Origin: Neelides folsomi
Lineage: Eukaryota > Arthropoda > Collembola > Neelipleona > Neelidae
Reading direction: 5' to 3'
Assembly: GCA_034687125.1 (NCBI GenBank)
Contig: JAQGBZ010000184.1
Coordinates: 1-64,000 of the forward strand
Length of the DNA stretch: 64,000 nt
Shown here piece by piece: positions 1 to 64,000 of this stretch; within the stretch, counting starts at the first letter, position 1; every line of letters begins with the position of its first letter. Position numbers and translations under genes: made by a program. Under the pieces are notes generated by a model. That model saw nothing but the letters and a program-made list of their open reading frames with translations, searched no databases and was not told the DNA's origin.

Positions 1-116
1 TTTCGACAATTAGAGGGTTGGAGGGCAGGGGGTGCCCGAATTGGGAGGGGTGCCCGAATAAGGCCCGATACTCTTATATCTTAATTTTAATTTACTCATA
101 ACTTTAAAAATTCTAC
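1..116 (-). other. CAD intron, incomplete at window edge
   Basis: Follows the donor GTAGAA of the last visible CAD exon. It holds a short G-rich stretch near 14-60 in which the 12-mer GGGTGCCCGAAT occurs twice about 20 bp apart. No coding sequence is seen. Confidence 0.6.
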
Positions 117-3100
117 CTTTGCTATTAGTTGGATATTAAGTGGTCCGGTGACTTCGAGTGATCTTGCGATCGAATGACAAATTGATTTAATCTTAGTCAA
201 CGTTTCCGCATTTAAATCTTGCGGGGGAGTGACTAACGTCGCATCTCCAGAATGCACTCCGGCGTTTTCAACATGTTCGGAAACAGCCATGCAAATAATC
301 TCACCATCACATGCTACTGCATCTACGTCAATCTCCTATTATGGACAAACAATTTTGCTTATTAACATTACTAATGTAATAATTACTAATTATTGGTTAA
401 TTGATATATTGTATTGATTTATGATTATATGCATTTCAAACTTACTTTAGCTTCGAGAATGAATTTAGAAATCACGACAGGTTTGTCTTTATCAAGAAGT
501 GGACAATTGTTTTGCGAGAGATATTTTTGCAAATCTGTTGCTGAATGTGCAACGTTCATTGCAGCTCCTGAAAGAACATATGAAGGACGGACGAGACAAG
601 GATATCCAACTTCTTGACAAAATTTCTCAGCACATTCATAACTTGTCAATTCTTTCCATCTAAAATCAAAACAAAGATGTTCCAATTTCAAAAATGTTAA
701 ACATCAAATTTTTAAATGTTTTCACCTTGGCTGAGATATTCCAATGCGGTCGAGCATTCTTGAGAACTTGAACCGATTTTCTGCATTGTCAATACTTGTT
801 GAAGAGATTCCAATAATTTTAACATTTTGACGACTCAAATCCATTGCAATATTATTTGGCAGTTGGCCACCCATACAGAGAATGATCCCTTCTGGATTTT
901 CCAAGTCGTAAATGCTCATAACGACCTAATTACAATTTACATTCAAAGTTATTGTATGAAACTTACATACAAAATGATTCGAAGATCGAACTGTACAAGT
1001 ATCTTAAATATTATTATTGTGCATAATGCAGGTATGGAGTTTACCTCAAATGAAATTTCATCAAAGTAGAGTCGATCACATTCGTCATAATCGGTTGACA
1101 CAGTCTCGGGATTGCAATTTACCATAATTCGCTTCTTCCCCAAATTCTTAAGTTCGCGAATGCACCCAACAGCACACCAATCAAATTCGACAGAACTTCC
1201 AATTCTGTATACTCCCGAACCTTTAATTTTAAAATAATAATATTATACAAATAACTTCCATCAAGTGAGTAGTTCGATCTGTAACTTCTTGATGCTTCTA
1301 CTAGTAAAATAGTAAATCAATTAAATTCCTACCAAGGACCATGATATGAGATTCAGTAAAGGTGAGATCGTGTTCATTTCCATTGAATGTCAAGTAAAGA
1401 TAATTGGTCGACGCTGGCCATTCTGCAGCAACTGTGTCAATTTGTTTTACAAAAGGATACACCCCTATAAAATATAATAAAAATCAGTTTAAAGGTCAAA
1501 TAATCTTACATTTAGTTTAAATTATATTTGGCACATTAAGCTCTTTAATTGTATACATGCACAAAGCAATGAATTTATATTCATATATTCATAAATAAAT
1601 AAAATATATTAATTGTTTTTAATTCATTAGTCGGATTATTATATACCAAACTTTTCTCTTGTATTTCTAACAGCGAGTTCCGTAGATTTTACACAAAGTG
1701 AGATTTGTTTATCAGAGAATCCCAATTGCTTGGCTTCGCGCAAACTTTCTCGGTTAAGATCCCGATGGGTGATTCCCTCCAGAGCCACTTGAACTCTCAC
1801 AATATTCTTCATCTTTTCTAAAAACCATCGATCGATCTTTGTCAGTTGGTAAAGGCGATCAATTGAGTAGCCCGCTTTGAGGGCTGCAGCAAGGACAAAC
1901 ATCCTTTGGTCAGTCGGCTGCTCCAACTCTTCATCTGACGCTGCTTTGCAGTTGGGGTCAAAACCGAGAATCTTTTCATCAGTCATCCTTAGGGCTTTCT
2001 GGAGGGATTCTTCAAACTTTCTCCCAATTCCCATTACTTCACCAACACTTTTCATTGAGCTTCCAATCTATTATTTTTAAAAGTTTAATTATAAGCTTTT
2101 AATTCTAAGATAATTTATTAGATTCATTGGTAATTTCTTCTAAATTCTAAATATAATATTCATGTACCTAAATTTAGTTATAATGTTTAACATTGACTTG
2201 ATTTTTACACTCCAATAATTAACTAAAAACATACCTTTGTTGAAACTCCGGAGAATTTTCTAAAATCCCAATGTGGAACTTTTACAACACAATAATCTAA
2301 ACTGGGTTCAAAGCACGCCGTTGTTTTTCCACCAGTCACAGAGTTTTTGAGATCTACGAGAGATTTTCCAAGAGCGAGCTTTGCAGCAACATAAGCTAAA
2401 GGATATCCTGTAGCTTTACTCGCAAGAGCCGAACTTCTTGAAAGTCTTGCATTTACCTATTTAAGTAAAATTGATTGTTTATTACACTTTAATTAACATT
2501 TTACAAATTCGCATTAATATTATGTTCAATTTTCATAATTGATATTGAACAAATAAATAATGTAATAACAACGATCTAACATATATACATATGGGAATTA
2601 GCGGAGAAGAACGGCGAGCTAGGAAAATGATATTTCATATTTTGAGTTTTCAGAGAATTTCGAAAATAATTTTATTTTATGTCAAATAAAAATCTTTGTT
2701 AAGAAATGTAATTCAACAAACTATGATAGTAATAAGTTCTTTATAACTCATTAAAGTATATCAATGTATTTTTTATTATTTATAAACTAAGTTATTCGAG
2801 TAATCCAATATTAAGTAATTTCCAAAATGTGAGGGATAAGATGAGTAACTTTTCATAAATCAACAGTGAGTGATGCTGAGTGAGTGTGTAATTGATCTTG
2901 CATGCATATTGGGAAGCGGCAATTCACAGAAACTTAATGAAGAATTGTGAACGACGTGTTCTTGTCAAAATTGCCAATTAGGAAAATAGATGTGAAAGAT
3001 TATTTATAATTAAAATAATGATATGAAAGACAAGTAGGTAAACGAAATGGGAAACAAGAACAAGAAAAGGGTAGCTAGAAAGAAATATAATGCCAAATTC

Positions 3101-6100
3101 CATTCTGAACGGTTGATAAACAAAGATATCAAAGTTAATCACGTTTAATGTTTTTATACGCCATAGTTTGTTGAATTACGTTTCTTAACGAATATTTTTA
3201 TTCGAAGGCGAATAAAATTATTTTCGAAATTCTCTGGAAACTCAAAATATGAAATCTCATTTTTCTAGCTCGCCGTTCTTCTCCGCTAATTCCCATATGA
3301 TACTTTATATATAATTAATATTACTTTACCTCAATGATATAGTAGGTTTGAGAATTGGGACAAAGAGCATATTGGATGTTGCATTCCCCAATGACCCCAA
3401 GATGTGTAATGACTTTAAGTGCCGTAGCCCGCAACATGAAATATTCCTTATTGCTCAAAGTCTGACTCGGAGCCACAACAATTGATTCTCCGGTGTGAAT
3501 TCCCAGCGGATCCACATTTTCCATATTACAGACAGTCAAACAATTTCCAAATCCATCCCTCACAACTTCGTATTCCACCTCTTTCCATCCCTTCAGACTT
3601 TTGTCAATCATCAACTGGCTTGAAACGGTGAAAGCTGGGATGGCAATTTTCTGAAGTTCCTCTCTATTGTCTGCAAAACCCGAGCCAAGACCTCCAAGAC
3701 AAAAGGCCGCCCGGGCAAGAACGGGATATCCCAATTTATCAGCCGCAACAAGGGCCTAAATTACACGAGGAAATTACATAAGTTTATACTTTATTTGCTA
3801 CTTCATTGTCATCATTGGAGAAAGCATTGTGAATGTGAAAATGGGATTCGACCTCTTCTACAGTGTATGCAATGACGCTCTCAGCAACTTGTTCTCCAAC
3901 TTCAGCAATCTTCTCTGCAAACTTCTTCCTATCTTCTGTCACAATAATCGTCTCAATCGAGGTTCCAAGAATTTTACAATTGTATTTGTCAAAAACTTTA
4001 TTCTTGTCAAGTTCAATTCCGCAATTGAGAGCCGTTTGACCGCCAAATGTTAAAAGAACTCCGTCCGGTCTTTCAGATTTAATTACCTGTGATAATTTGA
4101 TTACAATTAACATTAAGACAATAATGATCATTAGTATGTTACAGAGGATCATTAAATTCTCAATTCATTAATTAAATAAAATTCTCACTTCTTCCACATA
4201 TTCAGGAGTTAAAGGGAGAAAGTAAACTTTGTCAGCCATTCCTTTTGAGGTTTGGACAGTTGCAATGTTTGGGTTAATGAGAACGGTCCGAATGTTCTCT
4301 TCCTTCAATGCTTTGATAGCTTGAGAACCAGAATAATCAAATTCGCCAGCTTGGCCAATTGATAAACCACCTGAGCCAAGAATTAGAATTTTTCTTGGCT
4401 TTGATTGTAAAGTTTCTGTTCCATCAGCTGAATGAAATAACGGTCCGATTTGAACAGGAGAAATCTTCACAATATGATCATGAATGTTCTTTTTCACATT
4501 GCGAATGATCCCCTTGACCGAGTCTTTAACACAGTCAAGGAAAGTGTCAAAGAGAAATTCGAGGTCTTCCGGCCCTGCAGTGTGCTCAGGATGAAATTGA
4601 ACACTGGAAATTGAAAATTAAATTTTATTGATTAGATAATCATTATAATTAAACTTTATATGAGATGAGTAATTAATGGGAAATTGGAGGAACCTGAAAT
4701 AGGGCAATGATGTGTGAACAATTCCTTCATTCGATTCATCGTTTGCATTAGTGAAAAGCGGTTCCCATCCTTCTGGAAGAGTTGAAGGATCGAGAGCAAA
4801 ACCATGATTCTGTGATGTTATGAAACATCTCCTCGTTCCTTCATGAATGCATGGTTGGTTGTGCCCACGATTTCCATATCTAATTGGAAATTATCCAAAT
4901 GTTTATAATGCAATTTATCATGCTTATATAACTAACGATGTTGTTCAAAGATAAAACTATGAACATTAAAGTAAATCTAGAATTTAAAGTAATGTGTAGA
5001 AAATCACTTCATTTTAAATGTTGACCCTCCTGCAGCCAAACCCATGAGTTGATGTCCAAGGCAAATTCCGAAAATGGGTTTTTTCTTTCGCATCATTACT
5101 TTTTTTAGGTTGTCAATTGTAACACGGCAAAGTTCGGGGTTTCCAGGTCCGTTGCTCAAGAAAAGACCATCAAAATGGCCTTCATCAAAATTATTGTTCC
5201 ATGGAACAACCTCAACGGCCGCTCCACGTGCCAAAAAGCAACGAATTTGATTGTATTTCAGTCCACAGTCAACAATGCGGATTTTGGGAAATCCTTCAGG
5301 ATTGTAAATTTTGATTGTCTAAATAAAATGTTTTTTTATGAATTAAAGTTATTACTTTTTCATTAGTACTTATTTAATATTTATATTTAAAAGTTGCATC
5401 ACTCTAACTCTACTTATAAAGAATATAAACCTACGTATATAAAATAAATAGGTACATATTTACAACACAGAGCAAACCTATGAAATCATTTCATAATAAT
5501 TTTATAATGAAAATATTAAAAAAGTTAAACTGGTGTTACATACACACGAATTTATATTTGGATTAAGAAATGATTGTAAAGGGCAAGTGCATCGTTTGCA
5601 TCATGATTTCATGTTCTAAAAGTGTTTTCTCTATATCTAAACGGTTCGCGAGATCGTTTATATATAAGTAGTAATAGTATGTATGAAAGCGAGAGGGTTA
5701 AAAGTATGCAAAACAGGAGCTAGGATAAGCGGCCTTGGTGCATTCGCACTTGTGGAATTGCCAAAAATAAAATATTAAATGGGCCAAGGGGTCGGGCTCA
5801 CTTCATCTGAAACGACGGCAGATAAATTCTTCAAGTTTGGGTCCTTGAAGGGAAATTCAGGGGCGGATTGGGAGCCGACGATCTTTCCGAGCATCGTCCC
5901 TTTTTCTCTCAAGATCTTCGTCAGTTGCCGCGTGTCGATCCCGTAAATTCCCGGAATTCCCTGTCGGCCCATCCATTCCGATAAAGAATCGGCAGCGGCC
6001 CAGTGGCTCGCCACTTCGCAAATTTCTCCAACAATCAATCCACCTGCCCAAATCCTCCACGACTCGAACGAACTGAAAATAAATTTAAATTGATGGCATT

Positions 6101-7116
6101 TCCAATCATTATTTAAAATCCGCATTCTGATCTTCATGACTGACATTAAGATAAATCCCATGCCTATACTATAAGACGGCAGACGACCATTAAGTTAACT
6201 GAACTTGATTGTTCAATTTCAGGTAAGCATAATATTATAATCTTGTAATAAAGATTGCATCATCAAATCACTAAAATTACCAGTTGATTCAAAAAGTCTC
6301 ATTAAAAGGAGTTATGGGTGAGTTCCAATGTTGGGATTCTCACATTGAGAATTGGAGCAAGGGCTGTGAATCTCTCCGGTTCATTAGGGAGTGTAAACTT
6401 GAGAGAGGAATTAGCAGGGATTTTGTGTGTGTGTGTCCATGGCTAAGAATATCCTGGAAGGTTGGGCGGGGGCCATTTAGTTTAAGTGGAGCCAACGAAG
6501 GCCCACGGCCGAAGGATTGAAGGTCAGGAAGTAATGAGCACGACGAAGATCACAAGATCTTTGTTGTGTAAAATAGTAATGACAAGGAGTGTACAAAGGG
6601 ATTCCTCAATAATGAACTTTACCGTGGAATGCCGAACTCATCCGCGTCATTCACAGGGATCCCGTAATTCCCAATCAGCGGATATGTTAAAACGAGAATT
6701 TGTTCGCAGTAGCTTGGATCTGTTAGCGACTCAGCATATCCAACCATCCCGGTCTGGAACACTGAAGATTCAAAATGAAAAGATTAATAAATATAAACGC
6801 ATTCAATTTATTTTTTTACATATTTTATATAATAGAATAAACATAATTCTTATTGTAGATACAATAATCAATAAGTGCTACATTATATGCGAAAGTAGGA
6901 AGTAAGTATTTTGATCATTAATTATATTGAAATTAGCAGTGAAAATTAAATTTTCTTACCAACTTCCCCGGGCACGGAAACATTCGCTCCAAAGGAAAAT
7001 CCTTCAAGGATCGTTCCATCTTCTAAGACGAGAGTGGCGGTTCGGCGGGATTGGATCTCCGGTTCTTCTCCAATAGCATAGCAAACCATGTTGGAATTCC
7101 CTTTGGATAAAACCAT
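117..7116 (-). CDS. CAD: CAD multifunctional pyrimidine enzyme, 5' part (GATase + CPSase); continues off left edge
   Basis: Encodes the start of CAD (rudimentary in Drosophila), the cytosolic enzyme that makes carbamoyl phosphate, carbamoyl aspartate and dihydroorotate in de novo pyrimidine synthesis. Minus-strand exons: 7116-6960, 6761-6623, 6072-5802, 5318-5008, 4879-4694, 4603-4189, 4086-3853, 3755-3330, 2456-2235, 2067-1647, 1464-1333, 1220-1045, 925-726, 659-446, 335-117; together 1241 in-phase codons. The glutaminase domain (about residues 20-365) has the GICLGHQ nucleophile Cys near 275 and the FHPEH His/Glu near 359/361. Then come the first CPSase ATP-grasp half ([45 protein letters not shown]) and the second ([24 protein letters not shown]-like [36 protein letters not shown]). 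The rest of CPSase, dihydroorotase and aspartate transcarbamylase must lie beyond position 1. The first ATG in frame was taken as start; a second is nine codons on. The donor after exon 7 (GTCGAA) is inferred from family length. Confidence 0.95.
2588..3299. mobile_element. 712-bp MITE-like DNA transposon with ~137-bp terminal inverted repeats, in a CAD intron
   Basis: The left arm (2588-2725) and right arm (3162-3299) are inverted copies of each other over about 137 bp with roughly a dozen differences. Both termini start CATATGGGAATTAGCGGAGA and continue through AGAACGGCGAGCTA. The trinucleotide ATA flanks both ends (2585-2587 and 3300-3302), compatible with a 3-bp target duplication but not diagnostic in such AT-rich sequence. 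No transposase is encoded, so it would be non-autonomous. It lies between CAD coding exons 8 and 9, which read normally across it. Superfamily not assigned. Confidence 0.85.
6424..6437. repeat. (TG)n microsatellite in CAD intron 2
   Basis: A short run of TG dinucleotides inside the 550-bp intron between CAD exons 2 and 3. Open frames nearby are not supported as exons because CAD exons 2 and 3 join in phase around them. Confidence 0.6.
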
Positions 7117-10100
7117 ATTTAGTAATTATTCCCAGAACCACCGGGAGCTTCAATTGACAATAATATGAGCACTGATATAAAAAGAGCTTCCGTAAATGGA
7201 ATGAATAGAATAAATGGCTAGCCCTTCTATTTCATAATTTTATTAAGATAAAGGATAAAGATGATGAACTCTTGTTATCTGAAGAGTGAAAGGTCAGAGG
7301 GACGGATGTGAGAGCCAATGGGTAAGTTGTTCATAATATATTGGTATTAAGTACTCAAAGTTTTCCACGAGGGTCGGAGATGCATAAAGCGGACATTATC
7401 CTTTGAGTGTCACACATTCATACATTTGAGTCTGGCAGTGAAGTTAAAAAATTGATTTTTAATACCATGAACAAGATATGAATCGTCAAAATCTTGCTGG
7501 TGCTTATTATTGTTACTTTCATGTCTCAACTGTCTGACAGAAGCTTAAGTGAAGTGAAACAAAAGAAGACGTGTAAATAAATACGCGAGTGCAATGGCTT
7601 TGAATGATTTAAGAATGTTTATCGTTTCTAAACTTTTGCACCGTCAGAATTTATCTAATGTGGGAACAATTCTTACATGTGGCTACAAGCCATTAGTTTT
7701 TAAATAGGTTTATCTATACTTAAAATTAAAGGAACAAGGTAAAATAAATTGATTTGGTTTTACTCCACATACTACGTACATTATTTCTTCAAGTCGCAAT
7801 AAATTATCGATTTAGCAAATTATGTGGTATAAAATATAAAATTCTCAAGATTGACTGTTTTCTGACATTTATTTTGTTATTTTAACGTAACATTGTAATT
7901 AATGCTAACTTAGCTTATATAGTAGTACATCCATTTGTATAAATAGGATCATGCAAAATTGTAATTGATGTATTGACAAGAAAATCTAACATTGGAAAGA
8001 TGAGAATAAAAGGAGTGCGTAGAAAAGAGAAGTTGTTCATGAGCCATGAACAGAATTATTGTGTGAATGTATAGATAAAATTATTTTAAATTCAAGTTGA
8101 TTTCTAATTGACTTTGAGTTCATCCTATTTACAAAGAACATTTACTATGAGAAAAGACCGTTGGCAGTAAAAGTCTGGCGCCAGAGAAGAATCTCTTGAC
8201 GCAAACACGTTCTTCCTTCACTCCTCAAAACAATTACTCCTACTCTCATCTTAAATACACACAAAATTGTTTCCCATAGCTCAATGCATCTTCCGCATTG
8301 CTCCACTGATAGATTGGACCAATCAATGTCATACTTATAATAACATTAATTAATTCCACTACTATAAATTAAATAATGCACACTTACATGTATTATAAAT
8401 CAAAAATTCAACTTATTTTGGTTCAGCATTTGTCTATTTAGCACATTGAACTGCTCATAGTTCTACTGAAATAATGGGAAATCCATTAATCAAAATAACG
8501 ATTTGGACTTGAGATTGTCTTCCAATTAAGAACTGGTCTAGTCAGGAATTAATAACATATTGGTATGCAGTTCGAGAATATTTACGAGTATGAAAATTTT
8601 GCCTGAGCCAGAGGCAAGGCAGACTATGATTTCATAAATCTGTATTGGGAATCTGTACACATTAAATGGTATTATAAACAAAATATTATGCTTGGTCTCT
8701 ATCATTTAAAAAATGGTTTTTACACAATGAACCTTCACTTCTTTGAAGCTAGTAATTACCATACATCTCTTAATGATAGATATATCCAATGCACAAAAAC
8801 AATCTTTGACTAGGTTTGCAAAACAAAAGCTTATGACTTGTAAAAAATGCATATAAATTCATCTAATGGACCAAACCTGAAATGCAAGAAGTTTTACTTT
8901 CAATTAATTCACAAACTTGATCTTTCTATAAATATTTTCATCAAGATCCTATTCATTTAAATGCACTTACTTTTGTATGACGGCTATAGCTTGGATTGCA
9001 GATTCTTCTCGCAAACTTATAAGGAGATGTCAACCTTCAAGAAAGTATTATTTGATGTAGTCTTTAAACGTTTGTTAAAAATAGCTTTAATTTGCCAAAA
9101 GTGAGTCTATTGTGTTCCGGGTTGTTAATTAGAACTCAATTAGAATAAATATGAGTTAAAAATGTGAATTAAAAGTCCAAATGATAAAAATCGGGAGAGA
9201 AAATAATAAGTGATATGATGGCGAGAATGAAGCTTTGGACCGAATGGACCTTTTTCAACTGCGGTCATTTTAAGTATTTATATAAGGAGAAAATATTTTG
9301 GGAATATAGGGCGAGTTGTAAAACACCTGGGGTTGGGTGACCGAGTGGTCACTGTTGTTTTGACTAGACCTTTTAGTGGGTCCATAAGCTTTAAGTCATT
9401 GAGACAACGTGGGCTCATGTTCTTATATGTATTTTATACCAAACAAAACAAGTTTAAATAAATGACCCTTCGTGTTATCCTGAAGCTTCTTTTACCTTTT
9501 CGTAAATCTTTCTTTAAATAAAAAACTTAAAAACATCCCAGACATGATGAGCTAGAGGGAATTCTTATTAAAATCTACAATAATAGAATAGATAATTATT
9601 TCATGCCCATCGGATTTAAACCTATCGAGTTAGAGCTCTGGAGCATCAATATAATAATAGATACAATATGGGTATAATTTATAATCCGATTTTATTATTT
9701 TAAAATATTTTCATTTTAATATTGAGTATTGAAAGTACTCTCTACAAGTATATTAAAAGTACTTTCAAGCACTTTTATTCATCTATAAAATAGCATTTAT
9801 TTAAGGAGAAATGTCAAATATTAAGTATGCCATGTATTTATAAATTCCAATGATTCGAGTATTGATTCATCAATTTGAAATTAAACATTCACAAGTTATA
9901 TAATTCTATAAAAAATTTCATGGAGTAATGCGGATAGGTAAATATCATATTATATCACGTGTATATTATAATAAGAATTTATATTTTTAAAAATTAAACA
10001 TATCTAATGACTTATTACGTAGGGTTCTGTATTAAGTCTATGAGACAAGTACAAGGTTATCAATTGGACATTTAACAACTGGCTTCCCAATTTAGACCCA

Positions 10101-10854
10101 TTCATTAACGAGTCACTAATAATGAGCATTGATAAAATGAATAATGAAGTAATTTGAAAGCAATTTAAATAATTATAATTTTATGATGATTCTGCATAAT
10201 GCAATTGATTCACATCAAGTGGAATAATAAACGTTGAATCCAATGGGCGAAATCCATTTTGCGCATACAACATCCCTGTACCCAAAATATTCCAAGTTGT
10301 CCTTATTCCTTGCTGGTACATTCAATACATATGGTTGGGAGTGTAGGGGTCGGTATAGGAAAAAAGTACACAGGGAAGTACGAAGGGAATTTGTATATGA
10401 ACTGGTTCCCCTCTACCGGATGGGCGTATAATCTTTGGCCTTGAGTTCCTCCGTCTCTTCGGCAGACTTCATTTGGCCGTCTTGATCATTCTCATGAGAG
10501 CAGGAAGGGAGGAAGATCCACCAGAGTAGTGCTCCGTCTTCCGCATCCGCATAGTTTAATTAATTGTGGTCAACTTTAACTGGCTTGCCAATTGGAAGGA
10601 AGTTAAGAAAGAATATAGAGTTATTTCGTGGTCGACCAAGTTCCCCGTGCGAATGTTTAAAATGTAACATCCAGGACAGGAAGAATTGATTTCGAAAATG
10701 GGAATTGACCCTGAAGACAATTCTACGTCGTGGTTGAACTTCTGTCTCCGTTCAATTAAGTGAAAGGACCTGAGACTGAACGAGTCTTCCTAGATGGTTG
10801 GAGTCGCCTGGAGGACTCACACACCAAGTTTAGCTAAAGTCCCTTCCGGTGGCA
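7117..10854. other. Intergenic region between the divergent CAD and NRBP genes
   Basis: About 3.7 kb separating the start codons of two divergent genes, so it should hold both promoters and 5' UTRs. The first kilobases are AT-rich and featureless to the eye. From about 10440 to 10854, upstream of NRBP, the sequence is clearly richer in G+C, as expected of a 5' UTR or promoter-proximal segment. On the CAD side a TTTTTATATCAGTGC stretch near 7170-7184 contains a TCAGT initiator-like motif. No tRNA, protein gene or obvious repeat was found. Confidence 0.5.
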
Positions 10855-13800
10855 ATGACCGGGAGTAGGTCAAGCAATGATCCCAACGATCCAAAGTCGA
10901 CGAAGGAAAGTGCCGAAGGCGTTGAGGACTCCGACGATGAGAGTGAAATCCTTGAAGAGTCCCCATGTGGAAGATGGGTCAAGAGGAGAGAACAGGTCAG
11001 TCAATTTATTAAATTAGAATTAAATTAAAAATTATGTGTAATATAAAACAAAAGTTCAGATCTTCAGATTCTTGCATTTATTCTTATTCAAAAGTGTAAT
11101 GATAATAATTTATATATATTTGTCACTTTTTATTATCAACTATGATAAAGAAAATGTTTAAAATTATCTTATTTAAAAATAATCCCATTAAATGAATATT
11201 AAATAAACATTAAATTAATTCCTTTCCCCTCGGTATTTTTGGAGTAATAAACTAAAAGCAAATTTTTTGTTCTAGGTTGAACAACGAGATGTTCCAGGGA
11301 TCGACTGTGCCTATTTGGCAATGGACACGGAGGAAGGAGTGGAGGTCGTCTGGAACGAAGTTCGGTTTTCGGAGCGGAAGAATTTCAAAGCACAAGAAGA
11401 GAAGATTAGACAAGTTTTCGATAACCTCACCCAACTCGAACACCCAAACATCGTCAAGTTTCACAAGTACTGGATGGAGACACAGTCTGATAAACCAAGA
11501 GTAATTTTTAATGCAATTAAAAATTCTATATTTAAAATATAAATAATATTTAATAAAAATGGCTAATACTCGACTTCTGACTTTAGCTATTATTTTAATA
11601 ATCAAATTATAATATTAAAGGATAATTCAATTTTAATCCGATCGACTTTTAATATTCTAATTGGAATTTTTATTGTGATAGGTTGTCTTTATCACGGAGT
11701 ATATGTCTTCGGGAAGTTTGAAGCAGTTCCTAAAACGAACGAAAAGAAACGTGAAGCGTCTTCCTCTCCAAGCATGGAAGCGTTGGTGTACTCAAATCCT
11801 CTCAGCTTTGAGGTATTGTATTATTATTGACTTATTTTAAATATAACCCTCAAAATAAGTATGATTGCTGACACGAATATATTTTATTAATTGAATTTTA
11901 ATCAAAAATTTATAATTTATTTTAGTTATCTGCATTCCTGTTCTCCTCCTATCATACACGGGAATTTGACATGTGATACAATATTCATTCAGCACAATGG
12001 TCTTGTCAAGATTGGATCAGGTAATGAATCTCAACATTTTTTGGAGATGACAATTTAAACCCATAAATAATATAATTTAAGTTTATTCATGGGTGACATA
12101 ATGCGTCCAATATCAATCTTGATACTAGAATCTTCGTATTACTCATTTAACATTTCTCTTGCCAAATGGAGTGTTTTATTCAGAGTGGAAGGCTTAAAGG
12201 TTTCTCGAGTCATTTCTAGAAACTTTAATCATTGGTGATTCACCTTTGTAGAATAGTCATTCAAAAATTCAGTTGGTTAACTAATTACCTAGTTTATTTA
12301 TTTACAAATGAGGTTTAAACATTCAAAACCAGTCCAACATTATCTTTATATTTATATTTTTAAAAACATTAAGACCAAATTGTATCTAACTTATATACCT
12401 AGTTATGTAATAAGTGACATAAGATATCATAGCTTTCAGTATTATCTGTATAAGAGGAAAAGGGCTATATGACATTCTTTTCTTATTTTATTGCGGCGTC
12501 TGTATTTAATTCAGTTTTTATATACATATATCACAAGGAAGAGAATTTGAAATGCGTAATTGAATTCTAGATAATAAAAGCTAAAATTAGTGTTCCGATA
12601 AAACGTGTTAATTGTAGTTCGAAATGAAATTTCTTCCTACTTATCCTTGATAGCGACAGGGTCTTATTATTTATAAGACAAATGCGGTTTAATTAAATAT
12701 TTTGATTTGTTAACCCTCATATGTTATGATACGATAAATTATATTACACATACAAATCAAAATAATTTTAATAATTAATATTAGATAAAAGTAATTATGA
12801 TATATTAATTACCTACCTAATATTTTCTCAATGGGTAATTGTAATTAAATATTGGGGCTGTGAATGTGGATTTAATTTAATTAATAATAAAAATAAGATT
12901 TTAATGAACAATAATAGACATCACGGATTTAAATTAGGTTAAATAGACTAGAATGGAATTCAGCGAAATTAGTTTATCCTTATGTCCTCATCTCTTGTGA
13001 GTTGTTCCTCTTTTGAGAGATGATGTGTATTTTTATTAAAAGATGAAGCAGACATAGGTTTAGATCCACGCCACGGTAGAATAACTATAAGATGTAGGGA
13101 TGGAATGCGGTAGCTGCGGTTTCCCCTTAATGAATACCTCATATACGCAAAACGAGAGGAATGATCGTTTGGGTCGAAGTGATTTTGGAACGAGCCAGGA
13201 AAGAGGAGGAAGAGCCAAAGAGTCTACCGGGAATTCATTTAAATGGTTGTCTTTGTTCGTACAGTGGCCCCTGATGCGATTCATCACCACGTCAAATCCT
13301 GCCGCGACAACATGAAGAACATCCACTTCGTTGCCCCGGAATATGGGAGTACGTCCAACCTTTATTATGTCTCTTTACCTGCCTCACCCGGAAATGAAGT
13401 CAGTCGGGCCCCGAATTTCATTCCGACTAAACCCTTTTTTTATTTCATCTCATGATTTTTTCTCTTTGATTTTTCATTTCCTTAAATTTATTTATTAGTG
13501 AAATTATTCATAGTAAATACAGTGCAATAACTTTTATTACATTCTTATGTAATTGTACTTAATTATGAATTAGTGAAGTGAAATTAGTGAAATTTAATTT
13601 TAACCATTTAATTCACTAATTAAACAACTAAATTTTAATAATGATTCCCGGTCCAGAAGGTATTCAATTGCCATTGTTTTTCTTTAGTATATAATATGTA
13701 GTCAGTTGTATTAATTTGATGGCTTTATTTAATAAATTCATATTTATCAAGGTGCCGCTCCGTCTTTGACATCCGCAGTGGACATTTACTCTTTTGGGAT

Positions 13801-15284
13801 GTGTGCACTGGAAATGGCAGCCCTTGAGATTCAAGGGAACGGCGACTCTGGGACGATGGTGACGGAGGACCACATCAATCGAACGATTGAATCCTTAGAG
13901 TCGGAGGAAACTCCGCTCAATGACTTCATTCGACGATGTTTGTCCGAAGGACCAGAAGGGAGGCCGACGACGCGAGAGCTTCTTTTCCATCCGGCACTCT
14001 TCGAGGTTCCATCGTTAAAACTCCTCTCCGCCCATGCCCTCGTCAATGCGGCTGCTAACATTAGCGAGTCGATAACTGACGAGGCGCTTCAGAGGCATTT
14101 TGGACCTGAGACTGTGGTCGCTGAAATTCGTCGCTCCAATTCGCCAGACTCCCCTCCCACACTCCAATTCAGAATGTCTGATGTACCGGTGTCCGAAAAA
14201 CTTGAGAAGTTCGTTGAAGATGTCAAGTAAGTGTTTTCACTGTTTTTATTATAATACTAATAGATTTAACATTTATGAGCTAAAGTGGGTTAAAGTGCTT
14301 TTTCTAATAAAATTCTAATTAATGCTAAAATACAATTAATGTTTGTTTTGTTAAGGTTTGGAATTTATCCTTTGACGTGTTTCGAGCTTCCAGTGCCGCT
14401 TCCACCCCGACAAACCGCATCAAGCCCTGAGGTCGTGGACAGTGTAAAATCCGCGAGCCCTGAACCTCCCGACATCGAGGCTCGAAGGGTCACGAACATG
14501 ATGTGTAATGTGAAGGCACGGGATGAAGGATCTGGGCTCATTGTAATACCAAATTTCCCACACCCACTCCTTCAGTTGTTTATGAAAGTGATCCTTTAGA
14601 TGACGATCCTCGTTCGCATGGAGGATAAGATGAATCGCCAGCTGTCCTGTACTGTTTCCGAGACTGACACTTCCTTCGAGCTCGCCTGCGAACTCGTTTT
14701 CTTTGGTTTCATCCATGAGGCAAGGCTCAGCTCCATTCTCTCTCACTTTATCTTATCAATCTTATCAATGAGAAATATAGTAAAGATCTGATACTTTTCG
14801 TATTAAATCATTGAAGCATATTTATATTGTATAAAATTAGATCTTTATTTTCAATATATATGATATAATGTTCAAATGACTACTCAAACAAATAATATAT
14901 AGGTATACTAGGTAGCAATATGTTATACGTACATTTTGTGAATGAACTCTTTCAAAAGTGTAGAATTATTTTTCGATTGAAGAGTTGATAACATGATATT
15001 ATACAAAAAAAGTCAATACTTAAATGTAAATTGTATGAAAAAAAATGTAATATTGGAGATTTGAGAGAAATTGTTGCGTTTGATATTGAACGGCTCAATG
15101 TTGACTTCAGGGTGACCGGGACAAGGTGGCTCTTCTGATTGAGGAGTCTTTGAGCAGTCGAGTGAACGGTGGCGGAGACTCGACGGTCGTCCTTCCACCT
15201 GGTGATTCTCCTCAAGCCCTCAGCGGCGGTTCTTTGTTCCCGCTCGAACCAACCCTGCCGATCCCAACTCCCACCCTTGGCTGA
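10855..15284 (+). CDS. NRBP1: Nuclear receptor-binding protein (NRBP/Madm) pseudokinase adaptor
   Basis: Encodes a 543-residue pseudokinase, close to the ~535 residues of vertebrate NRBP1, an adaptor in signalling, ER-Golgi transport and growth control. Exons: 10855-10995, 11276-11500, 11682-11812, 11926-12020, 13265-13348, 13752-14226, 14356-14542, 14600-14719, 15111-15284. Residues ~25-47 hold the acidic ESEILEESPCGRW motif shared with the family; the kinase-like domain follows. Catalytic motifs are degenerate: the VAIK lysine is replaced (VVWNEV), HRD reads HGN (177-179) and DFG reads IGS (195-197), as in known NRBPs. Downstream, AVDIYSFGMCALEMA and RELLFHPALFEVPSLKLL are near-invariant family blocks; the C-terminal FGIYPLT and MEDKMNRQLSC blocks also match. 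Intron 8 uses a GC donor and intron 7 is only 57 bp, both placed by family length. NRBP1 and NRBP2 are not distinguished; arthropods usually have one copy. The 3' end converges on the cuticle gene. Confidence 0.95.
12021..13264 (+). other. NRBP intron 4 (1.24 kb)
   Basis: AT-rich intron between codons for IGS and VAPD. A more GC-rich stretch at about 13060-13260 carries short open frames on both strands, but none is needed for the protein and none resembles a known family. Confidence 0.6.
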
Positions 15285-15323
15285 GCCGCTCCGCACGCAA
15301 TCACTGAACAGGTTTAACTAAGT

Positions 15324-18154
15324 CTAGGAAAGGATGACGGGTTGTCGACGTTGTTGGAGCGGTCGACCCGTAAGGATCCCGCCAACTCGCTCCGGCACTC
15401 GTTGTTGAACCGGCTGTTGTTCCTCATCTTCTTCCGCTTCCTCTTCGGCCTTCTTGTTGGGGTCGCAAGGGTTCCCGCTCTGGTACTCATACTCCCGCTG
15501 AGAAATATTTAATTATGATACACTATTATTATATATACTAAAAATACATTGTAAATACGCTCTTGATTATATTTAATAAAATATTCTAGTTGACGACATG
15601 AATGCTTTGTGAAGGATTAATAATAAAGCTAAGTTAAATAAGGTTTGTTATACGAAAGTGTTGAGAGGAAAGAGAGAAGTATTGATTTGTTAAGGTGGAA
15701 AATATTTTAAATGTTTAACCTTGTTTCCATCTGGGTCAACGTATCCGTATTTTCCTCTCACGACGCAGTCGATTCCCTGGAAAAAAAGTAAAGGAAGTTT
15801 ATTACCTAATTATTTAACATTGTGGAGTTTGTTTTGTTTTTGAGTATAATAGATACCGAGGGATTAGTTTTATACTCCGAGAATTTCAACCATACATCAC
15901 AGTTAAAGTATTGAAATGTTAATAATGAATTAATTTTAGTCACTTTCATTTACCAATTCATCAAAATTATAGATAGATAACATTTTTTACTAAAATATTT
16001 TTGAAAGGGATCAACAAAGTTACCTATTTCTCATACGCACCATTAACGTAAAAAAAACTAACGAGTTCGTGTGAAATACTAAAATATGTATATTAGTTTT
16101 TTTCTTCATTGGATTTAATCAAAAATCAAAATTGTCTCTCTGAGCTTCAAAAGACCTAGCCACATTAATAGTCACAAAAAACACGTTTAGGTACTAACAT
16201 TATTTTTGAAATTCTTCGAATTTTTGGAATATTTATAATGGGAGGAATTGGGAGTAACATTGCTACTATTATAAATAACATTTGGAAGAATATTATGATA
16301 AAACTGAACAATGAACTTACAAGCGTTTCTTCTTTGAAAGTTCCATCTTCGTTCTCATAGCCCCAAGACATGGACCCATCGTCATTGGTCTTCATAAATC
16401 GGTTGATGGTTTGCACTGGCGGCGGTGTCGAAAGTCTTTGCTTTCCTCCTTCTAAATGAACCCGATTGTCTTGTCCGAATCGGACCGGCTGATTAGCAAT
16501 CACTCGGTTGGGTTGAGGACGGCGGGATGGAACTGCCGTTGCCTGCAATACACCATTTGCTTACAATTATGATAAATATCATATTTATAATTAATAAGGA
16601 ATAGTTTGAAATCCTACAGGCTCTCCGGAGGCAATCTCTAAATCTTATCAATTTTAATCCTATATTTATCTTTAATGCTTTTGGGTTCATTAGTTCAACC
16701 TTCTATACAAAAAGAAAATATTTATAAATATATATATATATACTTAATTTTGTGATGTCTATGATCTTTTTAGTATTTATTCTCTTACTTTTAAATGAAT
16801 GTCTCTAGCTATACTTTTTATTCACGGTCCCAAGAAACGATCAATGAGTTGAAGTTACTTTTAAAATACATCTAAGCTCTTTTATATCATACACGAGTTT
16901 AAAAACTCATTTTAATTATAATTTATAAATCGTTATCATATAAATGTTTCTGCAAATTTTGAGCTTGTGCAATTTATCATAATTTATAAATATTTCAATT
17001 TCTCAATTTCTAATAATGACACTCTTTAAATAATTTGTTCTCTTTAAACTTCAAATCAATGGAAAATTCCTAATTCAATTGAACTGCAAAAGGTAATTTC
17101 GGTTTATAATTTATATCGAAAGTGTTAATTGTAGAATACCTTACATTTGTCAATTAAGTTGATCGAAATATTGTTTATCCTTGTTAACTTTAAAATAAGA
17201 AAGAGATGCACTTGTAAATTATATGAGCCGAATTACAAGACTTCGTTTGAAAAAAATTTCGACTTGAAGAGTATAGACTGTGTACATTCTTGAATGGAAA
17301 TAAAACATATAATGTTTTTAAAGGTTGAAAATCCTTTTCAAAAGACTTTTTGCCTATTTTTTAACTTCATAAAAATCAAATTGCATTACAAATCATGCAA
17401 ATTAATAATATATTAATTTTACCTGATATTGTTGTGGTTGTTCAACTAATATTTGCTGCTGCTGTTGTGGCTGTTGAGGAACGACGAATCTTTGTGATCC
17501 TGGAAATTGTGTTCGTTGTGGTTGTTGAGGATTTGGAGTAATGCGATATTGTTGGGGTTGTTGTGGCTGTGCTTGTACAGAGTTAGTCGTTATTCTAATC
17601 GGTTGTCGACTTGGTTGTCTCGGTGGGGGAGTTGGTCTTTGAGTCGTTGCAGGAACTTGGGCTGGTTTTTGTGGTTCTTCTTCGTATTCGTCCTCGTATT
17701 CCTCTTCCTCTTGGGGCGGAAGGGACGGAGATTTGAGAAGCAACGGCCCTGGAGTGGCCGAAGGGAAAGGAGGAAACGTCCTTAGAGGAAGTGGCGTTTG
17801 GGAGTAAGTAGGTTGAGCAGTCGGTTGATGTGTCACTTGGTATTGTTGAGGTCCTTGCGGTCCCTGGAAGGCAAATGGACGGAGATTTCCTCTTTGGGGT
17901 AAAAGTTGAGGAATGGAGTTCAATTGCGGAACGGCATTTTGAGCAGTGAAGTGGGAAGGAGGGCCAAATGTCAGGGCTTGTTGGTATGCTGGTCCTTCTT
18001 GTCCGCCAATGATGACAGGTCGCGGGCCGCCCCCGCCAAGTTGCACTGATCTCTGAGGTGCTCCCATTACGCCATGAAGTAAGAGACATATCTTTAATAT
18101 TAAACGGCTGTTAAATGATTGTAGATCAAGTTGTGTAATTAACATCATTTCCAT
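15324..18154 (-). CDS. Cuticular protein with Rebers-Riddiford (chitin_bind_4) domain and long P/Q-rich region
   Basis: Predicted secreted structural protein of the chitinous exoskeleton, 394 residues. Exons: 18154-17423, 16542-16321, 15776-15720, 15497-15324, all joined in phase 0. The N-terminus has a basic/polar stretch, then a hydrophobic core (LILKICLLLHGVMG) and a likely cleavage before APQ near residue 36. Residues ~37-270 are low complexity, rich in Gln and Pro, with a Glu-rich patch (EEEEYEDEYEEEP). The R&R core spans exons 2-4: DGSMSWGYENEDGTFKEETL, then GKYGYVDPDGNKREY, ending near NPCDP. Two cysteines (GIDCVV and NPCDP) are unusual for this family. The acidic tail EEEAEEDEEQQ ends in a short basic C-terminus. 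The start is uncertain: a separate upstream exon encoding the first residues, joined near TTAAAG/ATATG at about 18086, is common in cuticle genes and cannot be excluded. Resembles CPR-family proteins such as Cpr97E-type; orthology not established. Confidence 0.88.
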
Positions 18155-21100
18155 GTAATGACCATCTTTCAAAAGTTGTTATGTGTGTTAATGATACTGC
18201 TCTGTTCCTCTCAATTACTACTCTATTGCTTTTGATGAATGAGTAAATTGATTTTTCCACTTATTATCAAGCTCATTGATTTCCCATCAATAAATGTTCA
18301 CACATGTGGATTGAAAAAATGGACAATTCCCTGTGCCCTTATTAGACCCATTTATGGGAACGAGATTGAGATGCACACACTCTGTACATGAGGGATACAG
18401 AAAGTAAGAGGGAAGCATTATACTTTATACAGGAGTCGTGAATTCCCCACCTCGTAAATCAAGGTACAGAACTTCTTCCGCTTTCTTCATCATGGGCCAT
18501 GTGAGTGAAGGGGGATTATCCAACATCACGTAATGGTCTCATATATGAATAAATATGAGAATTGATTCACAAACTGTCTCGAGGATTGGGCAAGGGGGCT
18601 TTTGTGGTTTGGACGGTTATTAGTGTTATTAGTTATTAAAAGGAACTACCAGATTTACCGATCAGCATACATATGGTGATATGCCCATTATTTGATCTAC
18701 ATTTTGGACCCACCAACTTTCACTCCATTTGAAGGATCACGTGGGGCGACGAAGAGATATCTCAAGTCGATTCTGCTCTGCTTTTGTTTCTTATCTCGGA
18801 AATAATAATAAGTTTTTGGCATCGGCTTCTCTTGTTGCAAGAACTTGTTAACGCCTCCGTTGTATTTCCCGACCACAACAATAAAGGGACATCTATCATT
18901 CAATGGGTCTTGGGGATGTTAAAACCTTTCCGCATCCATATGCAGAATATTACCAGTGGCCCAAAAACATTGATGTCCAATTATTCCCATATGATGCAAG
19001 AAGTCCTAATACATTCGACCGCTACTTACCAATATTTAAATGCTTGTTAAATTCCACTTTCTATAGGGGTATACATAAGTAGATGCTTATTACTCCCATA
19101 TCCACGTTAAGATCCTATATGGAATGTTCAACCGATGATGTTTGAATGGGTGGGTTTTTTGTAGGAAACGGCATTCCTCATCGTAAAATGTTACGAGACT
19201 AAATTTCCATGCTGTGGTCTTAATGAATAACAGAATCCATATCAGATAATGTCAGATATAATACCCCATTAGCATTATATAATGCACCTTTAGGTAATAG
19301 AGATGCAAAAATGAGTTTAGTTGATGAAGTGACAAGGGAAAATGGAAGGATATGAATGAGGAATTGAAAAGAGAAAACAGAATGATTTAGTCCTACTCTG
19401 AATTAATATGAGCTTTAATCTGCTCGCGTAAATTATGAGGAGCTCTCATCATCTTTGCAAAAGTTCTACTCAGAGGAATGATGATGAAGGGAACCACAAT
19501 AATAGGTTTCACATCCCTCCTACGTCGCATCCCATTAAAAGACTTCACTCCACGATATAAATTGGAAGCTGAGAACATGAAAGTGAGCGAAGTGGAACGT
19601 GTATTTAAGGCTTAATCGTCCGCTAACTATCCCAACAATGATGAGAAGGGATGATGGATTGGTGAAGATGTGAGGAACTCACCGCTCAAATCCCTCAACA
19701 ATTTCCAATGAATGGAAAGAGAGAGAGAGAAAACTGAGCGAGAGATCGGACGGGGCTTGTTCTCAGTTTCGCACCTCCAATTTGGAGATGAACTTAAACT
19801 TCAGTCTTCCCTGAAGAATCGCTTCTCAAACATAACTAGACTATGAATAGAAAAAAAATGAATGACGATGGTGGAAGTGAATGAGAGATTGATGATTGGG
19901 AAGTGAGTCCTTTTTTTTCACTTTAATGTTTCAATTTCACGTTTATCCGCATTAGGATCTTTAATGTTCCCTCGTCAAACCTTCCATTGGGGGTAGCTAA
20001 ATGGGATGAGATGGAAGATTAAGAGATGAGAAAGCTGGGGATGAATCTCCCATTTATTTTAATTGGGTAAACAAACACGTAAAATAGAAATTAGATTTTT
20101 AGAGGATTTGCCTCTCGGATTCACATAATTTAAATCTGTCTTTTATATTGTGAAATTCTTTTTAGAAAGTTGGATCTTTTCCAATGAGAATCAAAAATGT
20201 GATGTTGATACTTTGAAGGGATTTCAATTGACTAAATATATCTTCATTTTATGCCTTTCAGCTAAACGGTCTCTGAAGTCTCTGAAGCCAGAAGCCACAA
20301 ACCGCAAATAATATAACAATATAAATAATTAACGTCACTCACGTGAACTGATATAAAATGTGTACAATGTACAAATACACTTATGTCCCTTTCATTCATT
20401 AAAAAATCACTATCTACAGATACCTTTACCTGCATAGTAAATATATACTGGTGATATTACAGTAGTATGAAATATATTTATAAATATGAACTGAATATTT
20501 CAGGTATACCTAAAAGGGCTTGGGAATATCAGGCTAAAATAATGAAAATACTATCTTTTATATCTAAAAAATTGAATCTCAAGCTTACATAAATGTCTTT
20601 GTTTTGCCGGTATTTAATGTAAATATCAGTAAATCTTCATACAGCAATATTTAAATATGAAATTCTTACATGCATTTATACCTTGATGCTTGATTTACTA
20701 GTTTGTATTTGGTTTAATCAGTTTAGTAAATATTTTGTAGTTATCCTAATTATTTACATATCCTAAATATACCTCTTACTGGTTGTGGTTTAATGGCAGT
20801 TTTATATTTTTTATACTTTTAGAATATTGTATTAGTAATTTGACTTAAAATAAAGTTTAAGGGAGTTTAAGCGAAATGAACCAGAGGATTAATTAACTTA
20901 CCGAGACTAAGTTAGTGATCATGTTGAAAGTCCAATGCAGGGTTTTGTATTCAAAAACTTTGATCGTTTAATCCTCAACTAAAATAGTAGAATTGGCGAG
21001 AAGAGATTTTAGGAGTAGAAATCTTGAAGTTTCAACTCACAATTCCTTTCACCTAAAGAAGAGAGGGCTTTTATAATGGAAGACGGAGGGCCCCGCCGCT

Positions 21101-22194
21101 CCCACCTCCTTCACTCTTCAATTCTTCTACAATGAACGTCGTAGACACTTTGCTGCTCACTTTCAAACTTCAAGTATATTTACTTGCCTGCCTCCTCATG
21201 TAATGGCACAAATGACTCTTGCAGGTCACTTCTTTTGTCCCATGCTAAATATGACCTATCAACCTCTCACATCTCACTTTTACAATTTCATCTTGATTTC
21301 AGTTCAACATTCTCTACTGCACAACTAACTTTAATGTATTCAAGTCATTCAACTTATAAATCTGAGTTCACTACTAATATGAGTAAATATAAATATGTAT
21401 GTATGGACTAATGGCTAATAAATATTTATCGGATCTCCTTTCATAATTTGAAACTTATTAAATCATTTGCTCCAACAATTGGTTCTTTAAAATTCCTCCT
21501 CTTTTTACACAATTTAAATTAGCAATGAGATACTTATGAACTATTACAAAATTAATTTCTATACAACTAGAGCATTATGTATAATATTTGTACATATACG
21601 AGTACTAATTATTAAAAAAATATTTATATGATATGGGTGAAATCAAGATGTAGAAATAAACAAAACGTGAAAAATACCAAATTCTAATTCAAATTCTTAC
21701 TCATCAAATTATATTCTTTAATTATCCGTTATATATTTATTTTATTTAGTAAATTATTTAATATTTATGAATTGCACAAAGGTGCAAGCATCATCCGACC
21801 AGATTTTGATGAGAGAAACGGTTTGGTTCAATTGATGATCAATAAGAGACATTTGCTTGAGTCTAAATACTATTACTTGCGCATAAATTGTACATTTCAA
21901 ATCCTCACTCAACTAAGGATAATTGAATTGACTTTAAATCCAAATCGTAACTATTTTCACTTTAACCGATTTTAATACATTATAAGCCCAACTTTCTTTT
22001 AGAAAATAATACTCATACTTCAACGAGCTAAAAACTCTTATTTTTAAACAGAAAGTTCCATATGGATATGGAGTCACAATCTAAGTCATTTTAGGAATCA
22101 ACTTTTGACAGCATTTGTCAAAAAATTAACGTTTATAGCATAAAACTTAACTTGACCAATTGTTTTCACTTGAATTGACACTCTATAGAAGATA
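18155..22194. other. Intergenic region between cuticle gene and CREC gene
   Basis: Four kilobases, mostly AT-rich. Two minus-strand open frames stand out, 18697-18912 (Tyr/Lys-rich, no ATG) and 19393-19578 (61 codons with ATG, preceded by TTAAATAC about 30 bp upstream). I recognise neither and found no convincing splice pair joining them; see findings. A GA-rich tract is near 19720-19745. The rest holds nothing identifiable; the right end should contain the CREC promoter. Confidence 0.45.
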
Positions 22195-23702
22195 ATGAGT
22201 AAGTTTGTGAAGTTGTCACTGTTGGGGATTACGTTGTCATTTGTTGGCATTGCATTTGGAGCAATTGCTGCTGCAGGTCACTCCCACCAGCGTTCAGGAA
22301 GAGAGCGTGAAGAAGATGGAGCGTACAGCCCAAGAGATACGTCACACTTCGCTGATGGGGATCATCACTCTGATTTTGACCACGAAGCTATTCTTGGTAA
22401 ACTAATCACAAATTTTATTATATCCATTTCAATAAATTGAAAAAAGTATAAATCCAATGTCATTGACAGGAAGCACCAAAGATGCTGAAGAGTTTGACAA
22501 TTTGCCCCCTGAAGAAGCAAAGAAGCGTCTTCGGATTCTAGTCGAAAAAATGGACTTGAATAATGATCGACAAATTGAAAAACAAGAGCTAAAAGCCTGG
22601 ATTATTCGCTCATTCAGGTAAATATCATATTTAAAACTACATAATATCTAATATGCAATTAAGTCCATTGTTCCACCTCGAAATTTTCAAGTAAAAGTTA
22701 TATGACTATTTACATTTTTAATGTAGGATGTTATCACAAGAGGAATCTGGCGAGAGGATGAAAGAAGTCGATTCGAACACTGATGGTAAAGTCACTTGGG
22801 AAGAATATGTACAAGAAACCTATGGGGTTAACATTAAAGATCTCAATGTCCCAACCGAAGATCTGGAAGAGCAAAAAGTGTGTAAATTATTGATTTATCA
22901 CCTATTGATAAATAAACTAAAACCAATGCCTCGCCGAACTTAAGGTTTTTTTCATTCAGATGCTCGCAGATGACAAAGCTCTTTTTGCAGCTGCTGATAA
23001 AAATAAGGATGGATTTTTAGATGAAAAGGAATATCTTCCTTTCTCCCATCCTGAAGGTGAAGAAAATATTAATTATTTAGGTTGTATAAAAATAATAACT
23101 TTTTGAATACTTTAAAACAGAGGATCCCGAAATGCTTCCAGTTATACTTAAACAAACTTTAGATGATAAGGATTTGGACAAAGATGGGTACATCAATTTC
23201 AAAGAGTTCGTCGGAGAAAAAGGTTTTTAAATAAATATGATGAATATTAGAATTACAGGAAATATGTATAAAACATGTAGAATTGAAATTATCAAAGTTT
23301 ATCAATGTTATAATCATAGCCAAAGAAAAAGATGTAAATTGGCTTGAGGGAGAAAAGGACAAGTTTGACAACGACTATGATAAAAATGGAGATGGAATTT
23401 TGGATAGACAAGAGATTCTTTCATGGGTTGTTCCAAGCAATGAGTGAGACCATAACATTCCAAAAAGCTAAATACATCGTAATGAATTGTTTAAAGTTTT
23501 ACATTAATCCTTCAATGAATGAATTTTTAGAGAGATTGCCGAAGAAGAGGTGACGCATTTGTTCGCTTCAGCAGACGACGATCAAGACAATATCCTCACA
23601 TTTGATGAAATAATTGACCATCATGATATCTTTGTCGGAAGCGAAGCAACTGATTATGGAGATCATTTACATAATATGGACAGGTTCAAAGATGAGCTCT
23701 AA
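22195..23702 (+). CDS. CREC-family six-EF-hand calcium-binding protein (reticulocalbin/calumenin-like), ends KDEL
   Basis: Encodes a 331-residue calcium-binding protein of the secretory pathway, matching the usual 315-331 residue length of reticulocalbins and calumenins. Exons: 22195-22396, 22470-22617, 22727-22877, 22960-23056, 23121-23222, 23320-23443, 23531-23702. An N-terminal signal peptide ([20 protein letters not shown]) precedes a His-rich segment. Six canonical EF-hand loops are visible: [60 protein letters not shown] and [12 protein letters not shown]. The [10 protein letters not shown] block near the C-terminus is a CREC signature. The last residues, RFKDEL, form a KDEL-type ER retrieval signal, where relatives more often end HDEL or HDEF. 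Role by family: ER luminal calcium buffering and chaperone-associated protein folding. Whether it is calumenin, RCN1 or RCN3 is not decided. AATAAA lies 280 bp past the stop. Confidence 0.94.
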
Positions 23703-23981
23703 CAAACTACAGTGTCAACTCTTTTGTAGTTTGCCCTTAACTCAAAGTATTAATCTGATTTATCAATTTGGCCTTTTTGCTACATGTTTCCAATAATGAA
23801 TTAATGCGCTTCCCTTCTTGCCTAATTCTTGTATTATTCCTTCCTTAAATATTATACTTATTGAAAAGTATACTTTGATAAATTAAATTTTAAACCTTGA
23901 CTCAGTACTGATAGATATTATTAATTTTAATTGTTAATATTGTCGTCGTGTCCCAGTGCCATTATTACAGATATTACAACT

Positions 23982-23987
23982 AATAAA
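23982..23987 (+). terminator. Candidate poly(A) signal of the CREC gene
   Basis: AATAAA about 280 bp after the CREC stop codon. AT-rich sequence makes chance hexamers common, so the assignment is tentative. Confidence 0.35.
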
Positions 23988-24404
23988 AACATGTGAATGT
24001 CTTTATGTTTTAACAAAAGGATACTTTAATCAATTCAAATCATCATTTAACAAGCATACAATTAACTTTCTTATATACCCATATTATTGATTTTCTTTAT
24101 TATTTTTAATTTCATTATTAGGCATATTCATACAATACAAAATACATTAACTATGGATTAGGTACAGACTCTCTACAGAGTACAGATATATATTTGCGCT
24201 CACCCCCTAGCACCCTTCCCAACCTTCCCTATATTCTTAGTGCATTTCATTTCATCAAGTGATTCAGTGCGAAAAGGCGGCCTCCAGGAGGAACACTCTC
24301 GTTCTTATTTTATAAACACAAAATTACTAAATATCATCGAATTATGTATTTTTAATCATTAATATTTTAAATAATATTGTTTAGCTAATTAAGATTAGTT
24401 TAAT
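23988..24404. other. Short intergenic stretch, CREC to SETD2
   Basis: Contains the probable SETD2 promoter and 5' UTR. A TTCAGTGCG initiator-like sequence near 24265 is followed by a GC-richer segment (about 24274-24300). TTTAG at about 24381 could be an acceptor if the 5' UTR is spliced. No other gene. Confidence 0.4.
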
Positions 24405-27400
24405 ATGGCCAACGAAGGAGACGTGAGTCCTGATATTGTACAAGCTCCGGCCAAGAAGCGTCCGGGAAGAAAACCCAAAAAGAAGACCGAACCTGAAGCT
24501 ACTCCTACTCTAACTGAGGTATTATAAAATCTTTATTTTTCATAGTTAAATAATTATTGGAATTTAGGAAATTGATGGGCAACAGACGATCAAAGAAGAA
24601 ACAATTGAGTCTGCAACTGCTGATGAAACCAATCAAAATCCCACTGAGCAACCCATAAAGAAAAAACGAGGTCGTCCACGGAAAAATCCAATAAAAGAAG
24701 AAACAGCTGGTGTTCCTCAACCTTCCCAGTCATTGGATTCTCCATCGGTTCTCGGCGACAAACCTGCCCCTAAGAAAAGAGGTAGGAAACCGAAAAATCA
24801 GCAAGCTCAACCCACAGCTGAAATTCCAGAATCGAAGGTCGAATCAGTAAACTTAAGATTTGAATCGCTTGAGATCAAAACCGAGAACATCCCTTTAGAA
24901 AAACATGAGGAAAAACCATTAGAATTACTACAAATTCCCAAACAAGAATTTGGAGCCACAAACGAAGTAGTGGAAAGTATTTTTGATCGATCGTCCTCAT
25001 CCAATTTCAACCTGAGTGGTCTGTTTGGAGATGTTGACAAAAAACCAGGATTTATTCCTGGTTTGGACCTTATTGGGGATGAAGAGGTCAACACGGGTTT
25101 TTTCTCATCAACACCCAAACTCATCAGTCCACCTAAAAAGTCCTACAAAGAAAAAGCAGCTGCAGAGGAGAGACTTAAAGAAGAAAAGGACAAAGAAGCC
25201 GAAGAAGAAGGTAAATTATATTGAAATAATAAAAAAATTTTATAAAAATAAATAGATTGCATTTTTTATTTTCGTGCTTTATTACATAATTAAGACTTTA
25301 TTAGTATAAACTTATAATTATAAAATCTTTATAATTAGATTCGAATAAGATCAGGAGAAGTTCAAGGATCAAGACATTAGAAGAGAAATGGTCAGGACGA
25401 AGGAGGAGAGAAGTCGTTTTCAATAAAACTTGCCCATCGCGTTCCACCTCCCATTACGATGAAGATTCAGAGTCCAATAGTCCTGCAACAACTCCTGTCG
25501 GCCCATTGTCAGCTTCATCAAGTCCGACGAGAGACTCTCGAGATTCATTTGATTCAAGCAATGAGAATTCGATGTCGTCATATTCTTCTTCCTTTTCTTC
25601 CTTCCCTTCTTCAAATGTTTCTTCCTGGAAACCACTGAAGGTGAAATCGCGATGGAGGGATTCGCTCGACGCTGAGTCTCTCAAGGCCTTGGATTCCTCC
25701 AACAATTGTGGGGATCTTGTTAGTGATGCAGCTCCTACATCTCTTCTTCCACAATTGCCATTACCCATTATGCCTAACTTGCATCTGGTGAAAAGACCTG
25801 GGCATATCCTATTTGATTCTCGAGATGGGGAATTGATTGAGAAGCTGAAGAAGTTTGAAGGAATTGACGAGAATTTGTTTCGAATGGAGCGAAGAATTTC
25901 GAAAGAAAGCAGAGGGATGGTTTGCGATTGTTTCCTTTCCAGAGAAGAAATGGCCAGAGGTGAAGTTGGTTGTGGTGAAGATTGTCTAAATCGGCTTCTT
26001 ATGGTCGAATGGTAAATTGATCAAATTTATTTTATTTATTTACAATGTTATGTCTTGAAATTGCCCAATTTAATTTTAACAGTGGCTCAAGATGTCCAAC
26101 CGGAGAAGGATGTACGAATAAGAAGTTTGAAAGAAGGGAATACGCCCAACTCGAAATATTTCAAACGGAGAAGAAGGGGCATGGACTAAGAACCAAAAGG
26201 CGTCTTCCAGAGTATGTTTTAATTTAATATAATAAAATGTTAATGTTAATATTTAATAATTGTATTGTATTGTATTGTATTATAAACAATTCATATTAAA
26301 TCAACAATGTAAATTTCATTAATCATGACTTTATTTCAGGGGCTCATTTGTGATTGAATATGTTGGAGAAGTTCTCGATGGCCGCGAATTTCGTCATAGA
26401 ACAAAAGAATACGCCAAAAGTCAACAAGAACATTTTTATTTCATGGCTCTAAAATCGGATTCTATTATTGATGCAACCCAAAGGGGAAACTGCTCCCGTT
26501 TCATAAATCATTCTTGTGATCCGAATTGTGAAACTCAAAAGGTAGTTTTAATTCACAAACACTACCACGTTCAAACTAATAAATATAAAACATTTTTTTA
26601 TTATTATTAAATTATTTTATTAAAAACAGTGGACTGTTAATGGCGAATTAAGGATTGGGTTCTTCACCATTCGAGAACTTGAGCCGGATGATGAAATTAC
26701 TTTTGACTACCAGTTTCAACGCTACGGGTAATTATCATTAAAGCAATAGAGAAATATTAAGTCTTAATTTGAAATTTGATTTAAAGAAAACAAGCTCAAC
26801 GTTGCTACTGTGGTGTATCAAATTGTCGAGGTTGGATTGGAGGTGACGAAGACGATGAAAACCGTGACCCGTATGAATATACCGATAAGCCCAAAGCTCG
26901 AGTTGAGAAAAAGAAAATTGATATGGATATGGCGGTAGGTTTTTGCATTATGTCATACTAATACTACTTTTATACTTATCTAATTAATCCTAAACCAAAT
27001 TAAAAGTCAAAAGAATATTTCTAATACAAACCATAATTAACAAAAGTAAATATTATTAATCCCACCGTTTAATTTCAAAACATATCTTTAAAGCTAATCG
27101 AGCTACTACTATCCTCCCAATATTATATAGAAATCCAATGAATCGCAATCCAATGGTAAATCATTAATCCCAGATAGCCCAGATTCCTCTGATCGTATCA
27201 AGGTAAGTATCCCGTTAGGATTTCCAATCACTCGAATCCAATAAGATCCGAAAAACATGCGCTTTTTATTTTAAAACTATCAATATCAATATATCACATT
27301 AATATGGCAAATAATATACAAATAATATTTAATAACTGCACATAGGGATAATGAAAATGATATGGAAATCCATAGAAATTTTTGTTATTTTATACATGTT

Positions 27401-30400
27401 TTGGTATCCCTATGTGCAGTTCTTTACTGTACACCTTGTATATTAAAGTTGAATTTATCCAAATTATAGTAAATAATTTATATGCAAAATAATAATTTTA
27501 TGATTGTTTTTTTTAGTTTGAAGAAGAAATGAAAGCCCTTGAAAGAGTTGGACTGAAGAATCAAAAGCACACTTTGTCACTCTGTCGTCTCATGGTTCGA
27601 GCGGATGATTGGGGAACGCGTGAGCGCCTGTTGAAGATACTTATCAACGGAGAGGAACCTTGTCGCCGACTTTTTCTTGATTATCCTGGTCTTCGAATCC
27701 TTTGGACTTGGATGGTAGAATTACCACTTCCGGTTACAAGCTCTACAAAACAACTTATTCTAAATGACTATTATCACCATCTCGTAAGAAAATAATTACA
27801 ATAATCATTTTATAATGGTTTTATTTACACTAAATTTAATTAATACCTGAGTAAAAGTTTTTTTAAACAAGAGTGAATTGTTAAATTAACTCATTCTTAT
27901 ATTCAAATACAGTTTTTGGAAGCCCTTGGACTCTTGAAGATCCCAACTAAGAATATGATCCAAGATACCAAGGTGTTAAACATTGTAGAGAAATGGGCAT
28001 CTTGTCCATCAACAACAACTTGTAAAACGGAAAAGCCTGTGCCAGCTTTACCAGAAATTCCAAAGGAAATCAAAACAGAAAAAGAACCCACACTAAACGA
28101 AGTAGTTCCAAAAACTGAGGATCCAGATGAAGCTTCTGCTTTGAGTTTGGCTGAAACGCCAGAGATTGTGAAACAAGAACTGACTCAGCCGACCCTTCCA
28201 CTTCAAGTTGATGAAATTGAAGATATTGATGAAGTTAGTACTTGGACATTCGTTGACGAGGCGCGGAAGATCCTTGGCAGTTGGGCAGATCTCAAAGAAG
28301 TTTTCAAAATCCCAAAGAAGGAAAGAGTTGAACAAATGAAAGAGCACGAAAGAGAAGCAGATAAATCATATTCAAGCTCTGATGATTACAATTCTTCTTA
28401 TGAAAAGTATATTTTTAAAGTTTTATTTGCTAATATTTAATTTTGTAATTCTAATATATTTTGAATATTTAGAATTTAATTAAAATATTTATATTTAATT
28501 TTTTTCTTAGGACATCGGGGTCAAAATACAGTCGAATATCTCGAGTTGAACGTCGGGTATCAACAGGCGAGCAGAAGCGTTATGAAGGTCGAATGACTCG
28601 TTTCAGCAATCAACCCCGCCAACATGACAATATTTCAAAGGAAGAGCGTCGACTCATTTTTGAAGCCAAAGTGGCTCGGATTGAAGAAGAAGCAAAGATT
28701 CGTCAACAGAATGACGAGGTTGCTGCAATGCATATTGAACGATGTCTAGCTGTTGGATTGGATCCGAAAACAACTCCACTTGTTGACGAGTCCGGGAGTT
28801 ATTACCTTGATCCTGCTACTATTGTTTGGAAACCTATTGACATCAAAGGTCAGTTTTTTAAAAATCATCTTGTAACTATGTATTGTATAATATTCTATAG
28901 TATTTAATTTTTTTAATTGGAAATGAGTTAAATTAAGGCTTATACACAATTACATTAATTTTTACATAGATTATTCTGTTCCTGCTGAATGTTTCACTTT
29001 ATTGGAACTTCTTGCCTCTCGTCTTAAATGTCAAGAAGAAGCTTATGTGGTTGCTGAGCCAGAGGATTTATTTGGCGAATGGCCTCCAGGACTTCCACCA
29101 CCCCCGCCTTTACCTCCTGCAGTTCTTCCTCATGGATGGAAAATGTCAGTGGATGAAGAAGGACAATGCTATTATTATCACGTGGCACTTCGAATCCCTC
29201 AATGGAATGCCCCTGACCTGGAACTCGTCCTTTCAGACTCTGACTCTTTTGAAGAGGATGATGAAATTGAAATTGATGAAGATGATGCCCAACAGGATGT
29301 AATGAATCCTCTAACTCCAACTTTCAGGAAAACGGCAAAATCCTGTGAGAGACGAAATAAAAGAACTCTTTCTGGTCTTGTTCAGGAGCGAATCATTAGT
29401 GTGAGTTTAATAAATAGTTATTTTTACCACAAGGGTTAGTTGTTAAAAAGTTTTAACAACTAAAAATTTGTAGCTTTTTGTTTGAACTTCTCATGAGTTT
29501 TAATAACGAAGGATATTGATTACAGCCTCGAGTTGAAGAAGAAGGTCCAAGCCAAAAAGAGTTGATCCGGGCTCGAAAACAAGAACTTTTACTCAAAAAG
29601 CTCAAAGGAGAACTTGACGATTGCGATGGCCCGGATGGAGAAAATGGAGATGAGGTTCCTTTAAGTGAATCAGATGCTCCAATTGCCTCTTCTTCTCATT
29701 CACTCCTATCAAAGAGCGAAGTTCCTCTTGTGAAAAAGAGGAAAAAGGTTGAGCGAAAACAAAAGCCGAGAAGGCAAAAGGAAAAACCTTCTCCTGGATT
29801 CAAAGGGTTGGCTCAAATTCTGGGTATTCCGATTCCAACGGGTGAGGAAGTGCCAGAAGGAGAAAAGATTCCTGGGTTGGGCGATCCGCCGCCGCATCAT
29901 CAAAAAATCTCCCTCAAGAGACCGTCCAGGAATCCTGATTCTAAAACAAAAAGGGCTAAGCATAAAAAACATAGGAATTTAAGTGCAAGTAGTTCGCAAG
30001 AGAAAATTCCAGGATTGTCCATCGAACTTTTGGGCCCATCTGACCCAGCACTCGACACGGAGAAAGAAAGACAAAAGAGGAAAACGGCCGAGGCGATCAA
30101 AGAGAAATTCAGGACTGAAATTGCAAATGTGATCGTAGCGAATCTCAATCCGTATAGGAAACCTGATTGTACTGATGGAAAGATTGTATCTACGGAAGAT
30201 TTCAAACACGTGGCAAGAAAGGTAATTTATTTTATTTTGTCTTTTTTTCTTTAGTGTGAAATAGTTATAGGGTTAAATTAAGTGTCGATTTGATCGTAAT
30301 TGGAAATCAATTTCATATTAACCTTTTTGACTATTAAGCTAAAAGTGTGAATCATAGATTGAAGATGAAAAATGGATTAGAGTAGGAATAAATACATTGA

Positions 30401-32355
30401 TCGTTGAGGGATTTGGAAAATGGTTTAGCGGATTTGGGCAAGTATTGTAAAATTTGTGTTTGCAAAGGGGCCATTGGAGTCTCAGAGGGACATTTGGCAG
30501 AGTGAGCTACTTAATTTCCTTTAATGACTCTGGCTGATTAATGAGCCTTCGAGGTTTCCACTTCCAGAAACGAGGGTTTTCCCCACTTTGTTTCTTTTCT
30601 CTTCATCCGTTCCCATCATTCTCCAATGTTCAGAGATCGAGTTCGGGGCCATCCATTGTAATTGAGTTGATCTTTTATGGCCTTCGTTCAGTTCGGAGAG
30701 TTCAAATCTTCAATCTCTTTCTTCCTACCCCCTTCTGTGCAGCTTCACTCATCCGTATATTTACCGTTCGCTTCATCATCGCTTTGGGTCGTTTAAATAA
30801 GATAAATAATTTTCATAAATAACAATATGATATAGAATATTTTAATAGGTCCAGGTTCATTTATTTCGTAGGATTTCTTATAGGTTGTAGTTGTAATGCA
30901 TAAATAGGAAATATTACACAATAAATGTGTTGGTATTAATACTGCAATTCGAACTTGAAAGAAATCAATAGTTTAATAATAGAGATCAAAGCATTAGCAC
31001 AAATATCTAATACATAAATAGAGATAAATGTAAATGCATTTGCTTTAAAAGTTTAATTGGTCGTAATGAACAATGTATCGAAAATCAAGATATCAAACTT
31101 GCATTTTATTGCAATCAATCTTGGTGAAAAGTTGGGATTCATCACCTTTGGCTGTTTCGATGCAGAGGAAATTCAGAGATTCATCCTTCATTCTGTCAAC
31201 TATCAGAGCACTCCTTCCTTCCATATTGTTGAATGGTTAATGGAAAGGTATCCTTTTTACTCTTAACTTTAACTTACTATCTAGTCTGGCTATTTAATAC
31301 ACATACTCCCATTCTACTAGCATTTAAGATGAGAAATCCAATATGTAATTTTCTATTTTGGAACAAACAAGATTAATTTAGAATCCTACATCTAACATTA
31401 AATTTCCTCCCTGACAGTTTACATCTTCTTGGCCTAAAATGAGGAATTTAGCAATATATGAAAGGTTCTTCGTTTGACGTTCACTCAGCCCGAGTCAGTC
31501 TAAATGGATAGGAGAATTGAGCTCATTTGATGGGTGTGCCATAAGGCAGAACTCGAGGGGCTCTTTAGGAAATTCAAGGGTTGGAAAGGACATGTGTCAT
31601 CTTCACCTCCAGGATCCATCTCGGAAATTACGGGACATGCATTATCCCTAATATTCGCCCCTCCACGATTTCTTTTCAGTTTTACATTCCTTGTCATTTG
31701 CACAAAGTGAGGAAGATTCGTGTTTGTATTCAACTTAAGCTTTGTCATTTATCTCAGCTCGGTTGGTCGCTTTTTCCAGGTTGCATAAAAGGAATAAAAA
31801 ATCTTGGCAAATATGTAATTGCTTCAAAATGTTATAATATAGAGTATTTTTATATTAAATGTAATACAGATATAATTATTTTATTATGTATTATTAAAAT
31901 TCATGAGATGGGTATAACTTGTCAATTACATATTTTTAATACTCCGACTTTATATTAAATATCTATTCACAATTTCACTTGCTTTTCTCATGTGTGTCAT
32001 AATAAATTACACGTTTTTCTTGAAACTGCGGGTGACTTCCGACTGCCGTCGTTTAAGTTCTGCCATTCTCACAATTATCAAGATTACGAGATTTAATTCC
32101 TTATTTAAGCAGTCACCATACTTTTTTTGATGGTATCCATAATTCATTTTTCTTTTGTTATAGATTGCCCATGCGATTCAGCAGAAAGAGATAAAGCATT
32201 GCAAAGATGTCAAAAACTTGGTAGTCAACGAAAGTGTGAAGCACAAAACGAGGGAATTTGTCAGGAAGTTCATGGGGAAATTCAAAGGACGAAATTACAC
32301 GAGGGACTCGGAAGAATCAAATATCTTCAACTTTAATTCAGATGGCCAACTTTGA
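24405..32355 (+). CDS. SETD2: SETD2/Set2 histone H3 lysine-36 methyltransferase
   Basis: Nuclear enzyme that trimethylates H3K36 co-transcriptionally, bound to elongating RNA polymerase II. Exons: 24405-24518, 24568-25210, 25339-26011, 26083-26211, 26340-26541, 26630-26727, 26787-26934, 27131-27202, 27517-27783, 27913-28406, 28511-28848, 28970-29400, 29526-30221, 32164-32355; 1498 codons, in phase throughout. Three AT-hook-like motifs lie at about 18-26 (KRPGRKPKK), 70-78 (KKRGRPRKN) and 107-114. AWS starts near 444 (CDCFLSREEMARGEVGC), SET spans about 497-620 with NCSRFINHSCDPNCETQK and FDYQFQRYG, and post-SET has CYCGVSNCRGW. A proline run precedes a WW domain at about 1112-1141 (LPHGWK...YYYHV...QWNAP). 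The SRI domain (about 1392-1485; LNPYRKPDC, TEDFKHVARK, then IKHCKD and VKHKTREFV) is split by a 1.9-kb intron, with its second half in the last exon. Shorter than the Drosophila (~2300) and human (~2560) proteins, mainly in the N-terminal region. Confidence 0.96.
26260..26281. repeat. (TTGTA)n microsatellite in SETD2 intron 4
   Basis: Four consecutive copies of TTGTA in the intron between the AWS exon and the first SET-core exon. Confidence 0.7.
27334..27421. repeat. 88-bp inverted repeat (possible miniature transposon) in SETD2 intron 8
   Basis: A perfect 17-bp inverted repeat, AACTGCACATAGGGATA (27334-27350) and its exact reverse complement (27405-27421), encloses 54 AT-rich bases. It lies between coding exons 8 and 9 of SETD2. 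The shape fits a very small palindromic MITE or a structured intronic RNA. No coding potential. Confidence 0.6.
30222..32163 (+). other. SETD2 intron 13 (1.9 kb)
   Basis: Splits the SRI domain between ARK and IAHAIQQKE. Several short open frames (for example 30541-30822 and 31581-31958) occur, but none matches a known family and the flanking exons join in frame without them. Confidence 0.7.
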
Positions 32356-32571
32356 TAAAATCTTAATTTTTATATTTTGTAGGAATTCACTCTTTATGTG
32401 ACATTTTATTTGCAATTTAATTTAAGTTCGGATTAAATTATTTAATAATTGCGTTAAAAATTGATCATAAATATTCGTATATAGAATTTGAGTATTTAAA
32501 AGTTAATTATGTTAGGTTGTTATAAAATTAACTGCTTGTTAATTAAAATTCTGTAAACTGTTCAGTGTAAT

Positions 32572-32577
32572 AATAAA
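32572..32577 (+). terminator. Candidate poly(A) signal of SETD2
   Basis: AATAAA about 217 bp past the SETD2 stop. Tentative because of base composition. Confidence 0.4.
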
Positions 32578-34683
32578 GTATAGAAGTTACCTTCATTATA
32601 TATTTGTTTTAATCATGATGGATATGATCATCCATTTCACTAAATATTATTATTCACGATATTATAATTCCTCATGTTTTAGCGTGTATCGGGTTAAATA
32701 GTTAACTTCTACCGTTCATAACAATAAATATAGAAATGAACTGAGATTCGAATTCTTTTATTCAACGCTTACTAATTATATAATGTTGCAAGAAATGCAT
32801 TTTTACAAAAGTATCACATGATTTGAAAACTTATTAGAAATAAAAAGATTTCACGAGTTGATAATGTAAAGTATCTCCCAAACTAGACATAAAATTTACA
32901 ACTAAGGAATATTTTAAAATAAAGTACAGAAATATATTTACTTAGGTATACGATATTACAGTCAGCACATCATTCTATTTGAATTACAATCTGCATTAAC
33001 AGATAATTTAGACACCTTATTCCATACTTTTAGCTCTCAACATTTGGTTACTAATTGCGCACTATACGCCTCACTGACTGCATCTATTCCACAATATGCT
33101 TTTAGTATAACATTTTACACTCATCATATTACACACTGTGCACAAAATTAATTACTATTTAATATTCATATACCTGCTACTATTGTATATAATTGCAGAC
33201 AACACCTGCATAATATACTAACTAATGTTTTATACATTATAATTATAATTAATTTACGAATGATTCGCTTGAATTAATTATTAATTAGCAGGTAAATAAT
33301 AGCACAACCATAAATTCCATCACTAACGAATAAGTATTCTATGGGCATTACATACCTTATATAATGTATTATATGATTATATCGTAAAGATAAGCTGTGA
33401 TAATGCTAAGTGCTTACAAAAACATTAAATTGTGAGTATTAAGTTTAAATGGAATGGGACATGATACACCGACAACTCAAGGATTATAGAACTAGAGATT
33501 TAGACCGTGTAGATGAGGGAGTACGTAAAAGCCTTATTACATTTAAGTAATATGTATCCTACATGTAAATGTTTAACGTTAGTTAATTATTACAAAATTC
33601 CTAATATTTTGTAAATATAATATCTTTAAAATTGGTATTATGGTAGACACGATGAATAATTAATTATTTTTAAGTATAATTTCATCATATTATGAATACT
33701 GATTTGTAAACTATCAAAAAAATTCATTTGGTAAATGGATCATTACAACAATAATATTACACAAAATAATTGCTACAATTTAATTTCATATTTGATTTGA
33801 ATAGTTATTTTGGAAATAATGTCTTTAGCTTTGGTATCAAACTAGGGTATTTTGATCAATTTTTTTATTGAATCATTTTGGGTATTTTTATTGAATTTCA
33901 ATAAAATCTGACTACCGCGTTCATTGGCTTCATTGACATTCAACAGGCTTTGTTCCAACACAATAACCATTTTAGTATGGAGCAAACGTAAAAATCCATT
34001 TTGCAAAAATATGATTGGTGTGTAAATTTCTTTCCGTGCCCTTATTTAAATTCATTGATTTCGGTTTTCGACTTCATTTAAATAACGTTAAAATTTCCTT
34101 TCTTGTATTTCACCACTTGTATTTATCTTTACTTTACAAGAATCAGTTAATATTGGATAGTGCGAGGTGTGAACGGGGACAAGTTGGACTTTGGAAGTTC
34201 ATTATTTGTTCAGCCTTGTATTTATTTCCTCCAAGACACAATGAACGAAGTGGTCCTTGTCGACTTATCGAGTCAATAAGGAGTTGAGAGAAAGGAACCA
34301 CTTTTCATTTTCCATTTCCTTCAATACGAAGAGTCTTCTTTAATAAACATCTCAACTAAACTTCCACTTCAAACTCAATTGCCTTTTCTTCCTTTTCTCC
34401 CAACTTTAACTTTTCAATTTAAATTCTCAACCTGGAGAAAGCATATAGGGGCTCTTGAGAAATTTAATTGTCTTTTTATCTGATGACGCAACGTGGAATT
34501 CAAAGTTCTCCTAGATAGTAAATATTTTAAAAAAGAACCTGAGAGATTCTTCAGCTTTTACAAAACATTTAATTTCCTTTACTATTTGTAGTACCATATT
34601 TTCCATATCGCAAATGAAGTCTTCTTATATTAAAATCCTAAAAGTATCTGAACTTAATTAAATTACTACACAATTAAAATCAC
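32578..34683. other. Intergenic region, tail-to-tail between SETD2 and the FN3-ZP-N gene
   Basis: Two kilobases of strongly AT-rich sequence with no recognisable gene. The open frame at 34015-34287 has no family resemblance. Both neighbours end into this region, so it should contain only 3' UTRs and spacer. Confidence 0.5.
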
Positions 34684-34689
34684 TTTATT
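34684..34689 (-). terminator. Candidate poly(A) signal of the FN3-ZP-N gene
   Basis: AATAAA on the minus strand (TTTATT as printed), about 118 bp after the stop codon of the gene ending at 34807. Confidence 0.4.
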
Positions 34690-34806
34690 ACTAAATAACC
34701 ACATAGTAAAAATGTTTAGCGCAAATTAAAAATATTTTACAGTTACATAATATACAATTGGTGAGTACAGAGTATAAAACAAAGGGGTTTATGGTTTAAT
34801 ACAAGT

Positions 34807-37800
34807 TTAAGATATACTCCTAGAAAATTGGGAATTGGTATTAGGAGATTCTTCAGAAAATTCAAACTCAAGTTCGACTTCCACTTCATCATTGGGTGTG
34901 CTGGATGGGGAAGTTGTCACAGACGCCGCTTCGTCATTGAAAGAGGAAAAGTCGTGATCCGAATTAGTTCCTCCACTTGCATAAGATCGAGCGAACCAAA
35001 TGACAGAGCCCATGCTCGCTACAATGGCCACGCAAATCATTCCAAAGACAAGTGCCGTTTCCCATCCGCCACCAGTTTGCTTCAAGCTCCGTCCAACAGG
35101 AAGTCCGGATCGGGCCTCTTGGAGAGATTCTCGGTATGCATTGGGTACGGCCGCCTCGAGCACATTTGCATGACCAGAATAAAGAGGATCCGCAACGAGG
35201 AGTTTGCCCCTTCGCTTGCTTGGAACAATGTCATCTTCGACGTCGTCAGGTCGAAGGTCGTTGGTTCTCTCCGGAGGAAGTCCGCTAACACGTTGGAAAT
35301 CGAGAGATTTGGCTACGCTCGTTTCTCGTGGCAAGTTCACACTAAAAAATGAAAAAAATTGAAAAACTTTCCTATTACGTTCATCCCTTCGCCAAATAGA
35401 AATAGTCTTCAATTGTTAGATCATTTAAGATGTTTGCTTTACTATTTTATCGACTGACTTGCTTTGCTTGTTTTACGAACCTTTCTTTTCCCATTTATGT
35501 CAATACTTCCCGACTACTACAAGTACAGCAAACTTCTTTTAAGACTTCATTCCACCCAATACCATATAGAATACTATTACATCATTTAATATAAGGTATA
35601 TGGTAATGCATGTGTTATATAAGAATCCATTTACAAAGATAAGCAAAGTGCTAAGTATATGCCCGCACTTTGTATTTTTTCAGTAGAAAAAGTAAGTTCA
35701 ATTTCAGCCCAGGGGAAATAAAATCTTTTCCCACAAGTAAACGTTGAAATTGGAAGAAGAGAAATTGCACAAACGCGAAACTTCACTTTACTCGGTTGAT
35801 CATCATACGGGTCTTTCTTTTATCATTTAGTTTTAAGGTAAAATAAAATGGACTGGTGCGTATTTCGTACAATGCGTCTTTCCAAACTCGACAGGGAAAC
35901 CTCGAGGGGAAGTTGATTATATGGAAGTTTGTTTGGGGTTCATTAAGAAAATGTTCTCACCCTGCTTTCACGATAAATGAATCCGGAGAAAAAGAGCACA
36001 CAATGACAAATCTCCTCGTTGACGCTGTCAAGATCGGAATATTTTCTTGGACCAAAATCACAGTTGTCACTCGGCTCCCGTTTATGATGCTGCCGCATTC
36101 ACGGTGGCGGATCCGCATAGGGTACTTCGTATTGTCACTGGAAAATGCAAATGATACACATTAGATTTTAAATAATAGATCTAGATAATTGAGCATGGGG
36201 TTTAACAATGTGGCGAACTAATTAAATTCAACAAAGTGTGATGGGAGTGACATTGAGAAGGTTCAGGGGATAGAAAGTGATTTCGCAAAAAATGTGAGAT
36301 CTAACGGACTCGTTCCGGTGAAGAAGTGAAGCGAAGTTTTGTCTCCGGAGTCAAATGACAACCCGAGGGATTTGAAATGAATAAGACAAATTTTGTCAAT
36401 GGGACAGCGGGTTAAAAGGCTGTAAATTGAAACGGGAACCATGAAGCATGTTGACACGTTACCTTAATTCACTGCTGCTAATTATCTTTCTTACAGGTAT
36501 ACTTTATTCTCAACAAGATCATGAATTGTTGCGTTTGCTCTCTGTTAAATTGATTTTACTATCTGTTATATTTTATAGATAATAAATATTTTGGCCATTG
36601 AACTAACCTACGATATTAAACGGTCATTTGAAATACATCTGGAAATGCTAACTATTGAATAATTGTACAACTTTAAATTTTTATAATTTTATACTAAATA
36701 TAAACGGAGTTCTTTAATTTATCTCAGAATTGACTCACCGTACCATTGAGTTAATTTTATATTATTTAAACATGCATGTAAATAATATAAAATCTATTGT
36801 AAAGGAAAAGGCTAAATGAAAAAGTGTATAGTACTTTTAAAAAATATTTCACTTTTATGATTTCAGCTTTCACTTATCTTTTGCATTTCCTGTATAAGTG
36901 ACTCATTCATGTCGAAGTTTATTAAAAAATAATAATTTTATAAAAATAAAATTTCTTCCATGTGAAATTTCTGGAGATTCGCACAATGCAAAAACTTGAT
37001 GCAACATTAATGTAAAATGGATGTAAAAGTATGAATGTAAATCTGGGTTTGAATCTTGAATTCATTTGAGAGCAAGTTCTCTTTTACATGTTAATTTCAT
37101 CCAGAATAAAGACATAAAGAACATCAAAGCATACATTTATGGATATTATGAGCCACTGCATTAATGAAATAAATGGAATTGTAGGAATTCCAAGTTGGTT
37201 CTTTTGTTTAAAAGTGCAGCTTGGACGTTATCAAGATCCTCGTGGGTTGGTTGAGATTCACCAGACGTGAATTTGTACTCAGGATGTGGAGTAAAACTTG
37301 TAATTACACAGCAATTAAGACTCGCTTATAATTAGGGCTATTTAAATGGAGGGGGAGGGAGCTCGTTGAAATTAACAAGCTTCTCCCAACCGCTTCCCAC
37401 ACTCTTTCAAACTTCAATTTGGAGGTCAATGCAACTCGAAGAAAATTATAACTTTATAACTATTCTTCTTACTTCCTCAGTTCCGCTTCTTCCCTCTGCT
37501 CCTCACAATTACACACGTTGTTTTACACGTTTCTCGAGTAGTTCAAAGGAAGTGGGGATATGTGAATGTAAAATGAGATGATGGTTCACCTGTTTGGATC
37601 TCCTTTGACTAAGCAGTGAGGCGAAGTTGAATCTTCAACGGAGATTCGGCCACCGAAGAAAGGACCCGTCTCGACAACGACTTCACTCGAATCAGCCAAA
37701 CATTTTGTTGCTTTGGCCGAAACTGTTTTAATCAAAAATGTTTTCAATTACTTATTTGTTTCGTTAATTTCGTATTCAAAGACAATCATTTATCCTAGAA

Positions 37801-40800
37801 GCTCTCTAAACATCTCTTGGAGATTCATTTTACCATTAATGGAAAATTATAGTCTTACTATTAGGTAGTTATTATTATTAGTTTATTAGTAATAGTCTGA
37901 TACTTAAAGTCTGTGGGAATAAGACCATAAATATGTAATATATACATTGTATAATTAGTCTCACTGCGGCTTATTTTCGATCAATTTAAGAAGCTTCTCA
38001 TTTCTAATGGTAAAGTGACAAATTATTCAGCTTGGTGAAGACATTAAAGGATTATTGATTTTGGCAAATGTCTTGTCTATAAACCTAATTTCAAGAATAT
38101 TTTGATACAAGCAATAATGAATTTCACATAGAGCTGCATACAACTTTGGATAAATAAATGTATTATATAGCAATGGTCGGAAGTTTCTATATTTTTCTAC
38201 TGCATGGAAGTTCGACATGTATTTATTCTTCTCCTTTCAATTAATGGGAAGCATAAAAGATATTAATGGGTATGGGAAGGGGAGTTCCTCTTCGTGAATT
38301 AACTCACTATATCCTAACCATTATAACTTGTTTTCTTCTAACACATAAGGACTATATCACGATAAAGTTTGGAAAATACTTTTCCGAAAAGTTGAATTTT
38401 TATGGAAGCGATCTAAATAAATTAAAGAAGTCTCATATTTCTCCTTCACTCGTCTCATCATTTTAATCCTGGGGTTTCCTATAGGTCTTTTAAAAGGGAC
38501 AAATAAGATACCGAAGAAATCAACCCAATTCATTCACCCGGTCGGTTCCTATCGTAAAATATCTCTCAAAATGAGTGAAATAGGAGATATGGTCTTTTAT
38601 TAGCAGAATCTACACAATCTACCAAAGTACGTATCTTATCTTTAAGTAGGAAAAATTGCTGCGGCTGCACTTTTGAAGCCTCAAAATAAAAAATAAGTAA
38701 CATTATGAAAGAATGAAAGAACGCCCTTCTTTTTATATTGATTCTATACGTGTTGAAGGAACCCATATCACGCACATGGATAAGTACTAATTTACAATAC
38801 AGTATATTATATTGAATAGATAGTATAACAACTGGCTAGATGAAACTTTGTAATAAATTTTATATGAAGTCTTAAAGTAGATGAATATGAAGTGCGATAT
38901 TATTCCAAATCTGAAATAGAGCCCTAATATTTATACTCTTATGAATTGTAAATGAGAATGAAAGCTTCCATTACATCCTTTTGTTTGCAAAGCTATCTGC
39001 GATGGTTTTCCGCCAATCTTCTGGGTCGGGTCTTGTGGAACCACTTGGAAGGAATAATTTGTGGCCATTCGCAATCCGCCAATTTCTAATAGGAAAACTT
39101 CATTCGATTCTTCTCCGGACGTCTCTTGCCTTCCGCTTCGCCCAGAAACTTCATCAACTACCTGAAAAATACAAAACATTTCTTAAGAATTTAGTCAGAA
39201 TTTCTTCAAAATGAAAAAAATTCTTGTTTGTTTAAATCATTGAGAATCAACAAGGGAGAATGAGAGTGGAAAATGAGCTAGATACATGTATAACTACACA
39301 AACTAACAAATATTTTATATTATGTAGATATAATACATACATAATGTATATTGCACAGCTGCATCAACAGAAATTCATATTAAATATGTATGTATAAGAA
39401 TTTAGCCAATCATTTTCATTATGTGCATGAAAAGAATGCGATTCTTTTTTTTGAATTTTTGAGGTCTGGTCTGGTCCTCTCACCGAGGAATTTGTAAAAA
39501 GGTAACGTAGACATCATAATTTACGCCTAGCTTTGGGCCAAAATGACAGAATACGTCCATGAAAGTAGGTATGTGTTTATTTGTCTTGTGGTTCAATAGT
39601 ACATCTTCTTTCCCTTACATTTGAATGTCATCGTGAATCAACCGCAGAAATCTCATTCTACTCGGGTTTTCCATTTCCAACTCCTTTTCCAATCCAGGGG
39701 AATTTGGTTTGGAAGAGAAAGTCTTTGAAGACGCTCAATTGTTTCTTCGACTTTGTCAAATGAGGTTTCCGCACTGTTTTCGTTTCAAAGGAGAGCAAAA
39801 TATTCTACAAGCATCGCCACTTCCCACACATTGATTTAAGTTTCGTATACACGTAAGTAGATAACAAAATTCAGTCTTGGAGAACAAATCCAATTCTTAT
39901 GAAAGTGAACTCAATAACAAGTATAACATATTTGAATTCAATTCCAATTCATTTCTTTGAGTTTAATCAGATGATATCCCATTTGTTATGGGTTCTTTTT
40001 ATTGTTGAAATACCTTACATTTATTTTAACTTATGCTTTTAATGAAATTCCATATTTATTGTGGAATGATCTGATTACTTATTGTGAGTTCATTCATAAC
40101 ATATAAAATACATAATACCCTATAATGTTTCTAAAACAGAAAACGCAATCTTAGAATTTCTTCCCGAATTGTTCTTTTCTTTTTCTTGTGGGTTTCCTTT
40201 ATTGTATGCAGCGGAAATTGAAAGTTTCTCCCTTCCTATTCGCATCCGGGGAAGAAATAAATTTTCAGTTTGATTTATCACGGCAGCTAAATTTTCATCG
40301 ATCTCCCAATTCCCAAACTGAATTATGTTCCTCCCTACGTCCCTACTGAGCCATAAAATATGCATATATTTATATTTATTAGATCTCGCGTGATATTATT
40401 AAGTTAGATATATAATTGAACGTTGAACGGGTTTGTTCTGCCAAACGTAATGATTTAATACTTCAATTCCCCTCTTTACACATTTTAACAACTAGGGCCC
40501 TTTCATGCGACAAATTTTGCATAATTCTAATTTTTCATGCGAATTGTGCTAAATGTTAAATTTGATCAATTCATAGTGTCAGAAATGGTAAAATGGTAAT
40601 TCAATTGGCACATTTATGAACTTGACAGTATTTCTTTAAAAGAGAAATTTAACTTACTATTATATTTATTATTATTTAATAAAGTTACGTAATTGACAAA
40701 ACGGCTCAATAAGCTTTCTGCCCCGATTTCCAGAAAGTTAATAAATAGCAGATACACATATGGCGATATTTCAAATACTTGAGAATATTAAAACTTAAAG

Positions 40801-43800
40801 TTAATAATGAACACAAGTGTTGGGAAATGTTGGGCCAATATAAATTTTAAGTATCAACAATTTGCATATTCATTATTCAAAAAGTTTCGAGATTCCGACA
40901 TTCCTTGGATAAACTTGTAGGGTCGACTTAAATTTAGTGTGGAGGAATATGCAAAAAAGTTCTTAAATATATTTGGCAGAATAACAAAAGCAAGAGGAAA
41001 GGTGAGCAAGTTGAAAGTTACAAACAAGAATTACGTATGGACAGGTAGTTAATTTTATCAAAGGGGTATAAAGGCTCATCCACATGAAGAATCGGACTCG
41101 TTCATTATTTTAAGGCATCGAGGCGTCATGTTCAGTTCCAAGGAAAAAACTGTTTAAAATGCCATAAGCCCCTTCATTCAATTATGACTTAATGCAATTT
41201 CCTATCACGACTGTTTCCTTCTTCATGTAGGAAAATGCTAATTTTTAAACACTTCAAGGACCCATGTCAATCCCATACAAGATACTGCGTTTATTAATAA
41301 TACTACATTTAATTTTAAATTCTTGAGCTCTTATGTCATTTAGATATTTAATTTGGAAACAGATAACATCTATCAATTAAATTTTTAACATGATCATATT
41401 ATTTTCTAAAATAAAAAGAATATACGACCTAGAGTACTATGTAGCACTACGATATTAAAAAGGTCAGTAAAATATTGGGTCAAATATTGGTTTAATAAAG
41501 TGAATTTTCCTCTTTGAGCTCTAAGGAGGTCATCGTGGCTTTCGGTTTTCGTTTGTGGCTTTCGCACGCCTCGTTTCGGATCGAGGATGAGAATTTACAG
41601 AGATGTGATTAATTTCACTAATTATCCCTCTCCTCCGCCCCTTTTCTTTGAGAGCCAAAGAATTCGAAAATTTCAGCCACGAACTTGGATGGGCTTTCAA
41701 GGATGGTCAAACTTTTCACTTACCATAATCCTAAATCTTTCTTTTACTTTATAAATTACCTATCATTATCAAAAACCAATCTAGCCTTTAAATCTCTTCG
41801 AGTTCGAGGAAATGTGTAAACAATAATTTTTTCCGTTCATTTACTACTTAGCATAAACTTATTTTTGACTCATATCAAAAAATATATAATAATACGAGCC
41901 TGTCATCCGTAACCTACGGGTCACTCAGGGTTAGAGATTTGGTGCTTAAGTCGAGGGAACACCGCTGGATATCAGGGAATCGATTAGTACAAACCCCATT
42001 CCGATCGGATCATCCCAAAGGGCTGTAGGCTTGATGACGTGAAATTAGAGTCACGTATTATATATATGATGTTTAGGTATATTTAGAATATAAAAAGCAT
42101 ATAAACTTATTTTATTTATTGAATGAATTTTTTAATTTACAAAAAAATATATAAAAATGCAATACATAATGTAAGTTATTGTACTACAATACATTTTTAA
42201 ATATTCTAAGAAGCTCCTTTGGCATCTTCAGGGTTAAAATTATTGGTCATATAGATTGACGTGAATTGGGTAAAAAAATTCCATTCATCCCAAATTCCAA
42301 TGAAGCGTGAATTTTAGTTTTTCCTTTTGTCTATTGTGGACTTTAAATAAAATTTGATTCGCAATCTTCTTCACCACATACTACCATATATGAGAAGAAC
42401 ACTTCAATTCAATGTCTAATATCTTCAGTATGAAATAAAGATGGGTCCAGTACTCTATAATGAGACTGAATAAAAGATGCTAATAAGGTAATATGCAGAT
42501 GTCATAAAATTGCAAGTATTGCAAATAGTAATGTTGTACTTATATCTAATAAAATTTATTTCTATTACTAGAACTAATGATACCACTGCCACCACACTGA
42601 TATCTTCCTTTTTTCAAAATAAGTATACAGGGCTTACTTTTAATGGTTTGGCATGCATTTGGATCTCGATTCGACCATAATGCTTCTTAGGATGGGATAA
42701 TACATAAAGACAAGTGGTGGCAGCCTCATCTTTATACTACTTACAATTACAATGGTATATAAGAAAGAGATGAAATGGTAGATGACTATTTATGTTATAA
42801 TGAATCGAAGAGTTCATGGTTGACTCGTCTGGATTTGCCTATTTCGTATCTCAAGAGGAACGCCATTCATAATGAGAGGACAAAGGAAACGTGTGAACGT
42901 GGAAGTGGAAGATTCTCTTTACCTCATCACTCATCTCATATTAGCCATTTCATGTATGATTATTCTAATAACTCTATTCGCGGAGTGATGATTTTTTACA
43001 CTTTAATCGCATGATGAGGTTTCATTTATAAATATAATCGCGAATCCATGCAGGGAATAAAAAGTTTCTGAGAAAATGTATCTTAGGTAGATTGATGCTT
43101 ATTAGTCATAATATTGTTATCAGTCACTTAAAATTTGTTAATTAACCTTACCACTCTGGCATCTTATTTAGAAAAAAATTTAAATTCTTAAGGTGCCTTG
43201 AAAAAACACCTTCTACCTTTTGATCATCACGATAAAAAGGAATAATTTTGAAATGGGAAGGTAGCGTTTAACATGGAAGTGAATTAATTATTTCTACTTC
43301 CAATACATTAAATTTTCATATTTGATAATCAATTCTCTAAAAAATTCAAAATACAGACATACAGTGCGATAATATTTATTATATTACAAAACTATAATAT
43401 TTATAAACAACTCGTGTTTTATGTGAATATTTCTATATGAGAATTCCTGATATCAAGAATCACAAGTTCGTTCGATTTTTATACATAATATGTAAGATTT
43501 GGAGATTATAAATCCCTAAAGTTTGATAAGCAATGACGATGACGATTGCAATATAAAGATACAACGTAAATTTCATGCTATGCAGGCACATTAACACACA
43601 TGATATAATGCTTATAACTATAGGTAAGATACACATTGTACTATATGAAGAAACAGTGGACTGCTAAAAAATCATTATTTGTTATTAATATCCACAATCA
43701 AATACCCTTGAACCTTCGATATTTTAATAATTAACTTGTGATCTTGAAACGTCTTTGACCAATCACAATTGAATTCCATCATGGTTATTAATTTCTAATT

Positions 43801-44536
43801 TGAACCTCCTACAAGCTTTGATTAATCGTGATTCATATGCAGATGTAAGGGAAAGATGTTTTCATGATACAAGGTAATTTTACTATTATTAAAAGATTAC
43901 TTGATATCTGCACCGATGAAGTCCCCATGTGTGAAGCTCGCAATATCTGACTCGAAAGGAAACAGGTCCTTTGATATTCCTGGGATATTTCCATTGAAGT
44001 GACGCCATTCGAAATCCCGCTTCTCCCTCCAATTCATCAATATCTAATAATAGAATAATGAACAATGATCATCTATTATTAGGAAAGCATATTACCTAAT
44101 AATAAAATTGAAATGTGGAAATAAACATCAGAAATGCTACAATTGTTGAAGCAAAGATGAACTAATAAAGACTCATGAAATACTTTATATAAAAATAAAA
44201 AAGAATTTTAATAACGGAACATCAATTTATCAATTTACTAATACATGGATAAGCTTCTCAAAGGTTTCTTACTATAATGTACAAAAAATTGAACAAATGT
44301 ATTTGCTCTATTTTGAATGGGAATAAATGAATGAAAATATAAACGAAAAAATGGACGATTTTGTTACAAAATTGAGCATGAAATTGTTATAAAAAGAGAA
44401 TCTAGAAAAGATATATTTTTGTATATTATTTACTTGAGATTGAGTGTGTAATGGCGATGAAGTGAGCAGCGAAGAGGAAAACGAGAGACGATAAGTGTCG
44501 GATGAATCTCCGTCGTCTCCTCTCGACGGCCTCCAT
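34807..44536 (-). CDS. Unrecognised type I membrane protein: signal peptide, fibronectin III, ZP-N domain, transmembrane helix
   Basis: I do not recognise this gene as a named family. Exons: 44536-44434, 44043-43901, 39161-38975, 37722-37590, 36137-35961, 35341-34807; 425 codons with every junction in phase. Residues 1-34 form a signal peptide with a strongly basic start (VERRRRRFIRHL) and core SLVFLFAAHFIAI. Residues ~36-143 look like one fibronectin III domain (SLQWKYP, FRVRYCEL, LRMATNYSFQVVPQ, closing QTKG). Residues ~148-240 look like a ZP-N domain: cysteines 152, 181, 203 and 236 in the usual four-Cys arrangement, GPFFGGRISV, and an NGS sequon at 208. A linker without cysteine, including SKRRGK at 289-294, leads to a transmembrane helix at ~343-364 and a Ser/Glu-rich tail ending in EVEVELEFEFSEE. 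No ZP-C domain is encoded. The start exon begins just after an acceptor (TTTCAG/TTGAGCC-ATG), so a further upstream noncoding exon is expected. Probably an apical extracellular-matrix or surface protein (inference). Confidence 0.8.
38976..43900 (-). other. Introns and the 4.7-kb intron 2 of the FN3-ZP-N gene
   Basis: Apart from coding exon 3 (39161-38975 at its left end), the stretch 39162-43900 is a single large intron dividing the FN3 domain. It is AT-rich. The open frame at 40120-40365 has no usable donor, and the frame at 42775-43014 has no family resemblance. The only compositionally odd part is 41889-42058, listed separately. Confidence 0.5.
41889..42058. other. GC-richer 170-bp island with short inverted ends, in intron 2 of the FN3-ZP-N gene
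   Basis: A block near even base composition inside very AT-rich intron. The outer edges read ATAATACG on the left and CGTATTAT on the right, an 8-bp inverted repeat. It has no long open frame. Minus-strand ATCGATTCC resembles a Pol III B box core, but no convincing A box was found, so a SINE or structured RNA is only a possibility. Confidence 0.35.
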
Positions 44537-44728
44537 GGCTCAACTGAAATTTAAAATTAAACAGTTAAAATCACTGTGTTCACTTCGGTATTTCTATTGA
44601 GCTATTGGACGGATCTGTCTTTAAAAAATTGTTTTAACATGGCAAGATCCCGATGAACAGACCGGTAATCACCGAGAAATTGTAAAAACACAATAAACGT
44701 TGGAATCTTAATTGACAATTACTACCGG

Positions 44729-44753
44729 AATCACTTGATTACATCAAGTGATT
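44729..44753. repeat. 25-bp palindrome upstream of the FN3-ZP-N start exon
   Basis: AATCACTTGAT, spacer TAC, then ATCAAGTGATT: perfect 11-bp arms. It lies about 190 bp upstream of the ATG exon at 44536. TCAAGTG/CACTTGA half sites resemble NK-2 class homeodomain sites, so it could be a regulatory site (inference only). Confidence 0.4.
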
Positions 44754-47700
44754 CATTTTACTATATAGTATACATACCTTTTTAAATTACATAAAAAGTT
44801 GCAGGTTGTAGACGTAGTGTTTATTTATACAAGAAAGTTATTTTACACATCAACTAACTAGTACAATATATTTGTAATTATAAATCGAATAGGTATGTCG
44901 CAGAGAGTAATTAATTACATATGATATTCGTATTTTATCGACTAGCTATGTGATTAAATCTTCTACTGATTTTTAAAATTATAAAAAATGTCTTGTATTA
45001 TAAAAAATGGCAAAGGATCCTCCATTGTATAATTTTGATGGGAAGTTGAGTTTAAGGTTGAGCTGATAAGTTTGACCTTAAATACCCATTTATTGCCTAT
45101 GAATATCATAAAATTAATTTATTATTCTTGAATAAAACGCACACATTTCATAAGGAACTTCATGGTTCTTATATGCGGTCGCCTTAATTTCTCCTATAGA
45201 TTAAACTGTCTATTGTTGAATTGACTTTTACGATGATTAAAAGTATATAAATCCTATAAGTCTTTATTTTATCTTTCCTCATGTGAAACTTTTTCATATG
45301 ATGAACTCCGGAAGAGTCGAGGAGTGAAAGAAGAAAATAATCTCGTTCATCAGATTCCAATTTTCCGAAGGAGCGGAGAGATACAAAACAGAGGGAGATT
45401 CCTCAAGGTACTTTTCATTCCTCCAACGCTCCATTTTATTATATGCCTTTCCTCCTCCATATACCTAATATGACTCGTAAAGATGAACGATAGATCCTCT
45501 TCGTTTGTTAGTAGGTGTCCGATTAAAGGGGTAAGAAACGATGTTTTTGTAGCAAATGTCAAGAAGTTCATGAGAGCATGGAAGGGAACGGATCCATTTC
45601 ATAGGTTAACTCCTTCATTTAAATTCCTCTTTTATTGTTGAACCAACTCCTATGATCTTATTAAGCCCAAGAAGCTCAAACTTTCCCGAGCTTGAACAAA
45701 TCTTTTTGTAATAATGGAAATTCCAAATATCACCTATTATACTCGTTTAAGCTTATAGTACCAGCTTTATAATTTTAATACTTCTTTAGTAAAATTGCAA
45801 ATGCTAACAAATTACATTACTTTACTTATGTGCAAATGTACAAAGGGCTTTATTATAAATAGGGTTTACATTATTTCCATTATTCTGTTAAACCCATATC
45901 AAAAAGATATAACAAATCATGTAAACCACGTTCTAAATACTTAGGGTTAGTAGCAATGACTTTTGTGTAATTAAATGATTTTAATGCTCTTTTCTTAATT
46001 TTCCCTCACACAAATAAGAACAAATTTTAAAGAGAGATTCTTTGTAACAATGCAATAACAATCTCATCCTTAGAACAAAACTCGTTAGGGGCGAGCGTTA
46101 GACGATTAGCGAGCATTAGATGATGTTCAATTGCTGAGAGATTCAAGTGATGTTTAATGCTCAGACATTTAAGCGACCCTTTAGCCTCAAAGAATATCTT
46201 TAATAGAAAAGGAGCACACAATTGTGTGTTGGCAAAACCTCCGTACCAAATCTCGTGTGATTAAGCAGAAAAGAGTTGTAGAAAAGTCTTGGAGTGGCAG
46301 AGCCAGAGAATTGGTGTGAGAGAAAAAAAGAGATTCCCCTACTCCACTTAATTGTACGTACACTCTCTCATAAAGGAGTTAAAGAAGGGAGATGAAGTGA
46401 GACGGAGCTTGAGTTTGTGTCAATGGGGAATTATAACCCTCTTTTGCCCTTTCTCATTAATTCCCACCTCATAGAGATGAACTTGCTAATTGACACAGTC
46501 AATTACAGTCAAAGACCTGTGGGCTTAAGCTTTCAGCAATCCTCTTAAGTTCATTAATAAATATTCTTTTATGTATAAATACTTTAGTAGATGTCTGTGT
46601 ATTAGTAACAATATATTTTCGTATCATCGAATTTGTTTAGCACATTTGGTCCATTCTGTTCATTCATTCTGGGAAATAAAGTATTTGAATACCTAGTACA
46701 GATAGTTTAGAGTTAAATTCATAGTTGAAATTTGATGGCTATAATACGTGAAACAAAGGTGTTACGAAGACAGTAACAACCATATCATTTCCATTATAAC
46801 TAAACTACTTTAAGTACAAAAGAATCATCAAGGAGCTTAAAATTCCTCGAGCGTGGCCGTAGCCATCTCTAATGCATCAAAACGTACGTTATATAACCCC
46901 AAACATTTAACCTCGATCTCCTCCATCTTGCAGTTGAAGTTATTCATTCATGAATTATTTGAGAAATTCATTAAACTTTGTAATAAATTGGAACAAAACT
47001 CTCAAAGTTCAAAGGGAAGAAAATGGAAATTACCTTTACCCAGAAGTTATTTCACCTAAAATAATGAATATTTATACAAAAGCTACATTATTTATACGAA
47101 ATTATATAAGATGCATTTACAATATAACGATACTAACATTTAAAATATGTAAAATAAATATTGTTAGTATTTATAATAAATCTCCTATGTGTTTTGGGAA
47201 TACAACACATTATTCATACAATGGAAATCTGAAGATTGAATAGAATTCAATTGTATGTAATAAACTTTAAGTAGTTGTTTGTAAGTTAAAAAGAGAGAAA
47301 GAGAGTTTGAAGATCAACAAAGAATTTCCAAAAGAATTTTGAGTTTGAAGTCTCGCAAAGTGTTAGGAAAGCACTTGAGATCGTGAAGGAATAATGTGGA
47401 AGGTAATTTATTTGCTTAAAGCCTCCTTCAAAGCGGCCTGGACCAAGTTTGATTTCGGATCCAGCAAATTGTAAAATGTGAAACGAATTTTGACTAAAAT
47501 CGGGTTTTCATATCCTGTTATCATTATTTTGCATATATTTGATGGTCGGTTGGGTCCTTAAAAGCTTGAGAGTCTCGGCCTACTTGTGTTTGCCCAATGT
47601 TGCGGCGGCGAATCCTCCTCATCTCCGTGGTCCATATTTTATGACATTCTCCTCCATGGATTGTGTGTCAGCCCGGGGGATGGGAGCTAATGAAGCTCCC

Positions 47701-50700
47701 CAATGCTCGTAAAATAATGAGTCCGCCTCATCGGCAGCAACAGCAGGAGCCACCACTCCAATTTTTATGCTTTGGTTCTTTCGGACCTCCGCGTCCCGAT
47801 TACATACTCCACATCTCGACAATGGCCCCTCTCCCCCACTAAACTCCACCAGATTATGGGAAATAGGGAGAGTGGAGAGAGAAGATTCCTACTTTATGGC
47901 GACTCTCCCAGGAACCAAAGAGTCCGTTCACCTCATTTCCCTCTTTTTCAAACCTCTTTAACCTTAAACTCTTTTCTGGGCCTTCTCCGTCCCCATTTAC
48001 CAATTTCACCAATCACGCACGATTTTTTTCGTTTCTCAAACCTAACACATGTTCGAATGTTCTTTCCTATCAAAGTGTGATTATTGGGAGATAATCCACC
48101 AGATACTAATCTGGTTTTAACTCTTTGGATTCCCTCAATAATGGTCGAAAATGACTGTTAAAAACAGGTTCTTTACATAATGCGCTTTCTAGGTTAATTT
48201 CCTAAAAAATGATACAATAGGCATAATCCATTGGATTACATAAAGTAGGTAAATAGGAAAAGAAGAGAAGTTGTGCTCTTAAAATCCCCATTACTTTTTC
48301 CTACTTCCGTAAAGGTAAAACTTGTCTAATAGGAATTGAATAGCACAGTGGATTAAACCTTAATAAACGACTTTTTGAACACAAATAGTCCGATTGCATT
48401 TCATCCCATCGTAAATATTGAGCTCAATATATTTTTTAGAGTGAAATTCCAATTTGGCATAGAGGAAATTTTGAAATCAAATAGCTCTAACAAAATCTTT
48501 ATTTTTCCCTCAATGTCAGTATTTGTTTTGAGAGGTCTTTAGCTCTTGTGCTTTTAAATGTTGTTTTTTAATGCTTCGATTCTCCCATTGTTTATAGTAA
48601 GTAAAGTCCTGAGCAATTGTTTTGTTGTAAAAATTGTTCCTTCTTCCTTTCCGTCCTTAACGAGTCATCACGTAAGATAATCCATGTGATTAGAGGGGAA
48701 TTGAAGATCCTCCTCATCTTCCATTCTTTCCAAGTACATTTATAAGTACATGGTATTTATCATCTACTCTTGTTGAATATAAGTACATGTACATAACAAT
48801 GATATGCCTTGGTTGGTCCATTCCTGCGTAAGCTCACTATTAGAATAATTGTTTAAAGGTCATTATTCGCTGGGTAGGATGGAAGCATGGAAGTCACGGC
48901 ATGGACGAGGGAAATAATAATACACAATTCCTACTTATTTACTATAAGTTACAATACAGAGGGCATGGTGGTGCGTTTCAGGGAGTTCATTATTAAAAAG
49001 AAAACATTTGAAGTGAAACAAGAAAAATGCACTTGGACTTTATATCAATATTAAGTTTATACACATACCTACTTACACTTACATACCCGAAAGTGTAATG
49101 CGATGCGGTAGAGAGAAATGCAAAAGCTCCAACACTTTTTTTTATCTCCTAAGCATCTCTTTAGGCAGTCGCCAAGAAGATGAAAGATACAGCAAGTAAA
49201 CGTAAAGATAAGGTTAACAAGAAGTCTAAAAAATAATCCTTGTGAGATTTAGACGATTTTATATTTTCAGTAGTTTGGAAAACTTTAAATATTTAATAAT
49301 ATAAAGACAATCTGTATTATTTATCATTTTGTACATGTACCATAGAGTACCTGAATCGAATTATATTTAAATATAAAAGAGAAGATAATTTAATAAAGTT
49401 GATTTAAAAAGAAATGATTCATGGGAGCAGCCTTAAAGTTTTTCTTATCTTTTTAAGCTAATAATAATGAAACATACTAACATTACTAACGTCTGTATGG
49501 ACAAAGATAAAATGAAATTTTACTATTCTTTTTGTGACTTGTAAAGTGCGTTGGGAGAATTTACAATGAAAGTGGTTTTAGGTCCAAAAAGCTCTGGGTC
49601 CTTTTTTATTTCTTTAAGAGAGATGAGACAAGTTTATTGTTTCTTCAACGCCTCGACACTCACGAGAGCTTCTAGATATAAAAAAATGTTTTCTCCGATT
49701 TCCACTCTTGTTTGCATAATTCCTCCTTAAAATTATTTATGAATGCATTTACTATATTGCTAAACGCCCCTCTCCCAGCGAATCCGCGAGGCAAAAAGCA
49801 ATAACAGATACCTTATTTTTGTTTTCAATCTCTAATATTCTTATTTTGTCACTCCTCCCTACAAATATTTTGGCTGATATTTTATGTATGTCGAGATGTT
49901 TTCGCATTTTCCCAGTTTTGTAAACTCATGTCAGCTTTCCCACAATTTACTTTTATGATTGAAGGTACTCTGCTAATTGGGAGCTTTGAAAATTGAAACG
50001 CAATAGTTAATCGTTGATCCTATGATCAAACTTCAAACATTTTCACTTCAAAGTTGTTTTTGTTCATTGAAATTCTAATTTGAAGGTTTAGATTCTAAGT
50101 GATTTATAATTGCATTTGCGAGCCCCTTTAACCCAATTACCAATATTACAAATATTCAAAGAGAATTGATGATGATGGGAGTTAGGAAACGTGAATTTGG
50201 GGGATAAAGGGAACTTTATGAAACACTCGCACAGTTTCAAGTATGTGGCTCAATTTTATATCAATTTTGGGGAAAATAAATAGAAAAAGCTTTACAAACG
50301 TCCCATCATCACGTTTGGAACTGAGAGTGGGTATGTGCCTTGGGAGTAAAGTAGGCTAAATGTTCTTTCCCCAAAATACAATTCATGTTATAGCATGATT
50401 TAATATAATAGCCTTTATACCATTAAATATGGTCCAGAATCCATATCCGCTTAAGGATAATACTCATTTAAGCCTAAATAGCCAGAATTGTAAAGAGTGT
50501 ATCATCACTATCTGTTCTGTACAATTACTATTAGTATCAGTAGAGTGACTCCAGCCTTAAGATCAAACAAGTGTGAAGAAGAATCCTATGAGACTTAACT
50601 TAATTAAAAGAATCTTCGCTCACATTTCGTCCAAAGATGGATGTCCTCTTAAAAATAATTGGAAGAGAGGAAAGGCCTAATCTTCCAATGAAGAGTTTAC

Positions 50701-53700
50701 AATGCGAGCTTTAACTTTTTGCTTCATTCATTCGTTCATTCCACTACCAGAAATCTCCCCTAATTCTGCTCACATCATCGCATAAGTCGTAATTAAAACA
50801 TTAAAGCATCCTTAATTCTCAAATCTCCTTAGACAAAAGTTCATTAAGCTTTAGGAAATCTTGGGGCTGTGGGGATTCTATGAATATCTAAACAAGTCCA
50901 TAAAGTCAATTAAACAGGATGGTTGGTAATTCGGCTTTATTCCTCTCTATTTTCCAAAAGGTCCATCGCCCTCATCCTTTTTTTGGCATATGAGAGTCTT
51001 AAGAAATTCGCGCACCTTGTCTCCTTCGACATAAATCTGAAGGTGTAATTAACTGCGATAGAAATCATCCCCTTATCAATCCTCATCTCCTACTTTTACT
51101 TTTAAAAGAGATTAGAACAGTTTATCAAGTTGGAATTCTGGAGGATCGACCCTCCTGGTCGTCTGACTTTTATGGAACGAATGAGATTTAATGAGTCTCA
51201 TTAGAAAAGTGAACTGTGGCAGTTCTAAAGCTCTTGGCTTTATCTCCCATCTGACAAGCGTTTGATTCCTCTCATAAGGTCCATTGATGGGAGGCTTCAA
51301 AGGTAAAAGTAGCTTGAAGAAGGAGGAAATCGTAATGAAATTTCTATCTACTTCCACTTTATTACGACCAACAACGTTATGGATCAGAGCCTGTACATTG
51401 TGTTCTTCCACTTCCGAATAAAAGCCAATGTCCTTCCTTTCGAACCTTACATAACTCATCTTGCACATGGAATAATAAAGCTGGCATTAGCAGAAGCAAG
51501 CGTTTATCCAAAGTCTCAGTGTGGAACTCTGGCAAAATCCTTAATTCTTCAAAGACGCAATTCAAGCAGTTGCAGAAAAATGTTTAGATATGTAAACTGA
51601 GTAAGGAGATCTGCAGCCAACGGAATCTTCACTTTCAATTTCATTTATTCGCATATATACATACTTGTAGTTGGAGTTTTAAGGTGTGAGGAAGGAAAAA
51701 CAATCTTGGTAATATGCACATGGGGATTCGCAAATTGATATTAACTACATGCATTTTCTCCCTGAGGAATTTCCTTCCATTCTCCAATTACACACCTTTG
51801 AACTTCGTGCATTTGACCGCTGCCGGGCTCAATATTGAATTTATGAATAGTTGGGAATTTATAGATTTTTTCTCAATGGGATGAAAGAATTTCATTAAAT
51901 TGGGAAAACAAAAATTATGAATTTGTTTAAAATTATTAAAATATTAAGGATATGGTTAATATGAGTGTGTTAGTATTTTATTAATCTTGTTTCAATTTGG
52001 TAATTTTTAATTTACTGGTCTTATTAGTTCTTATTAATAGTTGTACTTATTTACCAAAATCATAACAGCCAGAATAAATCAATAAAATGAGAACAATTTG
52101 GGTGAAAAAGCACGTTCAAAAATTTAATTAAACGTCTGCTTTTATATTAAATTTCATATCGCGTTCAATCCTTCAAGGAGTCTTTTAATTAAAAAGAAAC
52201 TCTGTGAAGTGAACCAAATTTTAATTTAAAATTGTTTGTTTTGCTAACAAGGACCTTCGAATTTCAATTTTTTTCATCCCTCCGAGCTTTTTGAATACAA
52301 TTATTCAATTCGAAGTAATCCAATTTTTATGAATTTCAAAGCAAAATAACTTCCAAGAATTCCCCAATTAATTAGCCTTTTTATTTACCAACTTTAAGAA
52401 GATTCAACATTAAAGGAGAAGAAGAGTAAATATGCAAAGTTTGTTAGTTCAAAGTTAACCGAAGTGGATAATCAATTAAGCAAATCCAAAAATTTAATAT
52501 TATATTTGCAAGGGAAATTAAAAGTTTCATAAAGCCTTAATTACATAAATCGCATTCCCATTAGAACCTTTGTTCCAGTTGATTGATGTATTAAAAGCGT
52601 TGAAAGGAAATCTTCCTTTGGGTCAAATGCTTAAGTTGAAGAACAGAATCGGTTTATTAACATGCATTGTGTTTATATGAGAAAACACCTGGTTTGATTG
52701 GCCTTTGACTCACTTAATTTAAAGAGAATGGGTTCCTTTAATGTTCTCCAAATAAGAAAGTTACCTCGTTGGAGAAACCCAAGTTTCCGGGCATTTGAAT
52801 CGAGTGGTGGTTTATTGCGGGAAACTTTCTCTCTTTCGGAGGAAATGATTCCTTTGCATGTGTCAGGTTATTTGGTAAGGGATTTTACGAGAATTTCTTT
52901 CCCTGATTTATGTTCCTCTTATCACTTGGCATCAAATGAGCAATCTACCTCATTATTTCATTCGGTTGGCTCATAACTCATCTCCCCACCGCCGGACCGA
53001 AACCGCGCTCAAACTGCTCTTGGGCCACGGACTATATCCAATATACAAATATCTACCAAGAACTAGCAAAACATATTTTATATAAAAGCTACTTCTCGCT
53101 TTTACACCCGAGTAATTTGAGTTCGAGCAAAATGACCCGATTCTGGTTAAATTACTCAATAAAAGTATTAATAAATATGGAATAAAACTCCGTTACAGCC
53201 CCTTTAATAACACCAATAGCAAAGAGTTGATGTTTACAATAAAAACTACATGGTTCCCTCTTCCTTCTCATAAAGGCTGGAGTAGTATTTTATTAAATGT
53301 TTGAACACACGAATAGTGATTATATAATAAGTTAAGGGATATTCTATAGCAGTTGAAACTTTTTTGTAAATAAACAATTTCCCAGTGTGATTAATGTACT
53401 CCGACCAGTAAAGTACGTGCGGGTTCTTTAGAGAATTTTAAACACTTTTCCCCAAAGGAGCCTGAATGGGAATTAATTAGTTTTCTACAATATAGTTCCA
53501 ACAATTTTGGGAAGAAAATGAGAAAATTTGTAAAGATCAGTCAAGAAGGATCCTTCTATTGGTTTAAGCAAAGGGTTAAAATGAGGTTTGGGGTTTTTCT
53601 TAGCAAACAGAAATTCCTCCGGTCTTCTATACAAGTAATGCCCAAATACGCTGTCTAGCTTGTAAACTTGCGTTTTAACGGGAAGAATGGGATTTATAAG

Positions 53701-53705
53701 GATTA

Positions 53706-53736
53706 AACACACACACGAACACACACACATACACAT
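53706..53736. repeat. (CA)n imperfect microsatellite
   Basis: About 31 bp of CA repeats interrupted by GA and TA units. Confidence 0.7.
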
Positions 53737-53867
53737 TTTGGACCCATTAGATGCATCCAAAAGCTCAATGTGTATTGGAATTGAATGTGTATTCTTGAAG
53801 AGAGAAAACGAGGGACATTTTGTTTGAAAGTAATCAACTCGGTTTAGATAGTGAATTCAGAACTTAC

Positions 53868-54000
53868 CGGAAGGATATGGAGAGAAACTCTTAGCGGCGG
53901 CTTTGAGAACGGTTCGGCTCAAATGGACAAATCACTTGATTTCACGGTTTAATTCAAGATTCACAACGTGTGGGTTTTGGCATCCGCTGGTCACTGGGTT
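53868..54000 (-). other. Candidate noncoding exon with strong splice donor
   Basis: On the minus strand, less AT-rich sequence (GTTCTCAAAGCCGCCGC...) ends in CCTTCCG followed by GTAAGTTC at 53867-53860, a near-consensus donor. No in-frame ATG lies in the open frame leading to it. The nearest annotated acceptor downstream on the same strand without a partner is the one at 44545-44544 of the FN3-ZP-N gene, so this could be its first exon. The upstream limit of the exon is arbitrary here; position 54000 marks only where I stop. Confidence 0.25.
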
Positions 54001-55323
54001 TCTTTTATTCAAAGCCCTTCTGCTCCAATTCGCTCCTCTTCGGCAGATCCCCGGCTTCAAATCCCCGAGAAAGGACCCTCACATGAAATCCATACAGATT
54101 CCTCGTTCCTCATCAGACTCTTATTATATGGGACCAATCGTGAGGAAAAAGGATGTCCCTCTGGTCGGCTTCAAATCTTCAACCAACGAGACAAGAATGG
54201 GGAACTTGAACAATATTCAACTTTTGTATTTTTCAAGTATTGGTCGTTTAAGAGCTGTCTCTGCGGATGTAATCAAGAAATGTCTCGTGCCAAGTTCCTT
54301 TACTTCTTTACCGATCTCTGTAGAAGTGAACAAAAAAAGTTTGAGAATGAATGTAAAAAGACCTAAACACAGGGTTTAACGCGACATAACTTTTCATGTA
54401 AAACTTTTCATGTAAAACTTCTTGAAATTGACAATTCGACCAAGGATTTTTAAATAAAGTTTGTTCGTAAAATCTTTAATTATGTCGATTTTTTACTGTC
54501 GAATATAAATCCCGTCTTTTAAAATAAGAACCCCATAGTTAAATATACGTCATATGATAAATTCACAATGTGCATATAATATTTAAGTATTGATTAAAAT
54601 ATTAAATCTGAATAGGATTAATAAGTAACATACATACCTTTATTTGAGGGCGAATCGAGAAATGTTCTCGACGTTCCAATTTCACGTCATTTAAACTCAC
54701 AATCAGTTCTCTATGAGTGAGTTTATGAGTTTGATCGACGCCGGTTTATATTTAAGACTTTAATAATTTATGTGTTGAATTAAGTGGAGCTCGAGATTTA
54801 TTTTATTTGCTTCACAAAATCCTTCCATTCCCTCGTCGAAAAGAATTACGAAAATAGAGAAATTCAGAAAAAGAGTAAATTTTGGGGCGTCTGAGGAATG
54901 GCAAGTTTAAATAGACATAAGAGCACAAATGATGTTGCCCTTATAAGTGTTATAGGAAGTCCGAATGTTTGAATTTATTTAACAGGTATTTTTGAGTATA
55001 TTTGTATTTATTTATTTACTTTGAATATACTAAGGTTGTATAGGAGTTGGTATTAACTTTGGTGGCTGCTGTCTGGGAGCATCTTCTCGACTGAAGCTCT
55101 TTTCCCTATGTCAAGTTCCACCTCTTTGCCAACATCCCTCCAAGCTCTCACCCCCACCAGCTCGTTTTCAACTTGCTCTTGAGGAACGTTGATTGTGGAG
55201 CGTTGAATGGAGGAGTGCAAAGTGAAGGAGCTGCTTCCTCCTTTCAAGAGATTCCTACCTTTGTCTTGTCAATTCGCGTCTTCATCTTCAGCTCCTTTAA
55301 ACAGATGCACAATCGAGATCTTG

Positions 55324-55355
55324 AATACCAGAACCAGTCAAGTGGTTCTGGTATT
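55324..55355. repeat. Perfect 13-bp stem hairpin
   Basis: AATACCAGAACCA, loop GTCAAG, then the exact reverse complement TGGTTCTGGTATT. It is too short for a microRNA precursor as it stands. It lies at the edge of one of the GC-richer islands. Function unknown. Confidence 0.6.
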
Positions 55356-58300
55356 TATATAACATCCGATTGGGATGCTTTTCTATTAAAACTATTTTCA
55401 GGCCTGACGTGAACACACGTTTATGCAAAACACTTCACATATTATTATTATGCATTATGATTAAAAATCAAAAAAGTGAATTTATTGTTTGCCGATTTGT
55501 CAAAATGTCATTGATTCTTTATAAATGTTCATTGTTATAAAGTGATGAAAATAACGGAAAATAAATTACAAAACCTCATCAACACTAATGGGATCCTTGA
55601 ATCTGAAATAACCACAAGGATTTTCCATAAGCGTTTACTCAAATTCATTAATTAGAAACAATAAGCATCAATTTAATTTGTAATTATTTGGAAATTTTTC
55701 GTGAAACTCTCATTGTTAATTTTAATGCCTTTGGTAAAATGTCTATTTAAGAAAAAACTTTTGATTTGAAAGTGGAAATGTTTGAATTTTTTTAAACACT
55801 TCAGATCTCCCACATGTCCATTTAAGAATTTTGATAAAAAACTTTCATCTTAAACTTTCGTTGTTTGGGAAGTGAACTGTGAGGTTTCCACTTTACCTGC
55901 ACAGGGAGACATAGAGAAGCTATTTATGCAAAAGAAAGAAAATTTCTTTTTCATCTTAATGTCTGTATAATCTCTAAAGACATTTGGAACAAAAGATCAC
56001 CGCTGAGCGTTTTTAGCAGAACAAAATGTTTTTCTTGGAGTATAATATCATCCTAACTGAATTTTATAAGAATCTCTCTCATAGAATCTCACACTCTCAC
56101 TCCCCCATTGTTTTTAGTTGAAAAAGGCTAAACGGTGGGAACAGTAAACAATAAAATCCACAGAGGATCGCAGAGATTTTGTTTTTTTCTAAAGTTCTCT
56201 TTAATTTTATCTCATTTCTAGTTATTATTTCAGACTTATTAGCATAATAGCAAACGATTTCTTCAGCTTTTCATTACAATTATTGTAAACAATTTAAACA
56301 AAAGTTTCATTTCTTTAAAATACAAATACATTACATTTTGTATTCTTAAAATTACAACAGTTATAACTTTTAAAAGAAAAAAAAGTTTTATTTGAGAGTT
56401 GAAATAAAGTTAATTATTTTCATATCCAACTCGTGCAATTAATTAAATATTTATTGTACTAAAAGTTGACATTTAGAAGGAAGTTAATGAACTTTATATT
56501 ATAAAAAACAATTATGGAATTATGAAGAAGTCGTTTGTCCATTTGTCTAATAATGATATGAATCCATTATCCAATGATTGTCTAACGGGCCATTTATATG
56601 ACTAAATTTTTTCTCTTAATTGCCACTGAGCTCTTAATAATGTAAAGCAAATAGTGGGACTGGTAAAGGTTGAAAAGAGTCTTCTACTTCCAATATTTTC
56701 ATAACAGGAGTATCTGAAGAAGATGTTCAAAGATTAGCAAATGTATAGCCCATTTAGAAGATGTAAAGACAGGCCGAGTTCAACAATAAAAACCTTAACA
56801 AGGGAGTAAGCCATTAACGCTTTACAAAAATCCGTCGGCTAGTTTGAAAAGAGGCCAATGATTATATCCCATCAGAGTCATAATTAAAAGTCCAATTCCC
56901 TTTATTGCGATAACGAACTCTGGATTCAAGATACCTGTTAAAGCAAACCTTAAAACAAACATACCTAGCTATCCCTTCCCTATACATAGTACATCTATCT
57001 GTACTTACCGGTATAGTCTAATTCCAATTAGAGTTATTTCAAATAATTATTTAATTATTTTACGTGTGTATCTTTTCTTTTCTAAGTAAAATTAAACATT
57101 TTAATTGACAAGTTTTAATTAATTAGTTATCCACACAAGTATTTTCAATGAATTGAGTAATCCTCCAGAGTCTCTTATAATTTGATTTCTTTGGAATTTC
57201 TGGAGATTTCCAATAATTGAAATAGGAGATTAAAGTGCCTTGTTTGTTGCTCTTCTTCTTCGATGCAAAACTTGATAATTGAATTAAAAACATTATTAAT
57301 ATTAAATGCCTAATTTGAAACAACTTTGAAATAAATCTCAGTTTTGTTCCAGAGTAAATGAATCCACTTCTTCAATAGTGTCCAATTTATTCAAAGCTAA
57401 TTTCTCGTAATTTGGTTATGACATTTATGAGCTGAAGGAAATGTAATTTAAAATCAATTCATTAAAATCCTTTCTGATAACCTTTGCAGGAATTGATATC
57501 TCCAATTTATAAGCAAGGAAATGATCTTGCTTCTGCTGGTGGTGTGTTCATCCTGAATCACTTCTTGCCAAGTGTCAGTTTTGTAAGATAAATCAGCGAA
57601 TCGCAGCCATTTCTCGAACCTAACGAATGTGAAGGATAGTTAAGGAGAATGGGAGATTCCTTGAGATTGACAGTGTTTAATGGGATAAGAAGAAGGCATA
57701 ATCAATTTCCTCTTTTGAGTAAGAGTGAATGCCCAACGTCCAGCCGTCTTGTCGCCGACGCCAGTTTACTTTTTTGAATATAATGCAATGATCTTCAAAT
57801 GCAAAAAAGATAATTAATTTTTTTCTCGCTGAATATTTTCGGCTTTTTATTATTTATTATAGATATTACTGATGTGGGCAGTAAATGGAACCAGTATTTA
57901 CTTACATACTTATCTGTACATACTTAAATACATAATATTTCCTATTATCATCTTATATTTAAATAACACTTACAATATAATTCGGTATATGATATACAAA
58001 TCTATTCATGCATGTAGATAATAGTGAATTAAGTATTTAATAATGTGGGTAAAATTTATGTAAAAATGTGACCTTATTTGAATAATCTTGTAATAAAAAT
58101 GGAATTGTACCATATGTATTCTACATAATATACCTAAGTATGTATAAACTACTTAAACTTGGTATATGGAGAATATCTAAAGGATATCGATCAGAGGATT
58201 CGTAGAGACCTTTTACTTTTGTCGCTGAACACTCCATCCATCAAATGAAGATGAAGAAAAGTCTCGAGATTCGGAACAGCTTTTGCCGACGTAGAATATG

Positions 58301-61300
58301 GCCATTTATATCTCTCGTTAGAATTAATGCATTTCTCCAGGTCTTACAGTGAACTGAATCAGAACCATCATATAATCATTTTTTCTTTAACTTTTTTCTT
58401 ACAATGAAGTCCTTTTGTGTTCTTTCAGCATAATCAGTATTTTTACTCCCACAATTCTAACTTAAGGATTATGATATTAGAACTTACGCAGATATATGTT
58501 ACACATTATTTACATAATGATACATATAATTTTTCGGGAATAAAAGTTTTCCAAAGTATTGATTTCTATACGATATTTTAATAAAAGACTATAGATGATA
58601 TGAAATTAATATCAGTTATTATTTGACTAAAGGTAAAATACAATAATAGCCATTATGTATGTGCGTGTATTTTGTATGCGTCATTCGTTGGTATAAGTAT
58701 TCATTCCAAAGAAACTTACTTTTAGGATCAAAAGAGTATTTTAAAACTTTTTTAATAATGATGAATTTCTTCAATAGATTTGAAAAGGCCTAGAGAAATG
58801 TTGTAATGTGCTATATTTGATTAAAATTGGCATCCTTCAAAAAGGAGAAAACTTCTCAACTTTCAAAGGAGGTAAAATATGTCCAATTAATAAAACCTGG
58901 CATTGTTTCAACAGCTGAAGATTCCGATTTTGGGAGGAAATGAAGTGGGAAATGATTTGGATTCTTCTTCCAAATTTCACACCCGGTTCCTCTGAATTTA
59001 AAATATGAGGATCGTCGACTATGGGAAGAACTTGGCGTGGGGGTGTTAAATTAGAATCCAATTCACGTCGGAATCCTTCGGATTCTTAGAATCTTCAATG
59101 GGAAATAAAGGAATAAATGGAAGTCGTGCTCAGAGGAAGATCCTCCCGTTGAAAGACGGTAATGAATACAAAACAAAAGCAATTAAACTATATTGCGTTA
59201 GATTTTAATCACTGTATCAAAATCGATCCTAAGTAATTCTCCTATATATAATGGCCCATATATAGATAATTTTCTCCAATCATCCAATTTCTTCTTTAAT
59301 TTCCAATTTCCAAACTTTTCCTTTTTAACACTTTCCACATTAAATGCCTCAACGTATAATTGCATGTAATGACATTAATGACTAAATTTTTATCGTTTTA
59401 ACAATCCCTATTGTCTTTTATTTACCTATACTGAATGTATGTAATAGATAATAAATATTTATTTATGTAAGCATCTGTGCATGATGTGTGTGGATTATGC
59501 AATTCATACATTTCTATTTTTAACCGAATTTGTCATTTTGAAATGTGTAAAGTTATTAAAACTTAATAAAAAAGCACTTGTGGTTTCCAGCCGGTCACGA
59601 AGTTGGCAGATACGAATTTATGAAATTTAAAAGGTAATTAACATTTTATTGCTTTATTTGAGTGCCTCCCGGAGAGCGAGTCTCTCTTGTCCTTATGTTG
59701 GTCCATTGTTGGGAAGTTGAGAATAGATATGCCAATTTAAGATCCTTCCTTCTCAAGTTCTCAAGCGGCCGATGAATGGAGGAACCTATCGATGGAACAT
59801 CTCATTATTTTCTATAACTTCTCCCAGCCGTCGACCGCGAACACATCCAAACCCTTTTGTGAAGAGGGGCAATAATTACTCATATACAAGAGCGAGAGTG
59901 GAGAATTCACCTGGGCGAAAAAGAAGTTGGAAAAAAGTTGGGTCGGATTCCTCGGCTTTTTCCAAGCGGCGAACGCCGCTGTGTTGGCCAAAATCCCAAT
60001 GGTAATGAACTTCAAAGTTCTCTCTCTCCCTTTTGAGCTCTCGATCCTCTTGGGAGAAGTTTGAATTCGCCGACCAACTCAGCCAACTACATGGGGGTTG
60101 ATCGTCAAATCATACTTTTACTAGTCCACACAAAGTGAAATGAATGTTAAAGTTTACAATTGGACTTCAACATGTCATTTTGGACTCTCGTGAGAAAGCA
60201 CAATTAGCCCGGTTTTTATACACGCACGGCTCATCAATGCCCCGACGTCTTGGTACATGAAGGAAATTTTATAACTTTTCAACGGAATTGCCACAATGAA
60301 CAAGAACATGGTCATGATGAACTTTCAATATCTCCACACGAATCGCGCCCTGGATTGTATGCATTCTTTAGAACTCATTTTACCAAGTTTTGAGCTTTGA
60401 TCACGTTCGTTTATAATTCTAATAATCTTGTTTATGCCCCATTCATATTTTCATATCTGACTTTTACGCTTGTTAAAGAGCTAATTGGAATTTTACACTT
60501 GTTAAAGGAATTCAAATCGTTCCCAGACTTTGGAGCTAATTATTATTGGCAGAAATGTCATTAAATCAGGATTTTTTGTGAAGGAAGATTACGCCTTTTG
60601 TTTCTGGACATAAGAGAATGCATCTTTTAGATTTTGTATATATATATATATGCATCTTTAATGATCTCCAGGAGGAATTTTGATTCAATATGAAGAGATC
60701 AGATAGGAGTTGTAAATTATGTTTGAGGCCTTAAATCGCTTGTAAAGGTCTTGTTCATTAACGCTCCATTTTCCAGTCAAGTTTAAAGTTTGCTAATTGC
60801 TAATTAGGTTTATGAGTCGGATAAGAGCAGTCTCTTCATTATATTTCACATTAAAAGAAGGTACTTAATCTTCTCGTATAATAATCTCTATAATTCATTT
60901 CCTTCCATCCCACACAAACATCTTGCTCCACTGAATTAATAAGCCCATTTATGAGAAATAATTCACAAAGAAGTTACGAACTGCGGTTTCACAATTCTCC
61001 ATTCGCAGTTCAAGTTAAATTTATTTCCATTCATAACGCATCAGATTATTATTATCATTTGAACTTTAAATTTAGAGATGGTTAAATATTTATTTGACCA
61101 AACGTTATGTTGACCCCTTCTGCATTCATTTGTTCTTTTTATCACTACACTCATTTGCACATTCGTTGATTGTAAAACATTGAAAAAATTAAATATTTAT
61201 TACGAGTATAACATATAACTTTTTTAAATTGATAGATAATATGTACATAGTTGATCATTGATCCCCTATATATTACTATAAATATATGCTACATGATTTA

Positions 61301-61307
61301 TGCTATT

Positions 61308-61540
61308 TAATATATGGGTCATTATATTCGTGCACTTTTGAATGAAAAATGATTTTGTAGAAATTGTAGTTTAAACACAAATAATGTTAAATTATATTAA
61401 ATTATATTAAATCAAAATCAAATTATGCATTTTGACCATCGTAATTGAGTTAAAACTAATAATAAAATATATTAATAATCAACTCGCAATCTCTACCCTT
61501 CACTATTCAAAAGTGCACGAATATAATGAACCATATATTA
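61308..61540. mobile_element. MITE-like element with 36-bp terminal inverted repeats
   Basis: Left arm 61308-61343 and right arm 61505-61540 are inverted copies with one mismatch; the arm contains TCATTATATTCGTGCACTTT. The outermost bases are TA on both sides, which would fit a Tc1/mariner-type TA target if those belong to the duplication. The 160-bp interior is AT-rich and noncoding. Confidence 0.75.
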
Positions 61541-61602
61541 TACCTTACTAAAAAAATATTTTGATGCATACTATATTGTACATTTAAGAAATTAATTCTC
61601 AT

Positions 61603-61724
61603 ATCATGAGATTTTTTTATTTCAAAACCCCAACGTTGTCGCAAGATCCCCAAAATTACATGTTACTTATTATATGGGAAACTTGCGACAAGGTCGGGGT
61701 TTCGAAATAAAAAAATCTCATGAT
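61603..61724. mobile_element. 122-bp palindromic element (hairpin MITE)
   Basis: Left arm 61603-61645 (starting ATCATGAG) and right arm 61682-61724 are inverted copies over 43 bp with three mismatches, separated by 36 bp. It lies only 62 bp from the element at 61308-61540. No coding potential. Confidence 0.7.
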
Positions 61725-63151
61725 ACTTATAATACATAATATATAAACTTACCAGGGTCCTCATTAAATTAAGTCCTGTCAACTTTTCAATTCTAATCAT
61801 AAACTTTATCATGTAATATCAAAATAAGGTAATTTTGATCAAATATCAGATTATTAAAGTATGGATAGACAACAACAAAGTCAAAATCTTGTTTCCTGTT
61901 GTAGGTAAATAATACGTATAATTTTTTGTTAATTTGTACTTTTATTTTTGGTATTTATGTATCTTTCCCTTCTAAATTCTAACAATTAATATAAATTACA
62001 AATTGGTTAATAGTAATATTATGTATTTTATGCAGAAATTAAGATAATACGTAATATAGTACGATATACCATACATTACCATACATAATAAATAGTAAGG
62101 TTAGGTACATTTATAATTTAGGACATGATTGAAAAATTGGATAAATATTTCTCGATATAATATAATACTTTGTTGCGTATAGTATTTTTGTATGTAATAA
62201 TATAATTATTTAAACCATTTTTATAATGTTTATACCTATATTTTACAATATTATGTACTTATTTTAATAAAAATGAAATTTATATTAGCATATATCTATA
62301 TTTATTCAATTAACACTAACAGATTTAGGTGAAAGTATGTATGTGTGTATCATGCATTACTAAAATATTATACATAATTCATAATTGTTACATAATATGC
62401 CTATGCATACAAACAAATGTATTTTATGTTCATCAAGAATAGGCGAAGGTTGTGGTTAACCCTGATTCCATCCTTAATATATTAAAGTCATAAATAACTT
62501 TAATAAATGAAGAAAGTTCATCTAGTTTTAATGAATCTTTTTATAGAAGAATTCTCGAGGTTCATATTACATTACTATATATGTACACAGTTGTTTCTTA
62601 TAAAATGAGGATGGTACTGTATAATATGTACATAAAGTATATTATTCGTACACTTTAATATGAATATGATATGCACCATACAACTCTCATTAATCTCAAC
62701 AGAAAAATTTTTTCTTTTGTAAGAAATAATGAAATGGACGATTACTTAAAGTAAAAGCTTTTTGAATTATAAGATACAACTCCAACATGTAATACATAAT
62801 ATAAGTGCCGGGTACTATAAAGTTAAAAGATTTTTATAAGCCATACAAAGCATAGGTACAGATGATATAAATATAAAATAATCGTTCAAAATGCTGACTT
62901 TTATACACATAAAATATTTATGAATCTGGAATATATATACAAATATGGTACTCTATGAGAAAAGTGAATTTCAACAAAATAGTAAATACAGTTAAAACAA
63001 ATAAACATTTATGAAGCATCTTATAGTTTTGAATACAATTTAATTAATTATAAAATTAATTTTTATAGAAGAATAATTTACATTATTATGTACGATACCT
63101 TATAAATAATAGAAGACAGATCGTATTTTTGAGAAATTTTAGAATGTTTAT

Positions 63152-63483
63152 TTATCTAGAAAACCAATTGAGTCTCATTCGCCGAAACCCTCTTAGGAAA
63201 TCTTGGAAAAGGTTGGGATTGAAAGCTAGAAATATCCATGGGTTGACGAGACTGTTGAGTGATGCCAGTAACATGACAAGTGTAAAGACAGCTCCTGGAA
63301 AACATTAAAATAAAAAAAATGTCCATTTGAACCCAAATCTCTTATAGTCAATTTAATAATTTTTATGCACACATAATATAAATGGGTTGTCTACCTGAAA
63401 AAAACTGGCTTTGAGATGCATTTGGATCAAAGGTCACCCAGAGTTGAGCCGCAATGAAAGGAGTTGAGCAGAATATGTAACAA
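63152..63483 (-). CDS. Vasopressin/oxytocin (inotocin)-type G protein-coupled receptor, last two coding exons
   Basis: The 3' end of a rhodopsin-class neuropeptide receptor; the rest lies off the right edge. Exons 63483-63395 and 63294-63152 join in frame. The first gives the end of TM6 and extracellular loop 3 (CYIFCSTPFIAAQLWVTFDP), the second TM7 (VFTLVMLLASLNSLVNPWIF) and a short basic tail ending in LNWFSR before TAA. The QLW...DPNA loop and the MLLASLNS..NPWI block are characteristic of vasopressin/oxytocin receptors and their arthropod inotocin homologues. Two departures are visible: the TM6 CWxP motif reads CSTP, losing the toggle tryptophan, and the usual Cys after LNS in TM7 is Leu. 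The ligand cannot be inferred from this fragment. Confidence 0.82.
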
Positions 63484-64000
63484 CTAAAAATATTAAACAA
63501 AATGAAATATAAGTAATTGTAATCATATTATCTATCAGTAGTTTAAAAAAATTTCTTGAATAAAATATCATATCATATCAAGGATAGTAAAATATAGTAG
63601 CATTCAGCTAGTTAGTTGATTTGCCTTATTTCAAACTTTCCCTTAGGTAAAATTTTGTCTAAACATGTCTGTTATATAATCTGTAAAATCTGTTAAATGT
63701 TGATCCTTTTTGTATTGTAGAAAATCAATATATGGCCTCAGGTATGTTCAATGCTTACACAAAAGAAGATTCATACATTAATCAAAAAGGCTAATTGCAA
63801 ACAAAATGATGTAATTTGAAGAATGTCCAATAGTTATTTAGTACCGGAACTAACGAATATTTAACGAGAACTTTCAGTCTCGTAGAACTCCTTTGATTTT
63901 GGGTGTCTCTAAATTGATCATAAATATTATGTAAGAGGTAAACTGAAATTTTCCTATTCTGGATGAACCCTGGAATTTGGGTAACGAAGTTTCAAAGCCT
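63484..64000 (-). other. Intron of the GPCR gene, continuing off the right edge
   Basis: Upstream of the acceptor (TTTTTAG) of the penultimate GPCR exon. No further TM-encoding exon could be recognised up to the window end. Confidence 0.5.

Follow-up and report, generated by a model that had tools for sequence, protein, structure and literature searches.

A predicted single-pass membrane protein of Neelides folsomi with FN3-like and ZP-N domains and no detectable ZP-C

The window analyzed here, a 64-kb stretch of DNA from the collembolan Neelides folsomi (positions 1 to 64,000 of contig JAQGBZ010000184.1), carries on its minus strand, from 44536 to 34807, what looks to be a real gene of six exons (Table 1), called the ZP-N gene below. 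Splice reconstruction gives five introns, all GT-AG and with phases of 1, 0, 1, 2, and 2, in order, and a coding sequence of 1278 nt (425 codons and a stop). Intron 2 spans 4.7 kb. Neither a stop codon nor a frameshift occurs within the exons, and an in-frame TGA lies two codons 5' of the ATG. Cysteines are located at residues 69, 79, 152, 181, 203, 236, and 351 of the product. The initial annotation had described six exons that join in phase into 425 codons, with cysteines at 152, 181, 203, and 236; the reconstruction bears out this layout, and the four positions are exact in the spliced product. A CAG resembling a 3' splice site is found just 5' of the TGA and ATG, and may be a sign of an additional 5' untranslated exon. 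Beyond the stop codon, there are four AATAAA or ATTAAA hexamers within the 400 nt searched.

Table 1. Positions of the ZP-N gene exons and of other features in the window.
Feature	Positions	Strand	Description
Exon 1	44434..44536	-	Start codon, basic n-region, and hydrophobic signal sequence (amino acids 1–34); phase-1 end; GT donor
Exon 2	43901..44043	-	First half of FN3-like domain (to amino acid 82), including C69 and C79
Exon 3	38975..39161	-	Second half of FN3-like domain (from amino acid 83)
Exon 4	37590..37722	-	First half of ZP-N (C152, C181)
Exon 5	35961..36137	-	Second half of ZP-N (C203, C236)
Exon 6	34807..35341	-	Stalk, K290–K294 basic stretch, transmembrane helix, acidic tail, stop
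AATAAA poly(A)-signal-like hexamer	34684..34689	-	117 nt 3' of the stop; weak evidence
Open frame of 89 amino acids	47622-47888	-	GC 51%; no Pfam match at E≤0.01; possible exon upstream of the ZP-N gene
SETD2-like histone methyltransferase gene	25335-30251	+	AWS (E 0.001, below cutoff) and SRI (E 8.8e-7, above cutoff); adjoins the ZP-N gene
Open reading frame	16168-16560	-	No Pfam match at E≤0.01; DGSMSWGYENEDGTFKEET presumably resembles the Rebers-Riddiford cuticle motif
Protein kinase domain, C-terminal part	13736-14227	+	E 5.4e-5, below cutoff; presumably resembles an NRBP-type pseudokinase
Part of carbamoyl-phosphate synthase gene	3324-3755	-	CPSase_L_D2, E 5.5e-54; presumably CAD-type, with more exons probably between 1642 and 6194 on the same strand

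The coding potential of the exons was evaluated by codon-usage log-odds trained on neighboring genes. For comparison, 230 stop-free stretches of at least 44 codons outside known exons were scored, giving a median of -7.5 and best values of 10.1, 9.4, and 7.0. All six exons have positive scores (0.5, 1.8, 9.1, 9.4, 2.0, and 30.9 for exons 1 through 6). Exon 6 alone tops all 230 comparison stretches, exons 3 and 4 rank close to the best of them, and exons 1, 2, and 5 score weakly; exons 2 and 5 therefore rest on the domain matches described below. Hydropathy peaks (19-residue windows above 1.4) occur at residues 11–36 and 337–368, and the signal peptide is called by hydropathy only.

An FN3 domain had been assigned to the N-terminal part of the protein, and the sequence of residues ~35–145 supports this assignment at a Pfam score below the cutoff. 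The sole Pfam match to this segment is fn3 (PF00041; E 6.9e-4, 20.2 bits versus a cutoff of 25), with its best stretch at amino acids 49–123. Residues W52, Y68, L112, and Y118 sit at what we take to be core FN3 positions. Exons 2 and 3, which together encode the FN3-like domain, are bounded by phase-1 introns; such introns on both sides of a domain are the usual mark of a shuffled module. A phmmer search of the PDB with the FN3 segment yielded no relatives at E≤10.

The FN3-like domain is followed by a region for which sequence comparison supports a ZP-N domain in which the four cysteines are all present, every Pfam match being below its curated cutoff. Residues 151–238 align with positions 6–103 of the 103-position Pfam CUT_N profile (E 6e-4, 20.7 bits versus a cutoff of 27), and match Pfam ZP-N weakly (E 0.083, 13.6 bits versus a cutoff of 24.7). 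In genome-wide searches with these two Pfam profiles, the exons of the ZP-N gene were absent from the matches. A further profile was constructed from six of the seven other ZP-N loci of the genome (L003–L008), with the query excluded; L009, which has one clear exon only, was kept out of the profile and the alignments. This own-genome profile was searched against the spliced product along with six-frame open reading frames of at least 20 amino acids from the window. The spliced product matched with an E of 1.9e-6, and among the window open reading frames the exon 5 frame was best (E 3.6e-4 alone) and the exon 4 frame second (E 0.43 alone). Hits of this profile to the loci used to build it are by construction, and the independent check is Pfam. 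Profile-profile comparison by hhalign gave an E of 5e-5 at a probability of only 67.6. Seven columns are invariant between the product and all six aligned paralogues: C152, C181, C203, C236, V159, F166, and G168. The ZP-N-like four-cysteine block of the initial annotation is thus upheld by the own-genome profile and by the alignment of its four cysteines in six of six paralogues.

Structural databases add little to this. A profile search of the PDB using the alignment with the query included retrieved only ZP3 (3nk3; E 0.041); with the query left out, ZP3 appeared at an E of 0.15 beside an unrelated chain at 0.18, making the evidence from the PDB weak. The whole 425-amino acid protein had no relatives in the PDB by phmmer at E≤10. 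As for gene structure, a phase-2 intron immediately follows the second cysteine in the canonical ZP-N gene at locus L006 (near 1600, plus strand), and in the ZP-N gene an intron of phase 2 lies about 8 residues past the second ZP-N cysteine. The two introns may mark a shared ancestral position.

A ZP-C domain had been noted as missing, and its absence from the product is supported by sequence searches. A ZP-C profile built from loci L004, L005, L006, and L008 of the same genome, whose hits on those four loci are likewise by construction, detected nothing in the six-frame translation of the window (open reading frames of at least 20 amino acids), the best E being 1.2 at 2623–2751. No Pfam family matches exon 6 at E≤1, and no cysteine occurs between residues 237 and 350; after C236 there is only C351, which is inside the transmembrane helix. 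The possibility of missed ZP-C exons was dropped, as the six frames of the window lack a ZP-C signal.

The other ZP loci of the genome provide a point of reference. A CUT_N search of the genome produced eight matches in seven loci, with the ZP-N gene not among the eight; five were over the cutoff (two of them jointly, L008/L010) and three below it (L006, L007, and L009). The corresponding search with Pfam ZP-N produced one match, below the cutoff. In four of the seven other ZP-N loci (L004, L005, L006, and L008), a ZP-C part adjoins ZP-N; at L003, L007, and L009, the roughly 3 kb of sequence taken gave no clear ZP-C call. PF00100 (ZP-C) scores above the cutoff at L005 and L008 and, in two pieces, below it at L006; L004 matches CUT_C below the cutoff (E 0.0099) and has a PAN domain confirmed by Pfam. 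By eye, we take L005 and L006 to be dusky-like, L004 to be PAN-ZP, and L008 to be Dumpy-like. The ZP-N of these canonical ZP-module loci is homologous to that of the ZP-N gene and has the same four cysteines, but L004, L005, L006, and L008 have ZP-C beside ZP-N, whereas none was found in the ZP-N gene. A protein search of the genome for a close paralogue gave four matches at E≤10, all to exons 2–5 of the gene itself; this search scores the best candidates only and missed the canonical ZP loci, and so excludes close copies rather than distant ones. No prokaryotic relative emerged, as none of 41 pattern matches in the scanned genome contigs was confirmed by tblastn. In a separate genome search, 7tm_6 (odorant receptor) had three matches, all over the cutoff and the best at 36.3 bits; locus L015 is a long single-exon open frame with 7tm_6 above the cutoff (36.3 bits, and 36.9 for a piece). 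Taken alone, these matches would be in keeping with an insect, though not decisively.

Beyond ZP-N, the predicted protein continues through a cysteine-free stalk (residues ~239–341) to a transmembrane helix (residues ~343–366 by hydropathy) and a tail (residues 366–425) with 12 Asp or Glu and 2 Lys or Arg. Cysteine positions, hydropathy, and residue counts accordingly agree with the linker, helix, and acidic tail proposed at the outset. The stalk contains a basic stretch, K290–K294 in the sequence SKRRGK, which had been put forward as a possible basic cleavage site. Furin recognizes R-X-K/R-R. Ser289 occupies P4 of K290 R291 R292, and as a furin site the stretch fails; this assignment was dropped. 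The only furin consensus in the 425-amino acid product is in the N-terminal RRRR, at residue 6.

Proteins having ZP-N without ZP-C are already on record, and the absence of ZP-C in the ZP-N gene thus belongs to an established class rather than a new one. Those listed are Papillote, CG16798, CG10005, PLAC1, Oosp1-3, C. elegans F55A4.10, and carp ZP1 (Jovine et al. 2006, PMC1479692). The features of the class (signal peptide, ZP-N, and no ZP-C) are all found in the 425-amino acid product, with the signal peptide assigned from hydropathy only. The architecture had been described as belonging to no named family. This does not hold for ZP-N without ZP-C, which is a described class (PMC1479692); for the FN3-ZP-N pairing, no name was found in the literature searched, a search that most subscription journals lie outside. 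Within the ZP literature searched, "fibronectin type III" had no occurrence among the matches listed, and "FN3" had one, in a paper on abalone perlucin.

Of these proteins, Drosophila CG16798 has the most similar layout and is, as our best guess, the likely fly counterpart, the comparison being one of published domain order and lengths only. CG16798 (561 amino acids) is listed with a signal peptide (1–28), a long region, ZP-N (255–343), and no ZP-C (Table 1, PMC1479692). Its signal peptide and ZP-N are 226 residues apart, as compared with ~117 in the ZP-N gene product, and its ZP-N is followed by 218 residues, as compared with 187 (PMC1479692). The fly gene is little studied: its transcript has been termed completely uncharacterized (PMC9733130), and a paper on trichomes of D. 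suzukii tabulates the gene under the heading "Membrane matrix" (PMC9331688). A whitefly gene also bears the name CG16798 (PMC9727895). The other two Drosophila proteins share ZP-N without ZP-C with the ZP-N gene product but differ in proportion. Papillote (CG2467, 963 amino acids) is far larger, and has its ZP-N near the N-terminus (80–167) and about 800 residues beyond (PMC1479692). CG10005 has 231 amino acids, or 182 in its short form (PMC1479692); the short form is nearly all ZP-N (PMC4883753) and has no space for an FN3 domain and a long stalk. As to their roles, Papillote is described along with Dumpy and Piopio as needed to link the apical extracellular matrix (aECM) and cuticle to the epidermis (PMC6303098, citing Bökel et al. 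2005), and CG10005 as expressed during wing cuticle formation (PMC4883753).

We consider it probable, at roughly 60%, that the ZP-N gene encodes a single-pass ZP-N-only membrane protein, probably the counterpart of CG16798, that acts as an apical tether docking on a ZP-type matrix. The protein would sit apically in the membrane of cells that form cuticle, where its ZP-N would dock onto ZP-type matrix proteins, for example those of the other ZP loci in the genome, and would tether or cap filaments built by other proteins. The FN3-like domain would supply a second binding surface. In the uromodulin filament, each subunit makes its contacts through ZP-N, ZP-C, and the linker that joins the two domains (PMC7737619). 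Having neither ZP-C nor a ZP-N/ZP-C linker, the protein should not be able to build a uromodulin-type filament alone: it offers a ZP-N surface but cannot receive the next subunit, which makes a tether or cap the simplest reading. The initial suggestion of a small arthropod family of apical-matrix or adhesion receptors is retained, as a best guess, for an apical-matrix or adhesion protein. It is not retained for a family, as the absence of a close second copy in the genome, by a search insensitive to distant copies, means that nothing here shows one.

The tether reading has to be weighed against one in which ZP-N serves as a receptor module, as in endoglin or betaglycan, and the protein is an adhesion or signaling receptor whose acidic tail signals. 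FN3 domains are common in receptors, and the presence of one here is compatible with this idea, as are the single-pass topology and the composition of the tail. In addition, residue 238, two residues past the fourth ZP-N cysteine, is Phe in the product; the corresponding residue is Tyr in the aligned ZP3 chain and either Tyr or Trp in the six paralogues. Against a receptor, exon 6 matches no Pfam profile at the threshold used, and betaglycan and endoglin are reported to dimerize and bind ligand through ZPc (PMC7665627), the part that is absent here. We regard a receptor as unlikely.

A still less likely alternative is that the ectodomain is shed at K290–K294 and self-polymerizes through ZP-N, the membrane form being only a precursor. 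The ZP-N of ZP3 fused to MBP folds and assembles into filaments in vitro (PMC1479692), and Piopio is shed by Notopleural (PMC10597583). However, the basic stretch departs from the furin consensus, and with ZP-C absent the protein would lack the part that has been proposed to act as regulator in other ZP proteins. Furthermore, C. elegans LET-653 ZPn alone was reported to localize weakly or not at all, to be non-specific in the vulva, and to give no rescue (PMC7665627), a result that argues against ZP-N alone sufficing for matrix binding and so counts against the tether reading as well. Shedding in itself is compatible with the tether reading: the stalk may be cut by a trypsin-like protease, and release by a matriptase-like protease, as for Piopio, is possible by analogy, with the basic stretch off the furin rule.

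Lastly, an incomplete model, in which ZP-C exons lie elsewhere or were lost from the assembly or the gene is decaying, is very improbable: the codon scores of exons 1, 2, and 5 leave room for it, but exon 5 joins in phase to an exon 6 that itself encodes a transmembrane segment and tail and ends in a stop, the exons are intact, and no ZP-C signal was detected in the window.

The pairing of FN3 with ZP-N adds a modest new detail and does not amount to a new system, and the FN3-ZP-N ectodomain is small (~215 residues) and hence convenient to express and test. ZP-module precursors are commonly cleaved off the membrane during assembly, so that something must hold the matrix, and a ZP-N-only membrane protein is a natural tether or cap. 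More speculatively, and doubtful as a general proposal, there may be a conserved arthropod class of FN3-ZP-N proteins that act as membrane-bound caps or docking points, whose ZP-N would bind a filament end but could not extend it. If true, such a class would explain how matrices of ZP polymers stay on the cell once the polymers have been cut free.
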